64,000 nt of DNA from Rhizobium sullae (GTDB lineage: Bacteria > Pseudomonadota > Alphaproteobacteria > Rhizobiales > Rhizobiaceae): contig NZ_CP104144.1 in the NCBI RefSeq assembly GCF_025200715.1, positions 2,232,001 to 2,296,000 of the forward strand, read 5' to 3'. The notes beneath the pieces are model-generated. The model saw nothing but the letters and a program-made list of their open reading frames with translations, searched no databases and was not told the origin of the DNA. Position numbers and translations under genes: made by a program. Numbering within the stretch: the first letter of the stretch is position 1; every line of letters begins with the position of its first letter. Below are positions 1 through 64,000 of this stretch, one piece after another.

Positions 1-2
1 CA

Positions 3-1031
3 GAGCGCGACGACACCGTCGTCTGCATAGACGTCCATCAGGAGACGCACGACGTGAAGAGCTTCACGTTTGCGTCCCCGCAAGGCAAGTGGTTCGCCTT
101 CGACAGCGGTCAGTACTTCTTGTTCGATTTCCCACTCGGCCCCGACGCTGAAAGCCGCTGCTACAGCATTTCCTCTTCGCCTCAGCGGACGAGCACCTTC
201 ACCGTTACGGTTAAGCGCGTCGCGGGTGGAAAGATCTCGAACTGGCTGCACGACAAGCTAGCGAGCGGCACAACGGTCAAGGCGCAGGGGCCGCTCGGTC
301 ATTTCGTCCGGCCGCGTGGTGCTGGAAGAAAATTCCTGCTGCTCTCTGGTGGATCCGGCATTACGCCGGTTATGTCCATCGTCAGAGACCTGGCTGATAC
401 ATGCGAGCCAACGGACGTCGTCTTTCTCCATGCCGCTCGGACCCCCAAGGATCTTATTTTCAGGGAAGAGCTCTCGAATTTGGCAGGCAGGATGAAAGGA
501 TTGAGACTTCATTTCCTTCCGGAAGTGGTTGCCGGGGAGCCGTCATGGGCTGGCTTGACCGGCAGGATTTCGCCGGAATTCATGAAACTTGCGGTTCCAG
601 ACATTGCCGAGAGGATCGTTATGTGTTGCGGACCGGCCCCATTCATGGCCGCAGCACGGAAGATCTCCGCCGAACTCGGGGTGCCAGCGTCGAGCTACAT
701 CGAAGAAAGCTTCGACGCCGCAGTGATCGATGAAACGCAGCTTTCCATTGGAGAGGTCGTCACTGCGAGATCCTTCGAGGTGGAGTTCCTGAAGCAGGCG
801 CGGACGATCGACGTTGCCGGCGAACAGACGGTGCTCAGTTGTGCCAAGAAGGCAGGATTGAGAATTCCGTCCTCATGCGCGAACGGAGTATGCGGTACTT
901 GCAAGTCCAGGCTCGTCTCCGGATCTGTGGATATGAAGCACAACGGCGGCATAAGGCAGCGAGAGATCGACGCAGGCTTGTTTCTCCCTTGCTGTTCCAA
1001 GCCGTTAAGCGATCTTGTGATCGATCGGTAG
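3..1031 (+). CDS. Reductase subunit of a Rieske-type oxygenase (5' end outside window)
   Basis: Flavin and iron-sulfur protein that would pass electrons from NAD(P)H to a Rieske oxygenase such as a betaine demethylase. The frame stays open to the window edge, so the start lies upstream; the GTG at 54 is probably internal. Visible in order: an FAD-binding barrel with RCYSIS, an NAD-binding Rossmann part with GGSGITPVMS, and a C-terminal plant-type 2Fe-2S domain with cysteines in CANGVCGTC and a last one in LPCC. This order matches GbcB/Stc-type reductases. The StcD-like gene nearby on the other strand supports a role in proline-betaine or glycine-betaine demethylation; the oxygenase itself is not in the window. 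Confidence 0.85.
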   Translation, partial: ERDDTVVCIDVHQETHDVKSFTFASPQGKWFAFDSGQYFLFDFPLGPDAESRCYSISSSPQRTSTFTVTVKRVAGGKISNWLHDKLASGTTVKAQGPLGHFVRPRGAGRKFLLLSGGSGITPVMSIVRDLADTCEPTDVVFLHAARTPKDLIFREELSNLAGRMKGLRLHFLPEVVAGEPSWAGLTGRISPEFMKLAVPDIAERIVMCCGPAPFMAAARKISAELGVPASSYIEESFDAAVIDETQLSIGEVVTARSFEVEFLKQARTIDVAGEQTVLSCAKKAGLRIPSSCANGVCGTCKSRLVSGSVDMKHNGGIRQREIDAGLFLPCCSKPLSDLVIDR

Positions 1032-1581
1032 AAGACCTTGCGCGTAAAGGAGCGTAGATACCACGCTGCACGAGCGCGCTACATATCTGGAGAAAGGGGG
1101 ACCGTTGCCGGGCGCTTGATGTACATCGACCCTTTCTCTCAGAAGATGGAGTTAGAGCTGGGAAGTGTGCCGCGCATCGTGGGATTCGACCCCACGCGGC
1201 CATCTGCGATCATTGACTTGAGTGAATTCAAGGCGGCGAAGGCATCTGGTCACCACGCTATCGCAGAATGCGTGCATTCCCGAGGTGTGCGATCTTTTCA
1301 AAAGGAAGAGAGACGCGTTCGAGCGTCTAGCCTGCATTGGGGCCAATCCGTCGAATTTGCTGTCACTCGTGCCCGGTGAACTGTTCGTCGTTGACGTAGA
1401 CTGGGCTAGCCAATGGTCAATGAAATGACATCACACAGCAAGCTACTGCGTTCATCACTTATCTGTCCTGATTGGGACAGACCCTTCCCGAAAATTGTTC
1501 GTGGACAAGGCAGCATACTTTTTGATGACCACGGCCAAGAATTGCCGCGGCTTGCGGGAAGCGGACTTCGCTCGTTTCTTA
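1032..1581. other. Intergenic stretch, no recognisable gene
   Basis: About 550 bases between the reductase and the antitoxin relic. Short open frames exist (for example 1222-1428 plus and 1038-1379 plus), but none shows a recognisable motif or a clear ribosome-binding site. It may be decayed coding sequence. Confidence 0.5.
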
Positions 1582-1863
1582 TCACTTGACAATCTTGTGT
1601 CCCTCGAGTGACTCAAACATCTCATCAGCAGTTTAAAAATGCTTGCCGTGGCCCGCCTTGATAGCTCTTGCTTCCTCCATCGCAGCGATTGTTTTGGCGT
1701 TCGGTCGAGTCAATTCGACGGGAAGAGCTTTATCTCGGGCGATCCTGGTCAAAACGATTCGGATGATATCCGAGGTGGTCAGTCCGAGACTATCGAGTAC
1801 CAAGGCGGCGCTATCCTTCACCGAAGGTTCAATGCGGGCGCGTACGTATGCGTTTGCAGCCAT
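1582..1863 (-). pseudogene. RelB/DinJ-type antitoxin with in-frame stop
   Basis: The open frame 1863-1633 encodes a 76-residue ribbon-helix-helix antitoxin: an N-terminal strand with RARIEPSVKDSAA, then LGLTTSDIIRIVLTRIA. It stops at TAA just after GKHF. The same frame continues without a shift as TADEMFESLEGHKIVK and a TGA at 1584-1582, which is the usual tail of this family. One nonsense codon therefore seems to have cut about 16 residues. No partner RelE/YafQ toxin is visible next to it, so this is an orphan relic or a shortened solo repressor. A sequencing error is the alternative. Confidence 0.7.
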
Positions 1864-2117
1864 TTCTTGCCTCCTTTTCGAGTTTGATACGGATGTGGCT
1901 CAACTGAGCAACATGTTCAAGCTCCGTGATGAATCGATCGAACTGGGGCCGCCATGATAGTTGCCCCACACACTCGCCACTCCTGCGGGAATCCCAGGTA
2001 AGAACCTGAGCTATGTCCAGGATGATGCCCATGCAGCTCTGATCTTCCCGCGGCGTTTTTCGTCCGCCGATCCGCTGTCTCTGCCGTCAACTTCTGGAGC
2101 CTGAACCGCCATTTTGA

Positions 2118-4154
2118 TCAAATATCCTTGGCGATCCGCAACCCATCGTAGATGGCGGCATGGGTATTGCGAGCGGCCACGGCATCCCCGATCCGGAAAA
2201 GCTGGAATTTCCCTTCAGGATTTCGGACCACAGTCTGGGGTTCACCGGCGACCAATTGCTGCTGCGAGATTTCACCGAGATTGGTGGAAGAGGGTTTCAT
2301 CTCGAAATAGAGTTCATCGAGCGGTATCGTTCCATGGTTGATCACAACCTGGTCGACCGTGCGCCTCTTCGCAACACCGCCGTAATCGCTGCCGACACGG
2401 GCTATGAGCTGATTGCCGTTCTTTTCGACCGCTTCGAGCCTGAAGGTTACGGTGAAGGTGACGTCGAGTTTCTGCAGCGAACGCATGTAGGGCACGAGGT
2501 TCATCGCCATGACTTCCGGCGCGAAGGAACGGTCGGGTGTCATGATTTCCACCTTGGCGCCTGCCTCGGCAATGAACTCGGCAGCCTGCAGCCCTGCGTG
2601 ATCGCCCGCGTCATCGAAGATGAGAACGTTGGCTCCTGGTTTCACGTCACCTGAGATGATGTCCCAGGCCGAGACGACCAGTTCGTTGCCTGCCGAGAGG
2701 ACTTCCGTATGCGGCATGCCACCCGTGGCGATGATTACCACGTCGGGCCTCTCCGCCTCCACTGTGTCTGCTTCCGCCCAGGTGTTGAAATGGAAGACCA
2801 CACCGTACTTCTCGCACTGGTTCATCCGCCAGTCGATGATGCTGATCATTTCCCTGCGGCGCTCGCTTTGGGCCGTTAGGCGGATTTGGCCGCCGGGATC
2901 GTTGGCCGCCTCGAATACGACGACCTCGTGGCCACGCTCGGCTGCAACCCGTGCAGCTTCGAGCCCACCTGGGCCTGCGCCGACGACGACAACTTTCTTC
3001 CGAAGGTCCGCCTTTTTGACCACGTGCGGCATAGTCAGCTCGCGGCCGGTTGCTGCATTGTGGATGCAATAGGCCGCCCCGCCTTGGTAAATGCGGTCGA
3101 GACAGTAGTTGGCGCCGACGCAGGGACGGATGTCCTCTTCGCGCTTCTCCATAATTTTGCGAACGATGTGCGGGTCCGTCATATGAGCGCGGGTCATACC
3201 GACCATATCGACCTTGCCCGACGCGATCGCATGGCGGGCAGTTGCAACATCCGGGATTTTGGCCGCGTGGAAGGTCGGGAAATCCGTCGCGGCGCGAATT
3301 TCGCCCGCGAAATCGAGGTGCGGGGAGTTCGCCATACCCTGGATCGGGATGACGTCTGTGAGGCCGGCATCGGTGTCGATATGACCGCGGATCACGTTCA
3401 AGTAGTCAATCAGGCCGCTTTCCTTGAGACGCTTCGAAATTTCGAGGCCGTCAGCCTTGCCGGTGCCGCCTGGAAGACATTCATCAGCGGTGTAGCGTAT
3501 TCCCAGAATGAAGTCCTCTCCAACCCGTTTCCGGATCGCCCTTAGAACATCCAGACAGAAGCGCATGCGATTGTCGAGCGAACCACCGTAAGGACCTTCG
3601 AGTTCGTTCGTCAGCGGAGATGCGAACTGGTCAAGAAGGTGCCCGTAGGCCTCGAGCTCAACGCCATCCATACCGCCGGCCTTCATGCGTTCTGCAGCGT
3701 CGGCAAAGTCCTTTATGATGCGCTCGATGTCCCAATCTTCGATCTTCTTGGGGAAAGCCCGGTGCGAGGCCTCGCGATGATGCGACGGTGCGACAATGGG
3801 AAGCCAGTCGCCCTTGTCCCAGCGCGTGCGCCGGCCGAGGTGAGTGAGCTGGATCATGATCGCCGCCCCTTCCTCATGCACCGCATCGGTCATTGCCTTC
3901 AGCCACGGTACGATCTCGTCCTTGTAGGCGAGCAGGTTGTTGAAGACGGGCGGGCTGTCTTTTGAAACAGCCGCGGAACCGGCCGTCATCGTCATGGCGA
4001 CACCACCCTTTGCCCTTTCCACGGTGTAGGCGAGATAGCGCTCCTTGGGCATACCGTCTTCCGGATATGCCGGTTCGTGCGACGTCACGATGATGCGGTT
4101 GCGAAGCTTCAGGTGCTTGAGTTGATAAGGCTGAAGGAGAGGATCGTTCGACAT
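2118..4154 (-). CDS. stcD: StcD-like N-methylproline demethylase (FMN/FAD NADH:flavin oxidoreductase)
   Basis: 678-residue two-part flavoprotein of the trimethylamine dehydrogenase/dienoyl-CoA reductase type. An old-yellow-enzyme TIM barrel fills about the first 340 residues (GVELEAYGHLLDQFASPLTN, PYGGSLDNR). A cysteine cluster (PCVGANYC, then AAYC) can bind an iron-sulfur centre. A Rossmann FAD/NAD domain follows, starting at VVVVGAGPGGLEAARVA. Family knowledge: StcD of Sinorhizobium removes the second methyl group in stachydrine breakdown, giving proline. The neighbouring oxygenase reductase, ProC-like gene and betaine importer support that reading. It is transcribed divergently from the TetR gene through a shared control region. 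A related dimethylglycine or other secondary-amine demethylase is possible. Confidence 0.75.
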   Translation of the reverse strand: MSNDPLLQPYQLKHLKLRNRIIVTSHEPAYPEDGMPKERYLAYTVERAKGGVAMTMTAGSAAVSKDSPPVFNNLLAYKDEIVPWLKAMTDAVHEEGAAIMIQLTHLGRRTRWDKGDWLPIVAPSHHREASHRAFPKKIEDWDIERIIKDFADAAERMKAGGMDGVELEAYGHLLDQFASPLTNELEGPYGGSLDNRMRFCLDVLRAIRKRVGEDFILGIRYTADECLPGGTGKADGLEISKRLKESGLIDYLNVIRGHIDTDAGLTDVIPIQGMANSPHLDFAGEIRAATDFPTFHAAKIPDVATARHAIASGKVDMVGMTRAHMTDPHIVRKIMEKREEDIRPCVGANYCLDRIYQGGAAYCIHNAATGRELTMPHVVKKADLRKKVVVVGAGPGGLEAARVAAERGHEVVVFEAANDPGGQIRLTAQSERRREMISIIDWRMNQCEKYGVVFHFNTWAEADTVEAERPDVVIIATGGMPHTEVLSAGNELVVSAWDIISGDVKPGANVLIFDDAGDHAGLQAAEFIAEAGAKVEIMTPDRSFAPEVMAMNLVPYMRSLQKLDVTFTVTFRLEAVEKNGNQLIARVGSDYGGVAKRRTVDQVVINHGTIPLDELYFEMKPSSTNLGEISQQQLVAGEPQTVVRNPEGKFQLFRIGDAVAARNTHAAIYDGLRIAKDI

Positions 4155-4198
4155 CTGTCGGGCTCCGGACTAGGACAGTTGTGGTAAACGCTAAGCGG

Positions 4199-4262
4199 AA
4201 ATGTACATACATGTCAACTAACAAAACACTTAAGTCATTTCCATTGACATAGATGTACATTT
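4199..4262. promoter_or_regulatory. Divergent promoter with two near-identical operator boxes
   Basis: Two inverted copies of a 19-base box are present. On plus, 4244-4262 reads TTGACATAGATGTACATTT. On minus, 4217-4199 reads TTGACATGTATGTACATTT. They differ at two positions. Each begins with a consensus -35 hexamer (TTGACA) followed by the palindrome ATGTACAT, which would lie between -35 and -10. A plausible plus -10 is near 4267. The likely ligand is the adjacent TetR protein, which would then control both stcD and its own operon. Confidence 0.6.
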
Positions 4263-4301
4263 TTCTTGTATCGAGTTTCATTTTTTGTTAGGAGGTCAAT
4301 C

Positions 4302-4931
4302 ATGGAACAGGCTTTGAACGATACCGGCTGGCGTGGATCGCAGGAGGGCTGGCTGGAAGCAGCCTACGAGTCTCTCCTGGAATCCGGCGTCGATTCAGTG
4401 AAAATTCTTCCCTTGGCCAAGAAACTCAACCTTTCGCGGACGAGCTTCTACTGGTTCTTCAAGGACCGCGACGAATTGCTTGCCGGCCTGATTGCGCGCT
4501 GGCGGGAGAAAAACACCGGAAACATAATAAAGCAGAGCGAAGCCTACGCGGAATCACTTGCCGAGGCCATGCTCAACGTTTTTGACTGCTGGCTCGATCA
4601 GAACTTGTTCGACTCCAAGTTCGAATTTGCCGTACGCAGTTGGGCGCTGCAATCAGAAGAGATTCTTTTCGAGGTTCAAAAGGCAGATCAAATTCGGCTT
4701 GAGGCGCTCAAGCGAATGTTCCTGCGCTTTGGATACGAGGAAACAACAGCCGACGTCCGAGCCCGGACGACCTATCTCGTTCAGATCGGCTACATCTCGA
4801 TGCAGTCCCGCGAAGAGATCGCGGTGCGAATGAAGCGTATTCCCGAATATATCGCGATCTACACCGGCCAGATTCCCCAGCAAAGAGAGCTTGATCGCTT
4901 CTTTGCCAGGCATGGCCATAAACCGAAATGA
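4302..4931 (+). CDS. TetR-family transcriptional regulator
   Basis: 209-residue regulator. The N-terminal helix-turn-helix (ESLLESGVDSVKILPLAKKL, then SRTSFYWFFKDRDEL) is typical of TetR; the rest is the helical ligand domain. The start at 4302 was chosen because GGAGGT lies just upstream; an upstream start at 4266 would place the promoter inside the gene. It is the first gene of a run TetR-ProC-ProXWV and diverges from stcD, so it probably senses a betaine or one of its breakdown products. The paired ATGTACAT boxes in front of it are its likely operators. Confidence 0.85.
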   Translation: MEQALNDTGWRGSQEGWLEAAYESLLESGVDSVKILPLAKKLNLSRTSFYWFFKDRDELLAGLIARWREKNTGNIIKQSEAYAESLAEAMLNVFDCWLDQNLFDSKFEFAVRSWALQSEEILFEVQKADQIRLEALKRMFLRFGYEETTADVRARTTYLVQIGYISMQSREEIAVRMKRIPEYIAIYTGQIPQQRELDRFFARHGHKPK

Positions 4932-4941
4932 GAAGAAGCGG

Positions 4942-5736
4942 ATGCAGGACTCGATGAGGATCGGAGTGATCGGTGGCGGAGGGTGGCTCGGGAAAGCCCT
5001 TGCCAACGCGATTCTCAACAAGGGAGTTGTTCGGCACGAAGCACTTGCGCTCTCCTATCGGCACAAGAGGCCTGCGGGTTTTCCGAACGTTTACTGCACG
5101 CAAGACAACCAGGAGCTTGCAGAGCGATCGGACGTGATCATCGTTTCTGTCCGTCCGGCCGATTGGCCGTCTCTGTCGGTCGAGGCCCAGGGCAAGCTCG
5201 TCATCTCTGTTATGGCGGGCATCCGCCTGCACCAGCTTGCGGCACATCATCAAACGAGCCGCGTTGTCCGTGCCCTACCCAACGCCGCAGTTGAGGTTGG
5301 CAGATCCTATACGCCGTGGATTGCATCAGGTGGCATGGACGAGGCCGATCGAAATGTCGCACGTCGTATCTTTCGTGCTTGTGGCGTCGAGGACGAAGTG
5401 AATGGCGAAAGCGATATCGACTATTTGACCGGTTTGTCCGGGTCAGGGCCCGCGTTTCCGGCGCTATTCGGCGCCGCGATGATGAAAGATGCCGTCCATC
5501 ACGGCCTTTCCACAGACATCGCACGGCGCGCCGTGAACACGGTGCTGATAGGGGCTGGGGCTTTGCTGGAGCATCGGGATGACTGTCCAAACAACATCGT
5601 CAATTCGTTTCTCGATTATCGGGGAACGACCGCAGCGGCAATCGAGGCGATGCGCGCTTTTGGCCTGGAAGCCACCGTTTCGGAAGGACTTTCGGCAGCA
5701 TTCAGAAAATCGGTGAGTATGGGAGATGCCTCCTGA
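4942..5736 (+). CDS. Pyrroline-5-carboxylate reductase-like protein (ProC family)
   Basis: About 264 residues. The N-terminal Rossmann motif GVIGGGGWLGKA and the C-terminal family signature GLSGSGPAFPALFGAAMM identify the ProC fold, which reduces pyrroline-5-carboxylate to proline with NAD(P)H. It starts ten bases after the TetR stop (ATG 4942; ATG 4954 is possible). Because the neighbours import and demethylate proline betaine, a paralogue acting on a related cyclic imine, rather than housekeeping proline synthesis, is a reasonable inference. Confidence 0.8.
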   Translation: MQDSMRIGVIGGGGWLGKALANAILNKGVVRHEALALSYRHKRPAGFPNVYCTQDNQELAERSDVIIVSVRPADWPSLSVEAQGKLVISVMAGIRLHQLAAHHQTSRVVRALPNAAVEVGRSYTPWIASGGMDEADRNVARRIFRACGVEDEVNGESDIDYLTGLSGSGPAFPALFGAAMMKDAVHHGLSTDIARRAVNTVLIGAGALLEHRDDCPNNIVNSFLDYRGTTAAAIEAMRAFGLEATVSEGLSAAFRKSVSMGDAS

Positions 5737-5804
5737 CAACCGCTTGAGCGGGCTAACGCAGCGCCCCGCTTCGCAAAAGCGCCGCTTAAATAAAGGGAAC
5801 GATA

Positions 5805-6806
5805 ATGAACAGACTCCTTGCATCAACATGCCTGATGTTCGGCCTCCTGGGTGGAGCATCACTTGCGAACGCCGCAGAGTGTGGAAGCGTGACGATTGCG
5901 AGCATGAACTGGCAAAGTGCAGAAGTTCTCTCGAACCTCGACAAAATAATCCTGAACGAAGGCTATGGATGTAGCGCGGACATCACCGTTGGCGACACCG
6001 TTCCGACCATCACCTCAATGGCGGAAAAAGGCCAGCCGGATATCGCGCCGGAAGCTTGGATCGACCTTTTGCCGGATGTCGTGAAAAAAGGAACCGAAGC
6101 AGGCCAGATCATTCAGGTCGGCTCCCCTCTTCCCGATGGCGGCGTTCAAGGCTGGTGGATTCCCAAATATCTTGCGGACGCTCATCCCGACCTCAAGACA
6201 ATCCCCGACATGCTGAAACACCCCGAACTTGTCCCCGATGCGGAGGATTCGAAGAAGGGCGCGATTTTCAACGGTCCCCAGGGTTGGGGAGGAACGGTCG
6301 TCACCTCGCAGCTCTACAAGGCTTTCGCCGGCGAAAAAGCGGGCTTCACGCTTGTGGATACTGGTTCGGCCGCCGGCCTCGATGGGGCGATTGCAAAGGC
6401 CTATGAGCGTCAGCAAGGCTTTGCGACATATTACTGGGCTCCGACTGCGCTTCTTGGCAAGTATGCGATGGTAAAGCTGGATCCCGGTGTGCCCCATGAT
6501 TCTGCCGAGTGGAAGCGTTGCAACACTGTGGCGGATTGCCCTGATCCGAAGCCGAACGCCTGGCCGGTCGACAAGGTCGTGACCTTGGTGGCGAAGCCGT
6601 TCTCCGAAAAGGTCGGCCCCGAGGTCATGAGCTATCTCGAGAAGCGCTCCTGGAGCAATGACACGGTCGGCAAGCTGATGGCCTGGATGACTGAAAATCA
6701 AGCATCCGGCGAAGATGGTGCGAAACACTTCCTAAAAGAAAACAAGGACATCTGGACCAAGTGGGTCTCGCCTGAAGCAGCAGAGAAAATCGAAGCTTCT
6801 CTTTAA
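5805..6806 (+). CDS. Betaine/proline ABC importer, substrate-binding protein (ProX type)
   Basis: 333 residues with a Sec signal peptide (hydrophobic core LMFGLLGGASLANA, cleavage before AECG). The mature part has the OpuAC/ProX pattern, with VGDTVPTITSMAEKGQPDIAPEAW near the front and many tryptophans that can form a cation-pi box for quaternary amines. It should capture a betaine in the periplasm and deliver it to the permease and ATPase that follow. A 10-bp hairpin after the stop may raise its expression relative to the membrane parts. Confidence 0.85.
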   Translation: MNRLLASTCLMFGLLGGASLANAAECGSVTIASMNWQSAEVLSNLDKIILNEGYGCSADITVGDTVPTITSMAEKGQPDIAPEAWIDLLPDVVKKGTEAGQIIQVGSPLPDGGVQGWWIPKYLADAHPDLKTIPDMLKHPELVPDAEDSKKGAIFNGPQGWGGTVVTSQLYKAFAGEKAGFTLVDTGSAAGLDGAIAKAYERQQGFATYYWAPTALLGKYAMVKLDPGVPHDSAEWKRCNTVADCPDPKPNAWPVDKVVTLVAKPFSEKVGPEVMSYLEKRSWSNDTVGKLMAWMTENQASGEDGAKHFLKENKDIWTKWVSPEAAEKIEASL

Positions 6807-6813
6807 GTTCTGT

Positions 6814-6841
6814 GTGCGGTGCGTATCCATGCGCACCGCAC
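6814..6841 (+). terminator. Hairpin between binding-protein and permease genes
   Basis: Perfect 10-bp stem (GTGCGGTGCG with CGCACCGCAC) and an 8-base loop directly after the ProX stop. There is no strong T-run, so it looks more like an mRNA-stabilising or partly terminating structure than a full terminator. Confidence 0.6.
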
Positions 6842-6899
6842 TTAAACGCCGAAAATAAGAAGAATTTGGCCGGCTCTTTTTAAGAATAAGGGGAACCGC

Positions 6900-7787
6900 A
6901 TGGAATGGTTTTACAAATTCCCGCATATGGATGATGACGCTCTTCGCAATCTCAAGAAGGCGATCGACGACGGGTTTCGCACATTCACCCGCGCTTATGG
7001 CGATGCGATCGAAGGTTTCTTCTCCCCGCTGCAGCATTTTCTCATCGCCGCCGACCGGTTTATGACGCAGACGCCGTGGCCGATCATCACCGTGCTTGTC
7101 CTCGCGATCGCCTGGGCGGCAAGCCGCAGCTTCAAGGTCGCATCAGGCTGTCTTTTTACGCTGCTGGCCATTGGCTATTTCGACATGTGGGACGACACCA
7201 TGCGCACCGTCTCGATGATCTTTGTGTGCACCCTACTCTCTATCGCCATCGGTATTCCGGTCGGCATTTTAATGTCCCAGTCTGACCGGGTTCAGAGGAT
7301 CGTCAATCCGATCCTTGACGTTATGCAGACCATGCCGAGCTTCGTCTATCTCATCCCGGTGGTCATGCTCCTGGGGATTGGCAAAGTGCCCGGGCTGATT
7401 GCAGTCGTCATTTACGCCATTCCGCCGATGATCAGACTGACCGATCTGGGTATTCGCCTCGTCGACAAGGACGTCCTTGAGGCCGCCGATGCGTTCGGAT
7501 CATCAGGCCGACAGAAGCTGTTCAAAGTCCAACTGCCGCTGGCGCTTCCGACCATCATGGCCGGCATCAACCAGACCATCATGATGGCACTCGCCATGGT
7601 CGTGGTCGCATCGATGATTGGCGTGCAGGGGCTTGGCCAGCCTGTTCTCAAGGCGATCGCGAACCAGTACTTCACATTGGGAATTTTCAATGGCCTTGCC
7701 ATCGTCGGCATCGCCATAATCTTCGACAGAGTCAGCCAAGCCTATGGCAAGAGACTCCAAAGGCACCGGGAGATCGTCCATGGTTGA
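6900..7787 (+). CDS. Betaine ABC importer, permease (ProW/OpuAB type)
   Basis: 295 residues. An N-terminal extension of about 65 residues precedes several membrane segments (ITVLVLAIAWAASRSF, VSMIFVCTLLSIAIGIPVGI, IMMALAMVVVASMIGVQGLG). The EAA-type loop that contacts the ATPase is present (EAADAFGSSGRQKLFKVQLP). It overlaps the ATPase gene by 8 bases, so the two are probably translated together. Confidence 0.85.
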   Translation: MEWFYKFPHMDDDALRNLKKAIDDGFRTFTRAYGDAIEGFFSPLQHFLIAADRFMTQTPWPIITVLVLAIAWAASRSFKVASGCLFTLLAIGYFDMWDDTMRTVSMIFVCTLLSIAIGIPVGILMSQSDRVQRIVNPILDVMQTMPSFVYLIPVVMLLGIGKVPGLIAVVIYAIPPMIRLTDLGIRLVDKDVLEAADAFGSSGRQKLFKVQLPLALPTIMAGINQTIMMALAMVVVASMIGVQGLGQPVLKAIANQYFTLGIFNGLAIVGIAIIFDRVSQAYGKRLQRHREIVHG

Positions 7788-8820
7788 TCACCATTTCGGC
7801 GGCATCAAAATCCGCCGCCTCTACAAGATCTTCGGGCCCAACGGCGCTACCTATGTCGACGCCGTCCGGAACGGTCTCGGAAAAGCCGAACTGAACGAAA
7901 GGCACGGACACGTGCTCGGTCTGAAAGATATCAACATCGAGATGCCGGCTGGTTCCATTCAAGTGATTATGGGGCTGTCGGGCTCCGGGAAGTCCACGCT
8001 GATCCGGCATATCAACCGTTTGATCGATCCGACCGCCGGCGAGGTTCGAGTGAACGGTGTCGACGTTGTCAAGATGAACCCCGCGGAATTGCAGGAGTTT
8101 CGTCGCCACCAGACGGCAATGGTGTTTCAGAAATTTGCGCTGCTTCCGCATCGCACTGTTCTTGAAAACACGATCTACGGATTGGAAGTCCAAGGCGTCC
8201 CGCGCTCCAAAGGCGTCGAAACAGCCATGCAATGGATCGAGCGCGTCGGGCTGAAGGGATTCGAACAGAAATATCCCAATCAGCTTTCAGGAGGAATGCA
8301 GCAACGCGTCGGCCTTGCCCGCGCGCTGGCCAACGACGCGCCCGTCTTGCTCATGGACGAAGCGTACTCGGCCCTTGATCCGCTGATCAGGACGGACATG
8401 CAGACCGTCCTGTTGGACCTGCAAAAAGAGATCAAAAAGACGGTCGTATTCATCACTCACGATCTCGATGAGGCTCTCCGCCTGGGTGACCAGATAGCCA
8501 TTCTCAGGGATGGCGAGGTCATTCAGCAAGGCACCAGCCAGGACATCGTCCTTAGACCGGCCGACGAATACATCGCCAATTTCGTGAAGGAGGTCAATCG
8601 GGGACGAGTGATCCACGTAGATGCGGTTATGACGCCGGCCGGGCCTGAGCATCGCCTGAATGGCACGAACATAGCATCGGGAACGACAATCGAAGATGCA
8701 ATAAGGATATTGACCGATCGACGCGCGGACGAGGACGTGGCCGTGACGGATTCGACCGGAGCGGCCATCGGCACCCTTAGCCTCCGACAACTGGCATCTG
8801 CGATAGTCACTCCTCATTAA
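7780..8820 (+). CDS. Betaine ABC importer, ATPase (ProV/OpuAA type)
   Basis: 346 residues. Walker A GLSGSGKST, signature LSGGMQQRVGLARAL and Walker B VLLMDEAYSALDPL are all present. A C-terminal tail of about 70 residues resembles the CBS region of ProV (AIRILTDRRADEDVAVTDS). The start at 7780 was chosen because ATGGTTGA overlaps the permease stop and a GGGAG lies just upstream; an earlier ATG at 7744 would overlap much further. It is the last gene of the betaine operon. Confidence 0.85.
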   Translation: MVDHHFGGIKIRRLYKIFGPNGATYVDAVRNGLGKAELNERHGHVLGLKDINIEMPAGSIQVIMGLSGSGKSTLIRHINRLIDPTAGEVRVNGVDVVKMNPAELQEFRRHQTAMVFQKFALLPHRTVLENTIYGLEVQGVPRSKGVETAMQWIERVGLKGFEQKYPNQLSGGMQQRVGLARALANDAPVLLMDEAYSALDPLIRTDMQTVLLDLQKEIKKTVVFITHDLDEALRLGDQIAILRDGEVIQQGTSQDIVLRPADEYIANFVKEVNRGRVIHVDAVMTPAGPEHRLNGTNIASGTTIEDAIRILTDRRADEDVAVTDSTGAAIGTLSLRQLASAIVTPH

Positions 8821-8884
8821 ACTGGCCGCTCCGGCCTTCTGCAGAAGACCGGAGCTGCGCTTGAAACAAAGGAGCCGACCAAAA

Positions 8885-9301
8885 TCAATGAAGGGGAGGT
8901 GCGGACGAATTCTTGGGAATTGCAGCATAAACAGTCCAAGAATTCGTCCGCACCTCCAGGGGGCCAATTCCTCGATTCGCTTGACAGGTCGAGTACTGCC
9001 GCGGCCCGGACTGCGTGAAACGCAGCTGACCAACGTGAGGCCCTCGTGACCTCTTCGATGTCGGCATTGGGTGCAGAATGCTCTTCGGCGTCGAAGGTGA
9101 GAAGGTCAACGAGCGATGCCTTGGTGTGCCCTCGACCTGCGACGAGATCACCGCCTCCTTGCGCACGAAGGCGTCGATGAACCAATCGAACGATGGCACC
9201 ATCTCGCCTGCCAAATCGAGCCGAACGGGCGCCTGGTCGGCTTCCCGAAGGCGACGCTCAAGCTTGCCGTCAGTTATGAGCGGTGGCCAGGCGGGTCGCA
9301 T
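8885..9301 (-). pseudogene. Fic-family N-terminal domain, frameshifted relic
   Basis: Reading down from 9301, the protein PPLITDGKLERRLREAD then FVRKEAVISSQVEGT is the start of a Fic/DOC N-terminal domain as found before AMP-transferase Fic domains. After VEGT the homology jumps to another frame (SLVDLLTFDAEE at about 9120), and further pieces lie in a third frame. The catalytic HPFxxGNGR part is absent. The relic runs into the 22-bp inverted repeat at 8895-8957. It has no likely function now. Confidence 0.65.
8895..8957. repeat. Perfect 22-bp inverted repeat
   Basis: Left arm 8895-8916 (GGAGGTGCGGACGAATTCTTGG) is given here only by position and end bases because of its length; the right arm 8936-8957 is its exact reverse complement, separated by 19 bases. 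The left arm begins GGAGGTGCGG and ends GAATTCTTGG. It lies between convergent genes (betaine ATPase and the Fic relic), without a T-run. It could be a two-way RNA hairpin, a palindromic repeat unit or a small mobile palindrome. Confidence 0.85.
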
Positions 9302-9373
9302 TCCCCTGCCGACTCCACCAAGAACGAAGTCTTTATTAACAAGATTCGTTAGTAAAGGAATCGTTCCTCGTTC

Positions 9374-10948
9374 CTAGACTTCTGGAAAGGTGGTGGTACG
9401 ATCGGAACCGGTCGTTTGATGCCCCGCCTGTCGCAGCAGGCCCTCGAGGCAGGTCGCCCATTCCTTGTTGCCATCTCTGAACGGACCAAGCGCATCGCCG
9501 GCAGGCTCCGGGAGATCGCCTGCAGCGGCGGCGAAGCGGCGAGCCTCCTGACTATCTCCCACGGCCGTGTGGCAGCACGCCTGAATGCGGAGCAGCGCCG
9601 GCCAGTCAGGCCGCGCCTTTAGCGCCGCACGCCCCGTGTCGAGCGCGCCCTCGAGGTCGCCCGAAAAGAACAGCGCAAGCATCAAGAGGCTGAACCAGAC
9701 CGCATTCTGAGGATCGTGGGGGTTGAGTTCGAGGCCGCGAGCCAGCGGCTTTCGCGCACCGGCCGCATCGCCCACGAAAAGACGGGCCATGCCGAGCACG
9801 AGATACCCCAAGGCGAAGCTCGGACCGAGTTCGATGGACCGTTCCGCTGCGAGGATCGCCTGGTTAGCCCTGCCTGTGTAGGCCGACACAATCGCCAGCG
9901 CATAGTGGGCATACGGATTCCGGGCGTCGAGATATATCGCCCGCAGGGCCGCATCGAGTCCTTCCTTCCCGTCCGAGGCGGGATTTTCCGTCCAGCCATA
10001 GGCGATGAGGCCTGCGTTGACCCGCGCCCGCCAGATCTGCGCCTCTGGCAGCATGGGATCGAGCTCCGCGGCCTCTCGGAAGAATCGCCGTGCGAGAAGG
10101 TGGGTTGGCTGCGTTACCTTGTGAAAATTGAATGTACCTTGCCGTACAAGGTCCCAGGCGGTCACGTTGCCGGTGTGCGGAGCAACCTGAAGTCCATGGC
10201 GCAAGAGCAGTTCGGGCTCGACCGCAGCTGCGATCCGCTCGGCGATGGCGTCCTGCACCGCAAATACCTCGACCACTTGAAGATCGTAATGTTCGGACCA
10301 GACGGTGGCGCCCTTGATTGCGTCGGCGAGGTGCACCGATATCCGCATCCGATCGCCGGTATGCCGGATGGCTCCATCCACCAGAAAATCGACGCCAAGG
10401 TGGTGCGCGATAGACTTCGGATCCCTCGGGCCGTTCCTCAATGCGAAACTCGCCCCACGCGACGCGACGCGGAACCATCGGAACCGAGCAAGCGCCATGA
10501 TCAGGTCGTCGGCGATACCGTCGGCCAGATATTGTCTCTCGGCATCGCCGCCGAGATTCTCGAAAGGCAGTACTGCAATCCCGGGGCTGGATCTCGCCTC
10601 CGAATGCCTTGGGCTATCGGGTCCGTCGGTCCGGCGCTCCACCGGACTGGAAAATCTGTATCCGACCCGCGGGACCGTGACGATCCAGTCGCCGCCGTCT
10701 GATGCCGGGCCGAGCAGCTTGCGGAGGGCAGCAATCTGAACGGAAAGATTACTCTCCTCGACGGCGAGGCCCGGCCAAACGACATCCATCAGCGCCGACT
10801 TGGTGACGACACGCCCATCTGCAGCGAGTAGAACGGCAAGCAGCGAAGCGCCACGGGCGCCGATGGCGACAGGCCGATTGTCACGGAGAAGGCATCCGTT
10901 CTCGGCAATGAACTCGAAGGGGCCGAATGCAAGGCGCTGGGTGCTCAT
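9374..10948 (-). CDS. Winged-helix transcriptional regulator with TolB-like and TPR region
   Basis: About 524 residues from the ATG at 10948 (MSTQRLAFGPFEF); an upstream start at 11083 would run into the divergent gene. The first 100 residues form an OmpR/PhoB-type DNA-binding winged helix (VEESNLSVQIAALRKLLG, VPRVGYRF). A region with IAVLPFENLGGD and YLADGIADDLIMALARF follows, as in CadC/adenylate-cyclase-like regulators. Then come tetratricopeptide-like repeats. No membrane segment is evident, so it is probably a soluble regulator whose TPR part binds a protein or peptide partner. It diverges from the cupin-RidA pair, its likely target. Confidence 0.8.
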   Translation of the reverse strand: MSTQRLAFGPFEFIAENGCLLRDNRPVAIGARGASLLAVLLAADGRVVTKSALMDVVWPGLAVEESNLSVQIAALRKLLGPASDGGDWIVTVPRVGYRFSSPVERRTDGPDSPRHSEARSSPGIAVLPFENLGGDAERQYLADGIADDLIMALARFRWFRVASRGASFALRNGPRDPKSIAHHLGVDFLVDGAIRHTGDRMRISVHLADAIKGATVWSEHYDLQVVEVFAVQDAIAERIAAAVEPELLLRHGLQVAPHTGNVTAWDLVRQGTFNFHKVTQPTHLLARRFFREAAELDPMLPEAQIWRARVNAGLIAYGWTENPASDGKEGLDAALRAIYLDARNPYAHYALAIVSAYTGRANQAILAAERSIELGPSFALGYLVLGMARLFVGDAAGARKPLARGLELNPHDPQNAVWFSLLMLALFFSGDLEGALDTGRAALKARPDWPALLRIQACCHTAVGDSQEARRFAAAAGDLPEPAGDALGPFRDGNKEWATCLEGLLRQAGHQTTGSDRTTTFPEV

Positions 10949-11067
10949 GATTGGGGATGATACGCCCGATTTCGGAATTTTTTGGAATTTTTCGGCCCTC
11001 GTTTCAGGACTTGCGCCGGCTCCGCGAGCAAACTCAGCTCCATGCAGCAGTTGAGGTCCTGAGAGCG

Positions 11068-11502
11068 ATGAAGAACGAAGCAATGCAACCGAAAAATGCT
11101 CATGTATTAACCGCGAAAATCGTAGGCGGGAGTGACAGCTATGTCGCCGAGCAGGGATCTGTCTATCGCTCGGGAGTCTCGGCGGAGAGCGTCGGATCCA
11201 GCATCCTGTGGCTCGGGATGATATCGCTCCCCGCAGGGAGACGAACCAGCGCCCATCGCCATCAGGGACACGAGACGGCCCTGCTTATGACCGCAGGCAA
11301 AGAGATCGAGATTTGGTCGGGGGCCGGGCTCGAACGGTGCGAAAAGGTCTTCCCCGGCGACTACCTATTCATTCCGGCCGGCGTTCCGCACGTGGCCGTC
11401 AATCGCAGCACGGAAACCGCCGAGTTCCTCGGTGCCCGCAACGACCCCGCAGCGAACGAGAGCGTCGTGCTGATGCCGGAACTCGACGACATCGTACCCT
11501 AA
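11068..11502 (+). CDS. Cupin-domain protein
   Basis: 144 residues from ATG 11068 (ATG 11083 is possible). The cupin fold shows in SAHRHQGHETALLMTAGKEIE and in GDYLFIPAGVPHVAVN, with metal-type histidines HRHQGHE and a second His in PHV. Its substrate cannot be read. It sits 19 bases ahead of a RidA-family gene and opposite a TPR regulator, so the pair probably acts in one small catabolic or detoxifying step. Confidence 0.75.
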   Translation: MKNEAMQPKNAHVLTAKIVGGSDSYVAEQGSVYRSGVSAESVGSSILWLGMISLPAGRRTSAHRHQGHETALLMTAGKEIEIWSGAGLERCEKVFPGDYLFIPAGVPHVAVNRSTETAEFLGARNDPAANESVVLMPELDDIVP

Positions 11503-11521
11503 TCAGGCCGGGAGGTGCGCT

Positions 11522-12004
11522 ATGGCCATCATTGAACAACGTCTGGCCGCTATGGGTCTGGAACTGCCCGAGCCTCTGAAAGTGCGCGAAGGGCTGCATA
11601 TGCCTTTCGCCTGGGTCCGGGTGCGCGGCACGCGCGCCTACATCTCGGGTCACGTCGCGTGTAACCGGGATGGGACATTGGCAAGGCCCCTCGGCAAGGT
11701 CGGGACCGAGGTTTCGCCGGAGCAGGGTTACGCGTCAGCGCGGCTCGTTGCCCTGGCCCATCTCGCGAGCCTCAAGCGGGCTGTCGGGAACCTCGATCGG
11801 GTTACGGCCTGGCTGCGCGTCTTCGCCATGGTGAATGTTGCTCCGGGATTCAATGAGACGCCGCTTGTCACAAACGGTTATTCTGACTTGATACTGGAGC
11901 TGTACGGGCCTAACGCTGGCGCTCACGCCCGCTCGTCCATCGGCATGGCCATCCCTTTGAACGCGCCCGTAAACTGCGAAGCGGAAGTGGAAATTGACGG
12001 GTGA
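11522..12004 (+). CDS. RidA/YjgF-family protein
   Basis: 160 residues. The pattern AYISGHVACNRDGTLA, then a helix with LASLKRAVGNLDRVTAWLRVFAMVN and the end RSSIGMAIPLNAPVNCEAEVEI fits the trimeric YjgF/UK114 fold. Classical RidA hydrolyses reactive 2-aminoacrylate-type imines; the conserved substrate-binding arginine is seen here as ARSSIG. It follows a GGGAGG site shortly after the cupin gene. It is the first of two RidA-type genes in the window (see 26626). Confidence 0.8.
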   Translation: MAIIEQRLAAMGLELPEPLKVREGLHMPFAWVRVRGTRAYISGHVACNRDGTLARPLGKVGTEVSPEQGYASARLVALAHLASLKRAVGNLDRVTAWLRVFAMVNVAPGFNETPLVTNGYSDLILELYGPNAGAHARSSIGMAIPLNAPVNCEAEVEIDG

Positions 12005-12046
12005 CCGCTTAGGATCGATCTTTAACCGTCTTCGAATCCCAAGGCC

Positions 12047-12130
12047 GTCTACAAAAAGCGTAGCGTCGTCGAGCGCATGTTCTGCCGCCTCAAGGATCGC
12101 CGGCGCATCGCTTGTCGGACGCTAAGCGGC
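12047..12130 (+). mobile_element. IS5-family transposase scrap
   Basis: A stretch translating as YKKRSVVERMFCRLKDRRRI matches the end of the DDE domain of IS5-type transposases, where the motif around VERxFxxLKxFRRIATR carries the last catalytic Glu. No full gene or inverted repeats remain. The rest of 12005-12265 shows nothing recognisable. Confidence 0.6.
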
Positions 12131-12265
12131 GCGGTCGATCGCTACCCACTTGCAGATCAGAGCGACCCGGGCCGGCCCTACGGGCCCAGGTCTCCTGAGA
12201 CGATTCGGCGTTGCACGTTCTCCAACTGAATCCCTGAGGCATGGATGCTGCGACGACGCGATTGC

Positions 12266-13657
12266 TTAAGAAACGTGGTTGAACACGATCATTTTGTCGT
12301 CGGCCATCTCTTCCATCGTCCAGGGAATGCCGCCGACCCCGTATCCCGACTGCCGGCGCCCTGCAAACGGCATCCAGTCGGTCCGGAAAGCGGTGTGGTC
12401 GTTCACGAGCACAGCCGACGCATCCAGACGCTTCGCCGCCCTCAGGGCAACTGCCATGTCGGAGGAAAAGATGCTCGCCTGGAACGCATATGGCAACGCG
12501 TTGGCAATGCGGATTGCCTCGTCAAGTTCGCTGTAACGATATACGCAGGTCAGTGGCCCGAAAACCTCGAGACGAGATACCCTGGCGTCTTCGGGAGGAT
12601 CAAGAAGGACCGAAGGCAGGAGGGTGGTCTCTGACATCCGCCCTCCTCCGAGCTGCCTGGCGCCGGCGTCAACCGCTTCCTTGATCCAGCTCGCGACACG
12701 TTCGGTCTCGCGTGGCAGGATGAGCGGTCCGACCTCTGTCTCTTTCAGTGTCGGATCACCGACACGAAGGGTGCCGACCTTGGCGGCGAGAGTGTCCGTG
12801 AACGCGGTCAGAATGTCCTCATGCACGAAGAGACGCTGCGCGGACACGCAGACCTGCCCGGCATGATAATAGCCGCCTTTGACAATGGCACCGACGATCA
12901 CGTCGAGGTTTGCGCTGCGGTCAACGATGACGGGCGCCGCCCCGCCGTGCTCGAGCGCGCATCTGGTGCCTGGCGAAAGCTTGCTCTTGAGGTACCACCC
13001 AACTTTCGCAGAGCCGATGAAGCTTAAAAACGCGACGCGGTGATCGGTTGCGAACGCTTCGGCAAGCGCATTGTCCTCCGTAACGAATGTCTGACACCAC
13101 CGCTCATCGAGGCCGGCTTGCCAGAGCAACTTGGCAATCTCCACGCAGGAAACCGGCGTCGTCGCCGCCGGCTTTATGATCACCGGGCAACCGACGGCGA
13201 TTGCTGGCGCGATCTGGTGGATGACGAGATTGAGCGGATGGTTGAACGCCGAAATCGCCGCCACCACGCCCATCGGCTCCTTGGTGGTGAAGGCCCATCG
13301 ATTCGTGCTGGCAGCAGTAAGTCCCATCGGGATTTCCTTGCCGCCGAAGTTACGGAGTTCGTCGGCCGCGTTGACGAGGCCGTCGATCGCGCGTGTAACC
13401 TCAATGACCGCATCCGTAAGCGGCTTGCCGCCCTCGCGAGCGATCATCATTGCAAAGCGGTCACGGTTCTCCTCCAAAAGCTCCGACGCCTTTCTCAGGA
13501 TCGCCATCCTCTGATGCGCTGGCAGCCAGGCATCGCGGTCGGCGAAGGCTTTCGCGGCGACAGAAAGCTTGTGATCGAGAGCCGCGGCATCGTCGGCTGG
13601 GACTTCCGCGATGAGTTCGCGATCAAACGCCTGGTAAACCTTCAAGTTGAGCGGCAT
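12266..13657 (-). CDS. NAD(P)-dependent aldehyde dehydrogenase
   Basis: 463 residues of the aldehyde dehydrogenase superfamily. Visible: the cofactor motif SFIGSAKVGWYL, the general-base Glu in ALEHGG, the catalytic Cys in YHAGQVCVSAQR and the C-terminal DWMPFAGRRQSGYGVGG. It oxidises an aldehyde to an acid, or to a CoA ester; the substrate is unknown. ATG 13657 was chosen because it follows the ThDP-enzyme stop directly, so the two form one transcript. Together they could oxidise an aldehyde made by the ThDP enzyme. Confidence 0.85.
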   Translation of the reverse strand: MPLNLKVYQAFDRELIAEVPADDAAALDHKLSVAAKAFADRDAWLPAHQRMAILRKASELLEENRDRFAMMIAREGGKPLTDAVIEVTRAIDGLVNAADELRNFGGKEIPMGLTAASTNRWAFTTKEPMGVVAAISAFNHPLNLVIHQIAPAIAVGCPVIIKPAATTPVSCVEIAKLLWQAGLDERWCQTFVTEDNALAEAFATDHRVAFLSFIGSAKVGWYLKSKLSPGTRCALEHGGAAPVIVDRSANLDVIVGAIVKGGYYHAGQVCVSAQRLFVHEDILTAFTDTLAAKVGTLRVGDPTLKETEVGPLILPRETERVASWIKEAVDAGARQLGGGRMSETTLLPSVLLDPPEDARVSRLEVFGPLTCVYRYSELDEAIRIANALPYAFQASIFSSDMAVALRAAKRLDASAVLVNDHTAFRTDWMPFAGRRQSGYGVGGIPWTMEEMADDKMIVFNHVS

Positions 13658-13658
13658 C

Positions 13659-15305
13659 TCAGATCTCCAATATCGCGGGGAGCCGTTCACGGAGCTCCTT
13701 CACCAGCACCCGTTCGTTTTCCGAGTAGTCGACCGGGACGGTCACCAGATGCACGCCGCCGCCGGAGAACGCATTTTCGAGAACCTGTTCGAACTGGCCG
13801 ATGTCATCGACCCTGGTCCCGCTCGCACCGTAGGACTCGGCATATTTTACGAAGTCGGGATTTGCGAACGTCATGCCGAAGTCAGGGAACCCGTCGACGG
13901 CCTGCTTCCAGCGGATCATTCCGTACGCACGGTCCTCGATGACGAGGACGACGAGGTTCAGTTTCATGCGCACCGCCGTCTCGAGTTCCTGGCTGTTCAT
14001 CATGAATCCGCCGTCGCCGCAGATCGCCATGACACGGCGATCGGGGTGGAGCATCGAGGCGACCATGGCCGAGGGCAGCCCTGCTCCCATCGTGGCAAGC
14101 GCGTTGTCGAGCAGCAGCGTGTTCGCCATCTTCGTCCGATAATTCCGGGCAAACCATATCTTGTACATGCCGTTGTCGAGCGCGAGGATGCCGTCGTGCG
14201 GCATCACCTCACGGATGTCGTGGACAAGGCGCTGGGGCGTGAAGCGGTCCTCGGTGGCGCGGGCCGCGATGCGCTCGAGGATACGCTCCCTGAGGTGGAG
14301 CAGTGCCTGGGCGTTCGGGAGCCGGCCTTCAATGCGATCGGCAAGCGCCTTAAGCGACGGCCCGATGTCGCCGATCACCTCCGACTGTGGAAAATAGACC
14401 TGTTCGACGGTCGCCGGCTGGTATCCGACATGGACGACATGAGGGCCGCCCTTACCCATTATGAACGGCGGCTTTTCGATCGTATCGTGGCCGATGGTAA
14501 TGATCAGGTCGGCCTGCTCGATGGCCTCATGGACATAGTCCCGCTCCGAAAGCGCGGCCGTGCCCATATAAAGTTCGGTCCCGCCTGGAACCGTGCCCTT
14601 GCCCATCTGGGTCGTGAAGAACGGGATGCGGGTGCGCAAGACGAACTGCGCAATGTCGGACGTCGAGCGCGGGCGCGAGGCAGCGGCGCCGAACATCAGC
14701 AGCGGACGTTTCGCTGCAGTGATGAGGGCGGCGGCGCGATCAAGCGCCGCATTGCTTGCGGTCGGCAGCTCGAGCTGATGCGGCGCGACCATGGCCATCG
14801 GCTGACATTCCTCGGCGGCGATGTCCTCCGGGAGCTCCAGGTGAACGGGGCCTGGCCTTTCCTCCTGCGCAATCCGGAACGCTTCCCTGACCGTCGTCGG
14901 GATCATCTGCGGCGATACGATCTGCCTTGCGAGCTTGGTAAGCGGCTTCATCGAGGCAACGACATCGACCACCTGGAACCGGGCCTGGCGAGACGACAGG
15001 ATACCTTTCTGACCGGTAATCATCACCATCGGCATCGCGCCGAGCAGCGCGTATGCCGCACCCGTCGAAAGGTTCAATGCACCCGGCCCAAGCGTCGCCA
15101 GGCACACCCCCGGTTTTCCCGTCAGGCGGCCGTAGGTCGCAGCCATGAACGCGGCCGCCTGTTCGTGGCGGGTGAGCACCAACTGGATTGACGATTTGCG
15201 GATGGACTCGACGACGTCGAGGTTCTCTTCGCCGGGAATGCCGAAGATGCGGTCGACACCTTCGTTCTCAAGTGCGGCCACGAGAAGATCAGAGCCTTTG
15301 GTCAT
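13659..15305 (-). CDS. ThDP-dependent enzyme, acetolactate synthase-like
   Basis: 548 residues with the three domains of ThDP enzymes. The catalytic Glu is in TRHEQAAAFMAATYGR near residue 50. The central domain has LMFGAAASRPRS. The ThDP-Mg motif is GDGGFMMNSQELETAV. It resembles catabolic acetolactate synthase large subunits (no FAD-typical small subunit gene nearby) but could be another 2-oxoacid decarboxylase or carboligase. It is the first gene of a two-gene operon with the aldehyde dehydrogenase. Confidence 0.8.
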   Translation of the reverse strand: MTKGSDLLVAALENEGVDRIFGIPGEENLDVVESIRKSSIQLVLTRHEQAAAFMAATYGRLTGKPGVCLATLGPGALNLSTGAAYALLGAMPMVMITGQKGILSSRQARFQVVDVVASMKPLTKLARQIVSPQMIPTTVREAFRIAQEERPGPVHLELPEDIAAEECQPMAMVAPHQLELPTASNAALDRAAALITAAKRPLLMFGAAASRPRSTSDIAQFVLRTRIPFFTTQMGKGTVPGGTELYMGTAALSERDYVHEAIEQADLIITIGHDTIEKPPFIMGKGGPHVVHVGYQPATVEQVYFPQSEVIGDIGPSLKALADRIEGRLPNAQALLHLRERILERIAARATEDRFTPQRLVHDIREVMPHDGILALDNGMYKIWFARNYRTKMANTLLLDNALATMGAGLPSAMVASMLHPDRRVMAICGDGGFMMNSQELETAVRMKLNLVVLVIEDRAYGMIRWKQAVDGFPDFGMTFANPDFVKYAESYGASGTRVDDIGQFEQVLENAFSGGGVHLVTVPVDYSENERVLVKELRERLPAILEI

Positions 15306-15939
15306 GGATGGGTGCCCGTGCTGGTTGGCGTGTCGATCGGTCGAGGGTTCCAGGATTGGAAGACGGCAACTCTGAAGATAGGCGCCTTTGCGGCGTAGTC
15401 CAATCGGATTTGGCGCCGGTTCTGACGGGGCGCCATCGGCTCATCGATTGTTGCCTTCAACGAGAAAGTCTGTCGCGACGGCCAGCCACCTGATATTCTC
15501 CCCCAACCTTGGAGATCAGGCTCGGGATGAAGCCGATCTCGATTCCCGGTCCGCCCGATCCGGGCTTTGCGAGGCAGAACGGCTACGGCTGGCTGCGTCA
15601 ACAGGTCATGCGCCTGCTGAGCTCCGGCATCAGGAGAAAATCGAAACGCCGCCCAAAGGATCGGCCATTCGTTTCTCTCCGTGACAACGAACGGCGGGCA
15701 GCTCGGAAACATCACCTCCCTGATCGAGGGGGTCAAATCCGCCCAGTGATGGACGGATCTTCCCGTTCGAGAGGACCACGAGGCGCTGGGACTGCGCCGA
15801 AACGGGTCGTGCGGAGGGGAAGGTCATGGGCGCGGTGCAGTGACGCCCGGGCTGGCGAACACGATCCTGTTAGGGCATGCTCGCGTGCTAGCGGACAGGA
15901 AGCGTCAGGTTGGTTTCTTGTATGCGGATGCGAGCAGCA
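15306..15939. other. Intergenic stretch, no recognisable gene
   Basis: About 630 bases ahead of the ThDP enzyme. Open frames cover it on both strands (for example 15509-15943 plus with PISIPGPPDPGFARQNGYGW), but no family is recognisable and the frames contradict each other. It probably holds the ThDP operon promoter plus decayed sequence. Confidence 0.45.
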
Positions 15940-16722
15940 CTAAAATGCGGCGTAGCTGCGCCATAAAACATAAAGGCTGACGCAGAAGACGACCCACCGG
16001 AAGATCTGGGCAAGTGCGTTTCGATGGGTTGCCAGCCGACTGGCGGCTATGGTGCCGACAATTCCGCCACCAATGCCGCCGGCAATAAAGTATCCAGCGG
16101 TCAGCCAATCTACAAAGCCAGACGCGGCATAGTTTGCGGCCGTCATCAGACCGAAAGTGCCGACAGCGAGAAGTGACGTGCCGACCGCATTGATGAGGGG
16201 CATGCCGGTGGAAAGTAAGAGGCCCGGGACGATGAGGAAGCCACCGCCTATTCCGAAAAAGCCCGAGCTCAGTCCGGTTACAAACGCAACCAAGCTCGTC
16301 TTCCCATGCGTCCGGATCGTCAGCGATTGTGCTGTGACATCTGGCTGGCTCCTCGTCTTTCGCATGACAACACTGACGAACATCATCAATAGGCCGAACA
16401 TGAAGAGCAAGCTTTGCCCCTCGGCGATCTTTCCAAGGCTCGAACCCAAATAGGCGCCGAGTGACCCGGTGATCGCGAAGATAACGGCGCATCGCCACCA
16501 GACGTGGCCCTTAATGGCATGACCGGCCAGGTTGAGGTAGGCGTTGACCGAAACGCCAAGGGCGCCGGTGCCGATCGCCATATGAACATCGCGCATCCCG
16601 ACGACGTAGATCAACAGGGGCGTGGCGAGGATCGACCCGCCTCCGCCAATCAGACCGAGCGTACATCCGATCAGCGATCCTGAACCGATCGCGAGTAAAA
16701 GCTGCTGGAGAGAACCATCCAC
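15940..16722 (-). CDS. TauE/SafE-family sulfite/sulfonate exporter
   Basis: 260 residues, about eight membrane helices arranged as two repeats. Each repeat carries the family glycine-rich turn: LGLIGGGGSILATPLLIYVV near the start and SSGFFGIGGGFLIVPGLLL in the middle. The family exports sulfite, sulfoacetate and related anions. It lies four bases after the persulfide-dioxygenase-like gene, which fits disposal of sulfite made by that enzyme. Confidence 0.85.
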   Translation of the reverse strand: MDGSLQQLLLAIGSGSLIGCTLGLIGGGGSILATPLLIYVVGMRDVHMAIGTGALGVSVNAYLNLAGHAIKGHVWWRCAVIFAITGSLGAYLGSSLGKIAEGQSLLFMFGLLMMFVSVVMRKTRSQPDVTAQSLTIRTHGKTSLVAFVTGLSSGFFGIGGGFLIVPGLLLSTGMPLINAVGTSLLAVGTFGLMTAANYAASGFVDWLTAGYFIAGGIGGGIVGTIAASRLATHRNALAQIFRWVVFCVSLYVLWRSYAAF

Positions 16723-16726
16723 TTCG

Positions 16727-17605
16727 TTACGAACCCCAGACCGATCCTGGCAGCGCGTCGAGCGGGATCTTCAGATAACGCCGGCCATTTTCCTCGGCCT
16801 GAGGCAATTCCCCTCCACGGATATTGACCTGTAGCGCATGCAAGATGAGCTTTGGCATCGGCAATGTCCTGTCGCGGGTCTCTCGAAGCCTGATGAAGTC
16901 CCTCTCTGATTGGCCGGCCACGTGCGGGTTTTTTTCCTTCTGGTCCGCGACCGAACTCTCCCACAGAGCCTGGCGCCCCCCCGGCATATAGTCGTGCCCG
17001 GTGAAGAGGCGGGTTTGGTCGGGTAGGCTCAAAATGTCCTGAATTGAGTGCCACAGGCTGGCTGCACTGCCGCCTGGAAAATCTGCGCGGGCAGAGCCGC
17101 AATCGGGCATGAAAAGTGTGTCGTGAATGAACGCTGCATCGCCGATGACATAGCTGATCGACGCCAATGTATGTCCTGGCGAATGCATGACGCGGGCTTG
17201 CAATTCACCGATGTTGAATGTCTCGCCGTCGCAAAACAGCCGATCCCATTGTGAGCCGTCGCAGGCGAGATCCGGCCAGTTATAGATCTGTTGCCAGATC
17301 TTCTGCACTTCCGTCACATGCTCGCCGATCGCTGTCGGCGCGCCGGTGCGTGACTTGAGATAACGTGCAGCCGAAAAGTGATCGGCATGCGGATGGGTAT
17401 CCAGAATCCACTCGAGCGTCAGATCGTGGCTGTTGACATAGTCAAGGATACGGTCCGCATTTGTCGTTGCTGTCGAGCCAGACTTTTCGTCAAAGTCGAG
17501 CACTGGATCGATGATGGCGCATTTACGCGTACTCGGGCATGCAACGACATACTGGATACTGCCCGTGCGAGTATCGTAGAACCCAGCGACTTCAGGCTTT
17601 CGCAT
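16727..17605 (-). CDS. MBL-fold hydrolase, persulfide dioxygenase-like (ETHE1/Blh type)
   Basis: 292 residues of the metallo-beta-lactamase fold. Metal motifs in order are THPHADH, MHSPGHT, a late Asp in FMPDCGSARADFPGG, and GHDY. The DxGSARxDFPGG and GHDY signatures are typical of ETHE1-type persulfide dioxygenases, which oxidise glutathione persulfide to sulfite. The start is ATG 17605, which overlaps the end of the preceding gene by 14 bases; the longer frame to 17668 is inside that gene. Neighbours on both sides support a sulfur-oxidation chain. Confidence 0.8.
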   Translation of the reverse strand: MRKPEVAGFYDTRTGSIQYVVACPSTRKCAIIDPVLDFDEKSGSTATTNADRILDYVNSHDLTLEWILDTHPHADHFSAARYLKSRTGAPTAIGEHVTEVQKIWQQIYNWPDLACDGSQWDRLFCDGETFNIGELQARVMHSPGHTLASISYVIGDAAFIHDTLFMPDCGSARADFPGGSAASLWHSIQDILSLPDQTRLFTGHDYMPGGRQALWESSVADQKEKNPHVAGQSERDFIRLRETRDRTLPMPKLILHALQVNIRGGELPQAEENGRRYLKIPLDALPGSVWGS

Positions 17606-19097
17606 AGGCTGTGCCTTCTGTGGCTGCGGCTCGCGGAAAGAATCTAGCCCGGTGCGGATCGACGTCATAGTCGGATTCGAAGGTCGTTGCGTCGGCCGCG
17701 ATCTGCGCCACTGAATCGAGAATGAATTGTACCTTCTCGTCCGGCAGCAGAACGCTGAAATTCAGCCGGATGAAGCCGGGTTTCTTGATCTCCTCTCCGA
17801 AGAGAATGGCTTGCCTTATCTCCTCGGACTGCTGGTCATCGATCGACAACAGTCGATGGACGTATGGTCCGGCACAGGCGCAGCCACCGCGGGCCTGGAT
17901 ACCAAACCGGTCGCTCAGCATGCGCGTGATCAACTGCTGGTGGACATACCCGCCCTTTGCGTTTTTCACCCGGAAGGAAAAAATCGGCAGCCGGTCGGGG
18001 TCGGATAGACCGAGGAGCTCCAGTTGCGGCACGGCCTTCCAAGCGCTGAATGCACGCTGCGCAAGCTCGCGATTGCGCCTTACCATCGTATCAAGCCCGA
18101 TCGCATCCTTGACGATGAAGGCCAGCGCGGCACGTATGTCGCCGACCACGTTCGGCGTGCCGGCTTCCTCGCGGGACTCAAGACTGTCACTGTAATCATG
18201 CGTCTTCGGCGAGACGAACTTCACCGTCCCGCCGCCTGGCCACGACGGTTTATTCGTCGAAAGCGCGTCTCGACGGAGGATCAAGATCCCGGAGGCGCCG
18301 GGACCGCCGATGAATTTGTGAGGTGAGACAACGATGGCGTCGATCTCCGCATCAGTGGCGGGCGACATGGAAATCGGCACATAGGGGCCTGCGCCCGCGT
18401 AGTCCCAAATCATCTTTGCACCGGCAGCCTTCACTATCGCTGTGATTGTCGCGACATCGCTGGTGATGCCTGTGATATTCGATGCAGCAGACAGGCTGCA
18501 TATCGTCAGATCTGGCGATCCGTCCCCCAGCGCCTCTTTGAGAAGGGACAGGTCAGGCCCGCCGGACCCATGCTCGGCGATCTCAACGATCTCTGCTCCG
18601 CTCTCCCGCCAGGGCAGAATATTGGAGTGATGCTCATAGGGGCCGATAATGATCCGGGGGCGCTTGCCCGCGGCGGCAGCTTCGGCAACACCGAACAGCT
18701 TGACGAGGCGGTTGATCCCCGATGTCGCGCCGGAGCCGGTGAAGATCACGGCATGCCGTTCGGTGGCACCGCAGAACCCGCCGATCAGCGCGCGTGCCTC
18801 CCGCCGCATCCGGGTCATGAAACCTCCGCAGTAAGAAGCTTCCGTGTGACTGTTGGCGTAATAGGGAAGCACCTCCTCCAGGACGAAGTGCTCGATCTGA
18901 TGGAGTGCGCGGCCTGATGCGACATAGTCGGCGTAAACCAGGTCCTTTTCCCCGTAAGGCCCGGCTATTTTCGCGGTCGCGCCGACGAGTCCATCTCTAA
19001 GGTCGGCAGTCACGCCCGCATTTCTCAGACTCTGGCGGAACCTGGAAAGAGGGGTTGCGGTCTGACTTGTCGCTGGGCGAACGGCTTCCACGGTCAT
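17592..19097 (-). CDS. Class V aminotransferase / cysteine-desulfurase-like PLP enzyme
   Basis: 501 residues. PLP-binding Lys is in VVSPHKFIGGPG; an early FTGSGATSGINRLVKLF binds phosphate; a Cys-rich loop GIQARGGCACAGPY sits where desulfurases carry the catalytic Cys. The protein is about 100 residues longer than IscS/SufS, with a C-terminal tail. Inference: it may take sulfur from cysteine or a related thiol as persulfide for the MBL enzyme encoded downstream. It is the first gene of the operon and faces the Lrp gene across a 94-base control region. Confidence 0.75.
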   Translation of the reverse strand: MTVEAVRPATSQTATPLSRFRQSLRNAGVTADLRDGLVGATAKIAGPYGEKDLVYADYVASGRALHQIEHFVLEEVLPYYANSHTEASYCGGFMTRMRREARALIGGFCGATERHAVIFTGSGATSGINRLVKLFGVAEAAAAGKRPRIIIGPYEHHSNILPWRESGAEIVEIAEHGSGGPDLSLLKEALGDGSPDLTICSLSAASNITGITSDVATITAIVKAAGAKMIWDYAGAGPYVPISMSPATDAEIDAIVVSPHKFIGGPGASGILILRRDALSTNKPSWPGGGTVKFVSPKTHDYSDSLESREEAGTPNVVGDIRAALAFIVKDAIGLDTMVRRNRELAQRAFSAWKAVPQLELLGLSDPDRLPIFSFRVKNAKGGYVHQQLITRMLSDRFGIQARGGCACAGPYVHRLLSIDDQQSEEIRQAILFGEEIKKPGFIRLNFSVLLPDEKVQFILDSVAQIAADATTFESDYDVDPHRARFFPRAAATEGTAYAKA

Positions 19098-19121
19098 TCT
19101 CCTTGGCTCGGGATATTGACA

Positions 19122-19135
19122 CAGATTGTAATCTG
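19122..19135. promoter_or_regulatory. Palindrome, candidate Lrp-type operator
   Basis: CAGATTGTAATCTG: two perfect 6-base arms around GT, in the 94-base gap between the divergent desulfurase-like and Lrp genes. Position and symmetry suggest an operator for the Lrp-family protein. Confidence 0.45.
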
Positions 19136-19191
19136 CTCCACCGTGAGAAAAATCACTTATTTTCTGCCAATTTTCGCAAAAGACGTGTCAC

Positions 19192-19674
19192 ATGATCGAT
19201 ATTTTAAATAAAGTCGACACATTTGATATGAAGATTTTGACGGCCATGCAGATCGACGCGAACCTCTCGCAGCGTGATTTGGCGGAAAAGGTCGGACTGT
19301 CTCAAAATGCTTGCTGGCGGCGGCTCCAGCGCCTCCACTCGCTCGGTCTGATACGTGGATCGCACAGCGATATCGACCTCCAAGCGCTTGGGCTCGACCT
19401 GACCGTCTTCGTGATGATCCGCACTCGCCACCATTCAAAGGAGTGGAGTGAAAGCTTCCGTGCTCATGTCGAACGGCTGCCGGAGGTAATCGATTTCTAT
19501 CGGATTGGCGGGGAGTGGGACTATCTGATCAAGGTCGTGACGAAAGGCATGTCCGGCTACGATGCGTTCTATCAGAAGCTGATCACGAATTTCGACCTTG
19601 CGACGGTGACAGGCTTCTTTTCAATGGAAGCGATCATCAACAATCGTCCAGTGGATCTGAGTAAACTGCGATGA
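19192..19674 (+). CDS. Lrp/AsnC-family transcriptional regulator
   Basis: 160 residues. The N-terminal helix-turn-helix reads DANLSQRDLAEKVGLSQNAC, then WRRLQRLHSLGLI; the C-terminal half is the RAM ligand domain (YRIGGEWDYLIKVVTKGMSGYDAF). Lrp-type proteins commonly activate breakdown of an amino acid they bind. Its place opposite a putative cysteine-sulfur operon makes cysteine a likely effector, as for the enterobacterial cysteine-sensing Lrp homologue; this is inference. Confidence 0.85.
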   Translation: MIDILNKVDTFDMKILTAMQIDANLSQRDLAEKVGLSQNACWRRLQRLHSLGLIRGSHSDIDLQALGLDLTVFVMIRTRHHSKEWSESFRAHVERLPEVIDFYRIGGEWDYLIKVVTKGMSGYDAFYQKLITNFDLATVTGFFSMEAIINNRPVDLSKLR

Positions 19675-19914
19675 GCGAGCAGGTGCAATGACGACCGCCC
19701 CTTGCAGCCTGCCCTGCTTGCGGGCACGCCGCTCGTCGTGTCGCGCGCAACTGCCGTTGCCACGCCGTGCCGCAGTGCCGCCGGTCAATTGCCCGATCCC
19801 GCCTTCGCAGGCCGCCATAGGCGGCAAGTAGAGCGTGGCCCGAAGCGCGACGCCCCTGTAATTCAAGAGTTGCGAAGTTTGGTCTATCCCAAGTGGATAT
19901 GCCGGAGGTACGCC

Positions 19915-20047
19915 ATGACCAATGCCACGGTTTTCATCAGCAATCGCAGCCAAGCGGTCCGGCTTCCTAAGCCTGTCGCCCTTTCCCGAAGACGTGCATC
20001 AGGTCGACATTCTCAAGATCGGCCGCAGCCGGTTGCCTTATCGTTAA
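19915..20047 (+). pseudogene. VapB-type antitoxin with one-base frameshift
   Basis: From ATG 19915 (good GGAGG upstream) the protein ATVFISNRSQAVRLPK is a typical VapB/AbrB-like start. At the run CCC (19979-19981) one C seems to be extra. Reading on in the next frame restores FPEDVHQVDILKIGRSR, the usual VapB middle, to a TAA at 20045-20047. The tail and any VapC toxin are missing. Nothing else convincing is seen in 19675-20320. Confidence 0.75.
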
Positions 20048-20320
20048 TTGCGCCAGCTGCTGTGCGTGAGCAACTCGTTCGACTGAACTTGACCCGGTGC
20101 ACCTTCCTTGCTCTCTTGAAGTCTCAGGCCGCTGTCGTCAGCGTCGACCTGCGGCTATGCGAGACTGATGATCTCGCCGCGCCGGCGTCTGTCAGTGCCA
20201 ATTGGAGAGCGGGAAGTGAGACCATATACTGCGAAGCTCGAGGATGCCGGTGCCGTCCCGGTCTATGAAGATCCCGCCGACCTAGATCATCAAGTCGACG
20301 AAGTTGGAGGGGAGAGATAG

Positions 20321-21619
20321 GTGGCGAAAACACGGGCGACATCGAGCAGTATCGGCTCCCCTGCACGGCTCTCGTTCCCAATTGCGGAAAACCGCAGCCA
20401 GGCGCTGGGCGAGATCCACGCGCGCCCGTTCGTGGCAGTTACGTGCCCGCGGGTGATCCTTCAACTGGCTTTTTTGATGGAGTCTGGCCACGCCAGCCAT
20501 CAAGAGGCAATCGAGGATCTTGCACGCTCCCAAGGGGCGGCGGTGCCAGATCGAGCCTCTAGACATTGCGCAGTGCAATGGGGCCAAGGGACGTTGCGCT
20601 GGGAAAGACACACGGAGTTCTCGACATGGTTCTGGGACGGGCCTGCAGCGACGGAATTCGGAGGAGCCATTCCACGTCATCCCTTTGGAGGGAACTTCCG
20701 CGCTCCAGGTAGCCTAATCTCAGGTATCAGGCTCGAGATTTGGCCGGAGGGGGCAGCGGCAGAAAACGCGCTGGCGTTATTTGACATCGCAAGTCTGTGT
20801 CGAAGCCGCGTTCGCGGTGGTATGGCGGAGGTCGCCACCGATTTTCGGCAGGATGGCGATGGTCTGACCCGCATGTTGCTCATCGACCGCGGTCTCACCG
20901 ACCTCGGTCGCGGCGCCACGGTGCAATGCCTCCTTGACATCGAAACCTACCGCACTCTTGCAACACTGGCTCTACCTCTGGCCCAGTCATTATCCCCAGA
21001 GATACGGCAGATCGAAGAATCTCTGGGCGCAGTCACACAGGAAATGAGGGGCCAGGTGTGGGAGAGCGCCGATGGAATGCTGACCGAAATAACGAGGCTG
21101 GCATCGGAACTAGAGGCAAACGCGGCCCAGTCGCTTTATCGGTTCGGAGCCAGCAAAGCCTATGACTCGATCGTAAGCGAACGCATCGCCTCGCTCGGCG
21201 AGGAGCCGATTGCCGGCGAGACATTGGGTTCCTTCCTGGAACGGCGGCTTGCCCCGGCCATGCGCACGTGCAAGTCGCTCGAAGAGCGCCAGGGAAATCT
21301 GTCGCTCAAGCTTTCGAGGACGACAGATTTGCTGCGCAGTTGGGTTGACGTAGGTCTCGCACGCCAGAACACCGCACTCCTTGCGTCGATGGATCGACGA
21401 GCAAAGCTTCAGCTCCGGCTCCAGCAAACGGTTGAGAGCCTCTCGGTCGCGGCCATTTCCTACTATATCATAGGCCTACTCAGTTACGCAGCGAAGGCCT
21501 TGAGCCATGGCCTCTCCGAGACAATGTCATCCGTTGCATTGGGAGTGTCTGTACCCGTCGTAGTGGTCTTTGTCTGGATCTTTGTTCGAAGTGTGAGGCG
21601 CCGGCACGCAGACTCTTAG
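20321..21619 (+). CDS. DUF3422-family membrane protein
   Basis: 432 residues starting at GTG 20321. Family hallmarks are the early RSQALGEIHARPF, the central RMLLIDRGLTDLGRGATVQCLLDIETYR, and two C-terminal membrane helices (VAAISYYIIGLLSYAAKAL, VALGVSVPVVVVFVWIFV). The function of this proteobacterial family is not known; a membrane-anchored protein facing the cytoplasm is likely. An unassigned 50-codon frame (20168-20320) ends immediately before the GTG and could couple translation. Confidence 0.75.
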   Translation: MAKTRATSSSIGSPARLSFPIAENRSQALGEIHARPFVAVTCPRVILQLAFLMESGHASHQEAIEDLARSQGAAVPDRASRHCAVQWGQGTLRWERHTEFSTWFWDGPAATEFGGAIPRHPFGGNFRAPGSLISGIRLEIWPEGAAAENALALFDIASLCRSRVRGGMAEVATDFRQDGDGLTRMLLIDRGLTDLGRGATVQCLLDIETYRTLATLALPLAQSLSPEIRQIEESLGAVTQEMRGQVWESADGMLTEITRLASELEANAAQSLYRFGASKAYDSIVSERIASLGEEPIAGETLGSFLERRLAPAMRTCKSLEERQGNLSLKLSRTTDLLRSWVDVGLARQNTALLASMDRRAKLQLRLQQTVESLSVAAISYYIIGLLSYAAKALSHGLSETMSSVALGVSVPVVVVFVWIFVRSVRRRHADS

Positions 21620-21735
21620 CGGGCCGATCGGGCCAAACTAGCCGCGACGTCCAGTTTCTCCTGCGATTGGAACCGGAAATTTCAAGCTCCCGCATGCCAC
21701 AAAAAGGATCACCTTCGGTCGGCGGCGCCGCTGTC

Positions 21736-21980
21736 GTACGCGATGGTGGCGCGACCCTGTCCCCCACACGCAGGAGCGGCTGGTGGAGATGACCAAGGGC
21801 TGTATTTGTTGCACGTTACGCGATGACCTGCTCAATGAGGTGCGCGGCTGAACAGAACCGGTTCGCCTACCTATTGATTGAATCGAGGGGTATTCCGGAG
21901 CCCCTGCCGATTGCAGCGACCTTCGATTTCCGCGACGAGAATGGCCGGAGCCTTTCGGACTGTCGACGCTTGACACAATG
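21736..21980 (+). pseudogene. CobW/COG0523-family metal GTPase relic
   Basis: Fragments in three successive frames reproduce the family order: VRDGGATLS (from 21736), HTQERLVEMTKGCICCTLRDDLLNEV with the CxCC metal motif, then AEQNRFAYLLIES and GIPEPLPIAATFDFRDENG. At least two frameshifts separate them, and the nucleotide-binding start is missing. The remaining sequence to 22296 shows no gene. Confidence 0.7.
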
Positions 21981-22296
21981 GTTATGGATGGCTCGCCGTT
22001 TTGGGATGCACCGCCCAATGCCCGGGTTCAAAGATTAGTGGAGAAGCTGAAGCACCCTCTGGTTGCTGACACCGTTAAATAGGCAGCAATGCACTTCGAT
22101 TATCAATGTCGAATGCTAATTAACGTCGGCACATTTAGTCGATTCGGAAGGGCCGAGGTTTTCCCTATCAGGAGATTCAACGCCATTGATGTCGTCCACA
22201 ATCACAATGACGGAAAGCCTGTTTTCCGACCTGCGTGGTTGATTGAGAATTCTTCTCGACCTCGTACGAAAGGGGCGGTCTTGCATGACCGGCGTT

Positions 22297-23376
22297 TCAA
22301 ACAATCTGTCCGCGCGCAACCACCGGCCAGATCTCCGGCTGTTGGAAGCCGTCGCTCACCACCACGAGACGGTCAACCATATTGGAGACAACGCAAGCGT
22401 GATTGGGGACGATCCGGACTTGGTCACCAACATTCAGGCCAATTAGCCCGTCGGCAACCAGCCGCCCGTGCTCTTCAGAAAGCTGATCTATTACGATATC
22501 GTCCCGACCGACCACATGTCCGTAACCAGAAAGTCCAAGCAGATCGGAGGTAAGCACCTTCGAGCCGGCGTCGATAATTGCTCGATTGCTTGATGGAACC
22601 GACACAACTGTAGCCAGCACCGTCAGCGCGCAGTCTTCCCAACCGCAGGCACCGCGTGAAACGAGCGATCGATCGTTATAGACGTAGGTGCCCGGTCGGT
22701 ATTCCGTTGTTACGGGCGCTTCGGCTGCGTCCATCATTGAAGGGGTTCCTCCGGAGGTAATCACCGGGACTGCGAGGCCACTTGCCTCAATGCGAGCTTT
22801 CGCTTGCATCATGAAGCTTTCAACTGCCTCAGCGCCGTTCACCGGGGGGTATGTCATCAACCCACCAAACACGAGGCCGGGTGCGGCGGCGATCTTATGC
22901 GCGAGCAACAACGCCTCCTCCGGGCTTGCGACGCCGCAACGGTCTGCGCCTGTATTGCATTCGACAAGGACCCTGAGCGGCGTTGGCTCACTTGCAAAAG
23001 CGGACGAGAGTCCATCAATGACAGTCTCGTTGTCGGCAACAACACTCAACGCGACCTTGCGGGCCAGGATTTTCAAATGCTTCAGTTTTTCCGCACCCAG
23101 AATGTTGTAGGTGATCAGAACATCCCTAATCTCCGGGCTGCCCGCAATCATAGCTTCCGCTTCAGATAGCTTCTGGCAGGTGATGCCGATCGCACCTGCC
23201 CGCAACTGCATCTCTGCAATGGCGGGAAGCTTATGCGTTTTGATATGTGGCCTCACCTTCAAACCATGTGCATCCGCATAGTTCTGAAATCGACGGATAT
23301 TGCGATCAGCAATATCCAAATCGACCAGAACGACGGGTGTATTCAGCCCATGAAATGACATCGTTGCCATGCTCAA
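22297..23376 (-). CDS. Fold-type III PLP enzyme (D-threonine aldolase / D-serine dehydratase family)
   Basis: 359 residues. The N-terminal alanine-racemase-like barrel carries the PLP lysine in RPHIKTHKLP; the C-terminal beta domain has the metal-site pattern NHACVVSNM. Such enzymes cleave D-3-hydroxyamino acids or dehydrate D-serine. RidA, which clears aminoacrylate made by dehydratases, is encoded in the divergent operon, which slightly favours a dehydratase. The gene diverges from an amino-acid importer across operator-like repeats. Confidence 0.8.
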   Translation of the reverse strand: MSMATMSFHGLNTPVVLVDLDIADRNIRRFQNYADAHGLKVRPHIKTHKLPAIAEMQLRAGAIGITCQKLSEAEAMIAGSPEIRDVLITYNILGAEKLKHLKILARKVALSVVADNETVIDGLSSAFASEPTPLRVLVECNTGADRCGVASPEEALLLAHKIAAAPGLVFGGLMTYPPVNGAEAVESFMMQAKARIEASGLAVPVITSGGTPSMMDAAEAPVTTEYRPGTYVYNDRSLVSRGACGWEDCALTVLATVVSVPSSNRAIIDAGSKVLTSDLLGLSGYGHVVGRDDIVIDQLSEEHGRLVADGLIGLNVGDQVRIVPNHACVVSNMVDRLVVVSDGFQQPEIWPVVARGQIV

Positions 23377-23480
23377 AAGTGCTCCACTGAGTGCTGATCG
23401 AACTCGTCTGAATCTGAACCGCGCTTCTCACCATACATCATCCCTTGACAATCTATGCATCTTGGCGCTCACTACGTCAA

Positions 23481-23517
23481 TCCGATAAAGCGGACTCATG
23501 TCCGATATATTGGACAT
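23481..23517. promoter_or_regulatory. Tandem operator-like repeats in divergent control region
   Basis: TCCGATAAAGCGGAC at 23481 and TCCGATATATTGGAC at 23501 share TCCGATA and GGAC and start exactly 20 bases apart, two helical turns. The second sits in a nearly perfect 20-base palindrome (23498-23517, ATGTCC to GGACAT). They are probably sites for the IclR protein encoded at 27069. Confidence 0.55.
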
Positions 23518-23549
23518 CAAAAGAACGAACTGTTCATCAGGGGAACATC

Positions 23550-24398
23550 ATGACCATCTCACTGCGCACCAGCGCGCTCTCGCTGGCCACCGCTTTCGTC
23601 CTTTCCGCAATGCCGGCCGCTGCTCAAGAGGCAAAGAGCAGGCTCGATGAAGTGTTGTCCCGTGGCCATCTGGTCATGGGTACCGGCAGCACCAACGCGC
23701 CTTGGCACTTCAAGAGTGCCGACGACAAGCTCCAGGGCTTTGACATCGATATGGGCCGCATCGTGGCCAAGGCGCTCTTCGGCGATCCCGACAAGATCGA
23801 GTTCGTCAACCAGTCGTCCGACGCCCGCATTCCGAACATCACGACCGATAAGGTGGATCTCACCTGCCAATTCATGACCGTCACGGGCGAACGCGCGCAA
23901 CAGGTTGCTTTCACGATTCCCTACTACCGCGAGGGCGTGGGCCTGATGCTGAAGTCTGATGGCAAGTATGCAGATTATGCTGCACTTAAGGCTGCGGGCT
24001 CTTCCGTGACTGTCTCAGTGCTGCAGAACGTCTATGCGGAATCGATGGTTCATGCCGCTCTCCCGGAAGCGACAGTGGACCAGTATGAATCGGTGGACCT
24101 CATCTATCAGGCGCTGGAATCCGGCCGCGCCGATACGGTTGCGACGGACCAGTCCTCGCTTGCCTGGTACATGACGCAGAACAGTGGCCGCTACAAGGAC
24201 GCGGGCTATGGCTGGAATCCACAAAGCTACGCCTGCGGCGTCAAGCGCGGCGATCAGGACTGGCTGAACTTCGTCAACACCGCCCTGCACGAAGCAATGA
24301 CCGGTGTCGAGTTCGATTTCTATGCCAAGTCCTACAAGACTTGGTTTGGCAAGGATCTCACGCCGCCGCAGATCGGTTTTCCGGTTGAATATAAGTAA
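23550..24398 (+). CDS. Polar amino-acid ABC importer, substrate-binding protein
   Basis: 282 residues from ATG 23550 (AGGGGAAC upstream); the longer frame to 23445 would cross the operators. A signal peptide ends at MPAAAQ. The mature protein shows the family-3 pattern: RGHLVMGTGSTNAPWHFK, GFDIDMGRIVAKALFG, and DLTCQFMTVTGERAQQVAFT. It should bind an amino acid in the periplasm. It is the first gene of a run with two permeases, an ATPase, RidA and IclR. Confidence 0.85.
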   Translation: MTISLRTSALSLATAFVLSAMPAAAQEAKSRLDEVLSRGHLVMGTGSTNAPWHFKSADDKLQGFDIDMGRIVAKALFGDPDKIEFVNQSSDARIPNITTDKVDLTCQFMTVTGERAQQVAFTIPYYREGVGLMLKSDGKYADYAALKAAGSSVTVSVLQNVYAESMVHAALPEATVDQYESVDLIYQALESGRADTVATDQSSLAWYMTQNSGRYKDAGYGWNPQSYACGVKRGDQDWLNFVNTALHEAMTGVEFDFYAKSYKTWFGKDLTPPQIGFPVEYK

Positions 24399-24406
24399 AA
24401 TCGTCT

Positions 24407-24431
24407 AGGACGGAAGGTCTCCTTCCGTCCT
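24407..24431 (+). terminator. Hairpin between binding-protein and permease genes
   Basis: Perfect 11-bp stem (AGGACGGAAGG with CCTTCCGTCCT) and a 3-base loop, followed by a short TTTCC. It probably stabilises the binding-protein message or partly terminates, lowering permease expression. Confidence 0.65.
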
Positions 24432-24460
24432 TTCCTCGCCCTTGATTGCAGGACTGCGCC

Positions 24461-25123
24461 ATGGGTTATACGCTTAATTTCGCCGCCGTCTGGCGCAGCT
24501 TCGATCAACTCCTGGAAGGCTTGCTGCTCAGTCTCGGCCTGGCTTTCGTTTCCATCGCCATCGGTGCAGCGCTCGGTCTCCTCGTTGCCTTTGCATTGAC
24601 ATCGAAAAGCGGCTGGGTGCAGAGACCGGCTGCGCTCTATGTCACGATCATTCGGAATCTGCCGATTCTCGTCCTCGTTCTCTTCGCCTTCTTTGCCCTG
24701 CCGCAGCTGGGCGTTCGGCTCGGCAAGATCCAGAGCTTCATCGGCGTGCTATCGATCTACTCCGGCGCTTATCTTGCGGAAGTGTTCCGGGCCGGATTGC
24801 TGTCTATTCAAAAAGGCCTGACGGAAGCCGGTCTTGCGATCGGGCTGACGCCGACGCAAATTCGCGTCTCAATCATCACACCACTTATGCTGCGCAATGT
24901 ATTGCCATCGCTTTCTTCGACGATCATCTCCTTGTTCAAGGATACCTCGCTCGCAGCCGCAATTGCCGTGCCGGAGCTGACCTTTGAAGCGAGGAAGATC
25001 AACGTCGAGAGCTTCCGCGTCATCGAGACCTGGCTTGTCGCCTCGGGCCTCTATGTTGCAACCTGCTCTGTGCTTGCCGCGCTGATGCGCGTCGTCGAGC
25101 GCCGCCTTGCCGTTCCGAGGTGA
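24461..25123 (+). CDS. Amino-acid ABC importer, permease 1 (HisM/GlnP type)
   Basis: 220 residues with about five membrane helices (LLLSLGLAFVSIAIGAALGLLV and others). The EAA loop is EAGLAIGLTPTQIRVSIITP. ATG 24461 was preferred to the upstream TTG at 24446. Its TGA overlaps the start region of permease 2, so the two subunits are made together and should form a heterodimer. Confidence 0.85.
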   Translation: MGYTLNFAAVWRSFDQLLEGLLLSLGLAFVSIAIGAALGLLVAFALTSKSGWVQRPAALYVTIIRNLPILVLVLFAFFALPQLGVRLGKIQSFIGVLSIYSGAYLAEVFRAGLLSIQKGLTEAGLAIGLTPTQIRVSIITPLMLRNVLPSLSSTIISLFKDTSLAAAIAVPELTFEARKINVESFRVIETWLVASGLYVATCSVLAALMRVVERRLAVPR

Positions 25124-25128
25124 TGCCC

Positions 25129-25794
25129 ATGGCAAGCATTTCTCCTTTTCTCGACCAGCTTTGGATTGCCCGCTTCGTTATCCTGAAGGGGCTCGGCGCC
25201 ACAGTTTCAATCTCGCTGCTTGCGATCATCGTCGGGTCACTGCTCGGAGTTCTTGTCGGTCTGGCGCTCGTCTACGGCAATCGCATACTGCGGCTGATCG
25301 TCCGAGCTTACACGGACTTCATCCGAGGAACACCGGTTCTGGTGCTCGTCCTGGCAAGTTACTATGTGCTTTCGACCGTCGGAATCGAACTCGGCCCGTT
25401 CCAGGCAGGTGTGCTCGCCTTGGCAGTTTTCTGCTCCTCACATGTCGGAGAAATAGTACGCGGCGGCCTGCAGGCCATTCCTGTGGGCCAAACCGAAGCG
25501 GCAAAAGCGATCGGCCTCACCTTCGGACAAACGTTTGCCTATGTCCTTTGGCCGCAAGCGTTGCGTCAGTTCCTACCCGCGTGGGTTAACACCGCGGCAG
25601 AAATGGTCAAAGCCTCGACGCTTCTTTCGGTGATCGGAGTGGCCGAATTGCTGTTGCGAACGCAGGAGATCATCTCGCGTAATTTCATGAGCCTCCAGTT
25701 CTACTTCTTTGCGGGGCTTCTCTACTTTGTAATCAATTACGGCATCGAGCGTTTCGGCAAATATGTCGAGCGCAAGACAGCCGTACCGTCGTGA
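25129..25794 (+). CDS. Amino-acid ABC importer, permease 2 (HisQ/GlnP type)
   Basis: 221 residues. Membrane helices include [20 protein letters not shown] and [15 protein letters not shown]. The EAA loop is [23 protein letters not shown] 25129 was chosen because GAGG lies eight bases upstream; ATG 25123, overlapping the previous stop, is possible. It pairs with permease 1. Confidence 0.85.
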
Positions 25795-25804
25795 GGGCTC
25801 AACC

Positions 25805-26575
25805 ATGAGCAAGGTACTTCTCGAAATTCAGGGGCTCCACAAACAGTATGGCGCGGTTGAAGTGCTGAAGGGCGTTGATTTGACCATGCACCAGGGCGAG
25901 GTCATCTCGATCATCGGCTCGTCGGGCTCCGGCAAAACAACAATGCTACGCTGCATCAACATGCTCGAAGAATTCCAGGGCGGGCGCATCCTTCTGGAGG
26001 GTGAAGAGATTGGCTACGAGCAGTCAGGTGGGATCCGCAAACGCAAGAGCGAACGGGATATCGCGCGTCAACGTGCGCTGACTGGAATGGCGTTCCAGCA
26101 ATTCAACCTGTTCCCGCATATGACGGCCGCCCGCAATGTCATGCTCGGCCTGGTGAAGGTCAAGAAGATGCCGCGCGAGGAGGCGCGCGCCATCGCGGAA
26201 AAGTGGCTCGAGCGAGTGGGTCTCGCGTCTCGTGCCGATCACTACCCCGGCCAGCTCTCCGGTGGACAGCAGCAGCGCGTTGCGATTGCCCGTGCCATCG
26301 CGATGAACCCGCGCCTGATGCTGTTTGACGAAGTCACGTCCGCGCTCGATCCGGAGCTCGTCGGCGAAGTTTTGCAGGTTATCAAGGGCTTGGCGGCCGA
26401 TGGTATGAGCATGCTGCTCGTCACCCACGAAATGCGCTTTGCCTACGAGGTTTCCTCCCGCGTGATCTTCATGAATAAGGGTGTGATCTGTGAGGAAGGA
26501 CCTCCGAAAGAGATGTTCGTAAACCCGAAGACCGAGCGGCTGGCCGAGTTCCTGAAAACGTCCAGTTTCAACTGA
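25805..26575 (+). CDS. Amino-acid ABC importer, ATPase (HisP/GlnQ type)
   Basis: 256 residues. Walker [11 protein letters not shown]-loop [13 protein letters not shown], signature [15 protein letters not shown] and Walker [15 protein letters not shown] are complete. ATG 25805 lies 10 bases after the permease stop. It energises uptake through the two permeases encoded directly upstream. Confidence 0.9.
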
Positions 26576-26625
26576 CGGGAACCAGGTGATCGACCATTGC
26601 TTTCCAAAAAAGAAAGAGAGATCGT

Positions 26626-27015
26626 ATGACTATCAAGCGCTACGGCGTCGGAGAAACCGGGGCTGGCGGACAACCCCTGCCCTTTGCCCGCGCCGTTGAG
26701 GCTAATGGCTGGCTTCACGTATCGGGCCAGGTGCCGATGGAGAAGGGCGAAATCATCGGCGGGGGCATTATCCCCCAGTCCCGCAAGGCAATCGAAAACC
26801 TGATCGCCATCCTGGACGAGACCGGCTATGGAATCGAGGACGTTGTGCGTGTCGGTGTTTGGCTCGACGATCCGCGCGATTTCTGGAGCTTCAACGGGGT
26901 CTATGCCGAGTACTTCGGGAAAAACCCGCCAGCGCGCGCTTGCGTCCAGTCGCGGATGATGGTCGATTGCAAAGTCGAAGTGGACTGCATCGCCTATCGT
27001 GCCGACAGGACGTGA
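26626..27015 (+). CDS. RidA/YjgF-family protein
   Basis: 129 residues. Motifs are LHVSGQVPMEKGE, a helix with AIENLIAILDETGYGIEDVVRV, and the end ARACVQSRMMVDCKVEVDCIAY; the substrate arginine is in VQSR. It follows the ATPase gene in the same operon. Removal of imine by-products of the divergent PLP enzyme is the most likely job. It is only distantly similar to the RidA protein at 11522. Confidence 0.85.
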   Translation: MTIKRYGVGETGAGGQPLPFARAVEANGWLHVSGQVPMEKGEIIGGGIIPQSRKAIENLIAILDETGYGIEDVVRVGVWLDDPRDFWSFNGVYAEYFGKNPPARACVQSRMMVDCKVEVDCIAYRADRT

Positions 27016-27068
27016 GGTCATGGGATGCGGCCCTGTACGGGTCGTGTCCGACATCGAACGAGGTAATT

Positions 27069-27869
27069 ATGGCCGACAGCGCAGAGGACATCACATCGCG
27101 ACGCATGCGTGGGCTTGATCGCGCCTTCGAGATTCTTGAGTTTCTGCGGGTCAAGCGTCAACCGATGAGACCAAACGAGATCGCCGTTGAAATTGGTGCT
27201 CCCCGCTCCTCGGTCTATGAGTTGGTTAATCTCCTCTTGCGCCACGGCATGCTCGACTACCAAGGCGGCGATGGGCGGGTCTTCGTTGGGCGGAAGCTGT
27301 ATTTTCTCGGCACGGCTTACGCCGATCAGTTCGATCTGATGCGCGAATCCGAAGAGATGCTGGTGCGTCTTGCCACCGAAACCCGTGAGACAGCGCAGAT
27401 GTGCCTATTGGAGGGCAACAAATATACCGTGGCGATGATGCGGGAGGGAATCAGGCCTTTCCGGATTTCGTCCAACATTGGCGAGTTAGTGCCGATCCCA
27501 TGGACGGCGTCTGGACGGCTCCTCGTCTCACATCTGACAGACAGCGAAATTCTCGATTTCATCCCAGCAGATGACTTTGTGCTGCCGAATGGCAATCCCC
27601 TTGATCCGGCGAAGTTCATAGCCGAGGTTAGACAGGCCGCGATCGACGGCTATTTTACCTTCAATAGCGCGGTTGAGAATTTTACCCATTGCTTTGCCGC
27701 TCCGGTAAAACAGGTCGACGGCCAAGCGGTGGCAACTCTTTGTCTCGTTGCGCCAAAGGAAGACGGATTGCGCAATCGTACGCAGTATCTCGAGAGCCTT
27801 CTTGCGGCTTCGAACGAGATCTCGGAGCGACTTGGCTTCAGCGCGACTCGCGCTAGGATGGCGAGATAG
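27069..27869 (+). CDS. IclR-family transcriptional regulator
   Basis: 266 residues from ATG 27069 (GAGGTAATT upstream). The winged helix is MRPNEIAVEIGAPRSSVYEL; the C-terminal IclR ligand domain contains GRLLVSHLTDSEILDFI and VENFTHCFAAPVKQVDGQAV. It closes the importer operon and probably controls both this operon and the divergent PLP-enzyme gene through the repeats at 23481-23517. Confidence 0.85.
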   Translation: MADSAEDITSRRMRGLDRAFEILEFLRVKRQPMRPNEIAVEIGAPRSSVYELVNLLLRHGMLDYQGGDGRVFVGRKLYFLGTAYADQFDLMRESEEMLVRLATETRETAQMCLLEGNKYTVAMMREGIRPFRISSNIGELVPIPWTASGRLLVSHLTDSEILDFIPADDFVLPNGNPLDPAKFIAEVRQAAIDGYFTFNSAVENFTHCFAAPVKQVDGQAVATLCLVAPKEDGLRNRTQYLESLLAASNEISERLGFSATRARMAR

Positions 27870-27988
27870 TGGGATGCCTCGGGATCAGGACATTCCCAAC
27901 AACGTGAGGCGCGCATAATAGCTCTTTAGGACGTATTCAGACTTTTTTGTTACGAAGACGTAAGTCTGCTTCTTGAACCGGAGAGTCG

Positions 27989-29215
27989 ATGATGGGCGTC
28001 GCGACGCTAGAGGACGTCGATCGTCAAATCGGCAACGGATTTAGGCTGCTACGTTTTACACCAACCGTTGAGGCGGCTTTCCTTTGCGACTATGCGGCAA
28101 GCCGGGTCAGGCTCGCAGCCATCTGGGCTCTGATCGGCACGCTGATCTACGATATGGTGTTCTTCGGCGACGCCACGATGATGCCGGATGTGTTCTCCGA
28201 ACTCGTTGCGGTGCGGTTTGGAATTTTCACGCCATTTGCGTTGTTCAGCGTGCTGGCCTTGAGGCGCTGGCCGACCGCACGGAACTACGACCTGCTATCC
28301 ATTGCCGTCGCGTTGCTCGGCGTTCTTTTGCCGATGTCGGTCGCGGTCTACAGTCATAGTCCCTACTTGTTCGTCTACCAGAACGGCAATGTCGCCGCAT
28401 TCCTGTTTTTCGTCATCGCGCTGCGGCCGCGCTTTGCGACCATCGTGCTCGGCCTCGTGCTGATGTGCATCGTGCAATTCACGACGACGAAGTTGAACGG
28501 GTCCTTTGATGCGGTCACCTATACCGGAATTGTCACCTTTTACGTTACCCTCGCCATTTTTCTGGCGATGAGTGCCTATTTCATGGAGCACAAGGATCGG
28601 ATGAATTTCCTCCATCAGCTGCGCGGCGGCCTGCTGCATGCTGAGCTGGAGCGCAAATCGGAGCGCGATGAACTCACCGGCCTTTTCAACCGCCATTCGC
28701 TGGCGCGGAATCGCGATACGATCTGGTGCGGGGGAAATGCCGCCGCTTCGGTCGCGGTGATCATGCTTGATATCGACAGGTTCAAGCTCTTCAACGATGT
28801 TCACGGCCATATCGACGGCGACGACTGCATCCGCGCCGTCTGCCGGTGCATTTTGCGCGAAGTGGCAAGTGCGGGCGAAACCTTCCGCTTCGGCGGCGAG
28901 GAGATCCTCGTGTTGATGGCCAATGCCGACCGCGATGCGGCACAAGCGATGGCGGAAAGGACAAGGGCGGCGATAGAATCCCTCGGTATCCAACATCGCG
29001 GGCTCAGCGACGGACACGTCGTCACAGCCAGCCTCGGCGTGGCTTATGGCAAAACGTCGGAATTCTCGCTTGAGGACCTGCTCAAGGGTGCCGATGCTGC
29101 GCTCTATGACGCGAAGCGGAACGGCAGGAACACCGTTTCGATGTTCATGGCCGCAATGGCCGATCGTTCCGGAGAAGCCAAAGGGACGATGGAGACAGCG
29201 CTTCTGACTTGTTGA
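27989..29215 (+). CDS. Membrane diguanylate cyclase (GGDEF)
   Basis: 408 residues. Five or six hydrophobic helices between about residues 35 and 210 form a membrane sensor resembling that of other MASE-type cyclases. A GGDEF domain follows, with DELTGLFNRHSLARNRD, the metal-binding MLDIDRFKLFNDVHGHIDGD, and the active-site FRFGGEEI (GGEEF-type variant). It should make cyclic di-GMP. No inhibitory RxxD site is obvious before the loop. It stands alone, downstream of IclR. Confidence 0.85.
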   Translation: MMGVATLEDVDRQIGNGFRLLRFTPTVEAAFLCDYAASRVRLAAIWALIGTLIYDMVFFGDATMMPDVFSELVAVRFGIFTPFALFSVLALRRWPTARNYDLLSIAVALLGVLLPMSVAVYSHSPYLFVYQNGNVAAFLFFVIALRPRFATIVLGLVLMCIVQFTTTKLNGSFDAVTYTGIVTFYVTLAIFLAMSAYFMEHKDRMNFLHQLRGGLLHAELERKSERDELTGLFNRHSLARNRDTIWCGGNAAASVAVIMLDIDRFKLFNDVHGHIDGDDCIRAVCRCILREVASAGETFRFGGEEILVLMANADRDAAQAMAERTRAAIESLGIQHRGLSDGHVVTASLGVAYGKTSEFSLEDLLKGADAALYDAKRNGRNTVSMFMAAMADRSGEAKGTMETALLTC

Positions 29216-29344
29216 CCAGCTGACGGCTAGCTGATTCGTTCTTCCGACGACTTTGCACGCCCAAAAAGCGGGTCACCGAGCACTCCCCCGGCGTCCCTTT
29301 CTCACCCTGCGGTCACACGGAGTCGCGCTTGCAGTTCAGAACAG

Positions 29345-30001
29345 TTAAAGGTGAGCTTGCCCTCTCGCACGTGCTTTTGGCCCGAGGATAAAATCAAACA
29401 CCGGTTCAGGCTGTCCCGGCATCGTCGACGCTAAAACAGCGGGCGTTCTCGCGGCTATCTCCACGTGCTCAGCAAGCACCGCCGGCGACATGCCAAGTGC
29501 CCGCGCGAAGGGGTGACGCGGCCCTATCATCAATCGGCGAAACAATGCGGCGGCGCGTCCGGCATGACGTACGGTTGCGTCATGTTTACCCTCGCGGATT
29601 TTCACACCCGCCGCCGAAACCAGAATTAATCCCTTCAGGAGCATGCGCATTGCACTGCCGCGTTCCGCTACCTGCCAAAGGCCTTCCCAAGCCTCATGCG
29701 CCTCCCAGTAATAGCCGTGATTGAAGAGATCTTCGCCCCAGGCGAAGGCGTCAGAATCCAACGATGCCTTTGCTGCGAGGGGCAAAGGTCCGACATGATA
29801 GCTGTGCCCCGCGGGATCACGCACCGGATGCGGCTGCCGACCCGGCAGATAAGCATAGTCCGGAAAACTTCTTTGCGGCAACAAACGAGGACGTTTCACA
29901 ACACCGATAGCCGAAGCGGATAACATAATGGCAATGACCATGGTCCCATATAAACCTGTTGCCAAGTCTGTTTGCAAATCGGCCGAGCGCTTCTGGTCCA
30001 T
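29345..30001 (-). CDS. DUF309-family protein
   Basis: About 218 residues. The family core is clear: FPDYAYLPGRQPHPVRDPAGHSY, then LFNHGYYWEAHEAWEGLWQ and MLLKGLILVSAAGVKIREG. The first 40 residues include a short hydrophobic stretch (TMVIAIMLSASAIGVV), which may mean a later start (29941). The frame continues to 30199, but no start signal favours that. The function of DUF309 is unknown; a small helical protein is expected. Confidence 0.6.
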   Translation of the reverse strand: MDQKRSADLQTDLATGLYGTMVIAIMLSASAIGVVKRPRLLPQRSFPDYAYLPGRQPHPVRDPAGHSYHVGPLPLAAKASLDSDAFAWGEDLFNHGYYWEAHEAWEGLWQVAERGSAMRMLLKGLILVSAAGVKIREGKHDATVRHAGRAAALFRRLMIGPRHPFARALGMSPAVLAEHVEIAARTPAVLASTMPGQPEPVFDFILGPKARARGQAHL

Positions 30002-30367
30002 GATGCTTGCGACGGAGATGACGGAAAAACTTTGGACGAAGAAAGAAGCGGGCACGGTGCGAACTGTTTCCGTGATCTGACCGGATCGCTCAAATGGAGA
30101 AATACGTATCCACTCGGCGTGGTTCGAACACTGCCGTCGTCTTCTGCAGTGGCGACGGTCATCCTTGATATAATTCATCCTCGGAGAGAGGTGGCTCATC
30201 CGTCAGGCCACCATCAGCGGGGTCCTTGCGGTCGGCCAAATTGCTCAATCGAACAACAAGTCGGGAACGGCAGGCCCTGTCACAGCGTTTTCAAACGAGC
30301 GAGCCTGATCGCTATCAAAGCGTCTTGCCGTCGCGCGCGTATAGTCGCCTCAAACGGAGGTAAGGTC

Positions 30368-30475
30368 ATGGCGCACAAGCAAGTCCTGTTTTCATCTGGT
30401 CACACTCGACCGCACCCGGCCTTTGCGCGTGGCGAGAAAAAAGGAGAGCTTTCACATGACATCCTTGGACGATAG
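30368..30475 (+). other. 35-codon mini-ORF beginning like GroEL
   Basis: ATG 30368 has a perfect GGAGGT upstream. It opens MAHKQVLFSS, which matches the first residues of a rhizobial GroEL variant, then loses all similarity and stops at 30475. It overlaps the start of the DUF1476 gene in another frame, so it could act as a coupled leader. A groEL relic shortened by deletion is the simplest reading. Confidence 0.4.
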
Positions 30476-30785
30476 AAGACGGGCGCTTGAAGACAAATAC
30501 ATTCTCGACCTTGAGCGGTCACTGAAGGTTCGGGCCCGCCGAAACCGCCTGTTGGCAGAATGGGTTGCCGCTGCAATCGGCCGAAACGACCTCGAGGCTT
30601 ATGTGGATGAGGTTGTGGCAACGGCCCTCGCCTCACCGGAAGATCAGGATTTGCTGCGGAAGATTGTCGTGGACTTCAATGCCGCCGGCCAGGCTGCCGA
30701 TGAAGCATTCATTCGCGAAAAGATGCACGACCTCATGTACACGGCTGCGGAAGCCATGGAGGGCGAGGCCGCAACGCCCAGTTAG
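30456..30785 (+). CDS. DUF1476 protein (ATPase inhibitor subunit zeta family)
   Basis: 109 residues from ATG 30456 (AAAGGAGAG upstream). It matches the alphaproteobacterial family pattern: DDRRRALEDKYILDLERSLK, VRARRNRLLAEWVAAAIG, and a helical rest ending MHDLMYTAAEAM. In Paracoccus the zeta protein blocks ATP hydrolysis by F1-ATPase; this divergent plasmid-type copy may act under energy stress. It lies among phasin and acetyltransferase genes. Confidence 0.75.
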   Translation: MTSLDDRRRALEDKYILDLERSLKVRARRNRLLAEWVAAAIGRNDLEAYVDEVVATALASPEDQDLLRKIVVDFNAAGQAADEAFIREKMHDLMYTAAEAMEGEAATPS

Positions 30786-30812
30786 CGGTGTCGGACGTCG
30801 CCGAAATCCGAG

Positions 30813-31184
30813 TCAGGGAGCAACCGAACTGGCTGCGATGTCCTCGATCGTCCGCAAGGCCTCGCCGCGTGCGATTGTCTCGGTCTCTTTCGCAGCCTTT
30901 GCCGCCACGGCAAAGATTCGGCTGCTTTCGCGCGCATAGTCCGTGATCATTTCTGCTGAGAAATCATTGAAAACGTCTAATGCGTCAGGTGCGGCCTGCG
31001 CGCCCGTCAGGGCGCCGACAAACGCGACGTCCTTCTCGATGCGATCGAGCCAGAACGTGAGGCCCTCCATCTGAAACCGAAGCGCCGCACCCGCGAACCC
31101 GGCTTGAAACCTCGTGCTTGCCAAAATGGCAGCGCCGAAGGGGCTGAATTGCGAAAATGGAAGTGGCATGTGCAAACTAGTCAT
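30813..31184 (-). CDS. Phasin-like protein
   Basis: 123 residues. The pattern FGAAILASTRFQAGFAGAALRFQMEGLTFWLDRIEKDV followed by DALDVFNDFSAEMITDYARES resembles the phasin_2 family of polyhydroxyalkanoate-granule proteins, described here only by its parts. It is amphipathic and helical. It converges with the DUF1476 gene. Confidence is limited because phasins are weakly conserved. Confidence 0.5.
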   Translation of the reverse strand: MTSLHMPLPFSQFSPFGAAILASTRFQAGFAGAALRFQMEGLTFWLDRIEKDVAFVGALTGAQAAPDALDVFNDFSAEMITDYARESSRIFAVAAKAAKETETIARGEALRTIEDIAASSVAP

Positions 31185-31211
31185 GTGCGGCCTCCGCGGT
31201 TGTTCAGAATA

Positions 31212-31711
31212 TCAGGCTAGATTGTTTCTTCGCCTTCGTCCTTGATCTCTCTCAAGCCGGATCGGGCAATGACCGCTGCCGTTCGTGGCGTCCTGTGACA
31301 GATCACGCTTGTTCCGCCCCCCTGCCGCATTTGGATCGGCAAGCCTGAGGCGCACTAGTTCAAGCCCCGCATCACCAGATGAGGTCGCGACCTCAAATCC
31401 AAGCTTGCGGCACAACCCGAGCATCTTTGCGTTGCCGCGCAGAACGGAGCCACGGACCTCCGCCAGACCTCTGCGCGTGCGAACAGCAGGAGCTGCTGCA
31501 AGAGCGCCGTTCCCAAGCCGATGCGCTGTTGGTCGCTCCTGACGAGCAGGTCATAGTCGCCCCACTCCCGCCCCGCGTCAATCACGAGGCGAGAAACGCC
31601 TACAAGCTGGCCTGCCGGATTGATCGCCACGAAGGCCATCTCCCTCTCGTAGTCGATATGCGTTATGCGGACAATTGGCGCCTTGGATTTGATCCCGGAA
31701 CAAGGCGTCAT
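31212..31711 (-). pseudogene. GNAT acetyltransferase domain, frameshifted
   Basis: From 31711 down, RITHIDYEREMAFVAINP then VRSDQQRIGLGTALLQQLL is a GNAT domain of the Pat/acyl-CoA-synthetase-linked type, including the acetyl-CoA loop. After LLLFARA the homology moves to the next frame: RGLAEVRGSVLRGNAKMLGL and CRKLGFEV. One frameshift at about 31480 thus breaks the gene, and its 5' part is missing, replaced by transposase sequence. Confidence 0.7.
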
Positions 31712-31898
31712 CGGTCTGTCCGATGTCGCGTGGGAGGAGGCGAAGCGGAGCGTGGTAGTTATCCGCCCGCTCGCTGAACTGCCGGCTGCGCCAGCGCATC
31801 TTGCGCGACGAGCTGGAAGGGTATTCGGCCTTACGGAGCGGACGGTCTATGCGCTCATCCGCCGGTATCGCCAATCCGGGGTCTTGTTAGTTCGTTAG
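31665..31898 (+). mobile_element. Mu-type transposase N-terminal fragment
   Basis: The frame VIGLSDVAWEEAKRSVVVI followed by RAGRVFGLTERTVYALIRRY is the N-terminal DNA-binding region of Mu-like (rve) transposases. It stops at 31898 after about 75 codons; the catalytic DDE part is gone. It runs against the broken GNAT gene and probably marks an old insertion or deletion point. Nothing further is recognised up to 32041. Confidence 0.6.
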
Positions 31899-32041
31899 CA
31901 CCCAGGCCTTCGTCACGCGGCAAGGGCCGTCGTCCGCATACGGCGGAGACAACCACAATCGGCATGCTGGCTGGCGCTCGTTTTTGTCTACCGGTCGCTT
32001 GCAATGCGCAAGCCCGAACTCAATGCCGGTCCCCACGCCTA

Positions 32042-32647
32042 CTATACGTCAAATCGCTCAAGCATCCTTTTAAGCTGAATATTCTGCAACTGGAGCTTTT
32101 GGGCCAGCTCGGCTCTCAGTCGCCTGATTTCATCGTCCAGGACTGCCACCTCATCGAAGAAGGCTTCCCGGGAGGGCGAGGATCGCGCACTTTCACCCTT
32201 GTTCCCCGGGGCATTGCTCTGGGAAACCACGTCGGCTCGGGCATTCTTCGCGCGTCCTGACAGCTTCGCCAAGGGTGCTCGCGGGGTTTTTTTGCGTGTT
32301 GCGCTTCGCGGCACCAACGCATGCGCTTCAGCACCCGACCGACTGACCTCTTGATGCGCAGCTGTTTGGATGTCTTCAGCATCGATTGGCGTCGAGAGTG
32401 CTCCCCCGGTGTCCGGATGGCGTTCGCTTCTGTTTGAAGTCGTTGCTGCCCCGAGATCAAAAGGTCGGTTCTCGGCGCGGTCGGATACGGGGAATGCATC
32501 TGTTGAATTTAACGGAAGTACCGTCGATTGTTGCGCTTCGCTTTCGCTGGGCTTGGAATTGGGACTATGCCCGGCCGAACTCTCTCGAACTTCCGCCGGT
32601 CGTCGCGGCGACGTTAACTGAGCAAGGAATTTCCATGGTGATTTCAT
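32042..32647 (-). CDS. SyrB-associated coiled-coil protein
   Basis: 201 residues from ATG 32647 (MKSPWKFLAQLTSPRRPAE), a start seen in rhizobial proteins next to syrB-like genes. The middle is hydrophilic and low in complexity. The end is a coiled coil: EAFFDEVAVLDDEIRRLRAEL, then QLQNIQLKRMLERFDV. Function is unknown; a DNA- or partner-binding accessory of the SyrB type is an inference. It follows the SyrB-like gene on the same strand. Confidence 0.55.
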   Translation of the reverse strand: MKSPWKFLAQLTSPRRPAEVRESSAGHSPNSKPSESEAQQSTVLPLNSTDAFPVSDRAENRPFDLGAATTSNRSERHPDTGGALSTPIDAEDIQTAAHQEVSRSGAEAHALVPRSATRKKTPRAPLAKLSGRAKNARADVVSQSNAPGNKGESARSSPSREAFFDEVAVLDDEIRRLRAELAQKLQLQNIQLKRMLERFDV

Positions 32648-32792
32648 TGTGCTTCGACCTCGAGTGACCCCCGCGCTGCGACGTTGCCGCAGCCTCAGGT
32701 CCAAGCTCATGACGTGAGCCCGGCGAATTTCTCCTACCGAAAATGTAGTGGCTGAGGCCGATCTCGCAACCGGTCCTGTTGTTACTCGGTGA

Positions 32793-33221
32793 TCAATCGA
32801 GTCCAAGCCGCTTGCGCAGATCGGCGTTTTCCGCACGCAGCTTTTCTGCCATAGCTTTCCGGAGCCTTTTATTCTCTTCCTCGAGGTGAATGAGGTCTGC
32901 CATCTCATCCATCGTCGAAAGAGTCGCCTTTGCCGTTGGTCCGGGTTGCTTTGCCGTCCTCTTTCTGCCCCTTGCCTCGATGGCGTCCTTCCTCGTGCTC
33001 TTGCCGGTGACTTCCGTTCCCACGGGCGTCAGCTTCGCTTCTTCAGCGTGTTCGCCACTCTTCTTGCGACCCCTCGGCAACTTCGCTGAGGCGATTACCG
33101 TTGCTTCGGCAGTTGCCTTCTGACGCCGTGGTGCGCGTTGCTTCTTAAGCGCCGGCTTTTGTGCCGAGGTATTCGTTTCGACGCCCTCCGTAGTGGAGCC
33201 CGTATTATTCTGGTCAGCCAT
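32793..33221 (-). CDS. SyrB-like protein
   Basis: 142 residues. It begins MADQNNTGSTTEGVE, has a lysine/arginine-rich middle, and ends with DEMADLIHLEEENKRLRKAM and AEKLRAENADLRKRLGLD, the typical SyrB tail. In Sinorhizobium SyrB lowers syrM expression. Compared with full SyrB, the central part resembling a transposase helix-turn-helix seems shortened. ATG 33221 was chosen over TTG 33224. Confidence 0.7.
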   Translation of the reverse strand: MADQNNTGSTTEGVETNTSAQKPALKKQRAPRRQKATAEATVIASAKLPRGRKKSGEHAEEAKLTPVGTEVTGKSTRKDAIEARGRKRTAKQPGPTAKATLSTMDEMADLIHLEEENKRLRKAMAEKLRAENADLRKRLGLD

Positions 33222-33485
33222 CAATTATCCCCTTTGTGCCCGACAGTCTTGTCGGCTGGGCGAAAGGCGGAGTCAACATGATCATTATGGAAAGCCCGCA
33301 ATTTTCGGATGCACCGCCTAATCGGTAGCGCGTTGGAGCTCGCTCAATTGTTCAATGCTTACCTTGAATTGGGTCGCGTCGCGTGCAAGCGCGGCCCGTC
33401 CAGAAAGATCGGGATCGATTTGGGCTCGACGCGGATAATGCGGTTCCCACCGAAGCCAACGCGATCCTGAATTTCCCGCCAATCG

Positions 33486-33791
33486 TTACCATTTTCGGGC
33501 CGGCTCCTCATCTCGCCGCGTTATGCCCGCAGACCGACCGCCCTCTATGAAGACGGTATCGAACGTGATCCGTGCGTTTCCCACAAAGTCGAGGTATCCG
33601 ACGTCGAAGTCACGGCAAAGGGTCCGCGCGTCCTGAGATAGGTAGGGAGCGATGAAGATCGCCACCGCTGGCGGGTCAAACTTCTCCGCAGCCCTCCGAA
33701 GCTGAAAAACTGCGGAACACACATGCCGCGGCCGGCTGACCGGTTTGAATTCGCAGACGAGGGAGCGGCGGCTCCCTGCTAACCACGCCAA
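33486..33791 (-). pseudogene. Fragment of an AbiEi-like/nuclease-fold winged-helix protein
   Basis: The segment SLVCEFKPVSRPRHVCSAVF, AVAIFIAPYLSQDARTLCRD and DVGYLDFVGNARITFDTVFI belongs to a family where this nuclease-like fold precedes a winged helix. Both the true start and the winged-helix part are missing, and the sequence stops at GITRRDEEPARKW. The flanks 33225-33485 and 33792-34076 show no other gene; the latter must hold the promoter of the next operon. Confidence 0.5.
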
Positions 33792-34076
33792 CCCAGCAAC
33801 CTTTCAAATGCCTACGCAATCCGGCTGCAACCCTCTACGCCTTGAGTGAATTTGAACCATTGACCCGCGAATGGCATTCTGGGGCACTGGCCTCTAATCG
33901 ATACTTGCGGTTGTCACGAAGCAGTTCGTGAGCCAGGCTGTGACCCTGCTTCTGTCATTTGAATCCGTGCCAAATATTTCCGGGGAACCTTTCCGGGGAT
34001 GCTGCATCCAATGTCTGCCGTCGAATACAGGAGTCGCCTGTTTCGGCGCAATAGTTGGACCTTAGGGAGTTAGATC

Positions 34077-34598
34077 ATGTTGAAGCGCATTCTGGCAGCG
34101 ACCTTCTTCGCGGCATCATTGGCCACCGGTGCGATGGCTGACGATGCCAAGCCGACCGATCCGCAGATCGCCCATGTCGCCTACACAGCTGGACAGATCG
34201 ACGTCACCGCCGCAGAGCAGGCGCTGAGGAAAAGCAAGAACGCCGATGTCATCGCATTCGCGAAAGTTATGGAACGCGATCACAAGGCGGTCAATGAACA
34301 GGCATTGGCTCTGGTCAAGAAGCTGAAGGTTACGCCGGAAGACAATGCGATCAGCCAGTCCTTATCCTCCCAGGCGACAAAGGAGTTGGCAACGCTCGAC
34401 GCGCTCAATAGTGCCGCCTTCGACAAGGCCTATGTCGAAAACGAGGTGGCCTACCACAAGGCGGTCAATAGTGCGCTCGCGGAAACCCTGATCCCCTCCG
34501 CAAAAAATGCCGAACTCAAGGCGCTGCTGGAAACCGGCCTGACGTTGTTTAAGGAACACCAGATGCATGCTGAGCATCTGGCCTCGATGATCAAATAG
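34077..34598 (+). CDS. DUF4142 periplasmic protein
   Basis: 173 residues with a signal peptide (LAATFFAASLATGAMA). The mature ferritin-like helical domain has the DUF4142 pattern: AYTAGQIDVTAAEQALRKSK, FAKVMERDHKAVNEQAL and FKEHQMHAEHL, with conserved His residues. Its role is unknown, often linked with envelope stress. It is 8 bases before the cupredoxin gene. Confidence 0.85.
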   Translation: MLKRILAATFFAASLATGAMADDAKPTDPQIAHVAYTAGQIDVTAAEQALRKSKNADVIAFAKVMERDHKAVNEQALALVKKLKVTPEDNAISQSLSSQATKELATLDALNSAAFDKAYVENEVAYHKAVNSALAETLIPSAKNAELKALLETGLTLFKEHQMHAEHLASMIK

Positions 34599-34606
34599 AC
34601 GCAACG

Positions 34607-34936
34607 ATGACCTCGGCATTCAGAACGGTATTGCTCACGGTGGCGGTTGCGGCAACCTTTGCCATGGCATCGCCTGCTGCTTTGGCGGCGGAATATCAGA
34701 TCACGATCGCCAATATGGGGTTCGGTGCGCCGGCGGGCTCGCTTCACGTGGGCGACGTGATCATCTGGCGAAACGATGATATCTTCCGTCATACAGCCAC
34801 GGCGCGCGACAAGAGCTTCGACGTCGATCTTCCGCCGAAGTCGGAGAGACGAATAACGGTCAGGCAGAGAGGAGTCATCGATTTCTACTGCCGTTTCCAC
34901 CCTGCGATGGTGGGGAGACTGGACGTCCAGCGATAG
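34607..34936 (+). CDS. Cupredoxin-family periplasmic copper protein
   Basis: 109 residues. A signal peptide (VAVAATFAMASPAALA) precedes a small blue-copper domain. Ligands are visible: His in FRHTATARD, then Cys, His and Met in YCRFHPAM. It may carry electrons or bind copper in the periplasm. It lies between the DUF4142 and ECF sigma genes in one transcript. Confidence 0.8.
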   Translation: MTSAFRTVLLTVAVAATFAMASPAALAAEYQITIANMGFGAPAGSLHVGDVIIWRNDDIFRHTATARDKSFDVDLPPKSERRITVRQRGVIDFYCRFHPAMVGRLDVQR

Positions 34937-34978
34937 GGCTGGACGCTGCCCGACAACAGCGAAAAAAACGGAGAATTC

Positions 34979-35695
34979 ATGGTTATTCCACTGGTCACGG
35001 CCGAACGACAGAATCTGGAAACATTTATGCTCGCCGAAAACCAGCTCGTCGAGCTTGCACGCGAGGGCAACGAACGTGCGATCCGCATGATTATCCAGCG
35101 GCACAATCGACGCCTGTTCCGTACAGCGCGCGCCATCATTCGCGACGATGCCGAGGCGGAGGATATCGTGCAGGCCGCCTATGTTCAGGCCTTCACACAT
35201 CTGGCTTTGTTTCGCGGCAAGGCCCGGCTGTCCACCTGGCTGACAAGAATAGTCCTCAACGAAGCGCTCGGGCGCATACGCCGTCAACGGAAGACCACCG
35301 GGCTCGAGGACCTTGACATGCAGTTGAAGAACCATGGAGGCCAAGTGTTGCAGTTTCCAATGTCGCTCGCTGTGTCCGATCCAGAGATGGAACTTTCACG
35401 CAGTGAAGTTCGCACGTTGCTCGAGCACGCGGTTGACGGGCTGCCGGTCGATTTTCGCGCTGTCTTTGTGCTCCGCGACGTGGAAGGCATGAGCACTGAG
35501 GAAACCTCGGCACATCTCGATATCAGGATCGAGACGGTCAAGACCCGTCTGCACAGGGCGCGAAAGCTGATGCGCGTGGCAATAGAAAAGCAGCTTGCAG
35601 GAGCGTTCTCGGCCCTCTTCCCCTTCGATGGCTCCCGCTGCTCATCTATGGCCGATCGGGTTATCGTGGCGCTGCAGTCCCGCACGAAGGCTTGA
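34979..35695 (+). CDS. ECF-type RNA polymerase sigma factor
   Basis: 238 residues. Region 2 is AIRMIIQRHNRRLFRTARAI and DDAEAEDIVQAAYVQAFTHL; region 4 is LPVDFRAVFVLRDVEGMSTE and ETVKTRLHRARKLM. A C-terminal extension ends FPFDGSRCSSMADRVIVALQ. No anti-sigma gene follows, so control may come from the periplasmic proteins encoded upstream or from the extension itself; this is inference. ATG 35027 is a possible later start. Confidence 0.85.
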   Translation: MVIPLVTAERQNLETFMLAENQLVELAREGNERAIRMIIQRHNRRLFRTARAIIRDDAEAEDIVQAAYVQAFTHLALFRGKARLSTWLTRIVLNEALGRIRRQRKTTGLEDLDMQLKNHGGQVLQFPMSLAVSDPEMELSRSEVRTLLEHAVDGLPVDFRAVFVLRDVEGMSTEETSAHLDIRIETVKTRLHRARKLMRVAIEKQLAGAFSALFPFDGSRCSSMADRVIVALQSRTKA

Positions 35696-36009
35696 GATCA
35701 GTGCGCTTTTATCGCGATATGTAAGCTGCATAGCATTCATGGCGACATCAGCTCGGGACAAAGGGCGGGTTCATCGGAAGCGGCACTTTGAAGCAGATAG
35801 CGAGAGCATGGTCAGTCACCCAGTTACTCGTGCATGAACCCTCGTCGGATGATTTCGATCATCGGCCTCGTTTCGACCTTCTGCCTCTCGTTCGAATTAG
35901 CCCTACAGCAAATCCTGGTTACGCTTGCGACCTTCCGGCGACCGTTCGTCAGAACTGGAGGCGCCGCTGCCTCCATTCGCCGGAGCCGCCTTCTCAACTT
36001 AGATTTAGA
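35696..36009. other. Intergenic stretch, no recognisable gene
   Basis: About 310 bases between convergent ECF sigma and methyltransferase genes. No motif, strong hairpin or RNA gene is evident. Confidence 0.5.
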
Positions 36010-36804
36010 CTACGACTTGCGTACCTTCATGATGAGCGACGGCATTTGGAATTCGATCGAGCCGTCATCGATCACGAAGGACCTGAGTGCCGTCTTCGAT
36101 TCGTTGAGAAGCTGCTCGAACTGTTCGTCGGTGAGCACACCACCGAGCGTCCACACGCAGGCGCGTTCGGCGGACACCAGGGCGTCGATCGACTTGAAGC
36201 GGACTTTTCCTTCGCGGCAGACAACCTCTGCGCCTGCGACACCCGCTGTATTGCAGATTTCATGCAGCCGCCCGGCATCACCGAGGCTGAAGGGCGCGCG
36301 GAAGGCATTCCCCACCTCCTTGCCGAACAGCCGGTCGAGTAACAGCGCGAATGCGCTGTATCCCGGCGAGTTCTCGACCGCATCGCATACTGCGACTACC
36401 AGCCGGCCGCCCGGTTTGAGGACCCGCATCATCTCGGCGAGCGCCTTCGGCTTGTCCTCGAAGAACATGAAGCCGAACTGGCTGACAACGGCGTCGAAGC
36501 TGTCGTCCGGCAATGGCAGCGCCTCAGCCATTCCTTCCATCCATTCGATTTTGCCAGGTTTGCGGCGCGCAACCACCAGCATTTCCGGGTTTGCGTCAAG
36601 CCCGACAACCGAACCCGACGGACCGGTGATTTCAGCCGCGGCGAACGTCAGAGCGCCGGTACCGCAAGCCACGTCAAGTACGCAGTCGCCCTTCTGCACC
36701 CCGGCTTCAGCAGCGATGACCCGTCCCCATGGGGCAAACAGCGCCGGCACGAAATGGGCGTCATAAACCTCGGACGGACTGCGCACTTCCTCATGCGTCA
36801 CCAT
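36010..36804 (-). CDS. SAM-dependent methyltransferase
   Basis: 264 residues from ATG 36804. Motif I is VLDVACGTGALTFAAAE, motif II includes VVGLDANPEML, and motif III is FDAVVSQFGFMFFEDKPKAL. It is of the UbiE/type 11 class; the substrate is unknown. It diverges from an AraC regulator, which may control it. Confidence 0.8.
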   Translation of the reverse strand: MVTHEEVRSPSEVYDAHFVPALFAPWGRVIAAEAGVQKGDCVLDVACGTGALTFAAAEITGPSGSVVGLDANPEMLVVARRKPGKIEWMEGMAEALPLPDDSFDAVVSQFGFMFFEDKPKALAEMMRVLKPGGRLVVAVCDAVENSPGYSAFALLLDRLFGKEVGNAFRAPFSLGDAGRLHEICNTAGVAGAEVVCREGKVRFKSIDALVSAERACVWTLGGVLTDEQFEQLLNESKTALRSFVIDDGSIEFQMPSLIMKVRKS

Positions 36805-36931
36805 GGCTTTCCTCCACGTTGAATTCGCGGCACCGGCACATTCGCTGGATATGCCGGTGCGCACAGGATATGCTTCAAAAATGGTTCAGGCCCATGATCG
36901 GACGTCTTTGTCGCTTGCCGCATCGTCCAAG

Positions 36932-37987
36932 ATGCTCGATGGGCGAGGGTGCGACGGCCCTTCTGCGGCAGCGGAATCGCGTGCCCAGCACAGGCCGCTT
37001 GGCACCGACCCGCTTTCGGACGTGCTGGGCACAGTCAAGCTGACGGGAGCGCTATTCTTTCTTGTGGAGGCGTCCTTTCCCTGGGGCCTGGAGGTGCCGC
37101 ACGCAGCGGCGTTTTCCTCGATTATTCTGCCACGCGCCCAGCATATCGTATCCTATCACATTATCCTGAAGGGCTCGGGCTGGGCCGGCATTCCACACGC
37201 CACCTCGACATGGTTCGAGGCCGGCGACATACTTGTGCTGCCGCATGGCGACCCGTATTCGATGCTCAGCGAACCCGACCGGGCGCCAGAATTCGACGTC
37301 CAAGCGACAATGGACTTTTTCCGCGACATGGCGGCGGGCAAGCTGCCCTTCGTGTCCAGAGAAGGCGGCGGCGGCGATCCGCGCTGCGAATTCGTCTGCG
37401 GCTTTCTCGGCTGTGACATGCGGCCGTTCAATCCCTTGCTGTCAACCCTGCCGCGCCTTCTGCGGATCAAGCGGTCGCACGACCGGCGCGAGGGACTCTT
37501 GAGCCCTCTCATCGACCTCACGCTTGCCGAGGCGCGCCGGCCGCGGGTTGGCGGCGGATCCATCCGGCTGAGATTGAGCGAGCTGGTTTTCGTCGAGCTG
37601 ATGCGCCAATATCTGGAGAGCCTGCCGGCCCATGAGACCGGCTGGCTTTCGGGCCTGCGTGATCCTGCGATCGGTAAAGTCTTGATCATGCTCCATGAAC
37701 AGCCCGCATACCCGTGGACGCTGAACGAGTTGGCAAGTCGCGCCGGCATGTCGCGCGCAGCCTTTGCGGGACGTTTCACGCATCTCGTGGGCCATGCGCC
37801 GATGCAGTATCTGACCCTCTGGCGTATGCAGATTGCCGCGCGCTTCCTTGGCGACAGCTCCATGAAGGTGGCGGCTGTAGGCCGTGAAATTGGTTATGAA
37901 TCCGAGGCTGCCTTCAGCCGGGCATTCAAAAAGACCGTGGGCGTTTCACCTGCAGCATGGCGGGGTAATGCCGCTGGAACCGGCTGA
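36932..37987 (+). CDS. AraC-family regulator with cupin_6 sensor domain
   Basis: About 351 residues from ATG 36932; ATG 36881 and 36803 are other options and the start is uncertain. The N-terminal half, from PLSDVLGTVKL through FEAGDILVLPHGDPY, is a cupin_6 domain. The C-terminal AraC domain has both helix-turn-helices: WTLNELASRAGMSRAAFAGR and VGREIGYESEAAFSRAFKK. Cupin_6 regulators often sense reactive or toxic compounds; the divergent methyltransferase is the likely target. Confidence 0.8.
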   Translation: MLDGRGCDGPSAAAESRAQHRPLGTDPLSDVLGTVKLTGALFFLVEASFPWGLEVPHAAAFSSIILPRAQHIVSYHIILKGSGWAGIPHATSTWFEAGDILVLPHGDPYSMLSEPDRAPEFDVQATMDFFRDMAAGKLPFVSREGGGGDPRCEFVCGFLGCDMRPFNPLLSTLPRLLRIKRSHDRREGLLSPLIDLTLAEARRPRVGGGSIRLRLSELVFVELMRQYLESLPAHETGWLSGLRDPAIGKVLIMLHEQPAYPWTLNELASRAGMSRAAFAGRFTHLVGHAPMQYLTLWRMQIAARFLGDSSMKVAAVGREIGYESEAAFSRAFKKTVGVSPAAWRGNAAGTG

Positions 37988-38396
37988 TTTCGATACGGGC
38001 TGCTTCTCAAGCTCAGTGGCATTCGCAGCTCTGGTCGCCTCAGTCACCCATCGACTTTGCCCAATATCGGAACGTGGAACTGCGACCTCATGCCGAGCCT
38101 GCAGGCGACGGTTTCGTCAAGGCAGGCGACACGGCCGAACCTTTCGAACTGATTGCGGTCGGCGCAGACAGACTGACCCGCAACGTGCTTCTGCAGATAT
38201 CACTCAATGCTGTTTGCCGGCGAATAAGAGCTGATGATCGGCAGGAACAGATATTGCTGGGCCGCCTGGGTCGATAGCAGTCCAATCGTTGCTTGACGCC
38301 AGGGATCTGAAGAGTAGTTAGGTCCTCATGCAATAGCCCCTCATTGCCGCCCAAGCCCTCCCCCTCAAGGCGTCCTTTTTGTCTGAAGAGCCATCC
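37988..38396. other. Intergenic stretch before the MFS gene
   Basis: About 410 bases. A plus frame (38074-38277) and a minus frame exist but show no known family. The MFS promoter must lie here; no clear boxes were identified. Confidence 0.45.
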
Positions 38397-39863
38397 ATGT
38401 CTGAAAAAACTTCCCATCGCGGGCTCGTTGTGGTCGCGATCATGGCAAGCATGGCGATGATTGCCATCGAGGCAACGATCGTTTCGACGGCGATGCCGCA
38501 AATCGCCGCCCAGTTGGGGCAGATCAACCTCTATTCCTGGGTTTTCTCGTCATTCCTTCTGACGCAGACGGCAACCACCGTTGTATTCGGCAAGCTCGCG
38601 GATATTTATGGCCGCAAACCGATGATCCTCCTGGGTATCGGATTGTTCCTGTTCGCATCCGTGCTTGCCGGCTTCGCATGGTCGATGCCGTCGATGATTG
38701 CTTTTCGGCTGCTCCAGGGTATCGGCGCCGGATCGATTCAGCCCGTCGCCATGACCGTAGTTGCCGATCTTTTTCCCGGAAACCAGCGAGGCAAGGTCCA
38801 AGGCTATCTCGCAAGCGTGTGGGCGCTGTCGGCCGTCGTTGGCCCGCTCCTCGGCAGCCTGATCATTCACAATCTCCCATGGGCCTGGGTATTCTGGATC
38901 AACGTGCCGGTAGGACTTCTCGCGGCATTGGGGTTCATACTGTTTCTGCACGAGGAGAAGCGGAGTCGAATAGTCTCTGTCGATGTGCTCGGCGCGACAC
39001 TTTTCGCCATTTCTATTTCCTCGTTGATGATTGCTTTGACGGAAATGGAAAATGCCGTATCGGGCCAAACCATCGCTGCCCTCGTCGTCGCTGTTGTCAC
39101 TCTCACCGCTTTCATCTGGCAGGAACGCCGTGCCGAAGCGCCCATGGTCGCTCCTGACCTGTGGCTGAAACGGCCGATAGCATTCGCAAACCTGGCGGTC
39201 TTTTTCGCAAGCATGTCGATCATGGGTCTGACGACATTCCTGCCGATGTACGTGCAGACGGTTCTCAACCGCTCGCCTCTCGTGGCAGGCTTCGCATTGA
39301 CCATGTTGCTGCTGGGCTGGCCCTGCGGTGCAACGATCGCATCCCGCCAGTTTGGCCGCTTCGGTTTGCGACCCATCATGATCGCCGGCAGCGTCTGCAT
39401 TCCGGCGGGCACGTGCCTGCTGCTTCTCTTGACACCCTCGAGTTCGGCTGTCCTGGCTGGCGCCGGCTCACTTGTGATGGGTTTTGGCATGGGATTACTC
39501 AATATCTGCGCCTTGATCCTCATCCAGGAAAGCGTGAACTGGTCTGAACGCGGCAGCGCTACCGCCTCGAACGTCTTCTCGCGAAATCTCGGTAGCACGC
39601 TCGGCGCAGCCGTCCTTGGTGCAGTGCTGACCTATGGCCTGGCGCACACCGCCAGCGGCCAGGCGATAACGCCGGAGCAACTGCGGGCTCTCTTGAATGG
39701 CACGGGTGCTGTCGTCAGCAGTGCAGAAGAGCTGCGGCTCGCCCTTCAGCACGCACTACATTCTACCTTCCTAGTCATGCTGGTGACCGCCGTATTGATC
39801 GTTCCAGCCTGCCTGCTTGTTCCGCGACCCGTAGCACGTCTGGAGATGCAACAGGAGACCTGA
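38397..39863 (+). CDS. MFS multidrug exporter, DHA2/EmrB-QacA type
   Basis: 488 residues and about 14 membrane helices. Motif A is FGKLADIYGRKPMIL; motif C type glycine-proline SVWALSAVVGPLLGSL follows. This is a proton-driven exporter of drugs or metabolites. It is the only gene on the plus strand here, and no adjacent regulator or membrane-fusion partner is seen, so it probably acts alone in the inner membrane. ATG 38397 was preferred to TTG 38379. Confidence 0.85.
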   Translation: MSEKTSHRGLVVVAIMASMAMIAIEATIVSTAMPQIAAQLGQINLYSWVFSSFLLTQTATTVVFGKLADIYGRKPMILLGIGLFLFASVLAGFAWSMPSMIAFRLLQGIGAGSIQPVAMTVVADLFPGNQRGKVQGYLASVWALSAVVGPLLGSLIIHNLPWAWVFWINVPVGLLAALGFILFLHEEKRSRIVSVDVLGATLFAISISSLMIALTEMENAVSGQTIAALVVAVVTLTAFIWQERRAEAPMVAPDLWLKRPIAFANLAVFFASMSIMGLTTFLPMYVQTVLNRSPLVAGFALTMLLLGWPCGATIASRQFGRFGLRPIMIAGSVCIPAGTCLLLLLTPSSSAVLAGAGSLVMGFGMGLLNICALILIQESVNWSERGSATASNVFSRNLGSTLGAAVLGAVLTYGLAHTASGQAITPEQLRALLNGTGAVVSSAEELRLALQHALHSTFLVMLVTAVLIVPACLLVPRPVARLEMQQET

Positions 39864-39895
39864 GCTTAACGCTCGCCCCACAAGCTCGCCAAAAA

Positions 39896-41143
39896 CTACC
39901 ATCGGGGCACTCGTCGCTCGTAGCCCGGATCAAACTGCTTCATGTAAGCGGTGTCATCGCGCTCCTTCATGTCCGCCTGTTTGTAGAGAGCCGCCAGTTC
40001 GGCCAGACTGTCGCGATCAAGGGTAACGCCAAGACCCGGACCATCCGGCACAGTCAAGGCGCCGTCAGAAAAAGTGAATGGCGCACCCTCGATCACATCG
40101 ACGCCGATCCAGGGGTAATGGGTGTCGCAGTCGTAACTCAGGTTCGGTGTTGCCGCCGCCACATGAACCATTGCCGCAAGGGTGATGCCGAGATGCGAAT
40201 TGGAATGCATGGAAACGCCGAGGCCCAAGGTCTCGCATAATTTGCCGAGATGCGTCGATGCTCGCAAGCCACCCCAATAATGGTGATCGGACAGAACGAT
40301 CTGCACCGCTCTTTTGCGAAAGACTTCGGCGATCTGATCAAATTCCAGCACGATCATATTGGTGGCGAGCGGGATCGAGGTAGCGGCGGCGACTTCCGCC
40401 ATGGCATCCGTGCCGATGACCGGGTCCTCCAAATACTCCAGGACGCTCTCCAGCTTGCGCGCAACATGAATGGCCGTTTCGACAGTCCAGCCGCCGTTGG
40501 GATCGATCCGCAGTGGATGATCGGGGAAGGCCTCCCGCAGCTTCAACATCGTCTCGATTTCGAGGTCTGGATGCAGCACGCCGCCCTTCAGCTTGAGCGA
40601 GCGGAATCCGTGAGCTTTGATCATGACCCGCGCTTCGGCGACCATCTGCTCCGGCGTGAGCACCTCGCCCCACGTATCTTGTTCCTGCCCGACATGGGCG
40701 CCGAACTTGAAGAAAAGATAGGCACTGAAGGAGACACTGCTGCGCACCGCGCCTCCGAGCAGGTCGGCCACGGGGCGCCCGAGCAGCTTGCCCTGGATAT
40801 CAAGACACGGAACCTCGAAGGCGGACGCAACCACATCGGTCAGCTTGTGATCGGCGACTGCGGACCTCGCATTGATGCCGCCGCCTTCGGGCAGCGCCGT
40901 TATGACGCGCGACTTCAGCTCGTGAAGATGGAAAGGATCGAGCCCTATCAAAGCGGGCGCCGCACGCCGCAGGCCTTCCAGCGCCTTGGTGCTTCCGTAG
41001 CTTTCGCCCAATCCGACCGTCCCGTCATCGCAAATGACCTCGATCACAGTGCGCAGCGCATAAGGCTGGTGGACGCCCTTGCAGTTCAACAGGGGTTTGT
41101 CGGGTATCGCGACAGGTGTGAGATGGATTTCGGCTATGCGCAT
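39896..41143 (-). CDS. Glucarate-dehydratase-like enolase-superfamily enzyme
   Basis: 415 residues from ATG 41143. Enolase-superfamily features: KxK-type base SLKLKGGV, metal ligands in RIDPNGGW and EDPVIG, the GlucD-type Asn in LATNMIV, the third acid in SDHHYWGG, and the general His in SMHSNSHLG. It should dehydrate an aldarate such as glucarate to a 4-deoxy-5-oxo acid. Its ATG overlaps the preceding stop (TGATG). It is the last gene of the oligouronide operon. Confidence 0.8.
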   Translation of the reverse strand: MRIAEIHLTPVAIPDKPLLNCKGVHQPYALRTVIEVICDDGTVGLGESYGSTKALEGLRRAAPALIGLDPFHLHELKSRVITALPEGGGINARSAVADHKLTDVVASAFEVPCLDIQGKLLGRPVADLLGGAVRSSVSFSAYLFFKFGAHVGQEQDTWGEVLTPEQMVAEARVMIKAHGFRSLKLKGGVLHPDLEIETMLKLREAFPDHPLRIDPNGGWTVETAIHVARKLESVLEYLEDPVIGTDAMAEVAAATSIPLATNMIVLEFDQIAEVFRKRAVQIVLSDHHYWGGLRASTHLGKLCETLGLGVSMHSNSHLGITLAAMVHVAAATPNLSYDCDTHYPWIGVDVIEGAPFTFSDGALTVPDGPGLGVTLDRDSLAELAALYKQADMKERDDTAYMKQFDPGYERRVPRW

Positions 41144-41940
41144 CAGAAAACTCCTTGTCGCCACCAACCAGACGCTGCCGTCAATGCGTCCTCGAGGGGA
41201 GGCAATTCCGGATGCCAATGGCGCTCCCATTCCAGACTGATCGGCAGGCGGCGCTCGTCCGACGAAAGAAGCGACATCAGCCCTGCCATGGGAAAATCAC
41301 CCTGTCCCGGCAGGACGTAATGCCGGCGCCCATCACCATCCAGCGCGCTGTCCTTGACGTGCAAATGGACGACGCTCGCCGCAATGCGGCCCCAGAGAGC
41401 CTCGGCGCCCGACCCCTTCGCCCATGTATGATGCGTGTCCCACAAAATTCGCGCTGCCGGCACCTGCTCGACAAACGCAACAAGTTGCTCGAAATCCGCC
41501 AGCGCATCGTGGGTCTCGATCATCAGGTCGACCTTCAGACCACGCGACTGCCGCATCGCCTGCCAAGCATCCAGCATGTCCCCGGCTTGCACCATACCGG
41601 CTTTGCTCAATCGGCTGCCGCCATCGAAGACACGCAGATATCCGGCGCCCGCCGCCTCAGCCCAGGCGATAAATGGTTCGATCGGGGACAGATCGGGCCC
41701 ATCGAACAGACGTACGGACGTATTCAGCGCAGCGACTCTTATCTTTTGACGGGACAGGAAAGCCGCCAAGCCGGAAGGCTTGCCGAACTCGGCGGCAAGT
41801 GCCGCCGGCAGATCGAGTGTTCCGGAAAGCCCACGCAGTTCTACGGCCTCGATGCCGTTTCGTTTCGCCAGATCGGCCACTTGGTGCAGGTTCAGGTCCG
41901 AGCAGCCAAGGGTGGAGAAGCAATATTCCAATCCCCTCAT
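41143..41940 (-). CDS. Sugar-phosphate isomerase/epimerase (AP-endonuclease-2 TIM barrel)
   Basis: 265 residues. Metal ligands typical of the xylose-isomerase-like barrel are visible: Glu in MIETHDAL, Asp and His in LWDTHHTW, His in VVHLHVKDS, and Glu in SLEWERHWHPEL. It probably interconverts keto and aldo or epimeric forms of a uronate-derived acid. It overlaps both neighbours by one to four bases. Confidence 0.75.
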   Translation of the reverse strand: MRGLEYCFSTLGCSDLNLHQVADLAKRNGIEAVELRGLSGTLDLPAALAAEFGKPSGLAAFLSRQKIRVAALNTSVRLFDGPDLSPIEPFIAWAEAAGAGYLRVFDGGSRLSKAGMVQAGDMLDAWQAMRQSRGLKVDLMIETHDALADFEQLVAFVEQVPAARILWDTHHTWAKGSGAEALWGRIAASVVHLHVKDSALDGDGRRHYVLPGQGDFPMAGLMSLLSSDERRLPISLEWERHWHPELPPLEDALTAASGWWRQGVF

Positions 41941-42971
41941 GCCATGTGCTCCAGATCACGCTTATGCACGGGATGGAGCGGCGGGAGGCCGCCGACGAAC
42001 CGTTCGATCTCGGTAATCGCAAGGTCGGAAAGCGCCCTCAATTCATTGCCCAACGCCCCGGCGATGTGGGGAGTCAGCACGACATTGGGAAGATCGTAGA
42101 ACGGGCTATCCGGTGGCAGAGGCTCGGGATCGGGCGTATCGATCAGAATGCGCAACCGCCCCGACCGGGCTTCGACCAGCAGCGCGCCATGATCGACAAG
42201 CCAGCCCCGCGCCGTATTGATCAACACAGCACGATCTGCCATCAGCGACAATTCGCGCGCGCCGATCATATGGCGGGTCTCGGGCAAAATCGGCGCATGG
42301 AGCGAAACCGTATCGGACCATGCGAGAAGATCATGCAGTTCCATCTTCATGGCGCCGAGTGCCGCGGCTTCTTGCGCTTTAAGGAAGGGATCGTAAACCG
42401 CGATCTGGAATTTGCTGCGGGCGAGCATCTCGATGATCAGACGGCCAATCCGCGAGGCCCCCACAATCCCGACGCGACGGGAATGATTGCCGAGATAGGG
42501 AAAATTCAGGCCGCGCCGGCTGCCGAAGCCACCAGCACCTCGCTCGGCTCGGTGATCGTCGCGCAGGCGGAAGACATCCTTGCCGCACATGATGATCGCC
42601 GCAAAGGTGAATTCGGCAACAGGAACGGCCATGGCCGACGCGGCCGTCGTAACGAGGATGCCGGGCGCGTCCCAGAATTCAGCTGGCGCGAACGTGCGCA
42701 CGGACGCTGCCGCATAGGCGACCATCCTGAGCCGGGGCGCACGCTTGAGACGCGCCCTCGTCAACGCCGGGGTGCCCCAAGCCGCCAAAAGAATATCCGC
42801 CTCGGCAAGCGCTTCGGCACCCGTCAGCGTGTCGAAGTCGGTGAAGGGGAAACCCGGAATAACATCCACCACTGCCTTCAACCTCACCCATTCGTGCGGC
42901 CCGAAAAATCCCTCGGGAAGTTCGTCCCGCATGGCGACGAGCAGTCTTGGTTTACGCGAGCTTCCCGTCAT
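41937..42971 (-). CDS. D-2-hydroxyacid dehydrogenase
   Basis: 344 residues. The NAD-binding motif is RVGIVGASRIGRLIIEML. The catalytic Arg is in INTARGWLVDHGAL, and the catalytic His in VLTPHIAGA. It would reduce a 2-oxo acid or oxidise a 2-hydroxy acid in sugar-acid breakdown. Start and stop overlap the neighbouring genes as ATGA. Confidence 0.85.
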   Translation of the reverse strand: MTGSSRKPRLLVAMRDELPEGFFGPHEWVRLKAVVDVIPGFPFTDFDTLTGAEALAEADILLAAWGTPALTRARLKRAPRLRMVAYAAASVRTFAPAEFWDAPGILVTTAASAMAVPVAEFTFAAIIMCGKDVFRLRDDHRAERGAGGFGSRRGLNFPYLGNHSRRVGIVGASRIGRLIIEMLARSKFQIAVYDPFLKAQEAAALGAMKMELHDLLAWSDTVSLHAPILPETRHMIGARELSLMADRAVLINTARGWLVDHGALLVEARSGRLRILIDTPDPEPLPPDSPFYDLPNVVLTPHIAGALGNELRALSDLAITEIERFVGGLPPLHPVHKRDLEHMA

Positions 42972-43531
42972 GCGCGTACCGGACTTGGAACAGGCCGAAT
43001 GTCGATACGGGAAATCTTGATCTCGAGGGGCCTCGCATCCGCGCGCAAGATGACATCGAGGTGAAGTTCGGGCGCCTTGGCACCGGCCTCGAGCTTCAGC
43101 GGCGGTGTCCCAATCGCTCCTCGCCAGGATGTGCTCTGGAACGGAAAAAACGAGCCGTCATCGGCGCAAAATGGCGCGAGCGTAATTGCCTCCTGGCTTG
43201 TGTCGGCATCGACGACGATCAGATCGAAATCCGATGCGAACGGCCGCGGCAGGCGGGGCTCGATCTCGATTGCTTTCTGTCCGGAACCTCCGAAATTGCG
43301 GCCCGAAAAGAAGCGACTGACGCCGTCGCGATTGCTGGGCTCCCAGCCGGAAACAATACCTGGATCATGATGGATGGGACAAGAAAGCCGGCCGTTCGAC
43401 AACACCTCGGCCCAACTCATCCAGCCGCGCGCCGAGGTGGCACGCGACGTAGCATCACCAATGTGGTTCTGCTGGACAAGCGAGGTGCCAAGAATGGCGA
43501 TGCGGCCTGCCCTTCGTAGAGACACGGACAT
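42968..43531 (-). CDS. SGNH/GDSL-hydrolase-like protein, internally shortened
   Basis: 187 residues from ATG 43531, eight bases after the SDR stop. Block I is RIAILGTSLVQQNHIG with the nucleophile Ser; SARGWMSWAEVL and SGRNFGGSGQKAIEIEPRL follow. At DFDLIVVDADTSQ, where GxND and later the DxxH block should come, the protein jumps to a beta-rich tail. The catalytic Asp-His part therefore seems deleted, yet the frame and the ATGA overlap with the next gene are kept. It is probably inactive as an esterase. Confidence 0.55.
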   Translation of the reverse strand: MSVSLRRAGRIAILGTSLVQQNHIGDATSRATSARGWMSWAEVLSNGRLSCPIHHDPGIVSGWEPSNRDGVSRFFSGRNFGGSGQKAIEIEPRLPRPFASDFDLIVVDADTSQEAITLAPFCADDGSFFPFQSTSWRGAIGTPPLKLEAGAKAPELHLDVILRADARPLEIKISRIDIRPVPSPVRA

Positions 43532-43538
43532 CCAGACC

Positions 43539-44288
43539 TCAGGAAAACAGCACGCCGCCATTGATGTCGTAGCAGGCACCGGTGATGTAGGCCGCGTCGT
43601 CCGACACCAGGAAGGCCACCAGCGCCGCGACGTCTTCGCTCGATCCTTCTCGTTTCATGAGCGCGGCACCGGCCACCCGTTCGCGAACTTCGGGCTTGGT
43701 GAAGGTGTCATGAAAGGTCGTCGCGATCATGCCAGGGCAAACTGCATTGACGCGAATATTGGGGCCGACTTCCTTTGCAAGACCCCGCGTGAACGTCATG
43801 ACGGCACCTTTGGACGTGGCATAGGCGATAGCACCTGGCCCGCCGCCATCGCGGCCAGCCTGGGAGGAGAAGGTCACGATCGCGCCCCCCTTCGCCATCC
43901 TCGGAAGGACGGCCTTTGCCGTCACGAACAAAGACGTTAGGTTCACGTCGAGGACCTGATGCCAGAACGCCTCGTCCATCTCGGCTATGGTCTTGCGAGC
44001 GACCATGCCACCGGCGACATGCACAAGGCTATGAATGGCACCGAACCTGTCGGAGGCTGTGGCAATTGCCGCTTCGGCATCGGCACGTTTCGTAAGGTCG
44101 GCCTTGATTGCTAAAGCCGAACGGCCGAGCTTCTCGATTTCGGCCGCTGCGCTCGCCGCCCCCTCTTCGGCACCGTTGTAGGTGAGCACAACATTCGCCC
44201 CTTCCTGGGCAAAACGAATGGCGCACGCACGCCCGATATCGCGACCGGCTCCGGCGACGACGACAGTCTTGTTTGTGAAACGCTGCAT
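43539..44288 (-). CDS. Short-chain dehydrogenase/reductase (uronate-derivative reductase)
   Basis: 249 residues. Cofactor motif [10 protein letters not shown], then DLTKR; catalytic Ser in VTFSSQAG and YxxxK in AYATSKGA. In alginate gene clusters an SDR reduces the unsaturated-uronate product DEH to 2-keto-3-deoxygluconate; the same role is likely here because the gene follows the lyase by 17 bases. A GGAGG site precedes it. Confidence 0.85.
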
Positions 44289-44305
44289 TGAAAACCTCCG
44301 ACGGA

Positions 44306-46636
44306 CTAGAATTGCTTGGGAAGAGACAGTTTGAAACGCTGGTCATCGACATCGGTAAAATAGATGTCGGTGGAGAAGCCCTGATCGTCGATGAAGCTGA
44401 AAATGCGCTTCGGCTCCTTCAGGCTGTAGGGAACGAGAAGGGTCACAAGGCTGTGGCGCGTCGCCGCCGGCGCGGTGGCACAAATGTGGTGATGCACTTC
44501 GAGCCCTTCGAGTTCCGCCGGATCGATGCCGGGGAATCCTTCGACGGCCGTGATTTGAGGCATGCCCGCGGAGGAAAAGATGAACTGTCCATAAAAGCCT
44601 GCCTTCCGACCATTGTAGCGGAAACTCGATCGGCCGGCCTGCGGCGCGCCCACCGTGTGGCAAAGCCACTGCAGTTCCTGCGGCTCGGAGCACTCCACGT
44701 GATCGACAATCACGAAATAGCTGTCGTTGACGAAGTGGATTTCGCGCTCGGCTTTTTGAACTAGCGGATTGGCGACCTGATAAGCAGCCGTCGCATCTCC
44801 AAGAATACGAAGATGGCCGGGATTTTCCTCGACCTCAACGATGCGACCGGCGGCGCGGCGGGCAAGCGCCTTATCCTTTTCTGCATACTGCCCCTTGCCG
44901 CCGATGAGCACCGCATTTTTCGACCGGGTCTGGCGCCGCCAGTGGAGATGCATGCTGGAATTGAAGGCGATGTAATAACCTGACTGGATCGCCAGATCTT
45001 CGCCATAGGCATAAAGAACGAAGGCGTTCTGGTCACCGTGGCTGTGGCTCAGCGAACCATAGGGACTCGATTTGAAGACGAATTGCAGATGCTGGTCGGG
45101 ATCCTGCATATTGTTCTGGATCGCCACCCAGCCGATATCGTTGAAGACGGCAAGCGCGGGGAGGTCGGCAGGCGAAGCCGCTGCCACCTCCCGATAATCG
45201 TGACGATAGACCAGTTCGTCGAAATTCAGGTCCCACCAACCGTAGTTATAGAAGGCCGCTTCCGTGCCGATCGCATCCGCCTTGATGCGATCGAAATACC
45301 ACTGATAGTGGCCATCCCCGGTCACGCCGGCAAACTGGCGCACATTGTAGCCGACCTTCAGGCCGGGCAGATCGCCCATGGTCGAATCATCGCCAAAACC
45401 GGCACGCCGCGTTCCCGGTGCCTTGGTGTAAAGGGGAAACCGGCCGGTATTCTGAAAAAACGGCCGCTGATAGAGATCGAAGCCGATATAGGACCGGATC
45501 AGGTTGGCGGCCTCGATGAGATAGGCCATGCCGGTCATCCAGTAATGGGGGCCCTCGGCCCATCCCCCGTCTGTTCCCGCCCAGGGGGAATAGAGGGTCG
45601 CTAGGAATTCGACGGTATAGTCGAGCCATTCGACCGCCTCGTCGCTTTCGCCGTAAAGCGCGATGCAGGCCGGCGTCAGCACCGCCGAGAGCGAACGCAC
45701 CGCATGGCTGTCGTAAGGAAACACGTGGATGCGGGCGTGGGCGATGACATGTTCAGCCACCTCGCGCGTCCGGCGCAGAAGGACGGCTCGAACTGTATTG
45801 CGTTGCTCTTCGCTCAAGTGGTCATGAAGCCAGTCATAACCCCAGGCCAATGCGACGACGACGCGGAACGCGGCTTCATCATTATAGGCGCGCGAGGTTG
45901 CGCCGGTCGGATCCCATGCCGCAACGGCGAGCAACCAGTCGCGGGATGCGTCCAGCAGATCGTCCCGGCCCAGGACGCGGCCTGCGATGGCAAGATGCCG
46001 GATCGCATAGATGGCCTCCTGGCAATCGATGTACATCTGCCGCCAAAGTGTCGCGACGCGCACATTGTTGGGATAGGGCTTGGGTTCCTCGATGATCGGA
46101 CGCTCAAGCCAGGGTTTCGCGGATTTCGCAAAAAAATCCGACCAGCCGCAGTGATCCGGATCCTTTGCCACGGCTGCCGCAAAAGTTTCGAGCCGATTGG
46201 AATTCATCCACAGCCGAGGATGACTGATATGCGAGGCAGTGTGTCGGGCGGCCCTGCCCGGCAGCGGGGTCAGCGGCAATTTTTCACTGATTTCAAAACT
46301 GCGCACCGCGCTCCAATTGGAACTGCATGTGGCGGTCTTCGGATCCCAAAGCGCATAGGACCAATGATAGCGACCTTCCGGCAGGGTTTCGTCCGGAGTG
46401 AAAAAACTCCAGGCAAGGTCCTTATAGGTCCTCGTCTTGTCATCGGCGAAGCCGGGATCGGCCGACACCCGCAGGATATATCGCCCTCCATCATCGATGT
46501 CGGGCAGCCAGGAGAAGCGCGGCGGGTTCTCTGTCGGAGGGCTCTGCTCGCTCGGCGCGTAGCCAATGGTCAATGAACCCGGTCGGGGTTCATCGAGATG
46601 AGCTTGTTTGACTATGGCCGGGGCAGAGTGACGCAT
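44306..46636 (-). CDS. PL15-type oligo-alginate lyase (heparinase II/III family)
   Basis: 776 residues from ATG 46636. An N-terminal beta domain ([20 protein letters not shown]) is followed by an alpha-toroid ([33 protein letters not shown]) and a heparinase II/III beta-sheet part ([20 protein letters not shown]). This arrangement is that of the Agrobacterium exolytic PL15 lyase Atu3025. No signal peptide is seen, so it should act in the cytoplasm on imported oligomers, releasing unsaturated monomers. Other acidic oligosaccharides are possible substrates. Confidence 0.85.
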
Positions 46637-46712
46637 CGCGGCTCGAACTCCTATGAAAAAGCGTGGTGTGAGGATGGCAGCGACCGGCGCCGCCATCCAG
46701 GATAAGGAAGGA

Positions 46713-48281
46713 TTACCGCGCCGCCTTATATTGGCGGTCGTAGGCGGCCTGCATGATATCGATGACCTGATCATAGCCGATGTCGGTCAGGCGCTTCTTG
46801 TAGGCGTCCCAGCCCGTATTGATGTCCTGAGCACCGAGGATCCACGTCTGCTGCATCTCGGTCATGTAGGTGAGGATGCTCGGCCAGTAGCGGTCGAAGA
46901 CGGCCTTTTCCTCGGCATTGAGCGACACGCCCAGGAACTCGTCCTTGAGGCAGTTGCACTGCTCGTACATGTCGATGCCTTCAAGCGCGATCTTGTTGGT
47001 CCACTGGCGCTCGTATTCGTAGGTCATCCAGAACCCGCGCGGTACCTGGGCGCCGACCCCCCAGAGCTGCGCGTTCACGGGGTCCTTGTTTTCCAGAACC
47101 TCCTTTTTGAACTGCGGCTTCCCGCTGACCATTTCATAGGTCAGGCCTTCAACACCGAAGTTAGACAGAGTGCGGCCTTGGTCGGAGAACCAGAAGTCGA
47201 AATATTTGATGGTCTCGACCGGGTGCTCGTTGGTCGCCGAAATTGCCCATCCCGCCGGCTGGACGCGCAGCCGCCGGGCATCCTCAAATCGCTCGCCGGA
47301 GGCGGTTTTGGGCGGCAGCATCGGTTTCAGGGCAAAACCCTCAATCTTTCCCGACAATGCGTCGTTGTAGGTCGAGGTGCTGGCGAACCAGTCATGCGTC
47401 ATGCCGCCGAGATTATTGCCCAGGAGATATTCTCGCGAGCGCGCGCCGCGCGTGAAGATCTCCTTGTCGATCAGCCCTTCCTTGTACCACTGCGCGACAT
47501 GCGAAATCCCGGTCTTGTAGTTTTCCTCGGCCCAGGGATGGCGAAGTTTTCCATCATAGACGGCGAAATCGCCGTAGCGCTCGGACCCCGACACGCGCGC
47601 ATCCCAGAGATTGATGAGGCGGACCGCGTCGACTTCCTCGCGGGCAAAATAGGGCACTTCGTCCTTGATACCGTTGCCGTTGGGATCCTTGTCCCGGAAG
47701 GCCCTGAGGACTTCATGGACCTCTTCCGGCGTTTCGGGTCGCTTCAGTCCGAGCTTGTCGAGCCAGTCCTGGCGGATAAACCAGCCGCGCGAGAGCTTCC
47801 CGTCCGGCACATAGGGAATGAAATAGATCTTGCCGTCCGGTCCGGAGATCGCATTGCGAATTTCAGGATGGCTGTCGAAGAAGGCCTTCAGATGCGGTGC
47901 GTTTTCCTCGATCAGGTCATCCAGCGGGATAAAGGCGCCTTCCAACCCGTAGCGAATGAAGTCTTCCTTCAGCCCGCCGGTCGCGTCGCCGCCGACGATA
48001 TCGGGAAGATCGCCCGAGGCGATTAGGAGGTTGAACGCATCGCGGCTGCTGGTCGTTGCAAGCGACGCCACGTTGCGGACATGGATATTGGTAATCTCTG
48101 CCGCCTTTTGCTCCACCGGCCACTTTTCCGAATAGACATATTTGTCGCGGAAGTGGAAATGGATCGTCAGCTCCAGCGGATCCTCGGTTACCTTGCCCGC
48201 ATCCTGGGCCGAACCGGGCGATGCCATCATCACGGCCGTCATCAATGCCAGTAGGGGCGCTCCTTTATGCAGTGCTTTCAC
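46713..48281 (-). CDS. Oligosaccharide ABC importer, substrate-binding protein (AlgQ type)
   Basis: 522 residues, GTG start at 48281 with GGGAGGAAAA upstream. A signal peptide ends at SPGSAQ. The large two-lobed family-1 protein carries a calcium-site-like loop DKDPNGNGIKDEVPYF, as in AlgQ1/AlgQ2 of Sphingomonas. It should bind oligouronides in the periplasm. Unusually for a Gram-negative importer, the binding protein is encoded after the ATPase and permeases. Confidence 0.85.
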   Translation of the reverse strand: MKALHKGAPLLALMTAVMMASPGSAQDAGKVTEDPLELTIHFHFRDKYVYSEKWPVEQKAAEITNIHVRNVASLATTSSRDAFNLLIASGDLPDIVGGDATGGLKEDFIRYGLEGAFIPLDDLIEENAPHLKAFFDSHPEIRNAISGPDGKIYFIPYVPDGKLSRGWFIRQDWLDKLGLKRPETPEEVHEVLRAFRDKDPNGNGIKDEVPYFAREEVDAVRLINLWDARVSGSERYGDFAVYDGKLRHPWAEENYKTGISHVAQWYKEGLIDKEIFTRGARSREYLLGNNLGGMTHDWFASTSTYNDALSGKIEGFALKPMLPPKTASGERFEDARRLRVQPAGWAISATNEHPVETIKYFDFWFSDQGRTLSNFGVEGLTYEMVSGKPQFKKEVLENKDPVNAQLWGVGAQVPRGFWMTYEYERQWTNKIALEGIDMYEQCNCLKDEFLGVSLNAEEKAVFDRYWPSILTYMTEMQQTWILGAQDINTGWDAYKKRLTDIGYDQVIDIMQAAYDRQYKAAR

Positions 48282-48302
48282 AGGTTTTCCTCCCTTGTGT
48301 TG

Positions 48303-49184
48303 CTACTCTTTGACCCCGCCCAGCAAAATTCCCTTTGTGAAATACTTCTGTGCGTAGGGATAAATGATGAGGACGGGGATGATGGAGGCGATCATGATCG
48401 CCGAGGTGACCGTCTCGAACGAATACCGGGCCGTCAGCAGGCTGGAGGCAAACTCGTCATTCGAGTTGAGATCGACGATCACGCGCTTGAGGTAGACCTG
48501 CAGCGGGATCTTTTCCTCGCCGCGCAACAGTACCATTGCCCAGAAGTATCCGTTCCAGCGCGAGACGATGCAGAAGAGCGCGACGGTGACGATGGCCGGC
48601 TTGGAAAGCGGAATGAAGACCTTCCACAGGAGCTGCAATTCGCTCGCGCCGTCCATCTTGGCGGCTTCCTCAAAGGATTTCGGCACCGCTTCGAAGAAGT
48701 TGCGCAGGAGGATGACGTTGAAGGCATTCGCGGCAAAGCCGATGATGATGCCGAAACGGCTGTCCAGAAGCCCGAGATCCCGCATGTTCAAGAAGAACGG
48801 GATCATCCCGGCGTGGAACCACAGCGTGAAGGCGATCGCGACGTTGAAGAAGGTGCGGCCGCGCAGGCGTTTGCGCGACAGCGCATAGGCACCTGGTATC
48901 ATGATCGCCAGGCTCATCAGCGTGCCGCCGAAGGTGTAGATGAAGGTATTGCCGTAGGCGACCCAGAACATCCTGTCCGAGAGCACGCGATCATAGGCGG
49001 CGAGCGTAAGATCAACCGGCCAGAGCGTCACACGGCCTGCCGTGACAGCCGCGCCGGAGGAGACCGAAACCGCAAGGACATAGATGAACGGATAGAGCGT
49101 CGACAGAACGAACAGGCCCAAGAGAATGGCGTTGGCCCAGCCGAAAATCCTGTCGCTGCGGGAATAAAGATTGAAGCTTGCCAT
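48303..49184 (-). CDS. Oligosaccharide ABC importer, permease (AlgN/LplC type)
   Basis: 293 residues from ATG 49184. Six membrane helices, among them ILLGLFVLSTLYPFIYVLAV and SAIMIASIIPVLIIYPY. The ATPase-contact loop is EEAAKMDGASELQLLWKVFIP. It pairs with the AlgM-type permease, 10 bases upstream. Confidence 0.85.
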   Translation of the reverse strand: MASFNLYSRSDRIFGWANAILLGLFVLSTLYPFIYVLAVSVSSGAAVTAGRVTLWPVDLTLAAYDRVLSDRMFWVAYGNTFIYTFGGTLMSLAIMIPGAYALSRKRLRGRTFFNVAIAFTLWFHAGMIPFFLNMRDLGLLDSRFGIIIGFAANAFNVILLRNFFEAVPKSFEEAAKMDGASELQLLWKVFIPLSKPAIVTVALFCIVSRWNGYFWAMVLLRGEEKIPLQVYLKRVIVDLNSNDEFASSLLTARYSFETVTSAIMIASIIPVLIIYPYAQKYFTKGILLGGVKE

Positions 49185-49194
49185 CTTCAGCTCC

Positions 49195-50124
49195 TCACCA
49201 AAGCGATGTCGAAGAGACTTTTCGGCTGATGCGATTTGCCGAATAGACAAGGGCGAAAGCGATGACCGCGTTGAATAGGCCGGCAGCGGTGGCCAAGTCA
49301 TATTGGGTTCCCTGCAGACCAGTCCGAAATATGAAGGTCGAGACGACGTCGGCGGTTTCATAGGTCGACGGACGGTAGAGTAGAATGATGTATTCGAAGC
49401 CGACCTCGACCAGATTGCCGATCCGTATGATCAGCATGATGATGATGGTGGGCAGGATGCTGGGGAGCGTGATGCGCCACATCATCTGCCAGCGTGATGC
49501 TCCATCCACCCGCGCGGATTCATAAAGGGTCGGGCTGACGCCCGCGATCGCCGCAAGGTAGACAATCGACTCGAACCCGGCCTCCTTCCAGATCGACGAA
49601 CCGATGAAGACGGGCCGGAACCACTCAGGCTGGGTAAGGAAGTAGACGGGCTCCAGCCCGAGGCTTTTCACCAAGAGATTGACGACACCGGTGGAGGGCG
49701 AGAGGAAGTTGATGACGATGCCCGCAACGATCACCACCGAGATGAAGTGCGGCAAATAGACGACAGTCTGGGCCCACCGGCGCGCCGTCGCGCTCTGAAC
49801 TTCGTTGAACATTAGCGCGAGGATGATGGGCACCGGAAACGCGAAGATTAGGCCCAGGCCGCTGATGATGATCGTGTTCCCGAAAGCCCTGACGAACATG
49901 TCGTTTTGAAAGAGTTCCGCGAAATTCGCAAAGCCGACCCAAGGGCTTCCTTCGATGCCGCGGAAAATCGAAAAATCCTGGAAGGCGATCAGAAGCCCGT
50001 ACATGGGTTTGTAAAGAAATAGTGCAAACCAGATGATCGTCGGAGCTAGTAGCAGATAAAGCTGCCAATCCCGGCGCAGATCATCCCAAAAATCATGCAT
50101 GCTCTCGCGTAGGTTGTGCTTCAT
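49195..50124 (-). CDS. Oligosaccharide ABC importer, permease (AlgM/LplB type)
   Basis: 309 residues. Helices include WQLYLLLAPTIIWFALFLY and FISVVIVAGIVINFL. The EAA loop reads YESARVDGASRWQMMWRITLP. Its ATG overlaps the ATPase stop by four bases. With AlgN it forms the membrane channel of the importer. Confidence 0.85.
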   Translation of the reverse strand: MKHNLRESMHDFWDDLRRDWQLYLLLAPTIIWFALFLYKPMYGLLIAFQDFSIFRGIEGSPWVGFANFAELFQNDMFVRAFGNTIIISGLGLIFAFPVPIILALMFNEVQSATARRWAQTVVYLPHFISVVIVAGIVINFLSPSTGVVNLLVKSLGLEPVYFLTQPEWFRPVFIGSSIWKEAGFESIVYLAAIAGVSPTLYESARVDGASRWQMMWRITLPSILPTIIIMLIIRIGNLVEVGFEYIILLYRPSTYETADVVSTFIFRTGLQGTQYDLATAAGLFNAVIAFALVYSANRISRKVSSTSLW

Positions 50125-51236
50125 GGCCTCAACCCGCTCCCTGCCTTGAGAGACCGGCCGGTTGCGGCATCGAAGACATGAATGCGCGCCGTATCGATAC
50201 CGAGCCGCGCCACGGCATTCAGTTCATGATGGGAGTAGAGCGTTTCCGCCTTGGCGATGAAGGAATGCCCATCCGTCTTGCCATGAAGCAGCGCCTCGGC
50301 ACCGAGGGGCTCCACAAGTTCGATGGCGCAGTCCAGCGTTTCGCGTCCGTCGCCGGTCCGGACGGACATGATCTCAGGCCGGAGGCCGAGCTTGATCGGC
50401 TGGCCTTCTGCTGCGGCCTTCGCAAAAGCGTCTGGGATGCTGAGGCTCTGGCCGGTATTGCCTGTCAGCACGGCCTTCACTCCACCGCCGCGCTTTGCAA
50501 TCACGGCGTCGAGAAGGTTCATGGGCGGCGAGCCGATAAAACCGGCAACAAAGGTGTTTGCCGGTTCGAGAAACACCTCCATCGGCGAACCGATCTGCTC
50601 GATATTTCCGCCGTTCATGATGACGATACGGTCAGCCAAGGTCATCGCCTCGACCTGGTCGTGCGTCACATAGATGCTCGTTGCCTGCATGCGCTTGTGC
50701 AGATGCTTGATCTCGGCGCGCATGTGGGTACGCAGCTTGGCATCAAGGTTCGAGAGCGGTTCGTCGAATAAAAAGACCTTGGGCCTGCGAACGATGGCGC
50801 GGCCCATGGCGACGCGCTGGCGCTGACCGCCGGAGAGATCGGCAGGCTTGCGGGCCAAATAATCCGTCAATCCCAGGATTTGCGCGGCTTCCACAACTGC
50901 CTTGTCGATCACGTCGCGCTTCTCGCCCCTGACGCGCAGGCCGAAGGCGATATTCTCCGCCACATTGAGGTGGGGATAGAGCGCGTAGTTCTGGAACACC
51001 ATCGCGACGTCCCGGTCCTTCGGCGCAACCTTGTTGACCACCCGTCCGCCGATCGAAACCGTGCCGTCGGAGATATCCTCCAACCCGGCAACCATGCGCA
51101 GCGTCGTCGACTTGCCGCACCCCGACGGACCGACCAGGACCACGAATTCCTGGGGTTGGATCGCCAGATTGATGCCATGGACGACTTCGAGAGCACCATA
51201 TCGCTTGACGACGTCGTTGATTTGAACTGCAGACAT
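50121..51236 (-). CDS. Sugar ABC importer, ATPase (AlgS/MsmK type)
   Basis: 371 residues. Walker A GPSGCGKST, signature LSGGQRQRVAMGRAI, Walker B VFLFDEPLSNLDAK. The C-terminal MalK-like regulatory domain contains LGLRPEIMSV and VEPLGAEALLHG. It powers the AlgMN channel. It follows the GntR gene by 30 bases on the same strand. Confidence 0.88.
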   Translation of the reverse strand: MSAVQINDVVKRYGALEVVHGINLAIQPQEFVVLVGPSGCGKSTTLRMVAGLEDISDGTVSIGGRVVNKVAPKDRDVAMVFQNYALYPHLNVAENIAFGLRVRGEKRDVIDKAVVEAAQILGLTDYLARKPADLSGGQRQRVAMGRAIVRRPKVFLFDEPLSNLDAKLRTHMRAEIKHLHKRMQATSIYVTHDQVEAMTLADRIVIMNGGNIEQIGSPMEVFLEPANTFVAGFIGSPPMNLLDAVIAKRGGGVKAVLTGNTGQSLSIPDAFAKAAAEGQPIKLGLRPEIMSVRTGDGRETLDCAIELVEPLGAEALLHGKTDGHSFIAKAETLYSHHELNAVARLGIDTARIHVFDAATGRSLKAGSGLRP

Positions 51237-51266
51237 GAAAGGCCCCTCCTCAAAAGCCTTGGATGT

Positions 51267-52055
51267 TCAGGCAGGCAATTTGGAGCCCCTTGAGACGCGT
51301 TTCTTGGTGACGCGCGTGTTGACCTGTTCGATGTAGGTCCAGATTTTCGGATTCTTGGAGAGTTCAGTGATCTTGGATTCGAGCGATCCGAGATGGAGCT
51401 GAACCGCCTCGCGCGCCCGCTCGATATCGCCGGACTCGATGGCGGCCACGATATTCTCGTGCTCCTCGATCACCTTTTCAGTCCGGCGAACCGCAAATAC
51501 GCGCTTCAGATGCCGCATCCGGTCCATCTCGCCCTTTGCTTGGTTGACGACGCTCCAGGCGCCGGGAAGGCGGGCCGCTGCAAAGATCGTGCGATGGAAC
51601 TCCTCATCCAGCAGGAAGAAATCGGTGAACTGCTCGTCCTCGGCGGCGGCGCGCTGCTGGCCAAGGCAGGTCTTCAGGCGCGCAATATCCTCCAGCGAAT
51701 GCCGCTTGGTGGCCTCGACAACAGCCCCCTCCTCCAGCTTGAAGCGGATGAAACAGGCTTCCATGTAGCGCTGCACATCGATCGGCGCGATGTAGGTGCC
51801 GCCCTGCGGCACGACGGTGACAAACCCTTCTTCTGCAAGCCGGATGATGGCTTCTCGAACGGGCGTCTTGCTCACATGAAGCAGTGCCGCGATCTCCTTT
51901 TCGGAAAGCGCGCGGCCCGGCAGCAGCTTTACCTCGACGATGAGCTTGCGCAACAGCGCGTGAATACGGTTGGTCATGTTCCCCCCGGCCGGCAAATCCT
52001 GCGGAGAGACCAGATCAGAAAGCGGCAAGGATGGAAATTCGACAGCGTTCGACAT
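51267..52055 (-). CDS. GntR-family regulator (FadR/FCD type) of the oligouronide operon
   Basis: 262 residues as drawn; a start at ATG 51977 (GGGGGGAAC upstream, MTNRIHALL) would give 236 residues and has the better ribosome site. Winged helix: GRALSEKEIAALLHVSKTPV and REAIIRLAEEGFV. The FCD ligand domain has LDEEFHRTIFAAA and HENIVAAIESGD with metal-type His. It is the first gene of the operon and probably represses it until a uronate derivative binds. Confidence 0.85.
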   Translation of the reverse strand: MSNAVEFPSLPLSDLVSPQDLPAGGNMTNRIHALLRKLIVEVKLLPGRALSEKEIAALLHVSKTPVREAIIRLAEEGFVTVVPQGGTYIAPIDVQRYMEACFIRFKLEEGAVVEATKRHSLEDIARLKTCLGQQRAAAEDEQFTDFFLLDEEFHRTIFAAARLPGAWSVVNQAKGEMDRMRHLKRVFAVRRTEKVIEEHENIVAAIESGDIERAREAVQLHLGSLESKITELSKNPKIWTYIEQVNTRVTKKRVSRGSKLPA

Positions 52056-52100
52056 ATCAATTCCATAACTGAGATATCAGATATCTAATTGACATATCTC
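52051..52100. promoter_or_regulatory. ATATC-rich operator/promoter region of the GntR operon
   Basis: GACATATCAA (52051), GATATC (52073), AGATATCT (52079-52086, palindrome) and GACATATCTC (52091) cluster within 50 bases at the start of the operon. They are probably binding half-sites for the GntR protein. Part of the cluster lies inside the longer version of the gene, which also speaks for the shorter start. Confidence 0.4.
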
Positions 52101-52239
52101 GGGTCGTCAACACCCTCGATCTGCAAAGAGAAACAAAATGAGACGCGATCCTCCCCGCCCGAGTTCGAAGTCCACGGCGGCAAAGCCGAAGGAGGGCCAA
52201 GACGGCCTGCCCTCGGGCGGGTTTGAGGCACACCCGAAT

Positions 52240-52430
52240 ACGAGCGTTCCTGGCATCGCCGCAAAAAGGTCGATATGCATTTCGTCCAGCTCAAACGCAT
52301 TCTCCGGATGGCTCGTTTGGGCTGCAAGGTGCGGCGCGCGAGACGAATTCCTGCTTGCTGCAACTGGGCCGGAACCTGAGGAGATTGGCGAAACTCAGAC
52401 CATCAAGGCCGCCACTCGGCAATTCATCGC
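52240..52430 (+). mobile_element. Transposase C-terminal scrap (IS1182-like DDE family)
   Basis: RRKKVDMHFVQLKRILRMARLG, read in two pieces of that stretch, then in the next frame ARETNSCLLQLGRNLRRLAKL, matches the end of IS1182-type transposases (HLKRI..., DEFLLAATAQNLRKLAKL). A frameshift separates the parts and the catalytic front is missing. The rest of 52101-52629 shows nothing else. Confidence 0.55.
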
Positions 52431-52629
52431 CGCATAAACGACTACGAAGACAGCGCTGCGAGAAAGCGCGGGACACACCGGATCATCCTCGTCCCAAAAA
52501 CGCTGAGAGAGTCCTGAAAACGAGCAATCTGCCGAGTTTTTCAACGAAATCCTTGCCTTATCGGAGGTTTTGACGGCGAGAGATTTTCGAGGTAGAAATG
52601 CGTTAAAAGGTAGAATGTCGGAGATGGTC

Positions 52630-52887
52630 ATGTCCCTGAACATCAAAAATCCCGCCACAGTCGCTCTCGTTGACGAGCTGGCGCGGCGGCAAGGTATCAG
52701 CAAGACCGCAGCTATTCATCAGGCTTTGACCGAACGCTTGCATCGCATGGGATACGGCGGTGTGGCGCAGGAGCGTCTGCTCACCGAGATGCAGGCGATT
52801 CGAGGACGACTGGCGCGATTGCCCGAACTCGACAGTCGCAGCGATGAAGAGATCATCGGCTATGATGAGCACGGAATTCCGAACTGA
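52630..52887 (+). CDS. vapB: Type II antitoxin, VapB (PSK-like) family
   Basis: 85 residues from ATG 52630 (earlier ATGs at 52615 and 52624 are possible). SLNIKNPATVALVDELARRQ and GISKTAAIHQALTERLHRMG form the ribbon-helix-helix-like DNA-binding part of the rhizobial VapB/transcription-factor-like family; the C-terminal tail should plug the toxin. Its TGA overlaps the toxin ATG. The pair is intact, unlike the other antitoxin relics here. Confidence 0.85.
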   Translation: MSLNIKNPATVALVDELARRQGISKTAAIHQALTERLHRMGYGGVAQERLLTEMQAIRGRLARLPELDSRSDEEIIGYDEHGIPN

Positions 52888-53273
52888 TGGTGATTGACAC
52901 TTCCGCCATCGTTGCGGTTCTGCGCAGCGAACCTGAGGCCGCAGCGCTCGAGAGGAAAGTCGTCGCCAACCCTATTCGCTTGGTCCCTGCGACATGTGTC
53001 CTTGAGGCGCGCATGGTGTTGGTCAGCCGGCGCGGCGAACACGCACTGGCCGAGATCGATCTGTGGCTTGCCAGAATCGAGGCCGACATCGTGCCGGTCG
53101 ACGCCGATCTGGTGGATCTGGCAACGCAGGCCTGGCTGGCCTACGGCAAGGGCCGCCATCCGGCGGGGTTGAATTTTCCCGATTGTTTCTCATACGCTCT
53201 GGCAAAGCGCGCAGACGAACCGCTGCTCTTCATCGGCAAGGACTTTTCTCAAACCGATATCGAGGCCGCATGA
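52887..53273 (+). CDS. vapC: VapC toxin, PIN-domain ribonuclease
   Basis: 128 residues. PIN acidic residues are in MVIDTSAIVAVL, in CVLEARMVL and in LNFPDCFSYALAK; the end LLFIGKDFSQTDI is typical of VapC. It should cut RNA, probably tRNA, when free of VapB. It is translationally coupled to vapB (TGATG). Recombinase remains follow immediately. Confidence 0.88.
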   Translation: MVIDTSAIVAVLRSEPEAAALERKVVANPIRLVPATCVLEARMVLVSRRGEHALAEIDLWLARIEADIVPVDADLVDLATQAWLAYGKGRHPAGLNFPDCFSYALAKRADEPLLFIGKDFSQTDIEAA

Positions 53274-53540
53274 CGACGGCAGACGACGATAGTTCCCCCA
53301 AAGATCTTCCTGACATCCTCCCCTCTTCCGGAGGGAGATGGCAGATTACCGGCCATCTCGAACATCTCGCCGATCGGGCCCGCGTTTATGTCGAGCCGGC
53401 CAGTTCCATCAACAACCGCAAGGCCTATGCCAGCGAATGGAAGCATTTCGACGCCTGATGTCGGCGCTCCAACCTCTGCTTTCCCCCCGGATCCGCAGAC
53501 CATAGGGCCTTACATCGCCTGCCTGCGCATCGGGTACGGG
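53270..53540 (+). pseudogene. Tyrosine recombinase N-terminal relic
   Basis: LEHLADRARVYVEPASSINN and RKAYASEWKHFDA are the core-binding start of a phage-integrase-type recombinase. The frame stops at TGA where Trp (TGG) is expected; the same frame continues CRRSNLCFPP, and then a shift gives PPDPQTIGPYIACLR. The catalytic domain is absent, replaced by DUF2218 sequence. Confidence 0.65.
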
Positions 53541-53778
53541 TACCTTATCCAGCTGTGCAAGCATTTCGCGCATAAGGTCGAGGTCACCTATTCGGGCACC
53601 CATGGCGAATGCCGCTTCGACCGCGGCGTGGCCACGCTCGATGCGGATGCGGGTGGTTTGCGCATGGCGGTGAAGGCCGAAGGCGAGGAGAGCCTTGCGT
53701 GGGGGCCAATCGGTTATCGAATCGCATCTCATCCGCTTCGAAGGCCTCGATTGGCAGCGGCAGGACGAGGCCACCTGA
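53541..53778 (+). pseudogene. DUF2218-family gene, truncated and frameshifted
   Basis: YLIQLCKHFAHKVEVTYSGTHG and then LDADAGGLRMAVKAEGEE match DUF2218, a small family often near iron-siderophore genes. After about 53705 the homology moves to another frame (QSVIESHLIRFEGLDWQRQDEA, taken in part) ending at TGA 53776-53778. The 5' end is cut at the recombinase relic. Confidence 0.6.
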
Positions 53779-53812
53779 CGGTTCTCGTCCTCAGGCTAGT
53801 GAGGTATGCCAA

Positions 53813-53923
53813 ATGCTGAAATGTCTTTTCCTTGCTGGTGCCGTCGCTCTGATCGCTGTGGCGGTCGGGTCATCTGGGGTGGCGAGCGGTAGGCAGGTTT
53901 CCACCTTCCGCAACTCACGATGA
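53813..53923 (+). other. 36-codon ORF with signal peptide, probable truncated secreted protein
   Basis: ATG 53813 with GAGGT upstream encodes MLKCLFLAGAVALIAVAVGS followed by SGVASGRQVSTFRNSR and a stop. It looks like the signal peptide of a periplasmic protein whose body is lost. The remaining sequence to 54098 shows no gene. Confidence 0.4.
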
Positions 53924-54098
53924 GCATCTGACTGCCGTTGCGGCGTGGAGGCAGGCGGAAGCGCGCCACCGAGGCGCTTGGGCCGCTCCTGGCGGGGTCG
54001 ATCAGGGCGCTCGATTCAAGCTGCAGGGGGCCGGTCATGGTCGATGTTGTCAAATCGGCGTCGCAACAACCATTGCCGCTAGAACTCACCGCTTCCCA

Positions 54099-55775
54099 TC
54101 AGGATTTCCACCGCCCGATTCGCGCAAGAATGATAACCGGCAAGGTGCCGACGAGAACAATGGCAAGCGCAGCAATCGACGCTTCCTCATAGGTTCCGCG
54201 CGCCGCCTCGCCATAGAGATGCGTCGCCAATGTCTCGAAATTGAGCGGCCTCAAGAGGAGCGTGGCTGGCAGCTCCTTCATGCAGTCGACGAACACGAGC
54301 AAGCCTGCGGCGACGAGCGAAGGTTTCGAAAGCGGCAAATGAATAAGTCGGAACGTCCCTGTCACATTCTCGCCGAGGCTGCGCGCGGCGTGATCGAACG
54401 AGCGCGGAATGCGGCTGAAGCCCGCCTCGATCGAACCGACCGCAATCGCCAGGAAGCGCGCGACATAGGCATAGCCGAGCGCGGCCCCGGACCCGATCAG
54501 TAGCAGACCGGTTGACGTGCCCAGCCATTCGAGCGCAGTTTTATCGATCATCCGGTCGAGCGCAGCGACCGGTACCAATATTCCGATGGCCAACACCGTC
54601 CCAGGCATCGCATAGCCGACCGTGGAAATCCGCTGCAATGCCGCCGTGATGTGACCGGGAAGCGAACGTGCCGCATAAGCGGTGACCAGGCCGAAGAGCA
54701 GGATGGCGAGCGTCGCCATCGCCGACAGGATCACGGTGTTGAGCGTTTCCGACAGAAGCCGGGACGAGAGCCCGGTGAAGCGGAAGCGCTTCCACGCCTC
54801 GATGGCAAGATAGCTCGCCGGGACGATGAACCCGATGAACACCGGCAAGAAACCGAGCGCAAACGCGGCCAGGCCGGAAGCGGTCCCGAGACGATGCGGC
54901 GTGAAGCTCCGCGCCTTTTGAGCGCTCGACCAATAGCGCTGGCGACGGCGCGCCCAGCGCTCGATCGTGACGAGCGCTATCACCAATGACAGCATGACGA
55001 GCGCGATCTGCGCCGCGCCCGGCAGGTCGGACCGCGTCACCCATGTCGTGTAGATCGATACGGTCAGCGTCTTCACCCCGAGGAACTCCGAGGCACCGAT
55101 ATCGTTCAGCGCCTCCATCAAGGCCAAGCTGACGCCGACGGCGATCGCCGGCCGCGCCAGCGGCAACGCGACCCGCCAGAAGACACGGCCTTTTCCGCTT
55201 CCGAGCGTGCGCGAAACCTCGACCAGATTGGCCGACTGGGTGAGAAACATCGCGCGTGTCGTGAGGTAGACGTAAGGATAGAGCACGAAGCCGAGCAGCA
55301 AGATGCAGCCGGCCATCGAGCGGATATCGGGAAGGCGGAAGTCGCGGGGGCTCGCATAGCCGAGCACCGCTCTGATTGCGCCCTGAACCCAACCGATCGG
55401 ATGGAGAAGGTCGAGATAGGCGTAGGCGATGATATAGGTCGGCACGGCAAGCGGGAGGAGCAACGCCCATTCGAGCAGCCTGCGTCCGGGGAAATCATAG
55501 GCTGTGACGAGCCAAGCCGTCGAAGTGCCAAGAAGCGTGACGAGGACCCCGACGCCGACGAGCAGCATTCCGGTCTGCAGGAAGGCTTGCGGCAGCACAT
55601 AGGCGAAAAGATGCGGCCAGAGTCCGCTTGATCCCTGAAGCGCCTGCCAGAGAAGGGCGAGGACCGGAGTGGCCACCAGGGCGGCGATGAAGACGGACGC
55701 ACACAGCCACCGCCGCCCGGAACGATACCGGGCAGCCTTCAGTGTGGAGGAAGGTTGCAGATTGAGATGCGACAT
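54099..55775 (-). CDS. Iron(III) ABC importer, permease (FbpB type)
   Basis: 558 residues, a fused double permease with about twelve helices. There are two ATPase-contact loops, EVSRTLGSGKGRVFWRVALP and a second with FDHAARSLGENVTGTFRLIHLP (cited in part). This two-in-one layout is typical of FbpB/SfuB ferric-iron importers. ATG 55775 was chosen over GTG 55793. It is the last gene of the three-gene operon. Confidence 0.85.
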   Translation of the reverse strand: MSHLNLQPSSTLKAARYRSGRRWLCASVFIAALVATPVLALLWQALQGSSGLWPHLFAYVLPQAFLQTGMLLVGVGVLVTLLGTSTAWLVTAYDFPGRRLLEWALLLPLAVPTYIIAYAYLDLLHPIGWVQGAIRAVLGYASPRDFRLPDIRSMAGCILLLGFVLYPYVYLTTRAMFLTQSANLVEVSRTLGSGKGRVFWRVALPLARPAIAVGVSLALMEALNDIGASEFLGVKTLTVSIYTTWVTRSDLPGAAQIALVMLSLVIALVTIERWARRRQRYWSSAQKARSFTPHRLGTASGLAAFALGFLPVFIGFIVPASYLAIEAWKRFRFTGLSSRLLSETLNTVILSAMATLAILLFGLVTAYAARSLPGHITAALQRISTVGYAMPGTVLAIGILVPVAALDRMIDKTALEWLGTSTGLLLIGSGAALGYAYVARFLAIAVGSIEAGFSRIPRSFDHAARSLGENVTGTFRLIHLPLSKPSLVAAGLLVFVDCMKELPATLLLRPLNFETLATHLYGEAARGTYEEASIAALAIVLVGTLPVIILARIGRWKS

Positions 55776-55818
55776 CGGCAGATTACCAGGCACGGCGCTG
55801 CCGAGCCCGGTTCGTCCA

Positions 55819-56859
55819 TCAGTTGTCGAAGCCGACCTTTTCGGCCAGCTCGCTTGCCTGCTTGCGATGCTTGACGATTTCCGTCATCTGCACGGGATCG
55901 ACCTTGAGCTCGCCAAACGAGGCGATGATCGGATCGATTGCCGCGCCGGCCTTGACCGGATACTCGTAGTTCGCCTCCGCATAGAGCTTCTGGGCCTCGT
56001 CCGAAACGAGGTATTCCAAGAGCTTCACCGCCTCATCTTTGTTCGGCGCGTGCTTTGCGACGGCCGCGCCACTGATGTTTACCTGCGTGCCACCGTCCTC
56101 GAAGGTCGGCAGGATGACCTTGATCGCGCTACCCCAGGCGACCTGCTCCTCGCCGCCCTTGCCGGAGCGCATCAGGCCAACGTAATAGGAATTGGCGATG
56201 CCGATGTCGCAAAGGCCGCCGAGGATGTCCTTGGCCACATCGCGGTCGCCGCCGCCCGCCTTGCGGGAGAGATTGCCTTTGACGGCGGCAAGCCATGCTT
56301 CCGTCGCCTCGGCGCCATGATGCGCGATGTAATCGGCGAAGAGGGCCGTGTTGTAGGGATGCTGACCGGAGCGGATGCAGATCTTGCCCTTCCATTTCGG
56401 ATCAGCCAGGTTCTCGTAATTGAAGCTGGCGAGATCGAGGTCCTTGGCGGCGTAGAGCACACGGGCGCGCATCGAGAGGGCAAACCAGTTGTTGGCCGGG
56501 TCGCGCAGGTTTTCCGGCACGGCGGCTTTCAGAGCGTCCGATTCGACTGGCTGCGTCAGGCCCTTTTCGGCCAGGTCGGCGAGATTGCCGACATCGACCG
56601 TCATGAGGATGTCCGCAGGAGAGCTCTCCCCTTCCGAGGCCACGCGCTCGGCAAGGCCGTCCTTCAGGAAGACCGTATTGACCTTGACGCCGCTCGAGGC
56701 GGTGAAGGCGTCAAGCAGCGGCTGGATCAATCCGGGCTCGCGCGTCGTGTAAATGTTCAGTTCGGCCGCCATGGCACCGGCGCCACTGGCGAGAGCGAAA
56801 ACGCCACCCAGCAGGGCATGCCGCAATACGGAAATGTTCTTCAAGATGCGGTCCTCCAT
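55819..56859 (-). CDS. Iron(III) ABC importer, substrate-binding protein (FbpA/FutA type)
   Basis: 346 residues from ATG 56859 with signal peptide (LASGAGAMAA). LNIYTTREPGLIQPLLDAFT, SGQHPYNTALFADYI and DIGIANSYYVGLMRSG are typical of ferric-binding proteins; the paired Tyr in NSYYVG is the iron-binding hallmark. It delivers ferric iron to the permease encoded 43 bases downstream. Confidence 0.88.
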   Translation of the reverse strand: MEDRILKNISVLRHALLGGVFALASGAGAMAAELNIYTTREPGLIQPLLDAFTASSGVKVNTVFLKDGLAERVASEGESSPADILMTVDVGNLADLAEKGLTQPVESDALKAAVPENLRDPANNWFALSMRARVLYAAKDLDLASFNYENLADPKWKGKICIRSGQHPYNTALFADYIAHHGAEATEAWLAAVKGNLSRKAGGGDRDVAKDILGGLCDIGIANSYYVGLMRSGKGGEEQVAWGSAIKVILPTFEDGGTQVNISGAAVAKHAPNKDEAVKLLEYLVSDEAQKLYAEANYEYPVKAGAAIDPIIASFGELKVDPVQMTEIVKHRKQASELAEKVGFDN

Positions 56860-56932
56860 CAAATTGTTCTGGTCTGGCCGACGTACTGACAGCCAGCAAA
56901 TTGCTCGAACATATATGATCGAAACGGTCAAG

Positions 56933-58024
56933 TTATTTCTCGAAAGCAGCCGTTTCGGCTCGCTCCGCAGCAAAGACCAGGACGCCTTTTGGATCGACGC
57001 TCAATGAAATCCACTCGCCCGGCCGTACATCGGCGCGGCCTGTTGTGCGCAGGCGCAGGAGGTCAGGAACGCCTTCGACCCTGAGCGACAGTTGCTCGAT
57101 CTCGCCAAGGAACGAGCAACCCACGACAAGGCCGGCAACCCCTTCGCCTCCAGGCGAGAGGAAGAGGGCCTGCGGACGAATGCAGGCAAATGCCTTAGCG
57201 CCCTCCGGCAGATCGAGCCGGGCCGGAAAGGTGCCCAGCGCTGTTTCGATCCGGCCCTGGCGGTATGTCCCGTTTATCCTGTTGCAGGGGCCGAGGAATT
57301 CGGCGGCGTAGAGCGACCGGGGATAATCGTAGATATCGTATCCAGTCCCGATCTGCACGATGACCCCTTCCTTCATCAACACGACCCGGTCTCCCACCGA
57401 AAGCGCCTCCTCTGGGTCGTGCGTGACGAGAATCGCCGTCGTCCCCAAGGCCCTCAATGTCGCGATGGTCTCCTCGCGCACCCGCTCCCGCAGGCCACGG
57501 TCAAGATTCGAGAAGGGCTCGTCCATGAGGAGGATCAACGGTTTCGGGGCAAGGGCGCGCGCGAGGGCGACGCGCTGCTGCTCGCCGCCCGACAACGTGT
57601 GCGGATAGCGGCCGGAAAGCGCCGAGATGCCGATGCGATGTATCACCTCGACCGCGCGGGCACGTGCCTCATGCCGCTGCAGCTTTTTCAGGCCGAACGT
57701 CACATTCTCCTCGACCGTCAAATGCGGGAACAGGGCGTAGTCCTGGAACATGAAACCGATTTTACGGTCCTCGGGTTCGACGAACCCGTTCGCGCCCGCG
57801 ATCACCGCGCCGTTCAGCAGAATTTCGCCGCTGTCTGCCTTGTCCACCCCGGCGATTATGCGCAGGAGCGAGGACTTGCCGCAACCGGACTGGCCGACGA
57901 GACAGACAATTTCGCCAGGCGCGAGCGCGAACGAAACGTCATTCAGCGCCTGCGTCTCGCCAAAACGCCGGCTGACATGCGCCAGCACAAGCATTCCACT
58001 GACCCCCTGGATAGATCCGTGCAT
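56933..58024 (-). CDS. Iron(III) ABC importer, ATPase (FbpC type)
   Basis: 363 residues from ATG 58024 (AAGGATTGG upstream; ATG 57994 possible). Walker A GQSGCGKSS, signature LSGGEQQRVALARAL, Walker B LILLMDEPFSNLDRG, with a TOBE-like tail (IRPQALFLSPGG). It is the first gene of the fbpC-A-B-like operon. No Fur or Irr box was recognised in the 180 bases upstream. Confidence 0.85.
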   Translation of the reverse strand: MHGSIQGVSGMLVLAHVSRRFGETQALNDVSFALAPGEIVCLVGQSGCGKSSLLRIIAGVDKADSGEILLNGAVIAGANGFVEPEDRKIGFMFQDYALFPHLTVEENVTFGLKKLQRHEARARAVEVIHRIGISALSGRYPHTLSGGEQQRVALARALAPKPLILLMDEPFSNLDRGLRERVREETIATLRALGTTAILVTHDPEEALSVGDRVVLMKEGVIVQIGTGYDIYDYPRSLYAAEFLGPCNRINGTYRQGRIETALGTFPARLDLPEGAKAFACIRPQALFLSPGGEGVAGLVVGCSFLGEIEQLSLRVEGVPDLLRLRTTGRADVRPGEWISLSVDPKGVLVFAAERAETAAFEK

Positions 58025-58204
58025 TTCCAATCCTTCAGTCATTGTGAGCATCACGTCCATACTGTTCCAGATGGCTCCATCGTGAAACAGAAATCTTCCA
58101 ACTTCCCCATGCCGCGCAAAAGGACCGATAGCCCTGATGACCCATGAAGTCCTTGAGGGCGTAGAGCGACGTCCAGCGCCCTCGACGGCGCATCCGACGC
58201 CCGA

Positions 58205-59110
58205 TCATCCTCCTAACCGTGCCTTCTGCCATTGCCGCACATGGTCGATCAACGCACGCAGCTTCGGCGCCATGTTGCGGCGTTGTGGAAAGTAGAGGAA
58301 GAAACCTGGAAAGGGCGGCAGGAACTCTTCCAGCAGCGGCACGAGCGAGCCGTCTTCAAAATGCGGCTGCAGGCAGTCCTCGGGGGCGAAGGTGATACCG
58401 GCTCCCGCCAGGGCAAGGCGGAGCATCAAGCGAAGGTCGTTCGTCGTGATTTGCGGCTCCACCGCGACGTCGAACGGGCGACCGCCTTCGACGAATTCCC
58501 AGCGGTGAGGCGCAATCTCCGGCGAGAGCCGCCAGCCAATGCAACGATGTCCGACGAGCTCGCCTGGATGTGCGGGCGCACCGCGCTCGGCGAGATAAGC
58601 GGGCGCTGCGGCGGCGCGCTCCCGCTGCTCGCCGCTCACGGGCACGGCAATCATATCCTTCTCAATCACCTCGCCCAGCCTGACTCCAGCATCGAACCCA
58701 TGGGCGACGATATCGAATTCCTCATCGGTTACCGTCACATCGACGGTCACATGGGGACAGCGCGCGACGAAGCTCGCCAGCAATGGACCGGAGAGGAAAG
58801 GCTCGGCGATCGAAGTTGCTGTCAATCGGAGATGGCCGCGCGGCTCATCCGCCGTCCCGGTCGCATCCAGCGCACTTCCTATGTCGGTCAACGGCCCTTC
58901 CAGTGAGCTAACCAACCGCGCGCCTGCTTCAGTCAATTGCACCGACCGCGTGGTGCGCACCACGAGTGCAGTACCGAGATGATCCTCAAGCCGTCGGATC
59001 GCCTGACTGACGGCGGAACGGGTTACGCCCATCCGATCGGCTGCCGCACGAAAGTTCCGCTCTTTCGAGACTGCAAGGAAGAGGGGCAGAAGATTCAGGT
59101 CCATTTTCAT
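58205..59110 (-). CDS. LysR-family transcriptional regulator
   Basis: 301 residues. N-terminal winged helix NFRAAADRMGVTRSAVSQAI then RRLEDHLGTALVVRTTRSV; the rest is a periplasmic-binding-like effector domain (GHLRLTATSIAEPFLSGPLL). It diverges from the SDR/Atu4866-like pair with a 95-base gap and probably controls it, as is usual for LysR. Confidence 0.88.
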   Translation of the reverse strand: MKMDLNLLPLFLAVSKERNFRAAADRMGVTRSAVSQAIRRLEDHLGTALVVRTTRSVQLTEAGARLVSSLEGPLTDIGSALDATGTADEPRGHLRLTATSIAEPFLSGPLLASFVARCPHVTVDVTVTDEEFDIVAHGFDAGVRLGEVIEKDMIAVPVSGEQRERAAAAPAYLAERGAPAHPGELVGHRCIGWRLSPEIAPHRWEFVEGGRPFDVAVEPQITTNDLRLMLRLALAGAGITFAPEDCLQPHFEDGSLVPLLEEFLPPFPGFFLYFPQRRNMAPKLRALIDHVRQWQKARLGG

Positions 59111-59205
59111 TGTCCAGTATCGCTAACCAACCAGTACAGCAATTGACATCTACAAACGACGGAAAAGTCGCTCCATCTTGCCGATGACGAAACAAGGAGC
59201 CGGAC

Positions 59206-59928
59206 ATGGACAAGGTTATTCTGATCACGGGGGCATCCAGCGGAATCGGGGAAGGCATCGCGCGAGCTTTGGGAGTGGCGGGTGCCAAACTCCTTCTGGG
59301 CGCCCGCCGCACGAATCGGCTGCAGGCCATCGCCGACGACATCCGCGCGACGGGCAGCACCGTCGAAACCCGCCCTCTCGACGTTACCGATCGCACGTCG
59401 GTTGAGGCCTTTGCCGGTGCTGCCCTGGAGACTTGGGGGCGCATCGACGTGCTGGTGAACAATGCCGGCATCATGCCACTGTCGCCACTCGTCGCCGGCC
59501 ACTACAAAGAATGGGACCGCATGATCGAAGTGAATATCAAAGGTGTTCTGTGGAGCATTGGGGCGGTTTTGCCGCACATGCATGCTCGCGGCGCTGGACA
59601 GATCATCAACATCGCGTCGATCGGGGCGTTGTCCGTCGAGCCTACCGCAGCGGTCTACTCGGCAACAAAATTTGCGGTCCGCGCAATCTCGGAGGGCCTG
59701 CGAAAGGAACACCCCGAACTCCAGATTACGTGTATCAATCCCGGCGTGGTCGAAAGCGAACTGGCCAACACCATCACCCATGCCGAGACCATAGCATTCA
59801 TGGACGAATACCGCGCCAACGCCTTGCAGCCAGCCGAAGTCGGTCGCGTGGTGCGCCATGTGATCGAGACCCCGGCCAGCGTCGGCGTGAACGAGATCAC
59901 CGTGCGGCCTCAGGGCCAAATCGGATGA
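59206..59928 (+). CDS. Short-chain dehydrogenase/reductase
   Basis: 240 residues. TGASSGIGEGIA binds NAD(P); NNAGIMP, catalytic Ser in NIASIGALSV and YSATK follow. The end VNEITVRPQGQ is typical of classical oxidoreductase SDRs with YciK/YdfG-like sequence. The substrate is unknown. The gene is coupled by ATGA to the split Atu4866-like gene. Confidence 0.85.
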   Translation: MDKVILITGASSGIGEGIARALGVAGAKLLLGARRTNRLQAIADDIRATGSTVETRPLDVTDRTSVEAFAGAALETWGRIDVLVNNAGIMPLSPLVAGHYKEWDRMIEVNIKGVLWSIGAVLPHMHARGAGQIINIASIGALSVEPTAAVYSATKFAVRAISEGLRKEHPELQITCINPGVVESELANTITHAETIAFMDEYRANALQPAEVGRVVRHVIETPASVGVNEITVRPQGQIG

Positions 59929-60254
59929 TCAAGGGTCAGGCCCCGGCCCTGAACGCTTATCGGAGTCTGGCGCGGCGAAGGCACGCGTACCGAGTGTTCG
60001 GCAAGAACTGGCTCGCTCTCACTGTGTTGGCAATTCTTTCCGCCCCGGCGAACGCCTCCGATGCAGGCAGCAATAGGCATGAAATAAAGGATGAACACAG
60101 GATGACAGATCATCCCTACGTCGGCATGTGGACGACCAGCGACAATAGGGTTCGGCACAATCTGCTGCCGAGCGGACGTTACGACGAAGCGCGCGGAAAT
60201 CGCGAAAGCGCCTATGAAGGTCGCTACGAGATCCGGGGCAATCACATCGAGTAT
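59925..60254 (+). pseudogene. Atu4866-like gene, 5' part, interrupted by IS element
   Basis: ATG 59925 overlaps the SDR stop (ATGA). An N-terminal signal-like stretch (WLALTVLAILSAPANA) precedes the conserved TDHPYVGMWTTSDNRVRHNL and SAYEGRYEIRGNHIEY of the Atu4866 family. At 60255 an insertion sequence cuts the gene; the frame now ends C-stop two codons into it. ATG 60102 is the start of the conserved part. Joined with 61668-61754 it reads on as WDDTGFTADG without loss of a base. Confidence 0.85.
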
Positions 60255-60332
60255 TGTTGAAGTGGACGGCTCCCAACGGCATCGAATGTGCCAGAATGAG
60301 TTCGTTGAAAGCTCAATCGAGGGAGACCGTCC

Positions 60333-61382
60333 GTGGAACAGATTATCCGAATTGGAATGGATACGTCAAAGAACGTTTTCCAATTGCATGGCGTGAATGC
60401 CAACGAGCAGCCTGTGCTTCGCAAGAAGCTATCCCGCAGGGAAATGGTGAAGTTCTTCGAGAAGACGCCGCCGACCACTGTTGCGCTTGAGGCGTGCGGC
60501 GGTTCGCATCACTGGGCGAGATTGCTAAGCTCGTTCGGGCACGAGGTGAAGCTGATCGCGCCGCAACTGGCAAAACCTTACGTCAAGCGCGGCAAGAACG
60601 ATGCGGCGGATGCAGAAGCATTGTGCGAGGCGATGAGCCGGCCGACCATGCGCTTCGTGCCGGTGAAGACTGCCGATCAGCAGGCAGCCTTGATGCTGGT
60701 CGGAGTGAGGGAAAGGTTGATCCGCAATCGCACCCAGCTTGCCAATACTATCCGCGGCTTTGCGATGGAATTCGGTGTCACCGCCGCCAGGGGCATATGC
60801 CGGATCGAACCGTTGCTGGAGCGGATCGCCACCGATCAGTCTATGCCGGAACTGGCACGCGAGCTCTTTGCCATGCAGGGTGAGGAATATCGCGAGCTGC
60901 TTGCCGAGATCAAAATCGTCGATGAACAGCTGATGGCCCTGCATCGCGCTGATGAATGCAGCAAACGGCTGGCGGAAATCCCCGGCGTCGGACCGATCGG
61001 CGCTTCGCTTCTGATGTTGAAAACCCCGGACCCGACGATGTTTAAATCCGGACGTGATTTTGCCGCCTGGATCGGCCTGACGCCAAAAGATCATTCGACG
61101 GCCGGCAAAGTCAGGCTCGGTGTGATCACCCGCGCCGGCGACGAGATGTTGCGAAGTGTGCTGGTGGCGGGTGCAACCGCTGTTCTTCAGCCTATTCGCA
61201 CAGGTCGGAGTAAAAATGCTTCTCCCTGGCTCCTTGAGCTCCTCAAACGCAAGAAGCCAAAACTGGTCGCGGTGGCACTGGCCAACAAGATCGCCCGGAT
61301 CGCCTGGAAGCTGATGGTCAGCGGGGAAGCGTACCGGAGACAACCCCAAGATATCCCGCAGGCCGCAGGACTGGCGGCATAA
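60333..61382 (+). CDS. IS110/IS1111-family transposase (DEDD)
   Basis: 349 residues, GTG start. The RuvC-like acidic residues are in RIGMDTSKNVFQ, VALEACGG and KRGKNDAADAEAL. The C-terminal Tnp_20 domain has IPGVGPIGASLLM and GRDFAAWIGLTPKDHSTAGK, with the Ser used in strand transfer. It is full length and undamaged, so the element may still be active. The transposase should work with an RNA from the element's right end. Confidence 0.9.
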   Translation: MEQIIRIGMDTSKNVFQLHGVNANEQPVLRKKLSRREMVKFFEKTPPTTVALEACGGSHHWARLLSSFGHEVKLIAPQLAKPYVKRGKNDAADAEALCEAMSRPTMRFVPVKTADQQAALMLVGVRERLIRNRTQLANTIRGFAMEFGVTAARGICRIEPLLERIATDQSMPELARELFAMQGEEYRELLAEIKIVDEQLMALHRADECSKRLAEIPGVGPIGASLLMLKTPDPTMFKSGRDFAAWIGLTPKDHSTAGKVRLGVITRAGDEMLRSVLVAGATAVLQPIRTGRSKNASPWLLELLKRKKPKLVAVALANKIARIAWKLMVSGEAYRRQPQDIPQAAGLAA

Positions 61383-61667
61383 CAGATCAGCCCATCACGG
61401 TGAGCAGAGAATGACCGCTACTGTGCTGAGCTGATGCGTGAACTTGCAAGAAGGAAGCAGATGGTGTGATCGATCGATCCAAGACGCGTGATGCTCCGTT
61501 TGTCCCACTGGCCGTTAAAGGTCGAAGTATTGTTTGGAACTCGCGTCGCGGAAACCATCTTGGCCAGTGGTCATGTGCGGCCACACCCAAAGGCCGCACA
61601 TATGGAAGCAAGCGATCCGATCAAAATTATCTGCAGAAAACACTTGCAAGTGGGAGCCGTCCACATA
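61383..61667 (+). ncRNA. Candidate bridge RNA (seekRNA) region of the IS element
   Basis: 285 noncoding bases after the transposase, the place where IS1111-type elements encode their guide RNA. Stem 1: CCACTGGCC 61505-61513 with GGCCAGTGG 61562-61570 around a 48-base loop. Stem 2: ATGTGCGGCC 61573-61582 with GGCCGCACAT 61592-61601. The loop of stem 1 contains AGTATTG (61526-61532), equal to the target just left of and including the core TG. CACATATG at 61597-61604 equals the donor right end plus core. GTCCCA at 61502-61507 is complementary to the target right side TGGGAC. Confidence 0.55.
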
Positions 61668-61754
61668 TGGGACGACACCGGCTTCACGGCCGACGGAACC
61701 TTCGTCGACCGAAACACCCTTCACCATGGCGGAATGATTCTGCGGCGCCGCTGA
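61668..61754 (+). pseudogene. Atu4866-like gene, 3' part
   Basis: Continues the interrupted gene in frame: WDDTGFTADGTFVDRNTLHH then GGMILRRR and TGA at 61754. With the 51 codons from 60102-60254 it makes a 79-residue protein, about the normal length of the family. Excision of the element would therefore restore the gene. Confidence 0.85.
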
Positions 61755-61936
61755 AGACCTGAATAAGCTGAGACAACGAACAGCGCCGACTTTCCCTGTG
61801 AATAGCTCGCCGTTCGAAGCGCGACGGAAAACGTCCATCGCGCGCGCTCGGGTACGAGAGTGCGTTCAGCACAGCACCTTCTTCAGGCGCGTGATGGGAT
61901 GCTCGCCGAAGTCAGACCGGTCAATGCTCGGTTTTG

Positions 61937-61991
61937 ATTTCCACTAAGAACTGACCCGGCCTTGCGGAATATTTCCATCGAGAATTGACCC
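61937..61991. repeat. Two similar 21-bp direct repeats, possible IS-end relic
   Basis: 61937-61957 and 61971-61991 both run from ATTTCCA to TGACCC with four mismatches, 34 bases apart. Multiple such repeats occur at ends of IS21-type elements. No transposase remains in 61755-62044, and no other feature is seen there. Confidence 0.4.
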
Positions 61992-62044
61992 ATGTTTGAA
62001 CTTTGCCCCCGCACATGAAAGCAGGCGCCACGAGCGCTTAGGAA

Positions 62045-62671
62045 CTAGGCAGCCTTAACGGACACGCTCGCTGCCCTGAAGGCTATGAGGTCTTCAATCG
62101 TGATCAGATGAAGACCATGCTGTTCGGCAAAGCGTTCGAGCTCCGGCAGACGTGCCATCGTGCCATCGTCGTTGGCCACCTCGCAAATCACGCCGGACGG
62201 GGATAGACCGGCAAGCTTGGCGAGGTCCACCGCTGCTTCGGTGTGGCCAGGGCGGGAAAGGACGCCGTTCGCATGGGCTCGAAGCGGAAAGATATGACCT
62301 GGCCGGGCAAAATCGTCGGGGCGAGAACCTTCCCTGACGAGTGCTCGAACGGTCGCGGCCCTGTCGGCGGCGGATATCCCAGTCGTCGTTTCGGGAATGT
62401 AGTCCACGGAGACGGTGAAGGCGGTCTTCAGCACCTCGGTGTTGCGTGGCACCATCAAAGGAATATCAAGCTCATCAAGCCTCTCGCCTTCCATCGCAAC
62501 GCAGACGAGGCCACGAGCTTGATTCATCATGAACGCGATTGCTTGCGGAGTTACGGCTTCCGAAGCGATCACGAGGTCGCCTTCGTTTTCCCGGTCACGG
62601 TCATCGACAACAACGACGATCTCGCCCCGCGCAATTGCGGCGATCGCATCGTCGATTTTGGAAATTGCCAT
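62045..62671 (-). CDS. ribB: 3,4-dihydroxy-2-butanone 4-phosphate synthase
   Basis: 208 residues from ATG 62671. It converts ribulose 5-phosphate to the four-carbon precursor of riboflavin. The metal and substrate motif VVDDRDRENEGDLVIASE and the later RPGHIFPLRAH and SRPGHTEAAVDLA are diagnostic. No GTP cyclohydrolase II domain is attached. It is preceded by an FMN riboswitch, so it is under flavin feedback. It is monocistronic here. Confidence 0.93.
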   Translation of the reverse strand: MAISKIDDAIAAIARGEIVVVVDDRDRENEGDLVIASEAVTPQAIAFMMNQARGLVCVAMEGERLDELDIPLMVPRNTEVLKTAFTVSVDYIPETTTGISAADRAATVRALVREGSRPDDFARPGHIFPLRAHANGVLSRPGHTEAAVDLAKLAGLSPSGVICEVANDDGTMARLPELERFAEQHGLHLITIEDLIAFRAASVSVKAA

Positions 62672-62760
62672 CTTCTTGCCTTTCAAGGGTTAGCCGCTGT
62701 GAGCGGCGTGCATGGCCTGTCAGAGCCACCATTTTCCCTTGGGCGAACAAGCATACGAAA

Positions 62761-62779
62761 CGCCGCTCTTGAGGCGGCG
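62761..62779 (-). terminator. Expression-platform hairpin of the FMN riboswitch
   Basis: A 6-bp GC stem (CGCCGC with GCGGCG, 7-base loop) followed on the minus strand by TTTCG, between the aptamer and ribB. It looks like the terminator (or a start-blocking hairpin) used when FMN is bound. Confidence 0.6.
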
Positions 62780-62790
62780 TCCGCTGCATT

Positions 62791-62927
62791 GCTCTCTTCC
62801 ATCCGGACTGTAACCGTCGGCTCCGGCATCTCACCGGATCTGCTGACCCTCCGTATCCACGAAGGCGCTCGCGGGCTCCGAGTTGCCTCGATACCGCCGG
62901 TGGGGAATTGCACCCCGCCCTGAGAAC
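62791..62927 (-). promoter_or_regulatory. FMN riboswitch (RFN element)
   Basis: Read on the minus strand from 62927: GTTCTCAGGGCGGGGTGCAA, ATTCCCCACCGGCGGTA, and near the end CCGACGGTTACAGTCCGGAT with GGAAGAGAGC. These are the conserved RFN parts in the right order and spacing. It controls ribB about 120 bases downstream; FMN binding should shut it off. Confidence 0.93.
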
Positions 62928-63037
62928 GCATGCAACATAGAGGATCGATGCCTTGTTGTGCAAGAGGTCGCCGGCCGCCGACCGAGCGAAAATCCGGTTT
63001 TCCCAGTGAACGCACCGTTCCTTATTGTCGAATAAAG

Positions 63038-63820
63038 CTAGGACATGATCAGGCCGCCATCGACGTTGATCGTCTGGCCGGTGATGTAGGCAGCATCGTC
63101 GCTGGCGAGGAAAGTGACGAGACCGGCGACGTCCTCACCTGATCCGGCCCGTTTCATCGGAATGCCTTCGACCCATTGCTTCATGAGTTCCCCAGGGCCA
63201 TAGTTCCCAAGGAGCTTCCCCCACGCCTGATCGTTATAAGCCCACATATCGGTTTCGATGATGCCCGGGCAGAAGGCGTTGACGGTGATGTTTTCGGTCG
63301 CGACTTCCTTGGCAAGGCTTTGGGTGATCCCGACAACGCCCATCTTTGAAGCGGCGTAGTGTGGCGTGTAGATGAAACCGTCGCGCGCTTGGCCGGAGGC
63401 GGTGTTGATGATACGGCCACCTCGTCCATGCTTGCGCATGCGCAGAATTGCTTCCTGCGCGCACAAGAAGACGCCCTTGGTGTTAACGGCCATGACCTTG
63501 TCCCACTCACCTTCCGTCATGTCTTCGATGCGGGCGATTGTGATGACGCCGGCGTTCTGGATCGACACGTCCACAACGCCGTAAGCGTTCTCTGCTGCGT
63601 CGTAGAGAGCCTTCACGCTGGCTTTGTCGGTGACGTCTCCGACGAAGGAGATAGCATTGCCAGCATCGGTTTTGATCTGCTCGGCGACTGCATGGACCGA
63701 CTCTTCGTTGGCGGAGACGACGAGATTGGCGCCTTCTTTTGCGAAGCGCTTGGCGATCGCAGCGCCGATGCCGCGGCTGCCTCCGGTGATGACCACGGTT
63801 TTGTTCTCAAAGCGTTTCAT
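63038..63820 (-). CDS. SDR sugar-alcohol/diol dehydrogenase-like
   Basis: 260 residues from ATG 63820 (GGAAGAAAG upstream). TGGSRGIGAAIA binds NAD(P); QNAGVIT, Ser in INTASGQARD and YAASK form the active site; the C-terminus AAYITGQTINVDGGLIMS is classical. It resembles polyol or diol dehydrogenases. The triose-phosphate isomerase gene just upstream hints at sugar-alcohol breakdown, as in erythritol-type clusters of rhizobia; this is inference. Confidence 0.8.
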   Translation of the reverse strand: MKRFENKTVVITGGSRGIGAAIAKRFAKEGANLVVSANEESVHAVAEQIKTDAGNAISFVGDVTDKASVKALYDAAENAYGVVDVSIQNAGVITIARIEDMTEGEWDKVMAVNTKGVFLCAQEAILRMRKHGRGGRIINTASGQARDGFIYTPHYAASKMGVVGITQSLAKEVATENITVNAFCPGIIETDMWAYNDQAWGKLLGNYGPGELMKQWVEGIPMKRAGSGEDVAGLVTFLASDDAAYITGQTINVDGGLIMS

Positions 63821-63896
63821 TCTTTCTTCCTTCCACGTGCCAGACGATCTCGGGCGTCGACCGCAGAGCCGGCGACCCCCTTGCGTCATGCCGCCA

Positions 63897-64000
63897 TCAA
63901 GCGGCTGCAGAAATGATCTCGGCGAACTCTGCCGCCTTCAGCGATGCGCCTCCGACCAAGGCTCCATCCACATTTGCCGCGCGGAAGATGGCGGCTGCAT
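63897..64000 (-). CDS. Triose-phosphate isomerase, C-terminal end (runs off window)
   Basis: The 33 visible codons read AAAIFRAANVDGALVGGASL then KAAEFAEIISAAA and TGA. NVDGALVGGASL is the phosphate-binding end of triose-phosphate isomerase. The rest lies beyond the window. It is 77 bases upstream of the SDR gene on the same strand, so they probably share a transcript. It could be a second, catabolic isomerase (TpiB-type). Confidence 0.8.
   Translation of the reverse strand, partial: AAAIFRAANVDGALVGGASLKAAEFAEIISAAA

Follow-up and report, generated by a model that had tools for sequence, protein, structure and literature searches.

Among described systems, those closest to the locus reported here are the IS1111 seekRNA elements ISEc11, ISPa11 and ISKpn4 (Siddiquee et al. 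2024, PMC11187229). As set out there, the signature of IS1111 is a pair of subterminal inverted repeats with a 7-bp left and a 3-bp right extension, the RNA holds its top-strand match before its bottom-strand match, which is the reverse of the IS110 order, and a TA variant of the C-terminal transposase motif is found occasionally. The second point of comparison is the bridge RNA of IS621, from the IS110 group (Durrant et al. 2024, PMC11208160; Hiraizumi et al. 2024, PMC11208158), whose two loops each carry a left and a right guide that meet at the core, and whose handshake guides (positions 81-82 and 166-167), located 3' of the right guides, form pairs with the partner DNA when the top strands are exchanged (PMC11208158). 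In the parts of these papers drawn on here, the IS1111 RNAs are presented as target seekers (PMC11187229) and the IS621 RNA as a bridge between target and donor (PMC11208160), and donor-binding bases had already been predicted by inspection in a few IS1111 RNAs (PMC11208160). A search of the open-licence literature, outside which most subscription journals lie, returned no paper describing covariation of donor guides or of a handshake in IS1111, and none on IS1111 strand order.

Our locus lies in a window of 64,000 nucleotides (the whole stretch of DNA that was analysed) from Rhizobium sullae. It shares with ISEc11, ISPa11 and ISKpn4 the repeats with 7-bp and 3-bp extensions, the absence of a target duplication, the downstream noncoding region as the site of the putative RNA, and a top-strand match 5' of the bottom-strand match (PMC11187229). 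The sequences of the element and its target are new, while the kind to which it belongs, seekRNA or bridge RNA, is already known; it further differs from these three elements in that donor guides and handshake-like bases covary too. As in IS621, the predicted RNA has two loops, in each of which a left and a right guide meet at the core, target and donor would both be read, and bases past the core appear to read the partner DNA (PMC11208160, PMC11208158). Unlike IS621, in which the left guide is 5', each loop here places the right guide before the left guide, the RNA would be encoded downstream of the gene in the right end rather than in the left end, and the inverted repeats are long (PMC11208160, PMC11208158); the handshake-like bases follow the left guides on their 3' side, as opposed to the right guides in IS621 (PMC11208158).

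The element and its insertion site comprise the following features.

60255..61667, + strand: complete insertion sequence of the IS1111 group (bounded by the inverted repeat and its 7-bp and 3-bp extensions; a frame is restored on joining the flanks)
60333..61382, + strand: transposase gene, 349 aa (Pfam and NCBIfam matches)
60255..60261, + strand: left terminal extension TGTTGAA, the right donor side, LX1-LX7 (sequence; 7-bp rule)
60262..60275, + strand: left subterminal inverted repeat GTGGACGGCTCCCA (14/14 complementary to 61651-61664)
61651..61664, + strand: right subterminal inverted repeat TGGGAGCCGTCCAC (perfect, 14 bp)
61665..61667, + strand: right terminal extension ATA, the left donor side, RE-3 to RE-1 (sequence)
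61383..61667, + strand: downstream noncoding region of 285 bases, which would encode the guide RNA (conserved fold and guides)
60102..60254, + strand: left part of an interrupted Atu4866-family gene (joined-flank frame; Pfam)
61668..61754, + strand: right part of the same interrupted gene (joined-flank frame; Pfam)
60250..60254, + strand: left target bases LT-5 to LT-1, AGTAT (left target guide agrees 5/5)
61668..61675, + strand: right target bases RT+1 to RT+8, TGGGACGA (right target guide agrees 7/8, with a mismatch at RT+7)

The transposase matches PF01548 (DEDD_Tnp_IS110, 2.8e-13) and PF02371 (Transposase_20, 1.8e-20) in Pfam and NCBIfam NF033542 (transpos_IS110, 'IS110 family RNA-guided transposase', 6e-96), and its C-terminal motif, judged by eye, has the GL-P----TA form. 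Among the structure matches listed there is no chain close to this transposase; the solved ISCro4 and IS621 transposases (9t56, 8wt6 and others) resemble it in the C-terminal part (residues 173-335 at 5e-11, 170-334 at 7e-9), and these distant matches do not include its N-terminal domain. The noncoding region is exactly the stretch from the transposase stop codon to the right end of the element. When the flanks are joined without the element they form one open frame with a Pfam Atu4866 match at 4e-37, and the joined 120 bases of flanks were matched in 28 of the 61 genomes searched, the window's own included; in the 27 other genomes, all matches listed but one (query 61-93) span the flank joint. 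The restored frame therefore gives the target as GAGTAT^TGGGAC, without duplication, and with it every DNA hallmark of the IS1111 group is present: a DEDD transposase, an inverted repeat with extensions, a downstream noncoding region and no target duplication. A broken remnant of a related transposase, in several frames, lies elsewhere in the window's own genome (G000:C2, about 1090679-1091236; L093, L094 and L099).

Searches against Rfam 15 returned nothing up to E 1 in 61383-61667, and across the whole window the sole match at the gathering score was an FMN riboswitch (RF00050, 115.5 bits) at 62787-62931 on the - strand, just upstream of a 3,4-dihydroxy-2-butanone 4-phosphate synthase gene (62045-62686, - strand; Pfam DHBP_synthase 3.8e-87).

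Relatives of the element were drawn from the best 80 of 575 genome-contig loci, the window's own genome, sampled genomes and viral contigs; 10/297, 27/385 and 44/398 of the sampled genomes gave a match, and further stretches were added. An early set held 86 elements (from the best 80 of 575 relatives and others), 66 of them with both ends, of which 39 were used, four being left out by name and 23 for identity under 60% (27 in all), and these were reduced to 29. For the discovery set, 247 transposase matches in 245 loci yielded 178 that passed the end rules, 156 of them distinct; four at contig edges were dropped, leaving 152 with both flanks, and clustering at 85% left 113. A replication set was fetched later, with matches in 30/321 and 44/347 genomes; usable ends were found for 59 of 92 matches (33 failed), giving 48 non-redundant elements less than 85% identical to the discovery set. 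As a control for covariation, the DNA was permuted within clades only, so that shared ancestry was kept, and scans over about 200 columns left out near-constant columns (null standard deviation <=0.7).

The original prediction had read guides for both target and donor from single matches in this noncoding region, and the matches that it named on the target side are where it placed them: AGTATTG at 61526-61532 is identical to the rebuilt target up to and including TG, and GTCCCA at 61502-61507 is the complement of the target right side TGGGAC. Within the comparison sets, these extend to two target guides.

61500..61507, + strand: right target guide TTGTCCCA, with the core complement CA at 61506-61507 (RT+3 to RT+8 covary)
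61526..61532, + strand: left target guide AGTATTG, with the core TG at 61531-61532 (LT-1 to LT-5 covary)

In a first test on the 29 close elements, 0/10000 permutations equalled the observed pairing, both to the left and to the right of the core. Across the 113 discovery elements, with permutation within clades, LT-1 to LT-5 track 61530-61526 by identity (z 8.1-10.7) and RT+3 to RT+8 track 61505-61500 by complement (z 7.6-9.7), and 0/1000 permutations reached the observed count at any target-guide column. Every one of these columns repeats in the 48 new elements (left z 5.5-7.7, right z 2.8-4.1). The guides thus covary with each target, and the outcome named as refuting the original prediction, copies with identical loops beside unrelated targets, did not occur. 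The order within the loop, top-strand match (61500-61507) and then bottom-strand match (61526-61532), is that reported for IS1111.

At the level of single copies, the guides of the window's element match their own target at 10 of 11 positions outside the core (binomial 8e-6 if a chance match is taken as 1/4 per position), while their best score against the targets of 160 other elements is 8/11. Over all 161 elements, the own target is strictly the best match for 76 guides and ties for 31 more; it is matched at <=5/11 positions in 28. One genome (G071) holds two elements whose transposases are 95% identical to that of the window and whose left guide is AATAC, as against AGTAT in the window's copy; the first (L116) adjoins AATAC and matches its guides in full on both sides, and the second (L107) matches 6/6 of the right target and 2/5 of the left. 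The window's own genome contains five copies of a 72%-identical element (L088-L092), always at CCCGACC^TGAGAGATAGGTG and with the same guides.

On the donor side, CACATATG is present at 61597-61604 as claimed and equals the right end of the element plus TG. The absence of any match for the right donor, also reported at the outset, holds in part: the family does have a right donor guide, but in this copy only 2/5 of its positions pair, which explains the missing match.

61597..61604, + strand: left donor guide CACATATG, with the core TG at 61603-61604 (RE-2, RE-1 and core base 1)
61554..61558, + strand: right donor guide ACCAT, LX7 to LX3 in relatives (covariation; 2/5 pair here)

Position 61601 equals RE-2 in 113/113 discovery elements (z 6.2) and in 47/48 of the new set (z 6.1); 61602 equals RE-1 in 111/113 (z 5.6), and in the new set RE-1 is too constant for the within-clade test (z 2.0). 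Rare right ends are tracked as well, with ATC answered by ACATCTG and ACA by ACACATG, and one element (L085) with CCATACA has GGATACA. The left donor guide follows the right end of the element and is therefore real. Tandem repeats of the right end were seen in two elements: L032, at a distance of 24 bases, and L224, with three places spaced by 38 bases.

For the right donor guide, 61554 complements LX7 (z 4.0 in discovery, 3.4 in the new set) and scores highest for LX7 among about 200 columns in each set. Position 61555 complements LX6 with a within-clade z of 1.3 in discovery, which is no signal, and 4.2 in the new set; in scans for LX6 it falls outside the top five in discovery, ties for first with 61464 in replication and ranks fourth when pooled. 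No covariation signal was found among the 113 elements for core pairing by this guide (61559, 61560). Another candidate, a CCAACA that immediately precedes the second GGCC in the donor hairpin, was dropped because by eye it is absent in many relatives; 61554-61558 is supported by the scans instead.

The original prediction spoke of guides ending at a common core dinucleotide. On the sequence evidence, both left guides read the first core base, as does the right target guide with less strength. At 61603, the base of the left donor guide agrees with the one that opens the left extension in 106/113 elements (z 6.9) and in 39/48 of the new set (z 5.5). A fully shared dinucleotide is not upheld, since in 23/113 and 14/48 elements left extension and right flank agree in the first base and disagree in the second. 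Where the ends differ in this way, the left extension has A in 21/23 and 13/14 cases, and an A at this position would improve the -10 box of the circle. Three elements of Microvirga sp. VF16 (L023, L024 and L048) have a right flank beginning AG or GG, not TG; their right target guide encodes AG and both left guides TG, so that the core differs within one RNA.

Applied to the window's copy and 27 relatives, 28 sequences in all, RNAalifold gave a conserved fold of two loops, each having a closing stem and two guides with a hairpin between them; the guides lie in unpaired stretches of this fold.

61484..61546, + strand: target loop (stems 61484-61490/61540-61546 and 61495-61497/61536-61538; fold)
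61509..61524, + strand: hairpin between the target guides (fold)
61561..61596, + strand: hairpin between the donor guides (fold; outer closing stem 61548-61550/61607-61609)
61459..61464, + strand: 5' strand of a helix whose partner, 61555-61560, overlaps the right donor guide (pairing and pair changes)

Counted over 33 of the 40 predicted pairs (the seven joining the 5' part to the inverted repeat were left out) and over 28 rows, of which one (L116) spans part of the region only, 96.4% of cells pair and 16 pairs have changed on both sides, which 0/500 shuffles reached. When partners are slid by 1-3 columns pairing falls to <=36%, a control that favours the fold to some degree because the fold was derived from the same alignment. 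In the window's copy the third outer pair of the donor loop is G.A, unpaired, and the folding energy of its RNA alone is unremarkable (z -1.64; 11/200 shuffles fold as well).

The two perfect stems that the original prediction took as loop closers are present, the 9-bp stem at 61505-61513/61562-61570 with 48 nt between its arms and the 10-bp stem at 61573-61582/61592-61601. They are not conserved as helices: in the 28 sequences 71.3% and 77.5% of their cells are paired, with covariation no greater than in shuffles, and they cross the conserved hairpins and are peculiar to this copy. It is the different, two-loop fold that is conserved.

The further helix 61459-61465/61554-61560 is paired in 95.8% of cells in the 28 sequences, with pair changes seen in the 113 elements. 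Its overlap with the right donor guide means that this guide may be covered in the free RNA. Despite its conservation, this pairing is insufficient as the sole explanation of the right donor guide, with 61554 complementing LX7 but not 61465 in 52 elements and the reverse in 14. The helix gives the impression that the guide is covered by a copy, in RNA, of the left end of the element.

Beyond the core, two bases behave in a manner reminiscent of handshake guides, each tracking the DNA of the opposite partner.

61533, + strand: handshake-like base, 3' of the left target guide, tracking donor LX3 (z 4.5; replicated, z 3.3)
61605, + strand: handshake-like base, 3' of the left donor guide, tracking target RT+3 (z 5.2; replicated within clades, z 2.8)

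In the 113 elements, z 4.5 for 61533 with LX3 compares with 1.9 for the neighbouring RT+3, and z 5.2 for 61605 with RT+3 with -0.9 for donor LX3. In the new set, 57/4000 permutations were as good for 61533 with LX3, the alternative RT+3 giving z 0.0, and 34/4000 for 61605 with RT+3, the alternative LX3 giving z 1.9. The base 3' of the right target guide, 61508, is complementary to LT-1 in cis, with z 5.6 in discovery and 4.1 in the new set, and gave no trans signal; RE-1 hardly varies, so the IS621-type alternative is weakly tested.

These observations suggest a model in which IS1111 elements are mirror-image bridge systems, with reversed guide order, handshake 3' of the left guides and bottom strands exchanged first, to which we would give slightly less than an even chance. 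Here 61533 and 61605 would read the bottom strand of the partner DNA, and the position of these bases 3' of the left guides makes bottom-strand exchange first, opposite to IS621, the simplest prediction. The mirrored handshake itself, judged from covariation, is quite possible, although not established.

An alternative that we rate tentatively, somewhat below an even chance, is that both signals are indirect, 61605 pairing with 61505 within the RNA and the link between 61533 and LX3 reflecting shared ancestry. In its favour, among the 81 elements that have the RT+3 base at 61605, this base is also complementary to 61505 in 53; against it, 61605 equals RT+3 without complementing 61505 in 28 elements and the opposite holds in 12. 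LX3 shows little variation within clades (99 observed, 93.5 expected), yet within the window's clade LX3 and 61533 have changed together in L120 and in L182. The scans of about 200 columns speak both ways: after filtering, 61533 ranks first for LX3 in both sets, and 61605 ranks second for RT+3 in discovery (behind the guide base 61505) and third in replication (behind 61505 and 61506), whereas in the unfiltered LX3 scan 61473 lies slightly ahead of 61533 (z 4.9 vs 4.4; 35 observed, 32.2 expected). The indirect reading also draws on the z of 1.9 for 61605 with LX3 in the new set and on a weak cis signal of 61534 with RT+4 (z 2.9, discovery). A longer handshake, adding 61606 with RT+4, was rejected on replication (z 3.2 in discovery, 0.4 in the new set), a failure that fits this alternative too.

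Irrespective of the handshake, the element is an IS1111-group insertion sequence whose downstream noncoding region very probably encodes a bispecific guide RNA. This reading builds on what the aligned elements show of both target guides, of the left donor guide and the greater part of the right one, of the guide order and the fold, and of how the first core base is read. The bridge-RNA interpretation proposed at the outset is borne out to this extent, as target guides track targets and the left donor guide tracks the right end.

A more economical account, which we consider improbable, is that of an RNA that seeks the target only, with the transposase recognising the ends through the inverted repeats and the donor matches arising as a by-product of ancestry or of the repeat. 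The protein could indeed recognise the inverted repeats, the window's copy has a weak right donor guide, and PMC11187229, in the part drawn on here, names target matches only and reports that an 82-nt RNA with target matches is sufficient for ISEc11 movement, leaving no obvious need for a donor loop. The agreement of 61601 with RE-2, in all but one of the elements of the two sets, nevertheless exceeds within-clade permutations, and the tracking of the first left-extension base by 61603 (z 6.9 and 5.5) and of LX7 by 61554 (z 4.0 and 3.4) likewise speaks for a bispecific RNA.

That the matches are chance similarities in a noncoding stretch without guide function is extremely improbable, for although those of the single copy come to 5 and 5 of 11 non-core positions in two short segments and the folding energy is unremarkable, the total of 10/11 stands against <=8 for 160 other targets, and covariation in both element sets already refutes this reading at the level of the family.

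For the bispecific guide RNA, published IS1111 and IS621 work suggests a course of events in which the element would excise as a circle, the joined circle ends would form a promoter for the transposase and the RNA, and the transposase would assemble with the RNA, which pairs circle junction and target, and recombine the two at the core. Insertion into GAGTATTGGGAC would then depend on 61500-61505 and 61526-61530. A candidate promoter is found where the ends would meet.

61644..61649, + strand: TTGCAA, -35-like, which would make up a promoter-like pair with TATGTT (61666-61667 joined to 60255-60258 in the circle)

The -10 of such a promoter-like pair lies at the same place in 139/161 elements (101 with spacing 17, 38 with spacing 16), an uncontrolled count in which the place is partly set by the search rule. 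If the left extension begins with TA, a TATAAT can arise where the ends are joined (L195 is an example), and this may account for the frequent difference between the ends in the second core base.

Taken together, the covariation of donor guides across 161 elements speaks for bispecific RNAs in IS1111 as well and pinpoints the bases involved. The mirrored handshake signal makes the strand order of IS1111 directly testable and, if the handshake is real, IS1111 elements may exchange their strands in mirror order.
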